DNA of 48,272 nt from an uncultured bacterium (GTDB lineage: Bacteria; Cyanobacteriota; Vampirovibrionia; Gastranaerophilales; Gastranaerophilaceae): positions 1 through 48,272 of the forward strand of contig CASFPN010000007.1 in NCBI GenBank assembly GCA_949296425.1, in the 5' to 3' direction. The notes under the pieces are model-generated. The model worked only from the letters and a program-made list of their open reading frames with translations. It made no database searches and was not told the DNA's origin. This document shows, piece by piece, positions 1 to 48,272 of this stretch. The position numbers and the translations under genes were made by a program. Each line of letters begins with the position of its first letter. Position 1 is the stretch's first letter.

Positions 1-415
1 AAGGGCTTCTTCAATCACGCGGCGTTGCTGCGTCAGGGTTTCCCCCATTGCGCAAAATTCCCTACTGCTGCCTCCCGTAGGAGTATGGGCCGTGTCTCAG
101 TCCCATTGTGGCTGATCATCCTCTCAAACCAGCTACTGATCGTCGCCTTGGTGGTCCATTACACCGCCAACTAGCTAATCAGATGCAGACTCATCCTTGA
201 GCACCGGAGTTTTCAAGATTGGTATTTCAACCAAGCTCATATGGGGTATTAGCAGAAGTTTCCCTCTGTTGTCCCCCGCTCAAGGGCAGATTCTCTACAC
301 ATTACTCACCCGTCCGCCACTTTCCACAGGAGCAAGCTCCTGTTTCTCGTTCGACTTGCATGTATGAGGCACGCCGCCAGCGTTCGTCCTGAGCCAGGAT
401 CAAACTCTCCATTGT
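1..415 (-). rRNA. 16S ribosomal RNA, 5' part (runs off the window)
   Basis: The complement reads as the 5' third of a bacterial small-subunit rRNA. The universal 27F site (AGAGTTTGATCCTGGCTCAG) lies at 408-389, and the 338 region (ACTCCTACGGGAGGCAGCAG) lies near 83-64. The mature 5' end is placed about 7 bases before the 27F site, near 415. The stretch GGGAAACCCTGACGCAGCAACG near the window start resembles cyanobacterial-type 16S, which fits a Melainabacteria-like host; that assignment is inference. The gene continues beyond base 1, so the 23S and 5S genes are outside. Confidence 0.97.
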
Positions 416-738
416 CAGAAAGTTATTAGTATCTGTTTCCTAAGAAACAGTTTCTAGCTCATTACTTATCGCTAAGCATTACGCTTAACGTGTCCTTATC
501 ATTTTGTTTTTTAGAATTAACAAAGTATTGTTTTCTCGCGCTCGCCTTTAACGGGTAGCTTTCGCCTTCACCCTCAGCTCGCGCGGTTCAGCTATTCTGT
601 TGTCAAGGTACAAATTGTTTCGACCGCTTAATATAAGCCCTGTATCACAGGCACAATCTAAAATTGATTGGGGTTTACTTCCTTTTTATATTTATATCAG
701 ATGCATTTATTTAATTGCTAGTGTCATCTGCATTTCTT
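416..738 (-). other. Leader (external transcribed spacer) of the rRNA operon
   Basis: Non-coding stretch between the putative rRNA promoter and the 16S 5' end. It contains small hairpins: CTGTTTC/GAAACAG at 433-450 with a CTAA loop, and TAAGC/GCTTA at 473-487. It is less AT-rich at 535-600 (CTCGCG...GCGCGG). These are plausible rRNA processing or antitermination structures, but I see no convincing boxA. No protein gene is supported here. Confidence 0.5.
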
Positions 739-766
739 ATCTTATATCATCAATTTTTTTTGTCAA
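739..766 (-). promoter_or_regulatory. Putative promoter of the rRNA operon
   Basis: On the minus strand TTGACA (766-761), a 16-base spacer and TAAGAT (744-739) form a good vegetative promoter about 325 bases upstream of the 16S 5' end. A second TTGACA lies at 607-602 but has no matching -10 box. From 767 to 1040 I see only AT-rich sequence without a credible gene. Confidence 0.5.
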
Positions 767-1040
767 GTGATTTATTTTAAAATCTTTAAATTTCTTAACT
801 CTATAAGATTTTTTGAAAGTTCATTGTGCTTTTTATTCATTTGGAGCACGTCTTTGATTGTATGCAAAAGAAATTTTAAAGTCAAGCACTTTTTTTCATG
901 TTTTTTTGATATTTTTTTAAACAAGTCAGCAAAAAGCACTAATTACAGGGGTTTAAGCCATTTACAAAAGTTAATAATCTCTCATACACATGGTTTTAGA
1001 CGCATTAACATAAAAAAAGTTCCTTTAATTTTTCATTTTT

Positions 1041-1069
1041 TTGAATGAGTTTTTTTGAACTCTTATAAT
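1041..1069 (+). promoter_or_regulatory. Promoter of the secreted coiled-coil protein gene
   Basis: TTGAAT (1041-1046), a 17-base spacer and TATAAT (1064-1069), followed by an untranslated leader of about 50 bases with AAGGAG at 1115-1120 before the start codon at 1129. Confidence 0.7.
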
Positions 1070-1128
1070 ATATACTCGTTAATAATTATAGGAATTATAG
1101 ATAATAATATAGATAAGGAGAAATTAGC

Positions 1129-1560
1129 ATGACAAAAACTTTCAAAACATTGGTATTATCTCTTGGGTTAGTGTTAGCATGCTCTTATGCAGCTTATGCT
1201 GACGGCAATGCATTCACACCTTTAAACTTTGATGACACTGTTTACGGAAATCCGGCACCTGTAAGAACTTCTTCAACAACAAATACAATTCAAGCTCCGG
1301 TTTCTAACATTTCTGCAACACAGGTTGATGAACCTGCAGGCAACAGCAAAATGCAAAATGCTATTATACAGCTTGACAATGCTCAAATTGATGTAAGAAA
1401 CGAACTTTTGAATTACAAATCAAAATACGCTGATGTCGACGCTCAGTATAAAGCTGTTAAAGCTGAAAGACAAGCTTTAGATAAACAAATTAAATCTATA
1501 GAAAAAAGATTGAAAAAAATTGACAAGCAGAAAGAAAACATCAGAAAAAACATGATGTAG
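1129..1560 (+). CDS. Secreted coiled-coil protein, function unknown
   Basis: A 143-residue protein. The first 24 residues form a clear signal peptide (basic start, hydrophobic core, cleavage likely after AAYA-D). Residues 25-70 are low in charge and rich in Thr, Ser and Asn. Residues 75-143 form a strongly charged helix (runs of K, E, D, Q with heptad spacing) predicted to coil. It ends in a basic stretch rich in Lys. The start is fixed by AAGGAG 8 bases upstream and by a good promoter. It is a single-gene unit, closed by the terminator just downstream. I do not recognise the family. The shape suggests a periplasmic or surface coiled coil, similar in layout to OmpH/Skp-like or small envelope-linker proteins, but no specific motif supports those. 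Confidence 0.85.
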   Translation: MTKTFKTLVLSLGLVLACSYAAYADGNAFTPLNFDDTVYGNPAPVRTSSTTNTIQAPVSNISATQVDEPAGNSKMQNAIIQLDNAQIDVRNELLNYKSKYADVDAQYKAVKAERQALDKQIKSIEKRLKKIDKQKENIRKNMM

Positions 1561-1581
1561 GCATGCTAAAAAATAATATAA

Positions 1582-1612
1582 AAAAGAGACCTTGATACGG
1601 GTCTCTTTTTTT
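1582..1612 (+). terminator. Rho-independent terminator
   Basis: GAGACC (1586-1591) pairs with GGTCTC (1600-1605), extended by A/T pairs. The stem is followed by seven or more T. It ends the transcript of the secreted coiled-coil gene; the A-rich left side could also serve the converging transglycosylase gene. Confidence 0.85.
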
Positions 1613-1690
1613 ATTTAAAATTTACCATAATAAATTTATTTCAAAAGCTTGACAAAATTCTGAAACAAGTTAACTATAATAACATACTGT

Positions 1691-3679
1691 TTAATTATTT
1701 CCGTTATATATTCTTATATAATTCCAATAACTTCTAAATACTTTTTTAACATAATTTTTTGTTTCAGGATACGGAATTTGTTCCACAAATTCATCGGTAT
1801 CATTATAATGCAGAGTTGTTTTCCAGCGTTGAATAGAACCGATTCCGCCGTTGTAAGCCGCAACTGATGAAATATCATAACCTTCAAGGTTATTTCTTAA
1901 AAATTCATAGTAATAATTTCCGAGTTTGATATTATTTTCAGGGTTAAACAGTGATGACGGAATAAGCATGCCGAGGTGAAATTTATTATTTATTTCGGCA
2001 GCAGTTGAGGGCATGAGCTGCATCAAACCACTTGCACCGGCTATGCTTTGCGCCAGAGGGTCAAAATAGCTTTCTTCTCTGACAAGGGCGAGCATTAATG
2101 GAGGATTGTTACCGGTTTCATCTGCATAATGCTTTAGCAAATCATAATAAACAACAGGATAAACCAAGCGCCAGCGAAGATCGTATTTATCCGGTTTATC
2201 TTCTATTTTTTCCATAGCATCTCTGGCAGTCACCATTGAATGCGCAAAATCACCTTTTTCATATAGAACCCAGCTTTTTATAAATTCATCATTGCCTGCA
2301 AGTTCGTTTACAACATCGTAATCCTCGAGCTTGACCAATTTCACTAATATATTATTACGTGTATATTTGTAAGGATACACAACCGGCTGCGGTTCAATAT
2401 AACTGGTAATCAAAGGCTCATGAATCCGGCTTAAATGCAGATAAGCTCTATATGCATAATATGAATCAGGATATTTATCAATTACACTTCTGTAGAAATT
2501 TGTATATTCATCACAATTATTTGTTTTTTCAGCGATTTTACCAAGCCAAAACATGACCATGGGGGCAGAATTAGAATTCGGGTATTTATTTAAATGATCC
2601 ATGCCGATTTTTTTAGCGGCTTCATAATCTCTTGCTTTAATCTTTGCAAAAAAGATATTTGACATGGCATCAGCGGCAAATCTTCCGTTAGGATACTTTA
2701 TATATAAATCGCTGTAACATGCACTCTTATCCTTCGCAGATACACCAGCACATTTAAGACTCAACAGATAATCCCTTCCTTTTCCATAAGATAAAGAAAG
2801 CAATCTGTTAACAGCTTTTTCTTTAGAATCAGATAATTGCAAATATATATCAACAGCTTGTAAAACATCATCATCACTTACATATTGTGAACGTTTTTCA
2901 AGACCGTTTTCAGTTAAAAATTTTGCTCGTGAATAATTTTTCATTGCAAACGAATTTTTAACATCAAGCGTCCACCCTTCAGTAACATCAACTTTATTAA
3001 GAAGTTGTGCAGCTTTTTCATACTCAGCAAACAAGTAGCAGGAATTTGCCATCAAAAGATAGTCATCTTTAGAAATTTCATCACCTAATTCCAACCAATT
3101 TTTTACGACATCTAACGCCAGAACTCCTGATGGAGCTTGTTTTAAATAGTGTCGAAAATGATTTTGAACATCATCTTTTATTGAAGACGGAAATATTTTT
3201 GCATCTTTATATTTATCTTTTAAAATAACACCCAGATAGTATTCTGACGCTATCGCATAATCTGAATCCGGAGCATTGTGAATAATATATTCAAAATACT
3301 TTTTTGCAAGCTGCGGTCTTTCTTTAACAAGTTTTTGCCCGGCAAGATAGCGGGTTCTCAGACTTAGTTTGTGTTTAGGATAATTATTAAAGAGCAATTG
3401 GTATTGTTTTAATTCGGATTTGTCATCACCGAGCATTTTAGCACATTCTCCGCGGTGATATATAGCTATGGGCTTAAGATTTGAAAACATAGTAACTTTT
3501 GAAAATAAATAATAGGCGTTTTGATAATCGCCCTGTTTAAAATCTTCCAATGCAGCCCTGTAAATTTCATCAGTCTTTTGTTCAGGTTGGTAAAGTGCGG
3601 CAAAAATACCTGTACCAGCCGCTATAACCAGGGTAATTCCCCCGACAATCACTCTCTTTTTCATATCCCACTCAAACAT
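1691..3679 (-). CDS. Lytic murein transglycosylase with N-terminal TPR-like repeats (Slt70 type)
   Basis: A 662-residue enzyme expected to cleave the MurNAc-GlcNAc bond of peptidoglycan, releasing 1,6-anhydromuramyl products. Residues 7-29 are a hydrophobic membrane anchor or signal. Residues about 35-500 are TPR-like helical repeats (motifs such as YQNAYYLFSKV). Residues 528-625 are the SLT domain: REES with the catalytic Glu near 536, then GASGLMQLMPST and AAYNGG, all canonical. Length and layout match the Slt70/MltG-unrelated GH23 family. The start is uncertain. An ATG at 3679 lies only a few bases after the predicted transcription start, while an ATG at 3664 (starting MKKRVIVGG) has GAGTGGG just upstream and may be the real start. 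It stands alone, with its own promoter. Confidence 0.93.
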   Translation of the reverse strand: MFEWDMKKRVIVGGITLVIAAGTGIFAALYQPEQKTDEIYRAALEDFKQGDYQNAYYLFSKVTMFSNLKPIAIYHRGECAKMLGDDKSELKQYQLLFNNYPKHKLSLRTRYLAGQKLVKERPQLAKKYFEYIIHNAPDSDYAIASEYYLGVILKDKYKDAKIFPSSIKDDVQNHFRHYLKQAPSGVLALDVVKNWLELGDEISKDDYLLMANSCYLFAEYEKAAQLLNKVDVTEGWTLDVKNSFAMKNYSRAKFLTENGLEKRSQYVSDDDVLQAVDIYLQLSDSKEKAVNRLLSLSYGKGRDYLLSLKCAGVSAKDKSACYSDLYIKYPNGRFAADAMSNIFFAKIKARDYEAAKKIGMDHLNKYPNSNSAPMVMFWLGKIAEKTNNCDEYTNFYRSVIDKYPDSYYAYRAYLHLSRIHEPLITSYIEPQPVVYPYKYTRNNILVKLVKLEDYDVVNELAGNDEFIKSWVLYEKGDFAHSMVTARDAMEKIEDKPDKYDLRWRLVYPVVYYDLLKHYADETGNNPPLMLALVREESYFDPLAQSIAGASGLMQLMPSTAAEINNKFHLGMLIPSSLFNPENNIKLGNYYYEFLRNNLEGYDISSVAAYNGGIGSIQRWKTTLHYNDTDEFVEQIPYPETKNYVKKVFRSYWNYIRIYNGNN

Positions 3680-3688
3680 TATATATAC

Positions 3689-3717
3689 ATATTAGCAAAA
3701 GTTAATATATATTTCAA
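3689..3717 (-). promoter_or_regulatory. Promoter of the lytic transglycosylase gene
   Basis: TTGAAA (3717-3712), a 17-base spacer and TAATAT (3694-3689) on the minus strand. The expected transcription start is near 3682, only about 3 bases before the ATG at 3679. The message would therefore be leaderless, or translated from the ATG at 3664. Confidence 0.6.
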
Positions 3718-3750
3718 GTAATATAATCATACAGAACTTGTTTGAGTATT

Positions 3751-4518
3751 TTACCATTGTAAATCTGATTTATACAGATAATCCATATTTTCTTTAAATA
3801 ACACCCAAGCAGTACAACCAATCCCGTTCTCGCCCTGTTTTTCATTAATATTACAGTATTCACTCATAGGATGTCTTGTATCTTCTTTGCTTCCGATAGG
3901 GAATATACCGTCTTTTGTCAAATAAAACCAAAATATATCTTTGCCGATTCGGTTTGGACCTTTTTCACCATTAATATCAGTAGAAACAGTACCGCAGCCG
4001 TTTTTTAATATTGTACTAGTACCGTATTCTTGTGAGCAATCAGTTGAATGTATATAGTAAGTAACAACAAAAGTTCCGTCATTAAGTATAAAACCACCGG
4101 TAAGCGTATTATAAAAATCATCATAATTCCAATTACCGCTTCCGTCTAAAGAACTGATTTGAACTATCGGAAAACAATTATTGTCTCTAGACATACACTG
4201 TTTATATATATGAAGGTATGGCACTAATTTTGATAAACTATCATTATGAGCAGATAATAGTCCCCAGTTGTCCGGTGTCCCGTTTTCTTCTACAGCCATT
4301 TTAAAAGCCTGCGATAATACGGAATAAACTTTCTTTACTCTGTTAACAGTAACTTTTTCATTATATTTTTGCACGATAACAGGTATTGTTATTGCTGCAA
4401 CTACCCCAATAATACCGAGTGTTATAAGAACCTCAGCCAGTGTAAATGCAGCTCTGTGAACATTCTTTGACAAAACAAAGTTTGCAGTATCAGCAAATGT
4501 AAAATATTTTCTTAACAT
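3751..4518 (-). CDS. Type IV pilin-like protein (prepilin N-terminal methylation domain)
   Basis: A 255-residue prepilin or pseudopilin. After a long leader of 24 residues comes FTLAEVLITLGIIGVVAAI, the classic class III signal with Phe at +1 and Glu at +5 (residue 29), followed by a hydrophobic helix. The residue before the cut is Ala24 rather than the usual Gly. The C-terminal part has GEKGPNRIGKDIFWF, resembling the DxNGxKGPNxxGxDxF motif of many pilin-like proteins, plus several Cys. AAGGAG 7 bases before the ATG supports the long leader. It faces a small Xre regulator and has a near-perfect promoter overlapped by operator-like sites. Such minor pilin-like proteins would be processed by a PilD-type peptidase and placed in a pilus or secretion pseudopilus; the target is unknown. 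Confidence 0.88.
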   Translation of the reverse strand: MLRKYFTFADTANFVLSKNVHRAAFTLAEVLITLGIIGVVAAITIPVIVQKYNEKVTVNRVKKVYSVLSQAFKMAVEENGTPDNWGLLSAHNDSLSKLVPYLHIYKQCMSRDNNCFPIVQISSLDGSGNWNYDDFYNTLTGGFILNDGTFVVTYYIHSTDCSQEYGTSTILKNGCGTVSTDINGEKGPNRIGKDIFWFYLTKDGIFPIGSKEDTRHPMSEYCNINEKQGENGIGCTAWVLFKENMDYLYKSDLQW

Positions 4519-4552
4519 TTTTATCTCCTTAATTTAAGTTTAACCATATCCC

Positions 4553-4563
4553 GACCGTCAGTC
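4553..4563. promoter_or_regulatory. Operator-like site 1 (C-box-like), downstream of the prepilin promoter
   Basis: GACCGTCAGTC, matching 7 of 8 defined bases of the C-protein box GACTnnnAGTC. It lies within the larger imperfect palindrome CCCGAC..GTCCGGG (4550-4567), just after the predicted prepilin transcription start near 4570. It may bind the product of the adjacent Xre-type gene; this is inference. Confidence 0.45.
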
Positions 4564-4576
4564 CGGGTATACAAAA

Positions 4577-4605
4577 ATTGTAGCAGGTTTATTCCCGACT
4601 GTCAA
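4577..4605 (-). promoter_or_regulatory. Promoter of the prepilin gene at 3751-4518
   Basis: TTGACA (4605-4600), a 17-base spacer and TACAAT (4582-4577). The -35 is perfect and the -10 is one base off consensus. The -35 box lies inside operator-like site 2. Confidence 0.8.
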
Positions 4606-4607
4606 TC
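4597..4607. promoter_or_regulatory. Operator-like site 2 (C-box-like), over the prepilin -35 box
   Basis: GACTGTCAATC, matching 7 of 8 defined bases of GACTnnnAGTC. It is a near copy of site 1 (shared TCCCGACYGTCARTC), 44 bases away centre to centre, about four helical turns. It completely covers the -35 of the prepilin promoter, so binding should repress that gene. Confidence 0.45.
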
Positions 4608-4644
4608 GTGGAATTTGTGTTAAGCTTATCGCCACAATAGAAAA

Positions 4645-4857
4645 ATGAATAATAAAAATATTAAAGAAAAACTGGGTAAAAATTTAAAAAATTTACGGCA
4701 TAAAACAGGTATTTCACAAGAAGAATTGTCGCTTGAGCTTGGACTTGATAATTCTTATATCGGCAAAGTTGAAAATGCAAAACTAAATATTACTATAGAT
4801 AAATTAATTTTAATTGCAGATTATTTTAAAATTCCTGTAAAAAGTCTATTTGATTAA
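4645..4857 (+). CDS. Small Xre-family (controller-protein-like) HTH regulator
   Basis: A 70-residue single-domain helix-turn-helix protein. Residues 8-67 follow the Cro/C1 pattern: GKNLKNLRHKTGISQEELS (helices 1-2), then LDNSYIGKVENAK (recognition helix), then LTIDKLILIADYFK. The size and the SYIxxVExxK recognition segment resemble controller (C) proteins of restriction-modification systems, but no restriction or methylase gene is nearby. It is divergent from a prepilin gene, and the 126-base spacer holds two C-box-like sites. A local role, repressing the prepilin gene and perhaps itself, is likely by inference. No strong Shine-Dalgarno lies before the ATG, so the transcript may have a short leader. 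Confidence 0.85.
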   Translation: MNNKNIKEKLGKNLKNLRHKTGISQEELSLELGLDNSYIGKVENAKLNITIDKLILIADYFKIPVKSLFD

Positions 4858-4889
4858 TATATATACTTTATATTTTCTTTATCATTAAA

Positions 4890-4927
4890 TAAAAACACAG
4901 CCGTCATTAAAACTGCTGTGTTTTTAT
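4890..4927. terminator. Bidirectional rho-independent terminator
   Basis: AAAAACACAGC (4891-4901) pairs with GCTGTGTTTTT (4915-4925). T runs follow in both directions. It lies between the Xre gene and the converging gene at 4951-5910. Confidence 0.85.
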
Positions 4928-4950
4928 TTATATTGATATTTCCATACTAA

Positions 4951-5910
4951 TTACTCAACAATTTGTTTAATAATAGCATCCAGCGCCTTTGCATTTTCTC
5001 CTTCATAATTGTTTTGAGCCATTATACCTTCAATTATTTTTATTTGTTTTTCGCTTTGCTCTGTCGGATTATTTTTAAGATATTCCATCATAGTTGCTGC
5101 TGTATGACGGGCAACATTGACACCTGCGAAGGCTGCTGAGATTAAAGGTGAATCTTTCCTTTCAGATAGCATCTGTTCAAAATAAGGCTCAGCACCTGAG
5201 TTATTATACCCTTTCATAAACTCAGCAAAATTGTCAGAGTTTAAGTGTTCTCGAATAATAACATCTGCAAATTTATATTCCGTAACATTTGTTTCACCTT
5301 TCCATGCCTCACCTATAAGGCTGCCATATTTACGCGCTCTTTTGATGTCGGCCTGTGAAAGCGGTTGTTTTTCGGGTTCAGCCGGAGAATCAGAAGGCTG
5401 CTGCGCATTTTCTGTTTCAGCTGCTGCTTCAGCCGGTTGTTCAGGTTGAATATTTTTATTATTTTGTTTTGTTTTACTGTTGTCTGCCTCTATCTCTTTC
5501 AACAAATCTCCAAATCCGGCTTTTACAAGTTCCTTCTTAAAATAATCAATCTCAGCAGTGTTGTAATCACCTCTTGTATTTCTGATTAAATCAAGTAAAG
5601 CACGTGCTTCTGCTTCATTAAGTTCTTTTTTATCACCCGCCATTTTTTTAATATTTTTTAAATCTTTTCTGGCACCATCAGATATTTTTTCAGCTTCTTG
5701 TTTAGCCTGAGCTTCAGCTGCTTCCTTTTGATATTCTATAGCAAGCCCTTGAATATATTCTTTTTCATGCTCGCTGGCACCTTCAGAATTTCCTAAAAGT
5801 TTTTGTAATTCGGCAAATTCTGCGGCAGAATCAATCTTTTTCTTATTACCGCCCATCTGCTTAATTTGATTAATTCTGTTTTGCACATCTTGCGATATCC
5901 GCTCTGTCAT
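4951..5910 (-). CDS. Unknown charged, Ala/Glu-rich protein
   Basis: A 319-residue protein without a signal peptide or membrane segment. It has three parts: residues 1-145, rich in Lys, Glu and Ala, with two related segments (NRINQIKQMGGNKKKI.. near 11-26 and KDLKNIKKMAGDKKEL.. near 83-98, so probably a duplicated helical unit); a low-complexity linker at about 146-185 rich in Gln, Pro, Glu and Ala; and a C-terminal helical part (190-319). AAAGGAG 7 bases before the ATG fixes the start. I do not recognise a family. It is a lone gene with a shared terminator on its 3' side. Confidence 0.82.
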   Translation of the reverse strand: MTERISQDVQNRINQIKQMGGNKKKIDSAAEFAELQKLLGNSEGASEHEKEYIQGLAIEYQKEAAEAQAKQEAEKISDGARKDLKNIKKMAGDKKELNEAEARALLDLIRNTRGDYNTAEIDYFKKELVKAGFGDLLKEIEADNSKTKQNNKNIQPEQPAEAAAETENAQQPSDSPAEPEKQPLSQADIKRARKYGSLIGEAWKGETNVTEYKFADVIIREHLNSDNFAEFMKGYNNSGAEPYFEQMLSERKDSPLISAAFAGVNVARHTAATMMEYLKNNPTEQSEKQIKIIEGIMAQNNYEGENAKALDAIIKQIVE

Positions 5911-6145
5911 AATAATCTCCTTTGCTCTTATAACTTCACTCGTATTAAAATAATATATATCTTAATAAAGTATTTTTAACTTAAATTATTGACAAAACAT
6001 TATATTACATTATCCCATTATTTACAGAGTATATCAGGGTTTTAAGAATAAAAAACTATTTTTTACATTTCGTTACATAAAAATACTGATTATTAATCTG
6101 TACACTCTTTTATAATATAATATTAAATATAAAACAGGAGGACAA

Positions 6146-7534
6146 ATGTACGGAATTATACTTGCAGGGGGTTCAGGCAGCAGGTTATGGCCTTTATCAA
6201 GAGAACTTTATCCGAAACAACTGCTGAATCTTAATTCTGATAAAAGTCTTTTACAAGCAACTTTTGAAAGGCTAAAAACTTGCATGGAAGAAGATAAAAT
6301 TATCAGCATTACAAACACTAAACACTCTTCAAATGTAAAAATGCAGCTTTCTGAATTAACGACTAAACCTGTAGTTTTATCGGAACCTGTTGCAAAAAAT
6401 ACAGCGCCGGCAATTGTTTTAGCTGCCAAATACATAATGCAAAAGTCAAATTCTGATCCTGTTATAATTGTTGTACCGTCTGACCATTTGATTGAACACA
6501 ACGAAAAATTTTTATCCACAGTAAAAAAAGGTGAAAAACTTGCTCAAAAAGGTTACATAGTCACTTTTGGCATAGAACCTGACTACCCGGAAACAGGTTA
6601 CGGCTATATAAATACATCAGACAAAATTGATGACGGGTATAAAGTAAAAGAATTCATAGAAAAACCTGACCTTGAAACAGCTAAAAAATATCTGCATGCT
6701 GGAACATATTTCTGGAACAGCGGTATCTTTATGTTTAAAGCTTCAGTCCTTTTTGAAGAAACCTCAAAACATGCTCCGGAAATTGCAAAACTTTCACAAA
6801 AGTTTGATTTTTTAAACAGCAGTGAAATTCCGTTTATTGAATTTGATAAAATGCCAAGTATTTCAATAGACTACGCAATAATGGAAAAGTCAGATAAAAT
6901 TGCACTTGTCAAACTTGAAAGCGATTGGAATGATTTAGGCTCATGGCAGTCAATTTATGATGTCAGCGAAAAAGATAAAAACGGAAATGTATTCATAGGG
7001 CATGTTTTGGACAGAGATTCCAAAAATTCTTTTGTATACGCAGCTTCAAAACTCGTTGCAACCATAGGCCTTGAGGATACGGTAATTGTCGAAACGGAAG
7101 ATGCAATCCTTGCGTGCAAAAAAGACAGAACGCAGGATGTAAAACATATATTTGACACTTTAAAGAAACAAAATGACAACACACATCTTGTTCACAAAAC
7201 AGTTTACAGACCATGGGGATTTTATACTGTAATTGCTCAGGGACAAGGATTTTTAACTAAAATTATTCATGTTAATCAGGGACAGAAACTCTCTGTTCAA
7301 TCTCATAACTTCAGAAGCGAACACTGGGTTGTTTTATCAGGTACAGCCAAAGTAGTTCTTGAAGGTAAAGAACTTATATTATCTCCGGGACACAGCATTG
7401 ATATTCCTTTAAAAGCAATACATTCCCTTCAAAATCCATACAGTGAAGATGTTGAAGTTATTGAAGTTCAAAAAGGCGACCCGCTGATTGAAGAAGATAT
7501 TATAAGATATGAGGATATGTACGGACGCGTCTAA
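6146..7534 (+). CDS. manC: Bifunctional mannose-1-phosphate guanylyltransferase / mannose-6-phosphate isomerase
   Basis: A 462-residue enzyme that makes GDP-mannose from mannose-1-phosphate and GTP. The C-terminal type II isomerase domain interconverts fructose-6-phosphate and mannose-6-phosphate. Residues 1-30 carry the nucleotidyltransferase signature LAGGSGSRLWPLSRELYPKQ (Ser replaces the usual Thr in GSGTRLWP). VVPSDHLI follows near 111-118. Residues about 345-455 are the cupin: RPWGFYTVI, then SEHWVVLSGTA and GHSIDIP. Length matches ManC/AlgA/XanB proteins. The ribosome site AGGAGG lies just upstream of the ATG. GDP-mannose would feed capsule, lipopolysaccharide O-chain or glycoprotein synthesis. 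No other sugar genes are adjacent. It is followed 43 bases later by a CheR-like gene on the same strand. Confidence 0.95.
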   Translation: MYGIILAGGSGSRLWPLSRELYPKQLLNLNSDKSLLQATFERLKTCMEEDKIISITNTKHSSNVKMQLSELTTKPVVLSEPVAKNTAPAIVLAAKYIMQKSNSDPVIIVVPSDHLIEHNEKFLSTVKKGEKLAQKGYIVTFGIEPDYPETGYGYINTSDKIDDGYKVKEFIEKPDLETAKKYLHAGTYFWNSGIFMFKASVLFEETSKHAPEIAKLSQKFDFLNSSEIPFIEFDKMPSISIDYAIMEKSDKIALVKLESDWNDLGSWQSIYDVSEKDKNGNVFIGHVLDRDSKNSFVYAASKLVATIGLEDTVIVETEDAILACKKDRTQDVKHIFDTLKKQNDNTHLVHKTVYRPWGFYTVIAQGQGFLTKIIHVNQGQKLSVQSHNFRSEHWVVLSGTAKVVLEGKELILSPGHSIDIPLKAIHSLQNPYSEDVEVIEVQKGDPLIEEDIIRYEDMYGRV

Positions 7535-7577
7535 AAATTAACCGCAAAAATTTTTTTCACAAGTTTTTTGTTAAAAT

Positions 7578-8360
7578 ATGAAAATTCTATTCAATTGCGT
7601 TAAATATAATCAACCGTATCAAAAACATTATACCTCGCCTTACTTTGGATCTAACAGCAGAATATACAAATCACACACAGGCAAAGAAATGGGAACGCTA
7701 ACTTTTCCTTTTCGGGATGACCTTGACTGGAAAAAGCTGACAGAATTTGAACTTAATCATTTTAAAAGTCATGAGAATGTAAATATTATACAGTTTGCCT
7801 CTTCAGACGGTTCTGAGGCATATTCAACAATTATTTCTCTGATTGAAAGCGGAAATAAAAATGTTGAAAAATTTTTCCCTATAAAAGCTTATGATATAGA
7901 TAAAGAAATCGTAAGAGCAGCAAACAGCGGAATGATTAATATCCACCCCGAAAATATGAAATATATAGAGCCGCACTGCAAGAATTTTTCAAAATATTTT
8001 ATCCCGAGCAGTGAAAAATTAGAAATACAAAATGACTTTTTTGACCTTATAAAAGTTCCTTACAAAACATACAGAGTATGTGATGAATTAAGAAAACGCG
8101 TAAAATTTAACCATGCAGACATGTACGATGTTATGTTTCAAATAGAAGACAAATCAAATACAATCTTGATGTGTCGCAATGTTTTAGGTTATTTTTCGGA
8201 AAGACAGGTCAAAAACACTATAGAAATAATTTCACGGAAACTGAAAAAGGGCAGCTTGTTTGTTATTGGGAAATTTGACAGAGATATGACACTTGTTGAA
8301 ATTTATTTGAAAAATAACAACTTTAAAGAAGTCTTAAAGAATGTATACATAAAAATTTAA
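7578..8360 (+). CDS. CheR-like SAM-dependent methyltransferase
   Basis: A 260-residue protein related to chemotaxis methyltransferase CheR, which methylates glutamates of chemoreceptors. Seen features: IIQFASSDGSEAYS (about 70-83) in the place of CheR motif I (normally ASCSTGEEPYS); IKAYDIDKEIVRAANSGMI (102-120) matching the CheR DxD..L..A..G segment; LMCRNVLGYFSERQ (about 197-210) matching FCRNVxIYF; and KKGSLFVIGKFD near 225-236, where CheR has GGxLxxGHSE. The usual N-terminal CheR helical domain seems short or absent. There are no chemotaxis genes in the window, so its substrate may not be a chemoreceptor. There is no Shine-Dalgarno before the ATG, and the gene may be read with manC. Its 3' end overlaps the opposite gene by 4 bases. 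Confidence 0.75.
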   Translation: MKILFNCVKYNQPYQKHYTSPYFGSNSRIYKSHTGKEMGTLTFPFRDDLDWKKLTEFELNHFKSHENVNIIQFASSDGSEAYSTIISLIESGNKNVEKFFPIKAYDIDKEIVRAANSGMINIHPENMKYIEPHCKNFSKYFIPSSEKLEIQNDFFDLIKVPYKTYRVCDELRKRVKFNHADMYDVMFQIEDKSNTILMCRNVLGYFSERQVKNTIEIISRKLKKGSLFVIGKFDRDMTLVEIYLKNNNFKEVLKNVYIKI

Positions 8361-9175
8361 AGTTTTATATTGGCCAGTTCCATATAATAACCTGAGGACA
8401 GCAATTCATCAAAACGTTTGACAGCACAAGGAGCAAGAGCCTGAGTCCATTCACGATCAAGATAAAGAGCTTCCACAAACCTTGCAAATAGTTCTGCAGG
8501 TTTTTCATAATATTTTTTGAACCTGTTTATACGTGCAGAAATCTTTGCTTGTTTTCTGGTATGTGATTTTAACCTGATATATGCAGCGAATGCTTCGGGC
8601 ATATCAAAATCGCGTTCAATATTATCAATTGTATAAATTTTTATATCACGTTTGAAAAATCCGCGTTCAATAACCTTTACCCTGTCATATTTTAAAAGGT
8701 AACGCGCATTTGACTTTTTAATATATTTATCAAACTCTTTAAATTTTTTTGAACGTTGAAATTTCGGATAATAAAATTTTATAATTTTATCATATTCATT
8801 AATTTTCTTTTTCACTCTTTCTTTATGTTCATAAAGTCTTACACATAAAGAATTTTCATCAACAAAATTTGTAACCCTTATAAGTTCATCGAAATAATTT
8901 TGCTCATCAGTTTTAAAAAGAGCACTTAATGTTCCGCCTGTTTTTGGCATATCTGGTTCAATCTTTGAATGAATATAATGAGCGAACTCATGTAAAAGAG
9001 TCGGCACAATTCGTTCTTCAGGTGTATTTTTTGAGATATCAATCCTGTTTTTCAAAAAAAATCCCTGATGCCCGCGGGCTTTTGTTGATGTGTGCACAAA
9101 AAGGCCCAGAGATTTAAAATATTCTATCAGTTCTTTTTTCCCGGGTTGAATTAGTTCCTGAATATAAATGCCCAT
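8357..9175 (-). CDS. Putative zinc metallopeptidase (HExxH) of unknown family
   Basis: A 272-residue protein from the ATG at 9175; a TTG at 9193 in the same frame is an alternative start. Residues 60-70 read LLHEFAHYIHS, giving the zincin motif HExxH (62-66). A downstream acidic segment, KPAELFARFVEAL near residue 225, could supply the third ligand, as in the gluzincin or ImmA/IrrE-like folds. The rest is Lys/Arg-rich and helical, with no signal peptide, so it is probably cytoplasmic. It starts only a few bases after the FAD oxidase gene and is probably co-transcribed with it. A TATAAT six bases before the ATG is too close for an ordinary leader. The peptidase call rests on the motif alone. 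Confidence 0.7.
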   Translation of the reverse strand: MGIYIQELIQPGKKELIEYFKSLGLFVHTSTKARGHQGFFLKNRIDISKNTPEERIVPTLLHEFAHYIHSKIEPDMPKTGGTLSALFKTDEQNYFDELIRVTNFVDENSLCVRLYEHKERVKKKINEYDKIIKFYYPKFQRSKKFKEFDKYIKKSNARYLLKYDRVKVIERGFFKRDIKIYTIDNIERDFDMPEAFAAYIRLKSHTRKQAKISARINRFKKYYEKPAELFARFVEALYLDREWTQALAPCAVKRFDELLSSGYYMELANIKL

Positions 9176-9197
9176 AAAAGAATTATACAACAATTTT

Positions 9198-10583
9198 CTA
9201 AAATATCTTATACGGATTTAAAATATTATTAGGATCAAATATTCTTTTAATCTTACGCATATAATCAAGCGCTGTTGAATTGATTACTTTGTGAATATAA
9301 GCGCGTTTTTGCGATCCGATACCGTGTTCGCCGGATAAAATTCCGCCAAGCTGAGCGGTCAAATCATATATTTCACTTTTTGCAAGCTTGTAGCGCCTGT
9401 ATTCATCTTCGTCTTTATAATTTATAGGGATTTGCGGATGAACACTCCCATCGCCCACATGCCCGACCATACAAACATCAAGTCTGTATCTTTCGCAAAT
9501 TTCACGAATCCCGAGAACAAGCTTTTCCAAATTTTCACGGGGAACAATAACATCGTCTGTTGTGACATTCGGTTTTAACTTTGCGCAGGCACCCATTGAA
9601 GCTCTGCGAGCTGTCCAAATTTTTTCATATTCTTCATTATTATGCGAAACCTGAACAGCCGAAGCTCCTGAATTATCCAATATACCGGTTATAACCTTTT
9701 CCTGATATCTCATGGAAGATTTAAAACCGTCTATCTCTATGACAAGTGCAGCGTCTTTGTCTGTTAAAAGTCCTGCCGGATAAAATTTTTCAACTGTTAA
9801 TATTGCATTTTTATCCATAAAATCAATTGTTGCAGGGAAAATCTGCTGTTCAATAATTGAATTCACAGCATGCACAGCATCTTTTACCGTATCAAAATAT
9901 GCCATAATAACTTTTTTGCTCTCCGGTTTGGGAATAAGTTTCAAAGTTGCCTCAACAACTATTCCAAGAGTTCCTTCAGAACCGACAAACAAACTGCCAA
10001 GATTATAGCCGGTTGCATTCTTAATAGTGTTTGCACCTGTCTGCAATATTTCACCGTTTGCCATAACCACTTTTAAATCAATAATATAATCCTTTGTTGT
10101 GCCGTATTTGAAAGATTTCGCGCCGCCTGATGACTGTGCGATACTGCCTCCTATAGTTGATACTGTGAGATTTGAAGGATCAGGTGGATAAAAAAGACCA
10201 AGTTTTTCAACCTCTTTTTGAAAACAGCCCAGCACAACACCCGGCTGTACAACTGCTGTCATATTTTCTTTATTAATCTCTATAATCTTGTTCATTTTGG
10301 AAAAATTTAAAATTATTCCGCCATGCTGAACAACACATGCTCCTACAACGTTTGTTCCGGCACCTCTGCAAATAACAGGGATCCTGTATTTATTTGCAAT
10401 TTTTACAACCGATTGAACTTCTTCAACCGTTTCAACAAAAACTACAGCGTCAGGAAGACTTTCAATCTTTCTGACATTAGTGGCATCCTGCGCATAGGCA
10501 TAGCGTTCCTCTAATGTACCGAGGACATTAAATGAGGGTAAACTTTTCTTTAAGTCCGAAATTAACTTATTCTTCATCAACAT
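9198..10583 (-). CDS. FAD-linked oxidase, glycolate oxidase GlcD / D-lactate dehydrogenase family
   Basis: A 461-residue flavoprotein of the VAO/PCMH type that oxidises a 2-hydroxy acid such as D-lactate or glycolate. The FAD-binding-4 domain spans about 40-180 (PVICRGAGTNVVGAC, then PSNLTVSTIGGSIAQSSGG). The FAD-oxidase C domain follows, with GHVGDGSVHPQIPI and the closing GEHGIGSQKRAYI (about 425-437). No GlcE, GlcF or Etf gene is adjacent, so its electron acceptor is unknown. The start overlaps the end of the upstream 2041-residue gene by 17 bases (ATG at 10583, another at 10577), which suggests translational coupling. The zincin gene follows after about 22 bases. In a fermenting anaerobe, D-lactate oxidation is the likeliest role. 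Confidence 0.9.
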   Translation of the reverse strand: MLMKNKLISDLKKSLPSFNVLGTLEERYAYAQDATNVRKIESLPDAVVFVETVEEVQSVVKIANKYRIPVICRGAGTNVVGACVVQHGGIILNFSKMNKIIEINKENMTAVVQPGVVLGCFQKEVEKLGLFYPPDPSNLTVSTIGGSIAQSSGGAKSFKYGTTKDYIIDLKVVMANGEILQTGANTIKNATGYNLGSLFVGSEGTLGIVVEATLKLIPKPESKKVIMAYFDTVKDAVHAVNSIIEQQIFPATIDFMDKNAILTVEKFYPAGLLTDKDAALVIEIDGFKSSMRYQEKVITGILDNSGASAVQVSHNNEEYEKIWTARRASMGACAKLKPNVTTDDVIVPRENLEKLVLGIREICERYRLDVCMVGHVGDGSVHPQIPINYKDEDEYRRYKLAKSEIYDLTAQLGGILSGEHGIGSQKRAYIHKVINSTALDYMRKIKRIFDPNNILNPYKIF

Positions 10584-13500
10584 AAGATGTCAACTTTTCT
10601 ATATTACTTCCAAGTCCGGATAACATTTTTTCAATCTTATCCACTTTCCTATTTAACACCATATCATCTTTTTCTTCAAGTGTCGACAAAATTTTATCGA
10701 GTTTCATTTCAAGTGCGTCAATACGTTCTTCCTGTTTGTCAAACCGCAACTGCAGCTCATCAAGTATCCTTGCTTTATCGGGAATAACACCGCGCAATTC
10801 CTCTATATATTCTTTAACAGTAGAGATTTCTGATGTTTTATCGGTTATCGCCGAAATATTTTCTGTTGCGGAATCAATCCATTCACCAAGATACATCATT
10901 ACCTGATGGAATACTTTGTCTGCATTAGCGGAAGCAACGGCCATTGATTGAATATTGTCAAGCTTTTTTTCCAGTCTTTGTGAAATTTGTGTCTTATCAA
11001 GTTCATTAATTCTGTCTTCCAAGCGGTATACAAGACTGCTAAAATTATTTAAACCTTCATTCAAAGCTTTATAAGACTCGTCAGATGTCAACAATAGCTT
11101 GTTAGTACGTGAACTTATACTTAGAATATCTTCGTTAAGCTTTTCAATATCCCCTTTCAAATCAACAATCTGATCCTGTGTCAGCGATGATTCTAAACCT
11201 TCTATTGAATTTACGATTCTTTTTATATCTTCTGATAACCCTTCAAAATCCGTTCCTGCAGATATCTGATTCATTGCAAGTCTTAATTTTGCAATATCAG
11301 ATTCGACATCCTGCAATGTATATGAATAATCAAAATCATCATTTGAGCTTGCAATTTGATGTAACTGCGTCTGTACTTTAATAAGATTTTCTTTAATTTC
11401 ATCAGTCTTTTCTTCGACAAAATCTTTAATTTCTTCCGTTTCTTCCACAAAAGAAACCTGATCAAACAGCGAAACAAGAGCATTCATTATTGAATCTTTG
11501 ATATCTTCGGAATTTTTTTCCAAATCCAAATTATCAAGTTTTAGCAGCAAATCCCGAAGATACTTATCAATCGCTGCCGCTTTCTCATCAGAAGCAGCTT
11601 CAAAATATTTTCTCTGTTCAAATATCAAATCTTTTATATCATCTATTTCTTCTGATATATCAAAATCATTTGAATCAGCGGCAAGAATATCAACTTTGTC
11701 ATGCAAAGCTGCGAGCATTTCAGAGACTTTGCTTTCAGATTGAACAACTCCTGTTAATTTTTCATCAACACCCTTAATTCCGGATATCATTGAAGCTGCT
11801 CTTTCTCTGGCATCACCGGCAATATCATCAAGAGAACTTAAAATTTCATCAGTGTTGCCTGACATTGCGAGAATATCGACTTTAGTATTTAGTCCTTCAA
11901 GCAATTCTTTATCTTTATTATTTTCAACTGATGCCTGAATATAAGACTTAATACTTTCATTTAAAGCCGATAAATCAAGAGAGATTGAATTCCCTTTTTC
12001 TTCAATGCTGGATTGAATATCATCGAGTTTATCCAATTTTAAGGACATTTTATCAAATGATTCAAAATCTTTATGGTTATTTCCCATTAAATCAATATGA
12101 GCTTTTAAATCTTCCAAATACTCATCAAACTTTTCTTCAATAGAATGATTAATTATACCGGTGTTTTTCTCTAAACTGATATTGAGTAATTCAAGATTCC
12201 CTTCAATTTTGTCGCAAACAGCTTCCTCAATTGTCGAAATTTTGTTATACGTTTCCCTATAAGCTTGTTCAAGTCTTACAACCGACTCGGATGCGGAGGC
12301 TAATCCACCGTTGATATCAACACTGAAATTAGTAAATGAAGTTTCCAGCTGCGACTTCAGCTCATTGATAACTTTGTCAAGCTCAAAACCTGATAATTCC
12401 TCTATACTTGTTTTCACAGGTTCAAATGCTCTTATAATTTCTTCTGTTTTATGTTGCAAAGCATCCGATATATCTGTACTAACAAGACCTATTTCATCTT
12501 TTAATCCAGAAATTTTATCTTTAATACTCTCAAGTAAAATTTTATTATTTCCGGATTCGTCACCTGACTTAATTTCATCCAGAGTGTTTAAAATATTAGA
12601 GAATCTGTCATCCATCGGAAGCAAAGTATCCTGCAGCAATGTTTCAACATTTTGGACTACCGAAGCATCAACCGTTTTGATATTATTAATAATATTTTCA
12701 ATACCGGTATCTATAACAGACATTGATTCCGTATATTTTTCATCGGCCGAAATCTTAACGGATTTGATAACATTACTGATTGCTGAAAGCTCTCCTTTTA
12801 AATCGGTTATTTCTTCAAGTGAAGAAGCAATTTTGGCTTCCGTATCAGATGTACTGTTTTCAACTATTTGAACAAATTCTGACAACTTACCCTGGAGAAT
12901 TTCCATTCTCTCCTGATATTCTTCATGACCGTGCGATAAAGCAGCTTCCAAATCCAGAAGCTTTTCTCTCAATGTATTGTCATTTGAAGACCTTTCGTTA
13001 TTTGCATTTGCATCCAATTCTGAAATATATATTTTTAAGCTTTCGATTGCATCATTTATCTGTGCTCTGAAACCTTCCAAATTTTCCGAAATAATTTTCA
13101 ATTGATTAAACTGCAATTGTGCATCTTCTTTTATTTGCTGAACAGAATCCTCATGAAGAACTCTCATATCATTAGAGAATTTTACAAGTATTTCTTTTAA
13201 AGATATAAGATGATTGATTACTTCTGAAGATACATTTTCCGACAAACCGTCAATTTTATCAGATACAAGATTTACAGCATCATAAATTCTGTCTATATAA
13301 CTTTGTGAGAAATTATGAATTTCATTTTTTAACTCATCAACTTTTTCAGATATTCCCTCAATATTCGTAAATATATTTTGAGCATTTTCTCTATTAATAC
13401 TTTTTAAATCATCATTAAACGAATTCACAGCTGATAAAATATTTTCCATAGACAGCTTTAAACGGTCAAACCCGGAAGATACATTAAATGTATATGTGTC

Positions 13501-16500
13501 GTTCTTTTGTGTAAAATCATCTTTCAGAGAATTTATTTCATTAATAACATCTGACAAGGAAAGCTTCAAATCATCCAAACTAACATTTACATCATTTTCC
13601 AATTTTTCTCTGATTTCATCTTTTGCAAGATTAAGTTCCTCTGAAACTTTTTCCAGAATCTCGGAAGGATTTTGAGATAATAAATCTCTAACGAACTGAA
13701 TATTTAATAAAAGATCGGAAAGATCTGTATTAAGCTTTTCAAAATTTTCCTTTGCCAAATTGTCACTGTCATCTGCAACTGCCTCTAATTGAGATTTCAA
13801 AGAATTAATTTCATTTACTATATTTTCATAATTCATTTTTGAATTATTTTCAAAAGATGTTCTGATTTCATCTATTCTACCGGCTATATTTTCAAACTCA
13901 AACGAATAATCAAATGAATTTATTCTGTCCAGAATTGATTCAATCTGCTCTCTGTTAGTATCTGTATTCACCTGTAAAACACTTGCGCCGTCAAGTATTT
14001 TTTGAATAAATTCACCTAAGTCGCTTCTGAAACTTTCAAAATCTTCAACGGTTACAATTTTGGGGAACATATCCTCAAATTTTCCAATCTCAGCTGACAT
14101 AACTTCTTTATTTTCAGCAGAAGAATTTTCAATTATATCTTTTAAAGAAGAAATTAAACCGGAAAACTCCTCAATCTTTGAAAGAATAACTTCGGAATTG
14201 TTATTTCTTTTAATATCTTCATTCAAAAGATCTATTTTTTCGCAAAGACCTGAATAGTTGCTACCTGATGAATTTTCAAACATTGAAGCTAAGTCATCAA
14301 TTTTAGAGGATAACTGTTCCAAATCATAAGAATAATCCTGTTTTTCTAAAATTTCAAGTTTATCCAGAATTATACCGACATCCTCTTTTGAGGCCGAAGC
14401 ATCAAGAATATTTGAAAATAAAGTTGATAATTCAGCATTTTTTGCGTTTATATCGTTTATTGATGACAAAATAAAATTAGATGTTGATATAATATTAGAA
14501 ATCTGCATCTTAATTTCTTCGCTCTGATCGGAGAAATTAAGTGATGTTATCTTATCCAAAACATTTTTAACTTCATCTTGAACTGATAAAACAGATGATT
14601 CAAAAGCATGCGACAAAACTTCAATTGACTCAAGTTTTGAAGTTAACTTGTCCTGACTGTCAGAATGATTTGTTGATATAGTATCGTTTATTTCTCTAAT
14701 ATAATCTTTTATCCCAAAAATATTTTCTAAAATATTTTGTTCAAATACTTCAATATCCGAAGACAAAACTGTTTCAACCGATTTGATATCCTTGGACAAA
14801 TTTTTTAAAGATTCCAATTTTTGCTGCTCGCCCACAGAATTTGACTGAACCCAAAAATCCTGCTGTTTTTGCATTTCTTCACTTAATTTTTGCGAAAGAT
14901 TATCAAGAATATCTTTTAAATTCTCAAAATTTAACCTTGAACTACCGGTCAGTGTTTGCTCAACACTGTCAATTTTAGAAGATACTTTTTCAACAGTATC
15001 AAGAATTTTTGAAGAATTTTCCAAATCAGACATGGCCGACTGCTTAAATTCATCCCTTAAAGTTTCAACAGAAGTTGAAACATCATATACACCGGCAAGA
15101 ATTTTATCTGCATTTTGTTTCGCAGTTGTGTTAAACTCACTTTGCAAATTGTTAACGGTTTGAGTAATCTCCTCAATATATACTTTTACCGCTTCATAGT
15201 TAGAATTTGCATTATCTCTTGCGTCATTAATTAAAAGCGAAATATCATCACATACTTTATTCAGCAAATCTGTTATTTGAACAGGTTCAATTTTACTGCT
15301 GTCCGCTATTAATGTTTTCAAACCGGAAAGCTCATTTATAATGTCATTTATCCCCGATTCAAGCTGCTTAATATTATGTTGCGAAGAAACAAATATATCA
15401 TCATTTTGTGAAATAATTTCACCTTTAACGGTTTGCAGAGCAGATATAACATCCCCCAAACCGGCTTTTAAATCCCCGTAATCATCCTGAAAATCAGATG
15501 ATATTCCATTTCTTAAAGACAAAACTTCATTTGAAATATTTATTATACTGCCTGATATTTCATCCAATTTGTCGCCGTAATCTATACTAAGAACACTAGA
15601 CAGATTTTTCAAAACATCATCAATACCGCCTTTTAATGATGAATAAATTTCCTGTCTTTTTTCATCAAGACCTGCAAAACTTTTGTCAAAATTCTGTGCA
15701 AGACCGGCAATTTCTCCGGACAAATTTGAATAATTTTGTCTGGCACCTTCTTCAAAAGACTCTTTTAAATCATTAATCCTGTTGATAATATTTTCAAAAT
15801 CATCTCTGAAATCCAGAGATTTAACTGTTGTAAGGATATTTTCTATTCTTTCCGTACTGTAAGAAAGCTCAGTATTTAAAGCAGCCGAATTGTCTATAAT
15901 TTTTTGTACAAAATCTGCCAAATCTTCTTTAAATCCCTTAAAATCAGATTCAGTCACAATATTTTCAAAAGAATTTTCAAGACTTCCAAGTTTTTGTACA
16001 AGCCCTGCCGCAGCATCCGATGAAGACGCCACAATTATTTCACGTAAGGAATTAAAAATATCCTCAAAATGTGAAATTGAGGACGGCAATACCTTTAAAT
16101 CAGCAGAAATATTTTCAAGACCGTTTTTAATAAGAGCCAATTCATTTGAATTGTCAAGACTGCTTATTGCTGAAGAAGTTTCAGATAATTTATTATTAAT
16201 ACTTTTGAAAGAATCATCCAGATTTGAATTTATTTCCGCAATATCAGAAGAAAGTCCGTTGATTAATGAAACAGTTTCATCCTTACTTAAAGAATTTTCA
16301 CTAATACTTTCCAATCTATTTCCCACACCGTCAAGAATACTTTTTTGAAAAGCAATGTCATTTGAAAAATTACTGATATTTACACCCAAGGCATTAAATA
16401 AATCGCGCAGCTCCGATGTCTTTGCGACCGCTGAATTTTCCTTTTCAAAACGGTTAAACATATTTTCTATTTCATCAAACTTTTCAACCGTAATACTGTG

Positions 16501-16692
16501 TTTTTCATCAACTGATTTTTTTAGTTCCGATATATAAACCCTGATTAAATCCGTAGCTTCACTGTCATCAGCCATCATATCAAGTTTATTATTTATACCT
16601 GTTAAAACTCTCTCAACACTTTGAACATTATTTTCATTTTCTTCACGCATTGAGTTTATAATTTCAGCAATTTCATCAACTGTTAATGCCAT
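10567..16692 (-). CDS. Giant (2041 residues) coiled-coil protein with internal duplication, unknown function
   Basis: An uninterrupted 2041-residue frame, mostly heptad-like helix rich in Ser, Asp, Glu, Asn, Lys, Ile and Leu, with almost no Cys, Trp or Pro. It has no signal peptide, membrane segment or catalytic motif. Two segments of about 115 residues are clearly related: about 213-330 (DFKGFKEDLADFVQKIID..) and about 846-965 (DFESFRSDLGEFIQKILD..), an offset of about 634 residues. Many shorter units resemble LxxISxxIxxINxxL. The last 100 residues hold shorter, more charged heptads (KMLSGLGSNIEKLTSYVDEE end). It begins the minus-strand unit with the FAD oxidase and the zincin. There is a weak Shine-Dalgarno (GAAGAAAGTG). 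A scaffold or cytoskeletal role is possible but unproven. Confidence 0.9.
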   Translation of the reverse strand: MALTVDEIAEIINSMREENENNVQSVERVLTGINNKLDMMADDSEATDLIRVYISELKKSVDEKHSITVEKFDEIENMFNRFEKENSAVAKTSELRDLFNALGVNISNFSNDIAFQKSILDGVGNRLESISENSLSKDETVSLINGLSSDIAEINSNLDDSFKSINNKLSETSSAISSLDNSNELALIKNGLENISADLKVLPSSISHFEDIFNSLREIIVASSSDAAAGLVQKLGSLENSFENIVTESDFKGFKEDLADFVQKIIDNSAALNTELSYSTERIENILTTVKSLDFRDDFENIINRINDLKESFEEGARQNYSNLSGEIAGLAQNFDKSFAGLDEKRQEIYSSLKGGIDDVLKNLSSVLSIDYGDKLDEISGSIINISNEVLSLRNGISSDFQDDYGDLKAGLGDVISALQTVKGEIISQNDDIFVSSQHNIKQLESGINDIINELSGLKTLIADSSKIEPVQITDLLNKVCDDISLLINDARDNANSNYEAVKVYIEEITQTVNNLQSEFNTTAKQNADKILAGVYDVSTSVETLRDEFKQSAMSDLENSSKILDTVEKVSSKIDSVEQTLTGSSRLNFENLKDILDNLSQKLSEEMQKQQDFWVQSNSVGEQQKLESLKNLSKDIKSVETVLSSDIEVFEQNILENIFGIKDYIREINDTISTNHSDSQDKLTSKLESIEVLSHAFESSVLSVQDEVKNVLDKITSLNFSDQSEEIKMQISNIISTSNFILSSINDINAKNAELSTLFSNILDASASKEDVGIILDKLEILEKQDYSYDLEQLSSKIDDLASMFENSSGSNYSGLCEKIDLLNEDIKRNNNSEVILSKIEEFSGLISSLKDIIENSSAENKEVMSAEIGKFEDMFPKIVTVEDFESFRSDLGEFIQKILDGASVLQVNTDTNREQIESILDRINSFDYSFEFENIAGRIDEIRTSFENNSKMNYENIVNEINSLKSQLEAVADDSDNLAKENFEKLNTDLSDLLLNIQFVRDLLSQNPSEILEKVSEELNLAKDEIREKLENDVNVSLDDLKLSLSDVINEINSLKDDFTQKNDTYTFNVSSGFDRLKLSMENILSAVNSFNDDLKSINRENAQNIFTNIEGISEKVDELKNEIHNFSQSYIDRIYDAVNLVSDKIDGLSENVSSEVINHLISLKEILVKFSNDMRVLHEDSVQQIKEDAQLQFNQLKIISENLEGFRAQINDAIESLKIYISELDANANNERSSNDNTLREKLLDLEAALSHGHEEYQERMEILQGKLSEFVQIVENSTSDTEAKIASSLEEITDLKGELSAISNVIKSVKISADEKYTESMSVIDTGIENIINNIKTVDASVVQNVETLLQDTLLPMDDRFSNILNTLDEIKSGDESGNNKILLESIKDKISGLKDEIGLVSTDISDALQHKTEEIIRAFEPVKTSIEELSGFELDKVINELKSQLETSFTNFSVDINGGLASASESVVRLEQAYRETYNKISTIEEAVCDKIEGNLELLNISLEKNTGIINHSIEEKFDEYLEDLKAHIDLMGNNHKDFESFDKMSLKLDKLDDIQSSIEEKGNSISLDLSALNESIKSYIQASVENNKDKELLEGLNTKVDILAMSGNTDEILSSLDDIAGDARERAASMISGIKGVDEKLTGVVQSESKVSEMLAALHDKVDILAADSNDFDISEEIDDIKDLIFEQRKYFEAASDEKAAAIDKYLRDLLLKLDNLDLEKNSEDIKDSIMNALVSLFDQVSFVEETEEIKDFVEEKTDEIKENLIKVQTQLHQIASSNDDFDYSYTLQDVESDIAKLRLAMNQISAGTDFEGLSEDIKRIVNSIEGLESSLTQDQIVDLKGDIEKLNEDILSISSRTNKLLLTSDESYKALNEGLNNFSSLVYRLEDRINELDKTQISQRLEKKLDNIQSMAVASANADKVFHQVMMYLGEWIDSATENISAITDKTSEISTVKEYIEELRGVIPDKARILDELQLRFDKQEERIDALEMKLDKILSTLEEKDDMVLNRKVDKIEKMLSGLGSNIEKLTSYVDEE

Positions 16693-16821
16693 TTGTCTTC
16701 ACTTTCTTCAAAAAAATATCCCACTGCATTATATTTTACCAGAATAATAATAAACTATGCAAACTGTTAACTTTTAATATTACAATTGTAAAGATATAGT
16801 GTTTCTTTTTTTATTAAGTGG

Positions 16822-16827
16822 TATAAT
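16822..16827 (+). promoter_or_regulatory. Extended -10 promoter of the 2-oxoacid oxidoreductase operon
   Basis: TGGTATAAT with the TATAAT at 16822-16827 and the TGn extension just before. No good -35 is seen. GAGGTG precedes the start codon at 16861. Confidence 0.55.
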
Positions 16828-16860
16828 TCTTTTTAGACAAAAAAGATATAAGAGGTGTAG

Positions 16861-17073
16861 ATGAGCTACATAGTAATTAACAAAGAAAAATGCAAAGCAT
16901 GTTATTTATGCGTTGATGAATGCCCCAAAAAACTGTTAAAAATCAGCGACGAAACAAACAGTTTAGGAAATCGTATCGTAGAATTTAACGACCCGAAACA
17001 TGAATGTCTGGGCTGCGCAATGTGCGCAACCAGATGTCCGGATCTTGCAATAACGGAAGTCTATAAAGGATAA
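16861..17073 (+). CDS. 2 x [4Fe-4S] ferredoxin, delta subunit of 2-oxoacid:ferredoxin oxidoreductase
   Basis: A 70-residue dicluster ferredoxin with two CxxCxxCxxxCP motifs: CKACYLCVDECP (residues 11-22) and CLGCAMCATRCP (about 47-58). It is the electron-carrying small subunit (VorD/KorD type), accepting electrons from the thiamine enzyme. It opens a four-gene operon and ends 5 bases before the alpha subunit. The start is supported by GAGGTG just upstream. Confidence 0.92.
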   Translation: MSYIVINKEKCKACYLCVDECPKKLLKISDETNSLGNRIVEFNDPKHECLGCAMCATRCPDLAITEVYKG

Positions 17074-17078
17074 AACAA

Positions 17079-18146
17079 ATGGCTACGGAATGTTTAACAA
17101 ATAAAAAAATATTAACAAAGGGAAATTATGCAATAGCACAAGCTGCAATTCAGGCTGGATGTCAATGTTATTTCGGATATCCGATTACCCCTCAGAGTGA
17201 AATAGGTGAGTTTATGAGCGGGAAAATGCAGGAGCTTAAACGGGGTTATGTATCCGCAGAAAGCGAACTTGCTGCAATAAATATGGTAATAGGTGCCGTA
17301 TCTACAGGCGTTAAAGCCATGACATCATCTTCTTCATGTGCTGTATCTTTAATGCAGGAGGCTTTGTCTTACGCTACTGCAGATGAATTACCCGTAGTTC
17401 TGGTAAGTGTTATGAGAGGCGGCCCCGGGCTCGGAAATATTTACCCATCTCAGGGTGACTATTTTCAAGCAACCAAAGGAGGCGGTAACGGGGATTACAA
17501 CCTTATCGTTCTTGCTCCGTCAACCGTTCAGGAGTGTGTTGATTTAACCTATAAAGCATTCTACCTTGCACAAAAATACAGAAATCCGACTGTTTTGCTT
17601 GCTGACGGACTTTTAGGACAGATGATGGAACCTGTTGAATTTTATGATTACCCGTATCCTGAAATTGATACATCAAACTGGGCTTTAACCGGTGCAAAAA
17701 ACAGAGAAGCCAGAATTATACGTTCATACGCACCGCTTGCGGATGACAGGTGTGTTTTCCTCGAAAAACTTTTCCAAAAATATAAAACTATTGAAGAAAA
17801 TGAAGTCGTATATGAAGAAATCAATACGACAGATGCTGATATTATTCTTGTAAGTTTCGGCAGCACCTCAAGAAATGTAAAAACTGCAATGAAAAAGTTA
17901 CGCCAAAAGGGAATAAAAGCAGGATTTTTCAGACCGGTTACTTTATATCCCTTCCCGAGCAAAAAACTGCAGGAACTTGCACAAAAAGTGAAAAAATTCA
18001 TAACAGTAGAAGTAAATATGGGACAGATGGTGAATGATGTAAGACTGGCAGTTAACGGCGTATGCCCAGTGGAACTCATACATAAAGGCGTAGGCGCACC
18101 GCCGTCTGCCGATGCAATCGTATCAAAAATTGAGGAATTATTATAA
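17079..18146 (+). CDS. vorB: 2-oxoacid:ferredoxin oxidoreductase alpha subunit (VorB/KorA type)
   Basis: A 355-residue subunit that, with beta, gamma and delta partners, converts a 2-oxoacid plus CoA to acyl-CoA, CO2 and reduced ferredoxin. Residues 1-30 begin with the conserved GNYAIAQAAIQAGCQCYFGYPITPQSEI, the pyrimidine-binding start of the POR domain I (GYPITPQSE is typical). Residues near 245-330 form domain II (DIILVSFGSTSRNVKTA, then VEVNMGQM). The separate small alpha subunit fits the four-subunit VOR/KOR group rather than fused pyruvate enzymes. I favour branched-chain 2-oxoacids or 2-oxoglutarate as substrate but cannot tell which. The stop codon overlaps the beta start (18146) by one base. 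Confidence 0.9.
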   Translation: MATECLTNKKILTKGNYAIAQAAIQAGCQCYFGYPITPQSEIGEFMSGKMQELKRGYVSAESELAAINMVIGAVSTGVKAMTSSSSCAVSLMQEALSYATADELPVVLVSVMRGGPGLGNIYPSQGDYFQATKGGGNGDYNLIVLAPSTVQECVDLTYKAFYLAQKYRNPTVLLADGLLGQMMEPVEFYDYPYPEIDTSNWALTGAKNREARIIRSYAPLADDRCVFLEKLFQKYKTIEENEVVYEEINTTDADIILVSFGSTSRNVKTAMKKLRQKGIKAGFFRPVTLYPFPSKKLQELAQKVKKFITVEVNMGQMVNDVRLAVNGVCPVELIHKGVGAPPSADAIVSKIEELL

Positions 18147-18913
18147 TGGCGACACAAGTATTTAAATTACCGGAATCTCTTAAAGGAGATGTCAAATATT
18201 CATTCTGCCCTGGCTGTGACCACGGTGTAGCCGTAAGGCTTATTGCTGAAGTTTTGGATGAACTCGGTATAAGAGAAAATACAATTCTGGCAGCTTCAAT
18301 AGGCTGCTCTGTTACGGCATACGATTTTTTGAATGTCGATTCACTCGAAGCTCCGCATGGAAGGGCACTCGCCGAAGCCACCGGAATAAAAAGAGCAAGA
18401 CCGGATAAAATTGTTTTTACATATCAAGGTGACGGCGACTTTGCATCAATCGGACTTGCTGAAAGCATGCATTCAGCTTTAAGAGGTGAAAATTTAACAG
18501 CAATATGCATAAATAATACAACATACGGAATGACTGGCGGCCAATTAGGCCCAACGACTCTTTTAGGGCAAATTACAACAACATCACCGACAGGCAGAAA
18601 TGTGGATTATTACGGATATCCGATAAAAATTGCCGAACATATTGCACTTTGCGACGGAACGGCATTCTCTGCAAGAGTGTCACTTGATACGGTTGCAAAT
18701 ATAAGAAAAGCAAAACAGGCGATTAAAAAAGCTTTTGAAGTCCAGATTAAAGGTATAGGTTTCGGGTTTGTTGAAATTCTCTCAACCTGCCCGACAAACT
18801 GGAAAATGTCCCCGCAAAAAGCACATGAAAGAGTTAGAAATGAAATGATGCCCGTATTTAAGCCGGGGATTTATAAAGATGTGACCACAAATGAAATTGA
18901 GATGCTGAAATAA
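18146..18913 (+). CDS. 2-oxoacid:ferredoxin oxidoreductase beta subunit (thiamine diphosphate-binding)
   Basis: A 255-residue subunit that holds the thiamine diphosphate and magnesium. The CPGCDH segment (residues 22-27) and GDGDFASIGLAE (about 97-108) followed by INNTTYGMTGGQ (about 129-140) form the GDG-X(n)-NN cofactor motif. CPGC is typical of the beta subunit of KorB/VorA enzymes. It overlaps the alpha gene by one base and is followed by gamma after 39 bases, so the complex is made from one transcript. Confidence 0.9.
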   Translation: MATQVFKLPESLKGDVKYSFCPGCDHGVAVRLIAEVLDELGIRENTILAASIGCSVTAYDFLNVDSLEAPHGRALAEATGIKRARPDKIVFTYQGDGDFASIGLAESMHSALRGENLTAICINNTTYGMTGGQLGPTTLLGQITTTSPTGRNVDYYGYPIKIAEHIALCDGTAFSARVSLDTVANIRKAKQAIKKAFEVQIKGIGFGFVEILSTCPTNWKMSPQKAHERVRNEMMPVFKPGIYKDVTTNEIEMLK

Positions 18914-18952
18914 AGCATGACAGATTAAATACAAACCTACAAAGAGGAAAAA

Positions 18953-19507
18953 ATGAGTGAAAAAAATTTTATAATAGCTGGATTTGGCGGACAAGGAGTA
19001 TTATTGGCAGGAGAAGTGCTTGCTAACGCTTTTATGCTCGAAAGGAAAAATGTAACATGGTATCCTTCATACGGCGCAGAAATGCGCGGCGGAACGGTTA
19101 ACTGTGAGATTGTTATGAGCGATGATGAGGTGAGTGAAGTAAATAAAGCCGATACTGATTTCGTAATTGCCCTTAATCAGGCGTCATTTGACAGATTTTT
19201 ATCAAAAATTAAAAAAGGCGGCTGGATGATAGCAAACTCAACACTTGCAAAAGAAATAAAAACCAGAGCCGATATCAACTATCTTTTTGCTCCTATTACC
19301 AAACTGGCAGAAGAAGTCGGCAATATAAAAATGGCAAACATTCTTGCGCTCGGACTTCTTGCAAAAGCGAGCAGACTTGTAAGCCTTGATACTTTAAATC
19401 AGGCGCTTGATATAGTTATTCCTCCTCACAGAAAGCACCTTTTACCATTAAATCTCAAAGCCTTAAAAATCGGTTATGAGTATGATTTATTACCTGCGGG
19501 AATTTAA
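18953..19507 (+). CDS. 2-oxoacid:ferredoxin oxidoreductase gamma subunit
   Basis: A 184-residue catalytic-domain subunit (POR gamma family). FIIAGFGGQGVLLAGEVLANA (first part at residues 6-20) is the conserved GxGGQGxxxxG start that contacts CoA and thiamine. YGAEMRGGTVNCEI follows near 42-55, also canonical. It is the last gene of the four-gene operon. AGAGGAA lies before the ATG. I see no clear terminator behind it. Confidence 0.9.
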   Translation: MSEKNFIIAGFGGQGVLLAGEVLANAFMLERKNVTWYPSYGAEMRGGTVNCEIVMSDDEVSEVNKADTDFVIALNQASFDRFLSKIKKGGWMIANSTLAKEIKTRADINYLFAPITKLAEEVGNIKMANILALGLLAKASRLVSLDTLNQALDIVIPPHRKHLLPLNLKALKIGYEYDLLPAGI

Positions 19508-19582
19508 ATCAACTAAAAAAATGATTTAAAAAAAAGAGTTTGGCTTTATTCTAATATGGTACAGTTCAAGAGGTCTTTCAAA

Positions 19583-19813
19583 GTGGAAAAAGAACTAACC
19601 CGATTAATTAGAGAAAAAGAAATTCAACTGGCAAAATTAAAAGAACATATTGATAAAAGTTCAATATGCTCGGATTTATACAACAAAGTCGTTTTAGAAA
19701 AAGCCATCCTGAAAAAACAGCTTGATGATTCGAGAAAAAATAAAATTGTAATAAATCTGAGAAATTTTCTTCCCCGCAAAAAAACGTTAATCTGCGATTA
19801 TTTTAAAAAATAA
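19583..19813 (+). CDS. Small basic helical protein, unknown
   Basis: A short frame that I read from GTG at 19583 (76 residues) because AAGAGG lies 9 bases upstream (19568-19573); an ATG at 19556 would add 9 residues but has no ribosome site. The product is a charged helix (EKELTRLIREKEIQLAKLKE) followed by a basic tail, with no signal peptide. It resembles small Spo0E-like or coiled-coil peptides only in general form. It lies behind the oxidoreductase operon on the same strand. It could be real or chance. Confidence 0.4.
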   Translation: MEKELTRLIREKEIQLAKLKEHIDKSSICSDLYNKVVLEKAILKKQLDDSRKNKIVINLRNFLPRKKTLICDYFKK

Positions 19814-19825
19814 ATTTTTTAGAAG

Positions 19826-19872
19826 ATAAGAAGAGGAGGGTAGTTTCCATTAAAAATAGTTATCCTCCTCAG
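19826..19872. repeat. Imperfect hairpin element (purine-arm/pyrimidine-arm family), copy 1
   Basis: The left arm AGAAGATAAGAAGAGGAGGG is purine-rich. The core GAGGAGGGTA (19833-19842) pairs with TATCCTCCTC (19861-19870) across an AT-rich loop. It resembles the elements at 27848, 42731 and 43497 in its GATAAGAAG/GAGGGTAG words. No T run follows, so a simple terminator is unlikely. Confidence 0.5.
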
Positions 19873-20151
19873 ATACTTCGTATTTTCCCCATATAGCATA
19901 AGGATATATTTACAAATCCAAAATGAACTTATTTCCCTTCTAAACACAAATGCGCATTTACACATTGGCCGGGTATTAATCTTCATTTTATAAAGAAGGA
20001 AAACTCTAAGAATAAAAAATAAAGACAGTTTTACATAATAAATTTCATCTAAATTTACGATTCCCTGAAAAACTGTTGCATTTAGTATTTTCATGTTATA
20101 GTTATATCAAGATATTAAGTGTTTATTATACGATAAGAAAGGAGATGAACT
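19873..20151. other. Non-coding spacer before ppdK
   Basis: AT-rich spacer with no credible gene. It contains GGCCGGGTATTAA at about 19971-19983, found again at about 27773-27785. The last bases hold AAAGGAGAT, the ppdK ribosome site. I see no confident promoter. Confidence 0.5.
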
Positions 20152-22830
20152 ATGACTGAAAAACGCGTATGGTTGTTTAAAGAAGGCAACGCAGACATGC
20201 GTAATCTTCTTGGCGGTAAAGGTGCAAACCTCGCTGAAATGACCAATCTGGGACTACCTGTTCCTCCTGGGTTGACAATCACTACTGAAACCTGTATGGA
20301 TTACATCAACCACGGAAACAAAATGCCATCAGGGCTTATGGATGAAGTAAAATACTACCTGAAAGAAGTTGAAGATCAAGCAGGTAAAAAATTCGGAGAT
20401 GCTGAAAATCCGCTTCTTGTTTCTGTAAGATCAGGCGCAAGACTTTCCATGCCCGGTATGATGGAAACAATTTTAAATTTAGGCTTAAATGACAAAACTG
20501 TTGAAGGCATGATTAAGTTGACCAACAACCCGAGATTTTGCTATGACTCTTACAGGAGATTCTTGACAATGTTCGGTTCTGTTGCCTGGGAAATCGACAG
20601 ACAAAAATTTGAAGATTACCTTGACAAAATTAAGGAAGAAAAAGGTTACAAATCCGATACTGACTTAACTGCAGAAGATTGGAAATCTTTAATTGAACCT
20701 TACAAAGAATTAATTAAAAGAGAAACAGGCAAAGAATTCCCGCAAGATCCGTACGTTCAATTGGAAGAAGCAATTGAAGCAGTATTCAGATCATGGAATA
20801 TTCCGCGTGCCGTAGCATACAGAGAACACTACAAAATCGACCACAACTACGGTACTGCAGTTAACGTTCAAACAATGGTATTCGGAAACATGGGAGATGA
20901 CTGTGCAACCGGCGTATCGTTCACAAGAAACCCATCTACAGGCGAAAACAAATTCTACGGTGAATATTTGACTAACGCTCAGGGTGAAGACGTTGTTGCA
21001 GGTATCAGAACTCCGAAACCGATTGCAGAACTTGAACATGAAATGCCTGATTTATACAGACAATACGTTGATATTGCAAAAAAACTTGAAAAAGGTTACA
21101 AAGATGTTCAGGATATGGAATTTACAATCGAAAGAGGTAAATTATATATTCTTCAAACACGTAACGGAAAAAGAACAGCTAAAGCTTCAGTAAGAATAGC
21201 AGTAGAAATGTGTGAAGAAGGCATCATTGACAAAGAAAGAGCAATCGAACTTGTTGATGCAAACCAGCTTTATCAGGTACTTTTGCCTGACTTTGACCCT
21301 GCTGCTAAAAAAGAAGCTCACAAAATTGCTCAAGGTCTTGCAGCATCTCCCGGTGCAGCTGTAGGTAAAATTGTATTTGATACGGAAGAAGCAGCTGAAC
21401 GCGGTAAAAAGGGCGAAAAAGTAATTCTGGTAAGAATTGAAACTTGTCCTGATGATATTCACGGTATGATTGAATCTCAAGGTGTTTTGACACTAAGAGG
21501 CGGTATGACATCTCACGCTGCCGTTGTTGCAAAAGGTATGGGCAAACCATGCGTTGCAGGCTGCGAAGATTTATCAATTGATCTTAAAAACGAAACTTTA
21601 ACAGCCGCTGACGGAACTGTTTACCATAAAGACGATATCATTTCTCTTGACGGCGGTACAGGTGAAGTTATGGCAGGTTCAGTACATTTGATTCCGCCTA
21701 AAATGGATGAGAATTTCAACAAACTCTTCAAATGGGTTGATGAAACTAAATTGTTAAGCGTCAGAGCTAATGCCGATACACCTGCAGACGTTGCAAAAGC
21801 ACTTGAACTCGGTGCGGAAGGCGTAGGTCTTTGCAGAACTGAACACATGTTTATGGATCCTCAAAGACTTCCCTGGGTTCAAAAAATGATTATTGCAGGA
21901 ACACCTGAAGCAAGAAAAGAAGCACTTGATCATTTATTGCCTATGCAATACAGCGATTTCTATGCAATGTTCAAAGCATTAGGTGAAAAATCAATGACAA
22001 TAAGACTTCTTGACCCGCCGCTTCACGAATTCTTGCCGGATAAAGAAGAATTGATTGCAAAAGTTGCAACTAAAAAAGCTAAAGGCGAAGATTACAAAGA
22101 AGATGAAAAACTCCTCAACATTGTAGAAGCAATGTCAGAATCCAACCCGATGATGGGCTTAAGAGGATGCCGTCTTGGTTTAACTTATCCTGAAATCAAT
22201 GAAATGCAGGTAAGAGCAATATTTACAGCTGCTTGCGATTTGAAAAAAGAAGGATTGGATGTTAAACCAGAAGTTATGATTCCTCTTGTAGGCCATGTAA
22301 ACGAGTTAAAAACCGTAAAAGAAGTTCTTGAACGTGTAGCAAAAGAAGTAATGACTGAAAAAGGCGTTACTGTTGACTATATGTTCGGTACAATGATAGA
22401 AATTCCGCGTGCCGCATTAACTGCTGATCAAATTGCTGAATATGCAGAATTCTTCTCATTCGGAACAAACGACTTAACTCAGATGACATTCGGTTATTCA
22501 AGAGACGATGCAGAAGGCAAGTTCTTACAAAATTATGTAGAACAAAAAATTCTTCCTGCCAACCCGTTTGCAACACTCGATCAGGAAGGTGTAGGACAAT
22601 TGATGAAAATTGCTCTTGACAAAGCCCTGAAAGTAAAACCGCATCTTAAACGCGGTATTTGCGGCGAACATGGCGGCGATCCGGCATCTGTAAAATTCTG
22701 CCACAGAATTGGTTTGAACTATGTATCATGTTCACCGTTCAGAGTTCCGCAGGCTAGACTTGCAGCAGCTCAGGCAGTAATTGAATTCAAGCAGAGCAAA
22801 GAGGAAGAAGGCCCGCTCGGATGCAAGTAA
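20152..22830 (+). CDS. ppdK: Pyruvate, phosphate dikinase
   Basis: An 892-residue enzyme that interconverts pyruvate, ATP and phosphate with phosphoenolpyruvate, AMP and pyrophosphate. It can drive glycolysis or gluconeogenesis in anaerobes. Domains: N-terminal ATP-grasp (LLGGKGANLAEM near 20-31; VSVRSGARLSMPGMMET near 83-99); central phosphohistidine domain with GGMTSHAAVVAKGMGKPCV (His 455); C-terminal PEP/pyruvate barrel with GLCRTEHMF and the catalytic Cys in GICGEHGGDP (Cys 837). Length is typical for the family. AAAGGAGAT 7 bases before the ATG and many highly used codons suggest strong expression. No PPDK regulatory protein gene is nearby. The gene is followed by a terminator. Confidence 0.97.
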   Translation: MTEKRVWLFKEGNADMRNLLGGKGANLAEMTNLGLPVPPGLTITTETCMDYINHGNKMPSGLMDEVKYYLKEVEDQAGKKFGDAENPLLVSVRSGARLSMPGMMETILNLGLNDKTVEGMIKLTNNPRFCYDSYRRFLTMFGSVAWEIDRQKFEDYLDKIKEEKGYKSDTDLTAEDWKSLIEPYKELIKRETGKEFPQDPYVQLEEAIEAVFRSWNIPRAVAYREHYKIDHNYGTAVNVQTMVFGNMGDDCATGVSFTRNPSTGENKFYGEYLTNAQGEDVVAGIRTPKPIAELEHEMPDLYRQYVDIAKKLEKGYKDVQDMEFTIERGKLYILQTRNGKRTAKASVRIAVEMCEEGIIDKERAIELVDANQLYQVLLPDFDPAAKKEAHKIAQGLAASPGAAVGKIVFDTEEAAERGKKGEKVILVRIETCPDDIHGMIESQGVLTLRGGMTSHAAVVAKGMGKPCVAGCEDLSIDLKNETLTAADGTVYHKDDIISLDGGTGEVMAGSVHLIPPKMDENFNKLFKWVDETKLLSVRANADTPADVAKALELGAEGVGLCRTEHMFMDPQRLPWVQKMIIAGTPEARKEALDHLLPMQYSDFYAMFKALGEKSMTIRLLDPPLHEFLPDKEELIAKVATKKAKGEDYKEDEKLLNIVEAMSESNPMMGLRGCRLGLTYPEINEMQVRAIFTAACDLKKEGLDVKPEVMIPLVGHVNELKTVKEVLERVAKEVMTEKGVTVDYMFGTMIEIPRAALTADQIAEYAEFFSFGTNDLTQMTFGYSRDDAEGKFLQNYVEQKILPANPFATLDQEGVGQLMKIALDKALKVKPHLKRGICGEHGGDPASVKFCHRIGLNYVSCSPFRVPQARLAAAQAVIEFKQSKEEEGPLGCK

Positions 22831-22851
22831 AATAAATAATACTCATAAAAT

Positions 22852-22887
22852 AACAGACAAGAATTAAATTCTTGTCTGTTGTTTTTT
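22852..22887. terminator. Rho-independent terminator after ppdK
   Basis: AACAGACAAG (22852-22861) pairs with CTTGTCTGTT (22871-22880), followed by GTTTTTT. The converging gene at 22901 probably uses it from the other side. Confidence 0.85.
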
Positions 22888-22900
22888 ATAGAACTAGAGT

Positions 22901-23644
22901 TTAAGAAAACAAGCGTGCTAAAAAACCAAGTGGAGCTTTAATAATTGTTTTTAGAAGATTATCATCTTTATTTTTTTCGTCAGAATCATTGATTAAATCT
23001 CCTAATATAGGACCAAATGCTGCAGATTTTAGACATTTAACGGATTTTGCAACAGGTTTGTCTTGTGCATTCGGAATTTCGGCAGCAGGATCATCTACAG
23101 GTTTGTCTTGTGCATTCGGAATTTCGGCAACAGGATCATCTACAGGTTTGTCTTGTGCATGCGGAATTTCGACAGCAGGCTCATCTAAACAAGGTAGCTG
23201 TACTTCATTTTTCTCTGCGGGTTTTTCTGCCAGTATTTCTGCAAAATATACACCTGCGTCAAGTTCTGGATATTGTGTTTCCAAATTTTCTATTACTTTT
23301 TTATATTTTAAGTATAATGGTCTTTCAGAAAGTGACATACATTGCAACATTTTTTCCTCAGAGAATGAGTATTCCAAACTTGAAAGAAATTTTTCTTTTG
23401 AAACATAACATCGCTGATCCGCCTCATATTTACTTCTGATTGCATCTACGATTTCTTTAGCTTCCTGATATTTTTCCTGAACATCTTTAGGAACATTTTT
23501 AAGCCGCTCAGCGTGTAATTTGTTCCAGTCGAAGTCGGTTGACCTCTTTCCTATTATGTCAACAAATTCTTCACTCTTAATTTCCAATTTTTTAAGATTA
23601 CTGTTCTCAATTGTGTTTAAAGGAATTGCTTCAACCCGTGTCAT
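22901..23644 (-). CDS. Unknown protein with three tandem 15-residue repeats
   Basis: A 247-residue protein from the ATG at 23644, chosen because AAAGGAG lies 7 bases upstream; a TTG at 23662 would include that ribosome site in the coding part. Residues 1-150 are helical and charged (EFVDIIGKRS, then KYQEAKEIVDAIRSKYEA). Three nearly identical repeats of DDPxAEIPNAQDKPV follow at about 153-197 (DNA 23052-23186). The C-terminal 50 residues end in FLARLFS. There is no signal peptide. The repeats look like a flexible linker of variable length. Pentanucleotide repeats lie upstream. I do not recognise a family. Confidence 0.82.
   Translation of the reverse strand: MTRVEAIPLNTIENSNLKKLEIKSEEFVDIIGKRSTDFDWNKLHAERLKNVPKDVQEKYQEAKEIVDAIRSKYEADQRCYVSKEKFLSSLEYSFSEEKMLQCMSLSERPLYLKYKKVIENLETQYPELDAGVYFAEILAEKPAEKNEVQLPCLDEPAVEIPHAQDKPVDDPVAEIPNAQDKPVDDPAAEIPNAQDKPVAKSVKCLKSAAFGPILGDLINDSDEKNKDDNLLKTIIKAPLGFLARLFS
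23052..23186. repeat. 45-bp tandem repeat, 3 copies, in frame
   Basis: Three direct copies of a 45-base unit beginning ACAGGTTTGTCTTGTGCAT at 23052, 23097 and 23142. Copies 1 and 2 differ by one base; copy 3 has several changes. The unit length is a multiple of 3, so copy-number change would keep the gene in frame. Confidence 0.9.
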
Positions 23645-23735
23645 AATTAAATCTCCTTTCAAAATTTTTTTAATTAATAATATCCTCGCTACATTAAATA
23701 AAAATTTTTTCGAAAGAAGATTGACAATAGGTCTC

Positions 23736-23760
23736 CCTATCCTATCCTATCCTATCCTAT
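23736..23760. repeat. Pentanucleotide repeat (CCTAT)5
   Basis: Five perfect copies of CCTAT (ATAGG on the coding strand of the minus gene), about 92-116 bases upstream of the start at 23644. It is a short tandem repeat of the type prone to slippage. Confidence 0.9.
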
Positions 23761-23880
23761 GAGAAGTATAACAAGGGTTTCGGGTATTTTAAATTCATTT
23801 TTACATTTCGTAACATATATAATAGAAGAAACAGCAAATTGTTTAAGAAATGAAAATAATCAAAACTCATAAAACAATAA

Positions 23881-25515
23881 TTATTGTTTAAACTCTTTAC
23901 CGCCGACTATTCTCAAATGTCTGTTACTTCCTTCACCAATTGATGTACTTTTCATGTTGTGCTGTTCAACAAGTTCATGCTGCAGTTTTCTTATATGCTG
24001 ATTTTGCGGGGTAAGTTCAACATGTTCTGCACCTGCAAGAATTTTATTAATCGCGGCTTTGGCCTCATCAAGGGCACGTTCTGCATCATCATAATAACCG
24101 CATAAGGTTTCCGAAGCTTCTGTTATCTGCAAAGCTTCTTTCAAAACCTTTTGAATTTGGGCCATAGAATTTGTTTTTACGTAGAAAATCTGCAGTCTGT
24201 AATCATTTGCAATGCTTAAGACTTTTGCTCCGCCCTTTATAAAATTTTTATGAGCAATTACAATATCTGCTTCATCAAGGTTTCTAGTAATTTCCGCATT
24301 CAAATTTAAACGCTCAATTACTTTTTCAACAATTGTTCTTGAAACGGCATACAAATAAATCTTTTTAAAACCTTTGACCTCATCAACATATTTTTGTCTT
24401 GAAAAGCTAAACTTTAAACTGTCAGTATTATGTTCTGCAATATTTTTGTCTATTCTGTTAATTTCCTTTGGCAGATCACTTAATGTAGGCTCAGTTTTTT
24501 TAGGAGTATCCTGCAGAGGCATTTCTGCTTCATCATAGGATTTGTCAACTTTTCGGATTTCCGGTCTTATCGGCCATCCGCGGAGAATATAATCAACTGC
24601 TTCTGCGGTATTTTTATAAACCGCAAGCGTATTTCTGTCTAAGATTTCAATAACAACATCAAATGTGGGCTGTTTTTCTCTTTCAAGAACAGTTTTTTGA
24701 GAAGCTCTGCGTTTTGCTTCATCATCGCCTAAAGTAACTGATTGAATGCCGCCGACAAGATCGGATAACGTAGGGTTTTTAATCAAATTTTCAAGGCTGT
24801 TTCCATGAGCAGTTGCAATAAGCATAACACCGCGTTCTGCAATTGTACGTGCTGCCTGTGCTTCCTCTTCTGTACCGATTTCATCGACTACAATAACTTC
24901 CGGAGTATGGTTTTCAACAGCTTCAATCATAATATCTTTTTGGAATTGCGGCTGAGTAACCTGCATACGTCTTGCATGCCCTATTGCAGGGTGAGGAGTA
25001 TCGCCGTCGCCTGCAATTTCATTTGATGTATCGACAATTACCACGCGTTTGCCCAATTCATCAGCAACAAGTCTGGAAATTTCACGGAGTTTAGTCGTTT
25101 TTCCAACGCCAGGACGTCCGAGAAACAGAATACTTTTGTTCATCATGCAAATATCTTTGATACAAGCAATAGTTCCGGTTACAACTCTCCCTATACGACA
25201 TGTCAGGCCAATGATTTTTCCCTGCCGGTTTCTTATTGCACTGATTCTGTGGAGCGTTCCCGGTATTCCGGAACGGTTGTCTGATGTAAAATCCTGAATA
25301 CGGCTTGTGATATAGTTAATATCCTCGTCTGTAACAAATTCATCCCCGAGATACTCTATTTTTCCGCCTGCGTGACGGATTTCAGGGGTTCGGCCGATAT
25401 CCAAAACAATTTCTATCACATCTTCCATTTTTTCGTAAGTAATATGTTTTTTTACTTTTTCAGGAAGAACTTCTGTCAATCGATCTAAATCATTCTGAAA
25501 TTGTAGGTTGCTCAT
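23881..25515 (-). CDS. Ycf45-like P-loop ATPase with C-terminal R3H domain
   Basis: A 544-residue ATPase of the family found in cyanobacteria and plastids (Ycf45) and related to the SpoIIIAA group of secretion-type ATPases. Walker A GRPGVGKT is at 133-140, Walker B VIVVDE at 207-212, and ATAHGN in the sensor position near 254. The middle part (300-370) is a charged linker. Residues about 490-540 form an R3H single-stranded nucleic acid-binding domain (IRKLQHELVEQHNMKSTSIG then GSNRHLRI). The exact role is unknown; binding of RNA or DNA coupled to ATP hydrolysis is inferred. It is a single-gene unit with a 114-base leader containing a hairpin. Its presence supports cyanobacterial ancestry. Confidence 0.92.
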   Translation of the reverse strand: MSNLQFQNDLDRLTEVLPEKVKKHITYEKMEDVIEIVLDIGRTPEIRHAGGKIEYLGDEFVTDEDINYITSRIQDFTSDNRSGIPGTLHRISAIRNRQGKIIGLTCRIGRVVTGTIACIKDICMMNKSILFLGRPGVGKTTKLREISRLVADELGKRVVIVDTSNEIAGDGDTPHPAIGHARRMQVTQPQFQKDIMIEAVENHTPEVIVVDEIGTEEEAQAARTIAERGVMLIATAHGNSLENLIKNPTLSDLVGGIQSVTLGDDEAKRRASQKTVLEREKQPTFDVVIEILDRNTLAVYKNTAEAVDYILRGWPIRPEIRKVDKSYDEAEMPLQDTPKKTEPTLSDLPKEINRIDKNIAEHNTDSLKFSFSRQKYVDEVKGFKKIYLYAVSRTIVEKVIERLNLNAEITRNLDEADIVIAHKNFIKGGAKVLSIANDYRLQIFYVKTNSMAQIQKVLKEALQITEASETLCGYYDDAERALDEAKAAINKILAGAEHVELTPQNQHIRKLQHELVEQHNMKSTSIGEGSNRHLRIVGGKEFKQ

Positions 25516-25578
25516 TTATTTATTTTTACCTTCTTTCTGCATTTTTGTTAATACAACAAAAAATGCGGCTGATAAGGT

Positions 25579-25601
25579 TTTTTCGCACCCGCAGCGAAAA
25601 A
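25579..25601 (-). promoter_or_regulatory. Leader hairpin of the Ycf45-like gene
   Basis: TTTTTCGC (25579-25586) and GCGAAAAA (25594-25601) form an 8-pair stem with loop ACCCGCA. On the transcript the loop TGCGGGT can pair with CCGCA further downstream (near 25564-25568), just before a run of T. The two pairings suggest a pseudoknot or an attenuator. No known riboswitch is recognised. Confidence 0.4.
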
Positions 25602-25635
25602 TTTAAATCTTTAATCAACTTACCTTTCTAATTAT

Positions 25636-25644
25636 ATTATACCA
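25636..25644 (-). promoter_or_regulatory. Extended -10 promoter of the Ycf45-like gene
   Basis: On the minus strand TGGTATAAT, with TATAAT at 25641-25636. The expected transcription start is near 25629, giving a leader of about 114 bases. The spacer from 25645 to 25846 is AT-rich, with repeated TTACATA words but no gene. Confidence 0.55.
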
Positions 25645-25846
25645 CTTTTTCAGGAAATCTCATCAACCAAAGATATTACAAAAACATCAATTTTACATAA
25701 CTTAATAGAAAAAAAATTACATAAAGCATTTAACCAAACAATTTATTAACAATTGTTACAAATTTCGTATATTTTTTAAAGATTTCCCTAAAAAAAGCCG
25801 TAATACGACATGAAAGTTACTGAGTTTGAAAGGAAAATCTTAAAAA

Positions 25847-27709
25847 ATGGGCTTAGCAGCGGGACAAGCAAGATTATTAAGCATCACAAGCAGAAAATCT
25901 GATTGTGAATTTCAGTCAATGCGACTTTCTCATCAAAAGATAGCATTGTCAAGAGAGCTTGCTGACCTTTCAAATGAATACCAGAATTCTTTAGACAGAA
26001 CCAAATTAATATATGATTACTACGGTACGGGCGATACAACTACTCAGTTAAGCTACGGAATTTTAATGACCCCTTCTGTATTGAACGATTATTTACCGGT
26101 AACATTAACAGATACATCAGGCCGCGTAACCTTGAACAGCAAATACGCTGCCGCAGCTCGTGCTGCAGGCATTCCGCAGGAAGGCTTAGGTACTTTGCCT
26201 TCTGAAACTATGCGTAATGCTTTTGTCACGGGTTTGTGTGATGCCGGCTTAATTAACAGTTTGACTGCAGATACAATTAAAGGTCTTCCTTACAATCAGG
26301 CAGCAGGTTTTGGAGGCGGGACAACCGTTGCAACCATAACTGACAGCGGTAATATTACTGATTTGATATCATATTTAAACGAAAATTCCGTAGAAACATT
26401 TAGTATTTATAGCCATATACTAGCTGAAAATTGGAAAAATCAAGATGGTGACGATCAAGGTCTTACCCTGCTCATAGGTAAAGATGGAAATATTCGTCAA
26501 GAAGGCACTTACACTTTTTCATTAGCAGACTTATTAAGCGACAAAAACCAGTATCATCTGGACTACAACTCTATCAAGGGTGAATGTTCTCCTGTATTAG
26601 GTGTAATAAAAATGCAGGATTATCTGACAGAACCCGGAGGATTTGTCGACTGGTTATACGAAGAATTTTCAGCAGTACTGGATACAGGCACCAGCGCAGC
26701 TGCTGATGCTCTTGAATACGCTTATACTGAAACAAAAAAATTAATCACTAATCCTGATGTTGATGACACAAGAAATGGTCATAATTACGCACAAGATAGA
26801 TTAGATTTTTGGAATGGACTTGCTAACTTAGATGACCCAAAAGATATAGATGAAAGAACACAATATGGTGATGAAGATCATGACGATGTCGGTATTATGA
26901 GTTCAGATAACACACATAAGATACATTCAAAAGATATCTTAAACCCTGTTGGTACTCATATTGACGGTTCCGCGACAGAAGAAAACTCAAGTTCATGGAG
27001 TTCCGGTTGTCATGACGACAATGTATTTCGTCAAAGTCACTATTATGTGGGCTTCTTATTCAGCGGTGAAAACAAAGATGAAGACCATGAATCTTCTGCA
27101 TCAATAAACCTGAATAATATTGCAAAAGCATTTTTGACATTTTTTGCAGATAAAATGGAAGGTATAAACGATATAGATGCAAACGGTATTGACAAATATT
27201 ATGTAGGTGCCGGCTCTTGCGTAGACGGAGTTGATGTTAACGTAAACAGACTTGTAACCAATGACTTTTTATATCAATTCACCTGGTCAGTAGGCACTTC
27301 AGTATCCAGTGACGATCTTGGTCAGGCAACCTTCTATGATGCATTATTCAACCAGATATGTGCAAACGGCTGGACAGAAAACAACAGCATAGAAGATCCA
27401 GAATATTTACAGCAGATGCTTCAAAGCGGCATGTTATATATCACAAAAATAAAAGAAGACGGTTACTACTATCAGGCCAACTACTCAACAGACTCTTACA
27501 TAAAAGAAATAGCCGACGAAACTTACATTGCTCAGGCTGAAGCTAAATACAACACAGAAAAAGCAAAATTGAATGCCAAAGAAGAAACAATTGATCTTAA
27601 AATGAAAAACCTTGATACAGAAATTTCTTCTCTGACAACTGAATATGATACAGTAAAAAATACGATTTCAAAAAACATAGAAAAATCGTTTAAACGATAT
27701 AATGCGTAG
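25847..27709 (+). CDS. Large unknown protein with helical N- and C-terminal ends (flagellin-like layout)
   Basis: A 620-residue protein. Residues 1-60 form a helix (MGLAAGQARLLSITSRKSD then SHQKIALSRELADLSNEYQNSL). Residues about 60-560 are a variable, Asp/Gly/Asn-rich central part with many acidic residues. Residues 565-620 are a second helix ending LKMKNLDTEISSLTTEYDTV..NIEKSFKRYNA. The paired helical ends around a variable middle recall flagellin or hook-associated proteins, though no flagellin motif is present and there are no flagellar genes here. The 3' end of another gene at 48107-48272 has the same C-terminal domain, so this is a family. GAAAGGAAA lies before the ATG. There is no classical signal peptide. 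A surface or filament protein is my best guess. Confidence 0.85.
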   Translation: MGLAAGQARLLSITSRKSDCEFQSMRLSHQKIALSRELADLSNEYQNSLDRTKLIYDYYGTGDTTTQLSYGILMTPSVLNDYLPVTLTDTSGRVTLNSKYAAAARAAGIPQEGLGTLPSETMRNAFVTGLCDAGLINSLTADTIKGLPYNQAAGFGGGTTVATITDSGNITDLISYLNENSVETFSIYSHILAENWKNQDGDDQGLTLLIGKDGNIRQEGTYTFSLADLLSDKNQYHLDYNSIKGECSPVLGVIKMQDYLTEPGGFVDWLYEEFSAVLDTGTSAAADALEYAYTETKKLITNPDVDDTRNGHNYAQDRLDFWNGLANLDDPKDIDERTQYGDEDHDDVGIMSSDNTHKIHSKDILNPVGTHIDGSATEENSSSWSSGCHDDNVFRQSHYYVGFLFSGENKDEDHESSASINLNNIAKAFLTFFADKMEGINDIDANGIDKYYVGAGSCVDGVDVNVNRLVTNDFLYQFTWSVGTSVSSDDLGQATFYDALFNQICANGWTENNSIEDPEYLQQMLQSGMLYITKIKEDGYYYQANYSTDSYIKEIADETYIAQAEAKYNTEKAKLNAKEETIDLKMKNLDTEISSLTTEYDTVKNTISKNIEKSFKRYNA

Positions 27710-27721
27710 AATCGTTTAACT

Positions 27722-27755
27722 TTTGCGATTGCGGTTAAGCTTCGATGTCCGCAAT
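27722..27755. repeat. Hairpin ATTGCGG/CCGCAAT behind the 620-residue gene
   Basis: GATTGCGG and CCGCAATG flank a loop of about 15 bases (TTAAGCTTCGATGT). It has the look of a REP-like palindrome. It is followed at about 27773 by GGCCGGGTATTAA, which also occurs near 19971. Confidence 0.45.
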
Positions 27756-27798
27756 GACGAAGAATATACAGCGGCCGGGTATTAAGTGCTGGATTGTG

Positions 27799-27846
27799 TA
27801 AACCCTTCCCTCGCTTGATAAAGGGATTAAGGTAGAGGGTTTATTT
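27799..27846. terminator. Nested hairpin with T-rich tail
   Basis: TAAACCCT (27799-27806) pairs with AGGGTTTA (27836-27843). An inner CCCT/AGGG pair lies in the loop, and TTTT follows. It may terminate the upstream transcript, or be another intergenic palindrome. Confidence 0.5.
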
Positions 27847-27847
27847 T

Positions 27848-27931
27848 GTAAGCGGGAAAGCAGACTATTTAAAGTAAAAAACTTATCTTCTTATGTTCTG
27901 CCTTCTTACCCTCTGAATCTCCGCTCTTACG
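27848..27931. repeat. Imperfect hairpin element (purine-arm/pyrimidine-arm family), copy 2
   Basis: The left arm GTAAGCGGGAAAGCAGA pairs imperfectly with the end of the right arm TCTGAATCTCCGCTCTTAC. The inner right arm carries CTTATCTTCTTATGTTCTGC and CTTACCCTC, the same words as at 42779 and 43542. It sits in the spacer before the TonB-C gene. Confidence 0.5.
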
Positions 27932-27997
27932 ATTTTAAAAATTTTCTTGCATTATTACCCATATTTCTATTATAATTAATAAAAAAGGCGGTTATGT

Positions 27998-28828
27998 ATG
28001 AAAAAATTTTTTTTAGTAATTTCATCTCTATTAATAATTATTGCTCCGGCAAAAGCTGTTAACTGGCAGCCTGTTGACACAAATATACCGAATTTCAGCC
28101 TGTATATTGATCAAGATTCGATAAAACAAATTAATGCTCAGGAATATGTTTATGCAATAAAATACAACTCGGCAAATAATCCAGAAAAAGTTGCCTACCT
28201 GAAATCAAATGCGTCTGACAATTATATTGGGGTAATTCAGGCCGGAGATTTTGAACAAAAAACTTATCGCCCTATGGCAGTCCTGCACAATCCAATGGTT
28301 TTTATGAAACCGATAAATGACGACTCTTTCCTGACATTTCCGCATAAATATGTGTTAAATATGTTCGCAAACAATAATCAAATAGCCGAAAACAAACCCG
28401 TTCACAAAAAATTAAAAAAAACAGATTCCCAATCGGATAATAATAAAATTGCCCGTGCGAAACAAAATGAAAGCTCAAATATTAAGCCCGCAGCATATTT
28501 AAAAAGCAGCAGCATATCTCAAACAAATGTTTCAAGCATGAAAGAATATGTTTCAGCCGTAGGTGAAATACTTGAACAAAACTGGACTCCTCCGGCTTCC
28601 GGACGAAACAGCGAAGCCGTTGTTATACTTACAATAGGCGCTGACGGTGGTCTTTATGATTATCGTTTTGCAAAATCTTCGGGCGATGAAATAACAGACC
28701 GTTCAATAATAACTGCAATTAAGCAGACTGTACCATATCCCACATTCCCGAATATGAATAAAAACATAAAAAATTTCAATTTTCAGTTCGTCTTTAACTA
28801 CGGCAGGTTTAAAAAATCAGTTTTATAA
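27998..28828 (+). CDS. Secreted protein with C-terminal TonB-like domain
   Basis: A 276-residue protein. Residues 1-20 are a signal peptide (MKKFFLVISSLLIIIAPAKA). Residues 21-125 form an N-terminal globular part (VNWQPVDTNIPNFSLYIDQDS..) that resembles a surface-adhesion or CreA-like periplasmic domain but is not assigned. A low-complexity basic linker spans 130-180. Residues about 185-275 are a TonB C-terminal domain: YVSAVGEILEQNWTPP, VVILTIGADGGLYDYRFAKSSG, then AIKQTVPYPTFP. Classical TonB has an N-terminal membrane anchor and energises outer-membrane receptors; here the cleavable signal and lack of ExbB/ExbD suggest a different periplasmic role, as with many orphan TonB-C proteins. AAGGCGG precedes the start. 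The gene ends at a strong terminator. Confidence 0.87.
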   Translation: MKKFFLVISSLLIIIAPAKAVNWQPVDTNIPNFSLYIDQDSIKQINAQEYVYAIKYNSANNPEKVAYLKSNASDNYIGVIQAGDFEQKTYRPMAVLHNPMVFMKPINDDSFLTFPHKYVLNMFANNNQIAENKPVHKKLKKTDSQSDNNKIARAKQNESSNIKPAAYLKSSSISQTNVSSMKEYVSAVGEILEQNWTPPASGRNSEAVVILTIGADGGLYDYRFAKSSGDEITDRSIITAIKQTVPYPTFPNMNKNIKNFNFQFVFNYGRFKKSVL

Positions 28829-28844
28829 AAATAAAAATCCATAA

Positions 28845-28884
28845 ATAAAAACAAGAGAACTTTAAACAAGTTCTCTTATTTTTA
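28845..28884. terminator. Bidirectional terminator between TonB-C gene and rpmB
   Basis: AAGAGAACTT (28853-28862) pairs with AAGTTCTCTT (28868-28877), loop TAAAC, followed by ATTTTT. The left flank is A-rich, so the converging rpmB transcript can use it too. Confidence 0.85.
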
Positions 28885-28903
28885 AATTAAAAATATTTGT
28901 AAA

Positions 28904-29095
28904 CTACACAGCCTTTTGAACTTTTCCTGCTCTTAAGCAAGATGTGCAAACTTTAATTCTTTTTACAGTACCATTAAGATTAACTTTAACAGACTGCAAA
29001 TTAGGTTCCTGTGTATGAACAATTTGTTTATGCGAGAATGTTAATTTCGCTGCTTTAATCGGTGCTTTACCGCATATTTCACATTTTTTTGCCAT
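28904..29095 (-). CDS. rpmB: Ribosomal protein bL28
   Basis: A 63-residue large-subunit protein. It starts MAKKCEICGKAP and later has CTSCLRAGK. The CxxC pairs (5-8 and about 51-54) suggest the zinc-binding form of bL28. SNSHK-type motifs are replaced by TFSHKQIVHTQEPN. AAAGGAAT precedes the ATG. It is a lone gene with its own promoter at 29132-29159. Confidence 0.95.
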   Translation of the reverse strand: MAKKCEICGKAPIKAAKLTFSHKQIVHTQEPNLQSVKVNLNGTVKRIKVCTSCLRAGKVQKAV

Positions 29096-29131
29096 AATTA
29101 TTATTCCTTTTCTAGTGGTTAGTGTATTTTT

Positions 29132-29159
29132 ATAATATATGAAAAATCTTAAAAATCAA
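29132..29159 (-). promoter_or_regulatory. Promoter of rpmB
   Basis: TTGATT (29159-29154), a 16-base spacer and TATTAT (29137-29132) on the minus strand, about 40 bases upstream of the rpmB start. Confidence 0.6.
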
Positions 29160-29223
29160 GCTGATGTTAAAATTGATTAAGTCTTAACTGAATTTTGAGA
29201 TTTTGTAACAATTTTGCAAATAC

Positions 29224-29252
29224 TTGAATTAAATTTTTTGTTATGTTATATT
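29224..29252 (+). promoter_or_regulatory. Promoter of the LysM/solute-binding protein unit
   Basis: TTGAAT (29224-29229), a 17-base spacer and TATATT (29247-29252), with a TG one base before the -10. Transcription should start near 29259, which rules out the in-frame start at 29214 and supports the ATG at 29295. Confidence 0.65.
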
Positions 29253-29294
29253 TCATCTATAGAACAATTTAAAAGTTTGTTAGGGTATGGAAAA

Positions 29295-29864
29295 ATGAAA
29301 AGTTCAACTATCAGAAGATCAAATTTATCTAAAGAAAAAATGGCTGTGTTGGAAGCTTTGTCCAACTACAAATCAACATATTATGACAACTCCCCCAATG
29401 TTTACGTAAGACCGAATAAAGAAAAAGAACTGGATCTTCTCTGGCAGAATTTCAAAATAAACCAGAAAAATGATAAATCACCTAATATTTATCTTGCTGC
29501 AGGCTTTATAACTGGCGCTGTTGTCATGCTTTTACTTGTTGTTATGATAAGCTTTTCGGCAAAAGGCATAAATTCATTCACAGAAAAACTTTCATCTGTG
29601 CCAACCCCCGCAAAAAAAGAAAAATTAAGCCTCAACTTTATTCCTGCTTCCTCTGAAAAAACAGAAGAACAAAATGTCGCTAATGAACAGTACACTGTGC
29701 AGAGCGGCGATACAATGGAGGCTATTCTTGTAAGATTTTACGGATCTTATTCCAAAGAAAAAGAATCACTTGTGCTAAAGACCAACAACATGACAAATCC
29801 TAATAAATTATCCATCGGACAGAAACTTATTATCCCTATGGAAGAACAAACTCAGGAATACTAA
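29295..29864 (+). CDS. Membrane-anchored LysM domain protein
   Basis: A 189-residue protein from the ATG at 29295. An upstream in-frame ATG (29214) lies before the predicted promoter and is rejected. Residues 1-63 are cytoplasmic and basic. Residues about 66-88 are one membrane helix (LAAGFITGAVVMLLLVVMI). Residues 90-135 are a linker. Residues about 138-186 form one LysM domain (YTVQSGDTMEAILVRFYG then NPNKLSIGQKLIIP) that binds peptidoglycan N-acetylglucosamine chains. The layout is a type II membrane protein with the LysM domain outside. It lies 15 bases before a solute-binding protein gene, probably one operon. Confidence 0.88.
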   Translation: MKSSTIRRSNLSKEKMAVLEALSNYKSTYYDNSPNVYVRPNKEKELDLLWQNFKINQKNDKSPNIYLAAGFITGAVVMLLLVVMISFSAKGINSFTEKLSSVPTPAKKEKLSLNFIPASSEKTEEQNVANEQYTVQSGDTMEAILVRFYGSYSKEKESLVLKTNNMTNPNKLSIGQKLIIPMEEQTQEY

Positions 29865-29879
29865 TTACGGAAAGTAAAA

Positions 29880-31109
29880 GTGAAAAATTTATTATTGAAA
29901 TATGCCGTTGTATTAATCGTTATACTTCTGGTCATTATTACGTTTCCTGCAAAATCCGGCAAAACAGATAATGAAGTTGTTTTCTGGACGCTGCAAATGA
30001 GTGATTTTGCACCTTATATCAACAAAGTTATAAAAAACTTTGAAACTCAAAATCCCGAAATCAAAATTAACTGGATAGACGTTCCCTTTTCCGAAGGAGA
30101 AAAAAGAACTCTTGCCTCTGTGCTGAGTGACAACCCGCCGGATCTTATTAATCTTAACCCTGATTTTGCTGCACTTCTTGCCCAAAGAGGAGCTCTTTAT
30201 GAAATTCATGACAATTATACCTCCCAATTTAACAAACCTATAATAAATTCCTTAAAATATAACGGCAAACTTTACTCACTCCCTTGGTATGCAACTTCAT
30301 CCATAACCATATACAATAAAAAACTCCTTGAAAAATCAAATGCCAAAATGCCTCAAACTTATGAAGACTTGGCTGAAATTGCTCCAATAATTAAAGAAAA
30401 AACAAATGCTTATGTACTGCTTCCGAATATCACGGAAAATGATACCATGCTGAGGATTTTAAACAAGTATGGTGTTAATTCAGCTCAAACGATAAACTCT
30501 AAACAATCTCAGCAGGTTTTTAATCTTTTTAAAAATCTTTATGATAAAAATCTCATACCAAAAGAATCAATAACCCAAACGCACAGAGAAGCTCTTGAAA
30601 AATATATGGCGGAAAATATAGTGTTTTTTCAGGCCGGAGCAAATTTCTTAACCATGATTAAAGAAAATGCACCCTCAACTTATGAAAATACTGACGTTGC
30701 CCCACAAATAACCGGAAAACTCCGTCAAAACGATTTTTCATTAATGAACTTTGTTATTCCCGCACACGCAAAACATAAGCGAGAAGCTCTGAAATTCGCT
30801 CTGTTCCTTACAAACGCCGAAAACCAGCTGGAACTTGCAAAATTAACGAATGTTCTTGCGGTTAATGATGAAACATTAAAAAATGACTTCTATAAAAACT
30901 ATAACAACAATGATCTTATGGCAAAAGCCCGTGTAATCAGCGCAAAACAACTTTATAATATTGAACCGGCAATGAAACCCGAAAAAAATCAAAAAGAAAT
31001 TAATACCCTTATAAATACAGCCGTTCAACAAATTCTCATAAATAAAAACACCACCAAAAATATTCTTGATGATGTTTCAAAAAAATATGAAAAACTTACA
31101 GCTGATTAA
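29880..31109 (+). CDS. Extracellular solute-binding protein, family 1 (sugar ABC type), orphan
   Basis: A 409-residue protein starting at GTG. Residues 1-25 are a hydrophobic signal or anchor without a lipobox Cys. The mature part begins NEVVFWTLQMSDFAPYINKVIKNFETQNPEIKINWIDVP, typical of MalE/UgpB-like binding proteins. PDLINLNPDFAALLAQRGAL and YSLPWYATSSITIYNKKLLEK fit the two-lobe fold. Substrate is probably an oligosaccharide or glycerol-phosphate-like compound. No permease or ATPase gene is adjacent, so it either works with a distant transporter or has another role. It follows the LysM gene by 15 bases. Its 3' end overlaps the opposite gene by 4 bases. Confidence 0.9.
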   Translation: MKNLLLKYAVVLIVILLVIITFPAKSGKTDNEVVFWTLQMSDFAPYINKVIKNFETQNPEIKINWIDVPFSEGEKRTLASVLSDNPPDLINLNPDFAALLAQRGALYEIHDNYTSQFNKPIINSLKYNGKLYSLPWYATSSITIYNKKLLEKSNAKMPQTYEDLAEIAPIIKEKTNAYVLLPNITENDTMLRILNKYGVNSAQTINSKQSQQVFNLFKNLYDKNLIPKESITQTHREALEKYMAENIVFFQAGANFLTMIKENAPSTYENTDVAPQITGKLRQNDFSLMNFVIPAHAKHKREALKFALFLTNAENQLELAKLTNVLAVNDETLKNDFYKNYNNNDLMAKARVISAKQLYNIEPAMKPEKNQKEINTLINTAVQQILINKNTTKNILDDVSKKYEKLTAD

Positions 31110-31552
31110 CATAAAAATCCGCATGGCCCGAAAAAGCTTGGAACTCCAAGTCCGCATCCGAACGGTCTAAAACCGGGAGTAAAGCTATAAAAACCTCCTC
31201 CGAAAGGCCCGCAGCCGTAAATAGTTGATGTCATATAAGGACTGCATCCAAATATCCCGAACGGTTGTGAAACCATTGCCGCTCCAAGAGTTCCGATAGT
31301 TCCGGCATAATTTGATAAAGGATCACCGTACCCGGCCATGCTATTTACTGCATACCCCAAATAACTGCCGGTATGTCTCTGAATTTGTCTGGAAACTTCG
31401 TTTCTGGCAACCCCGTTCATTACACTGGCACCAAAACCCATTAAAGCTTCACCTGTTGAAGCTCCGTTATTTTTCGCTTCAACCATGCCTAATGTACTTC
31501 CCATTAAGGCATTAACATTACTAAGTGCGTATATTGCGTTTTCTATACCCAT
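31106..31552 (-). CDS. Small Gly/Phe/Cys-rich protein, unknown
   Basis: A 148-residue protein. Residues 1-65 are helical with Ala, Gly, Asn and Met (ALSNVNALMGSTLGMVEA then GEALMGFGASVMNGVARNEV). Residues 70-100 are glycine-rich. Residues 100-148 are a low-complexity tail of Gly, Phe, Pro and Cys (CGPFGGGFYSFTPGF, ending FFGPCGFLC). There is no obvious signal peptide. The aromatic-glycine tail could form a sticky or cross-linked region. The stop overlaps the end of the solute-binding protein gene. I know no matching family. The weak upstream sequence (GAGAGAA) serves as ribosome site. Confidence 0.7.
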   Translation of the reverse strand: MGIENAIYALSNVNALMGSTLGMVEAKNNGASTGEALMGFGASVMNGVARNEVSRQIQRHTGSYLGYAVNSMAGYGDPLSNYAGTIGTLGAAMVSQPFGIFGCSPYMTSTIYGCGPFGGGFYSFTPGFRPFGCGLGVPSFFGPCGFLC

Positions 31553-31725
31553 AATATTCTCTCATTATATATACTATATATACATAAAGTATTTTTGTTT
31601 TTTAAAATTGCTTTATTTTTAATTAATTGTTAAGAAATATAAACAAAATCCTGCAAAAACTTAAAGTTTACACACAAAACAGCCGATTAATAAAATAAGG
31701 AAACAATAAAAAGGGATTGAAAAAA

Positions 31726-32220
31726 ATGGCAATGAGTGTTTACAACGCACAGTACAAATTAGGGATTGACACAACCGTATTAAAGCAGGTTTCTCAGGAG
31801 ATTTTGAAACGTGCAGCAGAAAAAAACAGCCAATATAATACTTCATCAACAGGCTCTCTTTTTAAAACTGCAGACATCGGCCTTGATTTGTATAAAGGAA
31901 ATGTTGACACAAATGTGGCAAGACAGGTTGCTATGAACAATTCAGGATTTCAAATTCAATTAAATTCTGAAGTTTTACAATCAATTCAATACTTAAATAC
32001 AAAAGCTGCACAAAATGTTCAGAAAAATGTAGAAGGAAAAATTACAATTGCATTGAATGAGGGAGTCGGCAACACTCAAAAATCAGAAGCAGCTCCGAAA
32101 TTCAACAGTATTATCAGCATGTCCGCAGGCAAAGATAAAAACGGCTCAGCACCTTCATACAAAGGTGAATTTTTGTTTATCAAAAAAGATAAAGAAAAAG
32201 AAGAAACTACTGTTGTATAA
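31726..32220 (+). CDS. Unknown protein (164 residues)
   Basis: Read from the ATG at 31726, with AAAGGGA upstream; a TTG at 31717 is less likely. The N-terminal part is helical (YNAQYKLGIDTTVLKQVSQEILKRAAEKNS). A polar middle with LFKTADIGLDLYKG follows, then two further helices (about 70-110) and a Lys/Glu-rich end. There is no signal peptide or membrane segment. It has no recognised motif. It precedes a prepilin gene on the same strand, but that gene has its own promoter, so shared function is not implied. Confidence 0.75.
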   Translation: MAMSVYNAQYKLGIDTTVLKQVSQEILKRAAEKNSQYNTSSTGSLFKTADIGLDLYKGNVDTNVARQVAMNNSGFQIQLNSEVLQSIQYLNTKAAQNVQKNVEGKITIALNEGVGNTQKSEAAPKFNSIISMSAGKDKNGSAPSYKGEFLFIKKDKEKEETTVV

Positions 32221-32231
32221 ATTTTAAACTA

Positions 32232-32260
32232 TTGACAAATCTTATAAAATTTTCCATAAT
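32232..32260 (+). promoter_or_regulatory. Promoter of the frameshifted prepilin gene
   Basis: TTGACA (32232-32237), a 17-base spacer and CATAAT (32255-32260). TTGACAA at 32232 and TTGTCAA at 32265-32271 are inverted copies flanking the -10, a possible operator. GAGGAG lies 8 bases before the ATG at 32291. Confidence 0.75.
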
Positions 32261-32290
32261 AAAATTGTCAAAAATTAGAGGAGTTTTATA

Positions 32291-33007
32291 ATGGAACAAG
32301 ATAAGAAGCTGAAAATGCCCCCCCCCCGAAAAGCTCACGTCTAATAAGAGCTTTCACACTTGCTGAAGTTTTAATTACACTTGGCATTATAGGATTGGTT
32401 GCAGCTATAACCTTGCCGATGCTCATTGGTAATTACAGAAAACAGGAAGCTGTTTCAAGACTTAAAAAAAGCATACACAAATATAAATCAGGCGTTAAAA
32501 TCTTCTGAAACTGAAAACGGGAACTGGGAATATTGGGATATTAATAACATTAGTGGTCCTGACTATGTAAATAAATATTGGGCAAAATATTTTAAGCATA
32601 TAAAAATATGTATTACATATTCAGATTGCGGATTTTCCGAAATGCATCCTTATAAATTTATGAATAATGAGGAAAGTACGTATACGGTTGCTGCTCCAAA
32701 CAGAAGAATCGCATTTATTACAAGTGACGGAATAATTTATACAATAAATTTTGCAAGCGGGCCTGATGGGAATCTTACCAGAGGGAATGGGGTGTATATT
32801 GATATTAACTGCCCTAAAGGACCCAATATTTACGGCAAAGACTTTTTTTCTTTCAGTCTTATTGAAGGAAAAGGAATTGTTCCTGCAGGATATAACGCCA
32901 GAAACCCAACTTTAAATCTGAACTGCTCCACATCCGGCAAAGGCGATGCCTGTGCTGCAAAAATCATGAGAGACGGGTGGCAGATGGCAAAAGATTATCC
33001 ATATTAA
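32291..33007 (+). pseudogene. Type IV pilin-like gene interrupted by frameshifts at a C10 and an A7 tract
   Basis: From ATG 32291 (GAGGAG upstream) the frame reads MEQDKKLKMPPPRKAHV and stops at 32342. Moving by one base within the ten C (32318-32327) opens a frame with RAFTLAEVLITLGIIGLVAAITLP, a full prepilin signal (Phe +1, Glu +5). That frame then fails after seven A (32464-32470) unless one base is removed, after which RLKKAYTNINQALKSSE..CPKGPNIYGKDFFSFSL continues to the stop at 33007. With 8 or 11 C and 6 A the gene would encode about 238 residues. The outer parts share one frame and only the middle is displaced. Promoter and ribosome site are intact. Explanations are phase variation, recent decay, transcript slippage or sequencing error in homopolymers. 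Confidence 0.85.
32318..32327. repeat. Homopolymer C10 near the 5' end of a prepilin gene
   Basis: Ten consecutive C within codons 10-13 of the prepilin gene, in a genome region that is otherwise AT-rich. Such tracts are classic slippage sites for on/off switching. Confidence 0.9.
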
Positions 33008-33008
33008 T

Positions 33009-33401
33009 TTACTCTTCATCTTCTTTAAGTTCACGTGCAAGATTGTAGAATTCTTGTTCAAGTTCTTTTTCTGCATCTTTACGTTTATCTTTTATAGGAT
33101 TTGAAGATTTTTTTTCACGTTCTTTTTGTTCTTCAAGGGCTTTTTTTCTGGCATTGATAACATTCGCGACATTCATCATAGCAAGAGAATTCAGTGTCGC
33201 CCGCAGTTGCGCGCTTCTGTCAGTATATTTTTGACTGTCTTGATTTTCTTCATCTTCGGGTTGTCCTTGCTGCGCAAAGTATTCACCGCCCTGCCCCATT
33301 TTATCATCCTGGGTTTTGGCTGCAGTTCCGGAGATATCCCCGCTTTTGAAATTAAAAGAGCCGCCGATTCCGAAGAATCCTGCTGATCTGTTATCGACCA
33401 T
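33009..33401 (-). CDS. Small unknown protein with charged C-terminal helix
   Basis: A 130-residue protein. Residues 1-55 are glycine-rich and polar (SAGFFGIGGSFNFKSGD). Residues 60-130 are a long charged helix (ARKKALEEQKEREKKSS.. EKELEQEFYNLARELKEDEE) likely to form a coiled coil. There is no signal peptide. GAGGGTTAG precedes the ATG. It converges on the prepilin gene with a 1-base gap. No family is recognised. Confidence 0.72.
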   Translation of the reverse strand: MVDNRSAGFFGIGGSFNFKSGDISGTAAKTQDDKMGQGGEYFAQQGQPEDEENQDSQKYTDRSAQLRATLNSLAMMNVANVINARKKALEEQKEREKKSSNPIKDKRKDAEKELEQEFYNLARELKEDEE

Positions 33402-33568
33402 GTTTCTAACCCTCTATGTGTGTTTATTAAATTCCTGATAAATATTATCAGATTTAATAGTATATTAACTCGTCTGAATGGATTATTTTGCTATTATTTT
33501 AATAAATTTTTACAATTTCTTAACAAAGTCCAAATTTAGCTTATATTACATTTACTAGCTCATTGTGC

Positions 33569-33597
33569 TTGAAAAATAGTGACAAATATGTTATTAT
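33569..33597 (+). promoter_or_regulatory. Promoter of the intact prepilin gene at 33635
   Basis: TTGAAA (33569-33574), a 17-base spacer and TATTAT (33592-33597). TATAAT at 33595-33600 overlaps and could replace it with a longer spacer. Confidence 0.55.
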
Positions 33598-33634
33598 AAT
33601 ATTATGTTTTTATAAAAAACAGGGAAGGATTTTT

Positions 33635-34303
33635 ATGAGAAGATTTAAAGGCTTTACACTTACGGAACTAATGGTGGCACTTGCTGTCATCGGCATAATT
33701 GTCGCAATTGTTACTCCTGCAATTGTGCGTATGCGTCCAAATAAAAATAAAATGATGGTAAAGAAAACGTTCTATACTACAGAACAAATTGTCAGTACGC
33801 TTATTAACGATCAAAGATTTTATCCCGACGTACATTTGGCCTGTGATTTGGAAGAAGGCAGCGTTGAAGAAAGTGATGATTACTATTGTGCATGGGGATT
33901 TGACTATGACAATAAGGTAAGACATGAAGGCGAAGATTATGAAGGAGATGACAAATTTGCCGGATTATTCAAAAGTATGCTTAATGTAAAATCTGTAGAC
34001 TCTCAAAATGATAACATAGTATACACAAATGACGGAGTTAAGTGGGATTTAAGCCCTACTGTGACCAGTCCTTGGACTAAAGGGGCAGATAAACCTTCTG
34101 ATTCATCATCTTATATTGAAATCGACGTAAACGGCGATGAAGAACCTAATTGTCGAGAAAGCGATGACGACTGCAGTTCAGAAGATTTTGATACGTATAG
34201 AATAACGATTTATGCAAACGGTAAACTTCAAATAGATGAAGATGATGAAAAAGCAATAGAATACGCTACAATTAATACCTCAATAAGAGACAGTATACAA
34301 TAA
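33635..34303 (+). CDS. Type IV pilin-like protein (prepilin N-terminal methylation domain)
   Basis: A 222-residue prepilin from the ATG at 33635, fixed by GGAAGGAT 7 bases upstream. A very short leader (MRRFKG) precedes FTLTELMVALAVIGIIVAIVTP: Gly6/Phe7 cleavage site, Glu11 at +5, then the hydrophobic helix. This is the textbook class III signal, unlike the Ala-preceded one at 3751-4518. The rest is very acidic (EGSVEESDDYYCAWGFDYD, EDDEKAIEY) with four Cys. IEIDVNGDEEPNC near 165-180 echoes the usual pilin DxNGxxxPN segment. It ends 3 bases before the RNase P RNA, whose -10 box lies in its last codons. Confidence 0.9.
   Translation: MRRFKGFTLTELMVALAVIGIIVAIVTPAIVRMRPNKNKMMVKKTFYTTEQIVSTLINDQRFYPDVHLACDLEEGSVEESDDYYCAWGFDYDNKVRHEGEDYEGDDKFAGLFKSMLNVKSVDSQNDNIVYTNDGVKWDLSPTVTSPWTKGADKPSDSSSYIEIDVNGDEEPNCRESDDDCSSEDFDTYRITIYANGKLQIDEDDEKAIEYATINTSIRDSIQ
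34296..34301 (+). promoter_or_regulatory. -10 box of rnpB inside the end of the prepilin gene
   Basis: TACAAT (34296-34301) lies 6 bases before the first paired base of RNase P RNA (34307), at the right distance for initiation there. The -35 region (about 34273) is poor. Confidence 0.4.
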
Positions 34304-34306
34304 TTA

Positions 34307-34655
34307 TAAAGCAATCGAATAATCGCGCCTGACAACATTCAGGTGAGGAAAGTCCGTGCATTCAAGGACAGACAGCCGGAGAAATTCCGGACGGCGTGAG
34401 CCGGTGGAATAGTGCCACAGGAATGAATACTGCTAACGGCTCAATTGAGCACGAGCGATGGTGCAACGGTGAGTTAAGAGCTTCACCAGCGGTATTGAGA
34501 AATACCGGCTAGGTAAACCCCTGTAGAATGCAAGGTTAAGTTGAGGGTTATAAGGTTGTCCGCCAACCTCAGAAAAAACCGCTAGAGATTGAAAGTAATT
34601 TCAATACCAGACAGATGATTATTTAGAAACAGAACACGGCTTATGAGTTGCTTTA
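34307..34655 (+). ncRNA. rnpB: RNase P RNA (class A-like)
   Basis: Catalytic RNA that matures tRNA 5' ends. The conserved core GAGGAAAGTCCGTGC lies near 34356-34370 and the closing ACAGAACACGGCTTA near 34629-34643. The ends pair as stem P1: TAAAGCAA (34307-34314) with TTGCTTTA (34648-34655). The inner AGTGCCACAG and GGTAAACCCC segments also fit. Length of about 349 bases is normal. A strong terminator follows immediately. It probably has its own promoter. Confidence 0.95.
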
Positions 34656-34703
34656 TTTAAAAACAATTCTCCTTTAAAAAAGGAGAATTGTTTTTAAATA
34701 AAT
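34654..34703 (+). terminator. Terminator of rnpB
   Basis: AAAAACAATTCTCCTTT pairs with AAAGGAGAATTGTTTTT across a short A loop, one of the longest perfect stems in the window. Confidence 0.9.
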
Positions 34704-34722
34704 AATTTACGATGCTAATTAT

Positions 34723-34756
34723 GAAAAAAGTACCTCTTAGTAGAGGTACTTTTTTG
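34723..34756. terminator. Terminator behind the parvulin gene (minus strand)
   Basis: AAAAAAGTACCTC (34724-34736) pairs with GAGGTACTTTTTT (34743-34755). It is symmetrical and serves the mfd-parvulin transcript arriving from the right. Confidence 0.9.
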
Positions 34757-34773
34757 ATTTATAAAAATTGAAT

Positions 34774-35928
34774 TTATTTTTTATTTTTCTTTTTGTCTGC
34801 TTCATCTTTTGCTTTTTGTGCAGCTTCACCGCTGTTATTAAAGGCTTCCTGAACCTCTTTTTTAACCTGTGCCGGGTCATATTCAGAATTTACATATTCA
34901 ATTTTAGCACTTTTCTTTAATGATTCTGTCAGATTATCAACCAATTCAAGCTGTTTTTGATTTTCCAAATAGCCTTTTATGTCATTCTTAACTTTTTCAT
35001 AAGGTGTCTGTCCTGCTGCAGCTCTGTCTGTTACCATAATGATATGATAACCGTATTGTGTTTTTACAGGTTTATCCGAAATTGTATTAGGTTTCATCGA
35101 AAATGCAGCTTTTGAAAATTCCGGCACCATTTCTTTTGCGGCAAAGAAACCTAAATCCCCGCCTTTTACGGCAGTTGCAGTATCTTCAGAATTTTCTTTT
35201 GCTACTTTTGCAAACTGAGAAGGATCTTTTTTAACTTCGGCAAGAAGTTTATTCACTTTAGCTTCTCTGGCTTTAATTTCTTCGTTAACTTTTGCTTTTA
35301 CAGCGGCGTCATCAAGATCCTTGTTTTTTGCATCTGATTTAATAATTTCAGTTATTTCAGCAGGGTTTACAGAAATCAAAATATGAGAAGCTCTTACCTT
35401 ATCAGGATATTTGAACTTGTCAAGATTTTCATTATAGAATTTTTTTGTCTCAGCCTCCGAAACAGCAGAACTTCCCAGTTCTTGAGCGAGTTTTTTCATC
35501 TTAACTTCTTCTTTCAAATCTTCTCTGAATTGATTGTTGGAAATTCCGTTTTGTTTTAATAAATCATCCAGTTGATCTTTAGAACCGATTTTATCTATTA
35601 TTGATTTTACAGCTTCATCAACATCTGCACTGCTTACTTTAATTCCGCGCTTTGCAATTTCTTCATCCAAAAGTGCTTTTACAATTAATTCATTAACTAT
35701 ACGATCTTTCAAAAGAAGATAAATAAAGCTGTTTTTGTCGCTTTTAACATCAACTCCCATGGCGGCAAGCATTCCGCTGCCAGCCTGCTTATCCATCATT
35801 TGATCAAATTGAGCCTGAGTTATCACCTTGTCATTAACTTTTATAATAGCTTCATGCGATTTTAATCCGCATCCTGCGAACATAACTGCTGACACAGCTA
35901 ATACGGCTAATAATTTTTTCCCTCTCAT
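34774..35928 (-). CDS. Parvulin-type peptidyl-prolyl isomerase lipoprotein (PrsA/SurA-like)
   Basis: A 384-residue foldase. Residues 1-20 are a lipoprotein signal with lipobox FAGC (Cys20). Residues about 25-165 are the helical SurA_N/trigger-like chaperone part (NDKVITQAQFDQMMDKQ). Residues about 175-305 are the rotamase domain: KVRASHILISVNP, then GGDLGFFAAKEMVPEFSKAAFSM and TQYGYHIIMV. An insert rich in Lys, Asp and Ala (about 190-230) interrupts the domain. The C-terminal tail is Lys/Ala-rich. It should help fold exported proteins. AAAGGAGAA precedes the ATG. It lies 28 bases behind mfd and probably shares its transcript. Confidence 0.93.
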   Translation of the reverse strand: MRGKKLLAVLAVSAVMFAGCGLKSHEAIIKVNDKVITQAQFDQMMDKQAGSGMLAAMGVDVKSDKNSFIYLLLKDRIVNELIVKALLDEEIAKRGIKVSSADVDEAVKSIIDKIGSKDQLDDLLKQNGISNNQFREDLKEEVKMKKLAQELGSSAVSEAETKKFYNENLDKFKYPDKVRASHILISVNPAEITEIIKSDAKNKDLDDAAVKAKVNEEIKAREAKVNKLLAEVKKDPSQFAKVAKENSEDTATAVKGGDLGFFAAKEMVPEFSKAAFSMKPNTISDKPVKTQYGYHIIMVTDRAAAGQTPYEKVKNDIKGYLENQKQLELVDNLTESLKKSAKIEYVNSEYDPAQVKKEVQEAFNNSGEAAQKAKDEADKKKNKK

Positions 35929-35956
35929 AATTTCTCCTTTTTACTATATTGTATTT

Positions 35957-38900
35957 TTATGCAAATTCATTGCGCGTTTTATTTATATAATAGAACAAAT
36001 CCGTTAAAATGTTAAATACTTCATTAAAGTTCATATAAGCATTGTTCAAAAGCAGTATAGAATTACCCTCCATACAGGACTTTGGAGCGATTGTATATTT
36101 TACGCGTTTTAAAATTTCTCCCGGAAGCTTTTGCTGAATTAATTTCCACTCGGCCTGCAGGTACGGAGTATAAATTCTTATATTACTTTCAGTTTCACGA
36201 ATAAGTGAAATTCTTGCCTCTGTAGCAGCAAGTCTTATTCTGATAAGTTTTATTAGGTTTTCTACACTTTCAGGCGGTTTGGCAAAACGGTCTTTCCATT
36301 CTTCCGTAATATAATCCAGCTCAACCTCTGATTTTACATCCGCAAGTCGTTTATATTCAATCATTTTTTGATCTGCAGAACCAACCCAATCATCCGGAAT
36401 AAATGCAGTTACGTTAATATCAACAATTGTCGGCGGAGTTTTGTCTACAACTTCGCCTTGAAGTTCATGAACCGTTTCTTCAAGGAGCTGACAATAGGTA
36501 TCAAAACCCACATTTACCATGTGTCCGTGCTGCTTTGTACCTAAGATGTTTCCAACGCCTCTTATTTCTACATCGCGCATTGCTATTTGGTAACCGCTTC
36601 CGAGTGTCGTAAATTCTTTTATTGCTTTAAGACGCTGGACAGCATCGCGCGTAATCTCTTTTGACTTTGTGTAAAGACAATAACAGTAAGCCTGTCTTTG
36701 CGAACGTCCAACACGCCCTCTTAACTGGTAAAGCTGCGCAAGTCCAAATTTATCGGCGTTATGGATAATCATTGTATTGGCATTAGGGATATCTATACCG
36801 TTTTCAATAATTGTTGTTGCCAGAAGTACATCGTATTCGTGGTTTGCAAAATCAATAATAACTTTTTCAAGTGTTTTTTCGTCCATTTGACCGTGTCCTA
36901 TTGCGATTCTGGCATTCGGGACCAGTTTTTGAAGCTGCATTCTGAATTCGTCAATCGTTTCCACGCGGTTGTACAGATAGAATACCTGTCCTTCACGGTC
37001 TAGTTCATGAACAATAGCATTTTTTACTATATTTTCATTCCATTCACCGACATATGTTTTGATGGGCAGCCTGTTTTTCGGGGGAGTATTAATTATTGAC
37101 ATATCCTTAATCCCTGACAACGACATATAAAGAGTTCTCGGAATAGGAGTTGCCGACATCGTAATAATATCAATATTTTCTCGCAATTGTTTTAATTTTT
37201 CTTTATGTCTTACCCCAAATCTATGCTCCTCATCAATTACAAGAAGCCCTAAATCTTTAAAAACAATTCCGTCCTGCAGAAGTCTGTGAGTTCCGATAAC
37301 AACATCACATTCGCCTGTTGCAAGATGTTTAACCGTTTCTTTCTGTTCTTTTTGCGAACGGAAGCGGGATAGAAGTTCCACATTTACCCCGAAAGGCTTA
37401 AATCTTTCGTTAATGGTCTGAAAATGTTGAAATGCCAGAATAGTTGTCGGAACAACAACTGCAACCTGCTTGCCTGATGTCACGGCTTTAAATATTCCGC
37501 GCATTGCAACCTCTGTTTTGCCAAAACCTACATCCCCGCAAATCAATCTGTCCATAGGCTGTTCACTTTCCATATCGGCTTTAACATCGCTGATTGCTTT
37601 CATCTGGTCAGGTGTTTCCGTGTATTCAAACGCCTCTTCCATCTCAACCTGCCATGTGGTATCCGGAAGGAATTGTATACCCTTTTGCATTTTCCGTTTC
37701 GCATAAAGGCGCAAAAGATCATAAGCTACCTGTTCAACCTCTTTTTTAACACGGGTTTTGGTGTTTTCCCAATCTTTTCCGCCCATTCTTGAAAGTTTAG
37801 GTTTTAAGGAGCCTGAGCCGCGGTATCTTACAAGAAGGTTAATCTGTTCTGCAGGAATATGGAGCCTGTCTTTGTTTGCATATTCAATTGTCAAATAATC
37901 CTTAAGCTGTCCGTCGATTTCCTGCTGAGATAAACCTTTATAAATCCCAACACCGTGAACACTGTGAACGACATATTCTCCTTCTTTTATGTCATTAATA
38001 TTTTCAATATATTCAGGCTTTTCTTTGTAATATGAACGTTTTGTTGATGTAACCTCTTTTGTTCTTTTATTAAACAATTCACGGTCTGTAAGTACAATTG
38101 TTTTAAAATCTTCAAGTATAGAACCGGCTGATGAAATACTTTCGTTATATTCAATATCAAAGATATTGTGTTCTGACAAAATTTCTTTAACACGTTCAGG
38201 ATAATCGGTTGCAATGATAATTTTGTATCCCCCACATCCTGATGGAGAGGAAGGCTGAAAGGCTTGTGAAGCGTCTTTATATCTTATAATAAAATCAGCT
38301 ATTTCATCAAGGTTTGCTCCAAAATTTTGAACAGGCTGAGAATTAAATTCAATAACTTCCTCCATTTCGCTATCCAAAAAATTATTCAACCCAACCTTTA
38401 CAAAACCCGCACTTTTTTGAATAAATTCCTCAAATGTTATGTGGTTACGACTTTTTAATTCAACATTTAATTCGAGGTTCAAATTTTCCTGAAGTTGTTC
38501 TTCAAAGTTTTTGTCAACATATTCATATTTGGCATAAAGTTCCGAGGTTTCATCGTATACAAGAATATAGTCTTTAAAATAATCCAGTATACCAACCATA
38601 TTTTCATTAAAATAGCTTTGATAAACATCAATTCCTTCAAAATATCCGTCTTCGTCCTCTTTTTTTATAATGTCAGGAATACCATTTTTTAGCGTAAATT
38701 TATACAACGGCATAATTTTTACCGATTTAACTTTTTCAATGGATTTTTGGGTTTCGTTGTTAAAATATCTTATATCAACAACTTCATCCCCCCATAGCTC
38801 AATTCTGACCGCATTTTTGTCAAGAGAAAAAATATCTATGATGTCGCCTCTTATACTGAACTCACCGATGTCGCTAACCATTGTGGAATGGTTATACCCC

Positions 38901-39358
38901 AGATCCAGAAACTTTTGTGCAATATGTCTTACATCAATTTCATCACCGATTTTTATATTAATTGAATTATTTGTGTAAAATTCTTCAATCGGAAATTTTT
39001 CAAGCAATGTTTTAACAGGAGCAATAACAACACCGGGTTTTTCAAGCAGAATTCTTACCTGTTCTGCATAGTCATAACGATTGGGCGGAACACTTTCATA
39101 CATTGAAATATTCTGAAACGGAATTAAATCAGATTCCACACCGAACGCTTTTTTCAGGTCATTTTGATACTTAAGAGCATTCTGTTCGGTTGAGGTGATT
39201 ACAAGAATTTTCTTTTCCGTAATTTTTTGAATTTTTTGAATTAATAAAAGTCTTAAAAGCGTTGTAAGTCCGGTTACTGCAAACGAAACAGACTTTGTAA
39301 GATATTTTTCAAACAAAGCATAATTGACATCATTTTCCGGACTTTGGATTTTAAACAT
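35957..39358 (-). CDS. mfd: Transcription-repair coupling factor
   Basis: A 1133-residue ATPase that removes RNA polymerase stalled at DNA damage and recruits UvrA. N-terminal UvrB-like modules end near 350 (GDIIDIFSLDKNAVRIELWGDE is typical). The polymerase-interacting domain lies near 465-540 (GEYVVHSVHGVGIYKG). Helicase motifs: GDVGFGKTEVAMR (Walker A, about 614-626), VIDEEHRFG (DEEH box), SATPIPRTL, then the RecG-like part with GRVGRSQRQAYCY. The C-terminal TRCF domain is present. Full length. No Shine-Dalgarno is obvious before the ATG. It is followed by the parvulin gene. Confidence 0.97.
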   Translation of the reverse strand: MFKIQSPENDVNYALFEKYLTKSVSFAVTGLTTLLRLLLIQKIQKITEKKILVITSTEQNALKYQNDLKKAFGVESDLIPFQNISMYESVPPNRYDYAEQVRILLEKPGVVIAPVKTLLEKFPIEEFYTNNSINIKIGDEIDVRHIAQKFLDLGYNHSTMVSDIGEFSIRGDIIDIFSLDKNAVRIELWGDEVVDIRYFNNETQKSIEKVKSVKIMPLYKFTLKNGIPDIIKKEDEDGYFEGIDVYQSYFNENMVGILDYFKDYILVYDETSELYAKYEYVDKNFEEQLQENLNLELNVELKSRNHITFEEFIQKSAGFVKVGLNNFLDSEMEEVIEFNSQPVQNFGANLDEIADFIIRYKDASQAFQPSSPSGCGGYKIIIATDYPERVKEILSEHNIFDIEYNESISSAGSILEDFKTIVLTDRELFNKRTKEVTSTKRSYYKEKPEYIENINDIKEGEYVVHSVHGVGIYKGLSQQEIDGQLKDYLTIEYANKDRLHIPAEQINLLVRYRGSGSLKPKLSRMGGKDWENTKTRVKKEVEQVAYDLLRLYAKRKMQKGIQFLPDTTWQVEMEEAFEYTETPDQMKAISDVKADMESEQPMDRLICGDVGFGKTEVAMRGIFKAVTSGKQVAVVVPTTILAFQHFQTINERFKPFGVNVELLSRFRSQKEQKETVKHLATGECDVVIGTHRLLQDGIVFKDLGLLVIDEEHRFGVRHKEKLKQLRENIDIITMSATPIPRTLYMSLSGIKDMSIINTPPKNRLPIKTYVGEWNENIVKNAIVHELDREGQVFYLYNRVETIDEFRMQLQKLVPNARIAIGHGQMDEKTLEKVIIDFANHEYDVLLATTIIENGIDIPNANTMIIHNADKFGLAQLYQLRGRVGRSQRQAYCYCLYTKSKEITRDAVQRLKAIKEFTTLGSGYQIAMRDVEIRGVGNILGTKQHGHMVNVGFDTYCQLLEETVHELQGEVVDKTPPTIVDINVTAFIPDDWVGSADQKMIEYKRLADVKSEVELDYITEEWKDRFAKPPESVENLIKLIRIRLAATEARISLIRETESNIRIYTPYLQAEWKLIQQKLPGEILKRVKYTIAPKSCMEGNSILLLNNAYMNFNEVFNILTDLFYYINKTRNEFA

Positions 39359-39378
39359 AATATTATTCTAACATAAAA

Positions 39379-39408
39379 TAAAAAACCGGCTTGTAAGCCG
39401 GTTTTTTG
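39379..39408. terminator. Terminator of the ribosomal protein operon (and mfd boundary)
   Basis: AAAAAACCGGCTT (39380-39392) pairs with AAGCCGGTTTTTT (39395-39407). On the minus strand the T run lies behind rpsI, which it terminates. Confidence 0.9.
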
Positions 39409-39423
39409 TATATTGTTTGAATA

Positions 39424-39819
39424 TTAACGTTTTGAGAACTGGAAGCGTTTTCTTGCACGTTTGCGTCCGTACTTTTTACGTTCTTTAACACGCGGGTCGC
39501 GGGTTAAAAGTCCTTCCAAACGTAAAACGTTTCTGTATTCTTCATTAGCTTTAACCAAAGCTCTTGAAATACCGTGTCTGATTGCTCCGCATTGAGCAAC
39601 TACACCACCGCCGACAGCCTTAACTTTAACATCATATTTTTCCTGATTGTCTGTCAAAACCAAAGGTCTGTAAACTAGCATTTCTACAGCGGGTCTGTTG
39701 CCGATATAGTTTTTCAATGTCTTTCCGTTTACAAAAATTCTGCCTTTGCCTTTTACAAGTTTTACAACCGCAATAGAGGTTTTTCTGCGGCCTGTTGCCA
39801 TAATTTCTTTATCAGCCAT
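39424..39819 (-). CDS. rpsI: Ribosomal protein uS9
   Basis: A 131-residue small-subunit protein whose C-terminal tail reaches the P-site tRNA. Motifs: TGRRKTSIAVVKL at the start, GGGVVAQCGAIRHGISRAL in the middle and the basic end KKYGRKRARKRFQFSKR, all diagnostic. It overlaps the rplM stop by one base, giving translational coupling. It is the last gene of the long ribosomal operon. Confidence 0.97.
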   Translation of the reverse strand: MADKEIMATGRRKTSIAVVKLVKGKGRIFVNGKTLKNYIGNRPAVEMLVYRPLVLTDNQEKYDVKVKAVGGGVVAQCGAIRHGISRALVKANEEYRNVLRLEGLLTRDPRVKERKKYGRKRARKRFQFSKR

Positions 39820-40262
39820 TAGTTATTACCTCCTTCTTTTTCAAGCACAATCGGTTTTTGTGCTGCATGCGGATGTTCAGGTCCGTTGTATACTTTTAAT
39901 TTTGTAAATTGAGTATCACCTAAAGTGTTGTGCTGAAGCATGCCCTTAACTGCTTTTTCAATTAAAAGTCTTGCATCTTTTTCACGTAATTCTTTTACGC
40001 TTGCACTTTTTAAACCTCCCGGATAACCGGTATGGTGGTAATAGATTTTATCTGTTTCTTTTTTACCTGAAACCAAAACTTTGTCAGCATTGATTACGAT
40101 TACGAAATCACCTGTATCAACGTTTGGAGTGTATTCAGGTTTATTTTTTCCTCTTAAAATATTTGCTACTCTGGTAGCCAACCTGCCAAGGATTTCTCCT
40201 TCTGCATCAATTAAATACCATTTTCTTTCAACTTCAAGAGGTTTTGCTGAATATGTTTTCAT
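39819..40262 (-). CDS. rplM: Ribosomal protein uL13
   Basis: A 147-residue large-subunit protein. [25 protein letters not shown] near the start and [18 protein letters not shown] are typical, as is the later [10 protein letters not shown]. It is one of the first proteins to bind 23S rRNA. The order truA-rplM-rpsI is common in cyanobacteria and Firmicutes. It overlaps rpsI by one base. Confidence 0.97.
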
Positions 40263-40295
40263 GCTTAGTCTCCGTTGTTTATCCCTGTATCAGGG

Positions 40296-41063
40296 TTAAT
40301 ATGTTACTTCAATTAAAGTCAATCCGTACGGACTGACGGTTTGTCCTGCCTTACTCCTGTCACAGGCTTCCAGAACCTGCTTCATGTATTCGGCAGAAAG
40401 ATTATGCCCTTCTATTTCAAGAAGGGTTCCGACGATTGTTCTTACCATATTGTATAGAAACCTGTTCCCTACAACATCAATAATCACTTTGTCGCCGTCT
40501 TTTTTACATTCGGCTTTTTTTATAAAACAGACTGTGCTCGGGTTTAGCGTACCGGAACTTTTGAAACTCGAGAAGTCATGCTCACCTAAAAGGTAATTTA
40601 GGGCTTTTTGCATTCTTTCAATATTGATGTCGAATTTTATTCTCATTAAATCACCGTCAAAAGCATTCTTACATTTACGATTAACAAAAATGTATCTGTA
40701 ATGCCTTGTTTTGGCGGATTTTTGAGCATGAAAATTATCATCAACAAGTCTCAAATTACTGACAGAAATATCTTTCGGAAGTATTTCGTTCAAATGATAG
40801 ACAAACTTTGAAGCAACAATCGGTTTGTCTATATCAAAATGAACTGTCTGTCCTATTGAATTGACGCCTCTATCAGTTCTTCCGGAAAAGACTGTTTTAA
40901 ATCGCCGGTTATTATTTTCGGTATCACCGAATATCAATGTACTGATTGCTTTTTCAAGTTCGCCCTGTATAGTCGGCGTTTCTATTTCGCAGCCGTTTCT
41001 AAACTGTATCTGGCTTCCGGCATAGTTTTTGCCGATATACTGAACCTGAAGCGCGTATCGCAT
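40296..41063 (-). CDS. truA: tRNA pseudouridine(38-40) synthase TruA
   Basis: A 255-residue enzyme that isomerises uridines 38-40 in the tRNA anticodon arm. FSGRTDRGVNSIGQTVHFD (first part near 60-72) contains the catalytic Asp within GRTDRGV. HYRYIFVNR and GNRFLYNMVRTIVGTLLEI are also characteristic. It starts 6 bases after the rplQ stop. A small hairpin CCCTGTATCAGGG lies between it and rplM. Confidence 0.95.
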   Translation of the reverse strand: MRYALQVQYIGKNYAGSQIQFRNGCEIETPTIQGELEKAISTLIFGDTENNNRRFKTVFSGRTDRGVNSIGQTVHFDIDKPIVASKFVYHLNEILPKDISVSNLRLVDDNFHAQKSAKTRHYRYIFVNRKCKNAFDGDLMRIKFDINIERMQKALNYLLGEHDFSSFKSSGTLNPSTVCFIKKAECKKDGDKVIIDVVGNRFLYNMVRTIVGTLLEIEGHNLSAEYMKQVLEACDRSKAGQTVSPYGLTLIEVTY

Positions 41064-41069
41064 ACTGGC

Positions 41070-41498
41070 CTATACCAACTGTATTAAAGCCATTTCAGAT
41101 GCGTCACCGCGTCTGGGGGGCAGTCTGAATATTCTTGTATAACCGCCCTGGCGGTCAGAATATTTTTTGCCTATAATAACGAAAAGTTTTCTGAGAACTG
41201 TTTCTTCTGCCAATTTTTTATCGGCAGAAGGAGCTTCAAAAACTTCTCCTGTTGCTAAATCCATATATTTGCCTGTTTCCTTGTCAAAAATGAATTTAGC
41301 AGCTTGACGGCGTGCATGTAAATCGCCTCTTTTTGCAAGGGTGATAATTTCTTCAGCATAGGGCTTTAAAGCTTTTGCTCTTGCCATAGTTGTTTTAATT
41401 TCACCATGTACAAAAAGTTCTGTCGCTAAGGAACGCAACAAAGCATCTCTTTGATCCTTTGCTTTTCCGAGCGTATTTTTTTTAGTTTGGTGTCTCAT
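41070..41498 (-). CDS. rplQ: Ribosomal protein bL17
   Basis: A 142-residue large-subunit protein. MRHQTKKNTLGKAKDQRDALLRSLATELFVHG (first residues) is close to the consensus MRHxxxxxKLGR..HRxAMLRNL. An insertion near 75-95 (DKETGKYMDLATGEVFEAP) lengthens it slightly over the usual 116-120 residues. It lies between rpoA and truA, separated from rpoA by a 229-base spacer holding a repeat. Confidence 0.95.
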   Translation of the reverse strand: MRHQTKKNTLGKAKDQRDALLRSLATELFVHGEIKTTMARAKALKPYAEEIITLAKRGDLHARRQAAKFIFDKETGKYMDLATGEVFEAPSADKKLAEETVLRKLFVIIGKKYSDRQGGYTRIFRLPPRRGDASEMALIQLV

Positions 41499-41532
41499 TT
41501 TTGTATCCTTTATTTTTTGTAATTAATTTATC

Positions 41533-41727
41533 TTGTCTTGGACTATTGGCAACTCGAAACTTTTCATTTCACTCCATAAATTTTATAAATTTATTCCGTT
41601 ACATTAAGTTTCTCGTTAGGACGTGCTGGGTTCGCTTTGTTGTTGCTCGCTGTTTTTGCATTTAGATATTTCTAGTTTTAAATTCAGCTGCTCGCCCGAG
41701 CTCACGCGGCGCACTTGCCAAAATCCG
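41533..41727. repeat. Intergenic repeat A, copy 1 (between rpoA and rplQ)
   Basis: The first 122 bases (41533-41654) match 44009-44130 with only 3 differences, all transitions, and no gap. After a diverged middle, a second conserved end follows (GAGCTCACGCGG near 41698, then CACTTGCCAAAATCCGCTA). Inside is a palindrome ATAAATTT..AAATTTAT. No protein is credible within it. Confidence 0.9.
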
Positions 41728-42696
41728 CTACCCAACTTCTTCTTCGGTTTCAGGGTTTGGAGCCAAATCCAGACCGAAGTGGTGAAGTCTTTCGATTACC
41801 TCGTCAGAAGATTTCTTTCCGAAGTTTTTAATATTTAACAAATCATGTTCTGATTTTTTCAATAATTCAGCCATTGAATTAATGCTTGCACGTTTCAAGC
41901 AATTGTATGCTCTAACGGAAAGCTCAAGTTCTTCAATAGTCATTGAAGGAGTATTTGAATCATCTTCCTTTTCTTCTTCTACAACCATTGAAGGAGTTAC
42001 GACAGGTTGTCCTGTAATTGCAGCGATCTGCATAAAGTGTTCGATTAAAAGATTTGAAGCCTGACTTAATGCATTAGTTACATCGATTGAACCGTTTGAC
42101 CAAATTTCAAGAGTCAATTTGTCAAAATCAATAGAATCACCTACACGGGTGCTTTCTACATTGTAACTTACACGTTTAATCGGCATAAATGTAGCATCTA
42201 TAGGCAGAACATCAATTGAAACGCCTTTTGAATCTCTAGGAACATCATGCGCAACGTAACCTTTTCCTGTTTCTACAGTAATATCTGCATGGAAACTTCC
42301 GCCGTCAGCTACTGTACAAATCAACCAGTCAGGGTTAACAACTTTTACACCTGCAGGAAGCTGAATATCACTTGCAAGAACAGCCCCCGGACGATCAACG
42401 TCTATTCTTAATGTTTGAGGTTCTTTGGAATCAGTTTTTACAACCAATCCTTTAAGGTTCAGCATAACATCGATTACATCTTCCAAAACGCCAGGAATAG
42501 CTGTGTATTCGTGAGTAATACCTTCTATTCTTGCAGCAGTAACTGCAGTACCTTCCAGACTTGAAAGAAGAACTCTCCTTAACGAATTCCCGATTGTTGT
42601 ACCAAAACCTTTTTCTAACGGCTCAATTACGAATTTACCGTATTGTGATCCGTCAGAACTTGTTGTTGTATTAACACATTTAATTTTCAATTCCAT
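41728..42696 (-). CDS. rpoA: RNA polymerase alpha subunit
   Basis: A 322-residue subunit that starts polymerase assembly and contacts promoter UP elements. The N-terminal domain shows FVIEPLEKGFGTTIGNSLRRVLLSSLEG (first part near 22-40). Residues about 215-245 are an acidic linker. The C-terminal domain (about 245-310) shows LSVRAYNCLKRASINSMAEL and FGKKSSDEVIERL. Full length. It is flanked on both sides by spacers filled with repeat elements. Confidence 0.97.
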   Translation of the reverse strand: MELKIKCVNTTTSSDGSQYGKFVIEPLEKGFGTTIGNSLRRVLLSSLEGTAVTAARIEGITHEYTAIPGVLEDVIDVMLNLKGLVVKTDSKEPQTLRIDVDRPGAVLASDIQLPAGVKVVNPDWLICTVADGGSFHADITVETGKGYVAHDVPRDSKGVSIDVLPIDATFMPIKRVSYNVESTRVGDSIDFDKLTLEIWSNGSIDVTNALSQASNLLIEHFMQIAAITGQPVVTPSMVVEEEKEDDSNTPSMTIEELELSVRAYNCLKRASINSMAELLKKSEHDLLNIKNFGKKSSDEVIERLHHFGLDLAPNPETEEEVG

Positions 42697-42730
42697 ATTT
42701 TTTAATCTCCTAGTTGTTGCTAACTAATCT

Positions 42731-42814
42731 TAGAGGGTAGGAAGGTAAGATGTTAAGAGGGTAGGCTGTTTTATAAAAGCATATCTTCCTATCTTCTTAT
42801 CCCCCTATCTTCCG
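42731..42814. repeat. Imperfect hairpin element, copy 3 (between rpsD and rpoA)
   Basis: Left purine arm TAGAGGGTAGGAAGGTAAGA.. (42731-42768) and right pyrimidine arm ATATCTTCCTATCTTCTTAT.. (42781-42814) around an AT loop. The pairing is long but interrupted. It shares GAGGGTAGGCT with the copy at 43497. Confidence 0.65.
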
Positions 42815-43417
42815 TTATTTAGAGTAGTACTCAATTACAAGTTGTTCTTTAAAGTCAGGGTCTAATTCTTCTCTTTCGGGAATTCTGTCGAAAGTTATTT
42901 TCAAAGCTTCTTTGTCGATGGTCATCCAAGCAGGTGCGCAAGCCATATCAATCATTTCTGTTACACTTTTCAAAAAAGCACTGCTTTTTGATTTAACAGT
43001 AATTACATCGCCTGCTTTTACAAGGTATGACGGAATATCTACTTTTTTACCGTTAACAAGAATGTGACCGTGGTTTACGATTTGTCTTGTTTGTTTACGG
43101 GTAATACCCAATCCTGCTCTGAAAAGAACGTTATCTAGCCTTGATTCAAGAATCTGCAAAAGAATTGTACCTGTTACGCCTTTTTTTCTAGCAGCTTCAT
43201 TGTAATATTTGGCAAATTGTTTTTCACTTACCAGATATGTAAATCTGATTTTTTGTTTTTCTGCCAAATGAATTGCATATTCAGACAGTTTTTTTCTGAC
43301 AGCGCCGTGCTGGCCGGAAGCTGTTTGTCTCATAGAAGAAGTTAACTTTCTGTTAGACAAATCTTTAACTTTTTTATTTCTGAATAATTTGTTTGATGGT
43401 CCTGTATATCTAGCCAT
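42815..43417 (-). CDS. rpsD: Ribosomal protein uS4
   Basis: A 200-residue 16S rRNA-binding assembly protein. RLDNVLFRAGLGITRKQTRQ and VNHGHILVNGKKVDIPSYLVK form the S4 RNA-binding domain (about 92-140). The N-terminal part lacks the usual zinc-type Cys residues. AAAGGAG lies before the ATG. Upstream is a structured leader (43441-43486) that may mediate autoregulation by S4. It is the fifth gene of the operon. Confidence 0.97.
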   Translation of the reverse strand: MARYTGPSNKLFRNKKVKDLSNRKLTSSMRQTASGQHGAVRKKLSEYAIHLAEKQKIRFTYLVSEKQFAKYYNEAARKKGVTGTILLQILESRLDNVLFRAGLGITRKQTRQIVNHGHILVNGKKVDIPSYLVKAGDVITVKSKSSAFLKSVTEMIDMACAPAWMTIDKEALKITFDRIPEREELDPDFKEQLVIEYYSK

Positions 43418-43440
43418 TTTTATTTTTCTCCTTTACTTTT

Positions 43441-43486
43441 GCAGGGCGTCTATGGTTTACTTTTGGCTTATAAAGCAAGCCCCTGC
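43441..43486 (-). promoter_or_regulatory. Structured leader upstream of rpsD
   Basis: On the transcript GCAGGG (43486-43481) pairs with CCCTGC (43446-43441), enclosing an inner hairpin GGCTT/AAGCC. It ends about 7 bases before the rpsD ribosome site. It may be an S4-binding autoregulatory element; this is inferred from position only. Confidence 0.45.
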
Positions 43487-43496
43487 ACTACATTGA

Positions 43497-43580
43497 TGAT
43501 AAGAAGCTAAGATGGTAAGAGGGTAGGCTATTTAATTTAAAAGGCTTATCTTCCTGCCTTCCTATCTTCTTATCTTCTTA
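43497..43580. repeat. Imperfect hairpin element, copy 4 (between rpsK and rpsD)
   Basis: Left arm GATAAGAAGCTAAGATGGTA then AGAGGGTAGGCT, AT loop TTTAATTTAAAA, right arm GGCTTATCTTCCTGCCTTCC then TATCTTCTTATC. The reverse complement of the right arm reads GATAAGAAGATAGGAAGGCA, aligning with the left arm at most positions. Confidence 0.7.
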
Positions 43581-43967
43581 CTAAACTCTGCGTTTTTTAG
43601 GCGGGCGGCATCCGTTGTGCGGGATAGGAGTTACGTCTTTAATCAATGTAATTTCCAAACCTGCAGCCTGAATTGCACGAATTGCAGTTTCTCTGCCTGA
43701 ACCCGGTCCTTTGATGTGAACTTCAACTTTTTTCATACCCTGGTCGATTGATTTTTTAGCCACAAGTTCTGCTGCTGATTGAGCTGCAAACGGTGTGCCT
43801 TTTCTTGCACCTTTGAAACCTGTTGCACCAGCAGTTGCCCAGGCAATAGCATTACCCTGAGTATCTGTTGAAGTTACGATTGTATTGTTGAATGTTGACT
43901 GAATGTGAACAACACCCTGCAATACGTTCTTTTTTTCTTTTTTCTTAGTTTTTACTGGTCTTGCCAT
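43581..43967 (-). CDS. rpsK: Ribosomal protein uS11
   Basis: A 128-residue small-subunit protein. [19 protein letters not shown], then [17 protein letters not shown] and the end [10 protein letters not shown] are diagnostic. It follows rpsM after a 233-base spacer that contains repeat A copy 2, unusual for genes that are normally nearly contiguous. Confidence 0.97.
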
Positions 43968-44008
43968 TTTCTACTTTCCTTTATGTTTTGTTGTTTTGAA
44001 TTTTCATT

Positions 44009-44203
44009 TTGTCTTGGATTATTGGCAACTCGAAACTTTTCATTCCACTCCATAAATTTTACAAATTTATTCCGTTACATTAAGTTTCTCGTTAGGACGT
44101 GCTGGGTTCGCTTTGTTGTTGCTCGCTGTTGAAATTATGCCAATTTAATTCGCTATTTAACGGCTCGCTTAAGCTCACGCGGTGCACTTACCAAAACCCA
44201 CTA
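44009..44203. repeat. Intergenic repeat A, copy 2 (between rpsM and rpsK)
   Basis: Partner of the element at 41533. Bases 44009-44130 match it at 119 of 122 positions, then a diverged middle and a conserved end (AAGCTCACGCGG, CACTTACCAAAACCCACTA) that touches the rpsM stop. Same orientation in both spacers. Confidence 0.9.
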
Positions 44204-44572
44204 TACTGTTTTCTTCTTAGTGATTGCCAAACCTTTTTTACCGCGTCTTGTTCTTGCATTTGTTTTAGTTCTTTGTCCGCGGCATGGAAGGTTGCGCTTG
44301 TGTCTTAAACCTCTATAAGAACCGATTTCCTGAAGACGTTTGATGTGTAATGAAACTTCACGGCGCAAATCACCTTCAATGTGGTAGTTTGCGAGTTCGT
44401 TTCTTAACAATTTGATATCTTCGTCTGTCAAATCGTCAGTTCTCAAATCCGGTGAAATTTTAGTAGCATCAAGAATTTTTTTTGCTCTTGTCGGTCCTAT
44501 GCCGTAGATGTATGTTAATGCTACTTCCATCCTTTTGTTACGGGGTAAATCGACCCCTGATAGTCTTGCCAT
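44201..44572 (-). CDS. rpsM: Ribosomal protein uS13
   Basis: A 123-residue small-subunit head protein. [25 protein letters not shown] at the start and the later [26 protein letters not shown] segment are canonical. The C-terminal tail is basic, as usual. AAAGGAGAAAAATTAAAATG is almost identical to the rpsD start context. It is separated from rpmJ by a 326-base spacer. Confidence 0.97.
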
Positions 44573-44898
44573 TTTAATTTTTCTCCTTTTCTCGGCTTTT
44601 GGTGCGGGTCGGGTTTGTTATCTTTTACTCGGCATCTTTTATTAATAGGTGCCTTTCATCTTATAACGCGGCCCTTATTTCCGCTCCTTTGTTGTTAGAT
44701 TTTTTTGTGTATGAGGCTTAAATACTTCCTCACCATTGACCGCTCAAGTCCGTCAATTCGACTATTTCACGATTGCTATGATTTATTGCTTCACGCTACA
44801 CTGTCATTCGCTTCATTTTATTACATAAAATTTTCGCTCATTCCGTTTCGCGCTTTTTCGAGTTCGTTCACTTGCGTTCACTTCACTCTACGCAAAAA
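44573..44898. other. Long spacer between rpmJ and rpsM with divergent repeat
   Basis: No gene is credible here. On the transcript strand it is rich in GCGAA/GTGAA words (about 44760-44890). One part reads AACGGAATGAGCGAAAATTT then ATGTAATAAAATGAAGCG, resembling the core of repeat A (AACGGAATAAATTT..ATGGAGTG..ATGAAAAG), so it may be a decayed third copy. Near rpsM there is a GGCACC/GATGCC hairpin (about 44633-44657). Confidence 0.5.
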
Positions 44899-45012
44899 TC
44901 AGCCTTGTCTTTGTTTGTGTTTAGGGTTTTCACAAATTACTGCGATTCTGCCTTTTCTTTTAATACATTTGCATTTATCGCACATAGGTTTTACTGATGA
45001 TCTTACTTTCAT
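44899..45012 (-). CDS. rpmJ: Ribosomal protein bL36
   Basis: A 37-residue protein read on the minus strand: starts [20 protein letters not shown], then [17 protein letters not shown]. The zinc ligands CDKC, Cys and His match the C-type bL36. It sits between infA and rpsM as in most bacterial operons. Confidence 0.96.
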
Positions 45013-45041
45013 TGTTTTTTCCTTTATTTTTTGTACTTTTA

Positions 45042-45257
45042 TTATTTGAGTCTGAATGTAATTCTGCCTCTGCTTAAATCATAAGGTGTCATTTCAACTT
45101 TTACTTTGTCACCCGGCAAAATTCTGATGAAATTTTTTCTGATTTTACCAGAGATATGTGCAAGAATTTCGTGGTCGTTTTCAAGCTTTACACGAAACAT
45201 TGCGTTAGGCATAGCTTCAAGTATTGTACCTTCTAATTCGATTACGTCTTTTGACAT
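45042..45257 (-). CDS. infA: Translation initiation factor IF-1
   Basis: A 71-residue OB-fold factor. I start it at [12 protein letters not shown] (ATG 45257, GAGGAA just upstream); an in-frame extension to 45314 would start before the promoter. [31 protein letters not shown] is diagnostic. It is the first gene of the ten-gene operon in this window. Confidence 0.96.
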
Positions 45258-45309
45258 ATATTCCTCATTTTCGGCTGTACATGATACACCTATTTCAGGC
45301 GTTATAATT

Positions 45310-45337
45310 ATCATACTTAGAAAATATTCATTTGCAA
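45310..45337 (-). promoter_or_regulatory. Promoter of the infA-rpsI operon
   Basis: TTGCAA (45337-45332), a 16-base spacer and TATGAT (45315-45310) on the minus strand, about 50 bases before the infA start. Between 45338 and 45598 the sequence is AT-rich with no gene. Confidence 0.6.
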
Positions 45338-45610
45338 GCGGTTTGACATGTTTTTGAGGTGCAAGATTACAAGGCTTTAAATAATTGTTTTTTTAATAAA
45401 GGCACACTTTCAATATTTATACAGGTGTTTAAAATATATTATTTTGGCAACTTTGCGCTAATTTGTAAATTTTTCTTAACAATTTTAAATATATGTATTT
45501 TTGATTAAACAAAAGATATGTTAACTTTTTTTACAAATTTTTTATTTTCTGAAATCTTACGGGAATAATATACTTAATATATTTAGAGTATAAGAATTTC
45601 GGAGATATTT

Positions 45611-45997
45611 ATGGCAATAAGAGTAGACGGTATAGAATCAGAAGACGAATTAAGAAAAGCCCAGGCAGCAGCGCAGGCACAAGGAACATCTGTAACAAAT
45701 TACAATGAATGGGCTCAAATACTCCAGGAATTTCAAGAAAACGGCATTGAGTCAACCGGTTCTTATGCCGGAGATAAAGCCAGAATGCAGGAAATTCAGC
45801 TTGCAGTAGAAGAATATGTTAACGAATTGCAGGAACAAGAAAGAATACAGCAAAATACTCCTGATAATAAAGAAACAAATAAAATAGAACAATCAACAGA
45901 AAATGATAAACAGCAAGATATAAAAGCAACTGTAGCAAATGCAACCAGTTCGCAAATTATGGCTGATTATATGAAGTATTATCATATGTTGATGTAG
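45611..45997 (+). CDS. Small unknown protein, Gln/Glu-rich
   Basis: A 128-residue protein. Residues 1-75 are helical (ESEDELRKAQAAAQAQGTSV then WAQILQEFQENG and MQEIQLAVEEYVNELQEQER). Residues 76-105 are a Gln/Asn/Lys-rich linker. The end is ATSSQIMADYMKYYHMLM. There is no signal peptide. GGAGAT lies 6 bases before the ATG. No family is recognised. It is a single gene followed by a hairpin element. Confidence 0.75.
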   Translation: MAIRVDGIESEDELRKAQAAAQAQGTSVTNYNEWAQILQEFQENGIESTGSYAGDKARMQEIQLAVEEYVNELQEQERIQQNTPDNKETNKIEQSTENDKQQDIKATVANATSSQIMADYMKYYHMLM

Positions 45998-46003
45998 CTT
46001 GAT

Positions 46004-46112
46004 AAGTGACTAGGGAAATAAGTCTTTTCATAAAGTAGTTATTTTTTTAATTTAAAGAGCATTACTTTTGTAAAGAACTTATTCACGGATTCACTTATTT
46101 ACCTATTCACTT
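46004..46112. repeat. Large inverted repeat between the unknown gene and lepB (hairpin copy 5)
   Basis: AAGTGACTAGGGAAATAAGT (46004-46023) and ACTTATTTACCTATTCACTT (46093-46112) are inverted copies with 18 of 20 matches, enclosing about 69 AT-rich bases. The right arm runs through the lepB stop codon (46107-46109). Same purine-left, pyrimidine-right layout as the other elements, but with different words. Confidence 0.75.
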
Positions 46113-46763
46113 TAAATTCCCAAACACTTTCACTCTGTTAAACGGCCAAAAAAGCAGCACAGCACGGCCTACAAATCTGTCTTCAGGTAAAAAGCCCCAC
46201 CATCTGCTGTCATAAGAGTTCCCTCTATTATCCCCCATCATAAAATATTTGTGTTCGGGAATAATGAACGGCCCGCATAGCATATCCTGTGTGCAGGGTT
46301 TTTCATAGTATTCACTACGAATGTAACGTTCTTCAAGCGGTTTATCATTAATATAAACTAAACTCTTGCCATTCTTATCTGTTTTTATTTCAAATTTATC
46401 ACCTGGAACGCCGATAACACGTTTAATATAGGCAATATCTTTACAGAAAAATCCTGTGAGACGGGAAAAAATTCGCCAGGGAGTATTAGGCAATTTTTCA
46501 AACGGCGGATAAAATACCATTATATCACCACGTTTCGGAGTTTTATAAAATCTCGAAAATCTTTCAACTACAATTCTGTCTCCTTCAATCAACGTAGGAC
46601 GCATTGAAGCCGAAGGGATCCAGCGGATTTCTCCAATAAAAAACCTTATTATAATAACCATAACAACTACAAAAACAACCGTTTCTAATGTTTCCCGCGC
46701 CATCGGGTTAATTTTTTCGTACTCTGTTTTTATTTTTTTTATTAAATCTTTTAATTTATCCAT
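46107..46763 (-). CDS. lepB: Signal peptidase I
   Basis: A 218-residue membrane protease that removes signal peptides after export. One membrane helix lies near 26-43. PSASMRPTL holds the catalytic Ser53. YIKRVIGVPGD holds Lys114. MMGDNRGNSYDSRWWG is box E. Length and single anchor are typical. It overlaps the upstream polyprenyl synthase gene by 8 bases. Its last codons lie within an inverted repeat. Confidence 0.95.
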   Translation of the reverse strand: MDKLKDLIKKIKTEYEKINPMARETLETVVFVVVMVIIIRFFIGEIRWIPSASMRPTLIEGDRIVVERFSRFYKTPKRGDIMVFYPPFEKLPNTPWRIFSRLTGFFCKDIAYIKRVIGVPGDKFEIKTDKNGKSLVYINDKPLEERYIRSEYYEKPCTQDMLCGPFIIPEHKYFMMGDNRGNSYDSRWWGFLPEDRFVGRAVLLFWPFNRVKVFGNLK

Positions 46764-47610
46764 CTGCCAAAAGCTCTGTAAGCTCCCTCAATTTTTGTTT
46801 ATAAATATTATTTTCAATATTTTCTAAGGATTTAACGGTTTTGTTAACGTAATTATTTAACAAACCGGCTGTTTTTTCAATACCTTTTTCAACATTCAAC
46901 GGATCACCTGAAAATATAACAGGGGCTGTATAAATCCCATCCTTAATATCCGATTTTGTTGTTTTGGCATTAATCAAGTCATCTCTTAATTGAAAAGCTG
47001 TTCCGAAATTCAGAGCAAATTCTGAAGCATCAATATCTGCCCCCGATAAAAGCATCGCTCCGCATATTGCTGTTTCAAAAAGAGAAGCTGTTTTTTGGCG
47101 CGATTTTTTCAAATAGTTATCAAGCGTCGGGATTTTAAACCGGTCAAAATGCTGGCTTATTTCACCCTGACACATTTTATCAAGAGTTTGGGCAAACATT
47201 TTCGTTAATTCAATACAGTTTAACAAGCATATTTTTTTCAAAGCAATTGATAAAATATAATCCCCCGAAATTACCGCAAGTTTATTTTCAAACTGATTAT
47301 TCAAAGTTTTTTGATTTCTTCTTAGTATACTTTCATCAATCACATCATCATGAATTAAAGAAGCATTGTGAACAAGTTCAACTGCAACCTGAAGTATAAT
47401 TTGTTTTTCATCAATCGGATATCTCGCAGCTTTAAGAAATAAAAAAGCAGTAACAGCCCTTATATGTTTTGAGGGGGCGTTAAGGACATCTAAAAGCTTT
47501 GAGTTCAAGGGTTCTTGAACCATTATATCAGATAAAAGCTCATATTTAACTTTATTTATGTCATCTTTAACAAAGGATGTAATTTCAATATATTTTTCCT
47601 GAAAGCTCAT
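46756..47610 (-). CDS. Trans-polyprenyl diphosphate synthase (IspB/HepT-like)
   Basis: A 284-residue enzyme that joins isopentenyl units into a long diphosphate chain. The first aspartate-rich motif is DDVID (88-92) within LIHDDVIDESILRR. The second is DDLIN (210-214) in FQLRDDLINAKTT, where the usual last Asp is Asn. The protein is shorter than the usual 320 residues. It could make a quinone side chain or another prenyl chain; product length cannot be read here. It is coupled to lepB by an 8-base overlap. Confidence 0.87.
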   Translation of the reverse strand: MSFQEKYIEITSFVKDDINKVKYELLSDIMVQEPLNSKLLDVLNAPSKHIRAVTAFLFLKAARYPIDEKQIILQVAVELVHNASLIHDDVIDESILRRNQKTLNNQFENKLAVISGDYILSIALKKICLLNCIELTKMFAQTLDKMCQGEISQHFDRFKIPTLDNYLKKSRQKTASLFETAICGAMLLSGADIDASEFALNFGTAFQLRDDLINAKTTKSDIKDGIYTAPVIFSGDPLNVEKGIEKTAGLLNNYVNKTVKSLENIENNIYKQKLRELTELLADG

Positions 47611-47660
47611 GTAAAGTATTCTAACATAAAATATTTATATTTTTTAAAAAGCTTGAAATA

Positions 47661-48101
47661 AGCGGCTTATGCAGAGTCGTAAGCTTGGGCGGGTAGAGCG
47701 GCACGATATATATAAAGATTAAACGTTTATGAAAAGCAAAAAAGGTGCGAGGGAGAAGGCACGAAATGCTCAAACAAGTTCTGCACGACACACCCGAGTG
47801 CATTGACAGAACAAAGCGAATTTTAGAAAATAGATAAATGTTTTTGAATAACTGCAAAAGCGCCTTATGCAAAGTCGTAAGCTTGGGCGGGTAGAGCGGC
47901 ACGATATATATAAAGATTAAAGGTTTATGAAAAGCAAAAAAGGTGCGAGGGAGAAGGCACGAGATGCTCAAACAAGTTTTGCGCGAAATACCCGAGTGCA
48001 TTGACAGAACAAAGCGAATTTTAGAAAATAGATAAATGTTTTTGAATAACTGCAAAAGCGCCTTATGCAAAGTCGTAAGCTTGGGCGGGTGGAGCGGCAC
48101 G
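47661..48101. repeat. 198-bp tandem repeat, about 2.2 copies
   Basis: Unit 1 begins near 47661, unit 2 near 47861 (CTTATGC at 47666, 47864 and 48062, spacing exactly 198), and a partial third ends at 48101. Units 1 and 2 differ at only a few positions. Each unit has a plus-strand frame for a 25-residue basic peptide (MKSKKGAREKARNAQTS.. at 47729 and 47927) without a ribosome site. The 198-base period is a multiple of 3, so long frames appear by chance. I assign no gene to 47621-48100. Confidence 0.88.
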
Positions 48102-48106
48102 CTCCA

Positions 48107-48272
48107 TTAGGAGAATGCTTTAAAGGATCGTTCTACGTTTTTATCTATAACACTTTTTATGGATTCGTATTCAGTTTGTAAAGCACTGTGCTCGGTATCC
48201 AGTTTTTTCAAGTCCTGATCCAGCTTCTTATCATCATTTTCTATTTCGCGAAGTGTGTTTTCGTAATCCACT
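48107..48272 (-). CDS. 3' end of a gene sharing the C-terminal domain of the 620-residue protein (partial)
   Basis: Read on the minus strand from the window edge to TAA at 48109-48107, giving 55 codons with no stop: VDYENTLREIENDDKKLDQD, then LKKLDTEHSALQTEYESIKS and VIDKNVERSFKAFS. This aligns closely with the end of the protein at 25847-27709 (MKNLDTEISSLTTEYDTVKN, TISKNIEKSFKRYNA). It therefore belongs to the same family of proteins with helical ends. The start lies outside the window. A GGAGCG/CGCTCC hairpin follows the stop. Confidence 0.8.
   Translation of the reverse strand, partial: VDYENTLREIENDDKKLDQDLKKLDTEHSALQTEYESIKSVIDKNVERSFKAFS

Follow-up and report, generated by a model that had tools for sequence, protein, structure and literature searches.

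A giant predicted coiled-coil rod protein confined to the order Gastranaerophilales as a candidate scaffold in a lineage without MreB

Crescentin and intermediate-filament-like proteins are rods with conserved ends, and in that way of working they bear comparison with the giant protein described here, which gave no sequence match to them and is mostly of the straight hendecad type, not heptad-based. Among coiled-coil scaffolds the closest in design are Scy and FilP, which with DivIVA are polar scaffolds of Actinobacteria, and whose rods have heptads at the N-terminus followed by a hendecad-type coiled coil (PMC9858780). Most Actinobacteria lack MreB, and polar growth is the mode of bacteria that do without it, Actinobacteria and Rhizobium among them (PMC4460556). 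The giant protein shares with Scy/FilP a predicted long cytoplasmic rod of this hendecad type preceded by N-terminal heptads, a likeness in how the proteins may work and not one of homology; unlike them, it is low in alanine, is longer, and has a conserved C-terminal domain and modules of 87 residues. The DivIVA/FilP/Scy superfamily is marked by a GYDxxEVD motif ahead of the heptad coiled coil (PMC9858780); this DivIVA-like motif is missing from the giant protein, in which no GYD occurs, and the DivIVA model PF05103 has no match in the protein or in the window's genome. From the same phylum, the cyanobacterial proteins Fm7001, All4981, Syc2039 and HmpF are coiled-coil-rich and cytoplasmic, and some of them form filaments and affect morphology (PMC7002697). 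The giant protein has no sequence relation to these four past chance coil matches, the HmpF model matching weakly in 5 of 65 family members, and its family is confined to another class and order. Bactofilin (PF04519) likewise has no match in the giant protein, which is predicted to be all-helical, or in the window's genome.

The window analyzed here is a stretch of 48,272 nucleotides from an uncultured member of the family Gastranaerophilaceae (contig CASFPN010000007.1, assembly GCA_949296425.1), whose genome is 2.0 Mb in size and 99.95% complete. On its minus strand, at 10567..16692, lies a gene with an ATG start that encodes 2041 amino acids and is present in a single copy in its own genome. 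An earlier note, made from the sequence of the window, had described one uninterrupted frame of 6.1 kb, without a signal or membrane segment, in whose last codons a FAD oxidase gene begins, and each of these observations was borne out: the frame comprises 2041 codons, no 19-residue window in the whole protein exceeds a Kyte-Doolittle value of 0.96, and the gene for the GlcD-like FAD oxidase (9198..10583, minus strand), a neighbor and not part of the feature, overlaps the end of the giant gene by 17 nt. Comparison with relatives at 62-68% protein identity revealed 287-350 changes at codon position 2 versus 893-969 at position 3 (489/287/897 at positions 1/2/3 for one relative at 68% identity), and because this substitution pattern is that of protein-coding DNA, we regard the giant frame as a real gene. 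The encoded protein contains 0.3% proline and 4.9% alanine and has a net charge of -207.

With a profile made from the C-terminal 420 residues, matches were obtained in 180 of 192 Gastranaerophilales genomes, in 38 of 45 genera; in a separate comparison all 32 genomes of the window's own genus had a match. The earlier note had named lack of the protein in the proteomes of relatives as counter-evidence, and at the genome level the relatives do carry the gene. A divergent-member profile added weak matches in further genomes of the order, and several divergent loci carry recognizable motifs, e.g., YTLSDVESDIAKIR, RTNKLI and AEWIDSAG. In G127, one of the profile-negative genomes, the FAD oxidase gene is missing as well, and this hints at a gap in the assembly. 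Among the complete members retrieved, lengths lie between 748 and 2867 aa, and across the family it is the first ~60 and the last ~390 residues that are conserved. In the window protein the former (MALTVDEIAEI...ELKK) open an N-terminal region of 200 residues (16093..16692, minus strand), and the latter constitute a C-terminal domain (residues 1649-2041; 10570..11748, minus strand) that is predicted to be all-helical and harbors an invariant Trp 1938 in YLGEW together with the motifs YTLQDVESDIAKLR and SISSRTNKLLL. The family signature emerging from the alignments and the order search, namely DVESDxAKLR, RTNKLLL and GEW motifs in the C-terminal domain in combination with a coiled-coil rod, is present in the window protein. 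In an alignment with one relative, identity is 74-93% in the final four blocks of 100 residues and 43-75% in the middle; within most of the genus the end domain is 65-88% identical and the middle less conserved. No credible homologue was found in 79 genomes from elsewhere in the class, where only three matches came near 1e-4, and a phylum-wide search of sampled Cyanobacteriota added two weak matches, none credible. The weak out-of-order matches (G303, G332; G205, G209, G230) were rejected as short or coil-only, the G332 locus being devoid of the family motifs. As judged from these sequence comparisons, the gene founds a new family restricted to the order Gastranaerophilales, and within the libraries and open-access papers searched the family appears undescribed.

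The earlier note had also reported a duplicated 115-residue segment. The repeat is real, since in self-comparison the best 115-residue window at an offset of 634, beginning at residue 215, has 44/115 identities whereas the best at 1865 other offsets has 26/115, and the ungapped diagonal at this offset has a score of 338, where shuffled sequences reach 66 at most; it is not, however, a simple two-copy duplication. A profile built from the two related segments located three module copies in the window protein, all on the minus strand: one at residues 235-320 (15733..15990, 112 bits), a weaker one at residues 724-812 (14257..14523, 45 bits), and one at residues 870-954 (13831..14085, 104 bits), 634 residues from the first. 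In the homologue at locus L052 of genome G026, residues 243-788 hold six tandem copies at a spacing of 89-103 residues, and the number in other relatives goes down to one. What had looked like a duplicated segment is an amplifying module of about 87 residues. Its number changes fast within the genus, from six in the L052 homologue to one elsewhere.

Hydrophobic residues recur along the whole protein with a period of 3.64 (power 5.9, shuffle maximum 1.6), and the family median is 3.63; given that an undistorted helix has 3.63 residues per turn (PMC9858780), the chains would form a nearly straight, hendecad-type coiled coil. The period stays at 3.60-3.70 through most of residues 200-1480, which include two predicted straight coiled-coil rods at about residues 300-700 (14593..15795, minus strand; period 3.61-3.63) and 940-1480 (12253..13875, minus strand; period 3.60-3.68), and is heptad-like at both ends, with 3.48 in the first 200 and 3.52 in the last 180 residues. 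Phase demodulation revealed coherence over ~200-300 residues (about 300-560 and 940-1280), with breaks around residues 220-300 and 760-930, close to the modules. The mean 240-residue coherence of 16.8 was reached in 0/200 block shuffles preserving pieces of 28-45 residues (maximum 13.3), while the single best window was matched by 3/200. Because the mean lies above every block shuffle, the pattern favors long continuous rods rather than chains of short helical hairpins. The low alanine content, counted over the whole protein and not over core positions, runs against an alanine-rich hendecad dimer core; taken with the bulky hydrophobics of the hendecad-like core, it points by a published packing argument (PMC9858780) to an oligomer larger than a dimer. 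One continuous helix would measure 2041 x 0.148 nm, or about 300 nm, which is an upper bound given the breaks; the "hundreds of nanometres" expected earlier therefore hold as a ceiling. AlphaFold2 models of the C-terminus (pLDDT 69, pTM 0.29) and of the N-terminal 420 residues (pLDDT 51, pTM 0.28; given no weight) are all-helical at low confidence and do not settle the choice between a rod and a folded bundle.

Across the window's genus, and in part of the family to which it belongs, the giant gene precedes the FAD oxidase gene, which adjoins it only there, and points away from an operon for a 2-oxoacid:ferredoxin oxidoreductase. Gene order at this locus is shared by essentially all genomes of the genus that were retrieved with flanking sequence, and the 17-nt overlap is kept in most of the genus. 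Elsewhere in the order the giant gene adjoins genes for uracil-DNA glycosylase, glucose-6-phosphate isomerase, CutA or KsgA (named from sequence). No neighbor is conserved throughout the order, for which reason the overlap implies no shared function, and none points to cell-wall growth, which counts against the scaffold role discussed below; a functional link through a shared operon with the FAD oxidase or the oxidoreductase was rejected on the grounds that neighbors change across the order. At three loci that have no other synteny, a gene combining Spore_III_AA-like, PTPase-model and R3H domains (window 23881-25515; L049 10143-11720; L193 13656-14999) lies within ~2 to 7 kb of the giant gene and is perhaps its ancestral neighbor. 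Type IV pilin-like genes of the GFxxxE type (window 3751-4518, and frames at varying positions in several of L033-L058) look as if repeatedly inserted around the locus. At 7578-8360 the window encodes a 260-aa protein with a CheR-type SAM-binding domain that is 45-61% identical among same-genus genomes, where several of its neighbors reach 80-97%. The adjoining gene at 8357-9193, conserved beside the FAD oxidase gene in many genomes, encodes 278 aa that fall clearly into no family, the only matches being weak ones of the SprT/M78 metalloprotease-like kind.

A scaffold, cell-shape or polarity role had been suggested for the giant protein in the earlier note. The scaffold part has fared well, in that periodicity, composition, the lack of a known domain and the order-wide conservation of the ends describe a probably cytoplasmic, enzyme-free and rod-like protein suited to such work; the case for cell shape or polarity is circumstantial. 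We infer, with about an even chance of being right, that the window protein is the founding member of an order-restricted family of giant cytoplasmic coiled-coil rods acting as a scaffold, either for polarity or of a kind resembling intermediate filaments. Bundling of its chains would give rigid rods, with the modules as the joints between them; the conserved ends would attach to one another or to fixed partners, and these rods would then serve as the scaffold. The same conserved ends, combined with a middle free to vary between 748 and 2867 aa, partly through gain and loss of modules, and with a single-copy gene, would also fit a variable-length tether or spacer that neither forms filaments nor sets shape, its ends holding two unrelated complexes apart, e.g., with one end on a pole or membrane complex and the other on the nucleoid or on the base of a flagellum or pilus. 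We regard this tether as possible but doubtful, as the neighborhood suggests no partner and conservation is strongest in a helical domain of 390 residues that has no recognizable binding fold.

No known enzyme or transporter domain, the other counter-evidence named earlier, was found by profile, PDB sequence or fold searches. Pfam, NCBIfam, PHROGs and PADLOC returned only coiled-coil cross-matches to the giant protein, under the curated cut-offs where such exist, and no enzyme, ATPase, receptor or secretion domain. Matches to SpiroCoCo, SMC/ASRP, LmuB, ZorA, tape-measure and apolipoprotein models, below the cut-off where there is one, are coil-only and mutually inconsistent, and were set aside as cross-matches. 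For example, SpiroCoCo (NF047515/NF047514), named in NCBIfam as a coiled-coil protein, matches weakly with its C-terminal model in 56 of 65 members, level with SMC and Rad50 cross-matches, and at 18.8 bits versus a cut-off of 125 homology is unsupported; a literature search on SpiroCoCo or Melainabacteria coiled coils found nothing relevant. Most PDB sequence matches fell in the coiled coils of viral fusion proteins, of SNAREs or of GCN4 fusions and were uninformative, and a fold search with the C-terminal AlphaFold2 model retrieved nothing at E <= 0.001.

The top coiled-coil profile cross-matches, to an archaeal SMC-related protein, SMC and Rad50, could be taken to indicate a coiled coil that organizes the nucleoid or chromosome in the manner of SMC-type arms without the ATPase. 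These matches are, however, coil-only and far under the curated cut-offs (41 of 300 bits), no ABC-type ATPase head was found in Pfam or NCBIfam searches, and the strongly acidic net charge disfavors DNA binding, which makes such a function quite improbable. We consider it very improbable that the giant protein lies on membranes or lipid droplets as an amphipathic protein of the apolipoprotein or perilipin kind, for although the periodicity is of the 11-residue type and the Pfam apolipoprotein model (PF01442, Apolipoprotein A1/A4/E) matches six stretches (E 4e-19), the score of 69.4 bits is below the gathering threshold of 90, this model is a common cross-match for repetitive amphipathic helices, and the negative charge disfavors anionic membranes. 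That the long rod, with weak PHROG tape-measure matches of about 21 bits, serves as the tape measure of a phage tail or as an adhesin, whether secreted or on the surface, is scarcely credible for a vertically inherited, order-wide gene syntenic with housekeeping genes, with no family member found on viral contigs and no signal, membrane anchor or enzyme domain in the protein.

The intermediate-filament-like or polarity scaffold gains circumstantial weight as a determinant of shape because the order is without MreB and yet at least one of its members, a termite Gastranaerophilales bacterium imaged by FISH, is described as a short rod of 1.0 x 0.5 um (PMC5877343). Genuine MreB was found in 0 of 192 Gastranaerophilales genomes sampled, in which the best PF06723 match reached 84.5 bits and the matching frames were typically ~615 codons long. 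The match in the window's own genome is an Hsp70 (PF00012, 564 bits), and those remaining in the order are Hsp70 cross-matches only. By comparison, a strong MreB match (E <= 1e-83) was obtained in 77 of the 79 genomes sampled elsewhere in the class, all but G236 and G253, and Vampirovibrio has been reported to have mreB and ftsZ (PMC4451040). Loss of MreB and the giant protein co-occur as one event at the base of the order, which is statistically one observation and cannot alone prove a link. Such a scaffold would most likely organize growth or poles in a lineage that lost MreB; that it took over work from MreB is speculative, and we think it unlikely, though worth stating, that the order lost MreB at its base and keeps a rod shape through the giant coiled-coil scaffold, with growth organized by neither actin nor DivIVA.

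The cell biology of the Gastranaerophilales, which are gut bacteria, is barely characterized, and an order-wide loss of MreB with at least one rod-shaped member makes one ask how cell shape is determined there. The predicted giant rod, which is encoded by a single-copy gene, has strongly conserved ends and occurs in this order alone, offers a candidate scaffold definite enough to be put to the test, and its module arrays provide a natural length series on how rod length matters. If the proposal is true, it would constitute a previously unknown way, dependent on neither actin nor DivIVA, for a bacterium to organize its growth.
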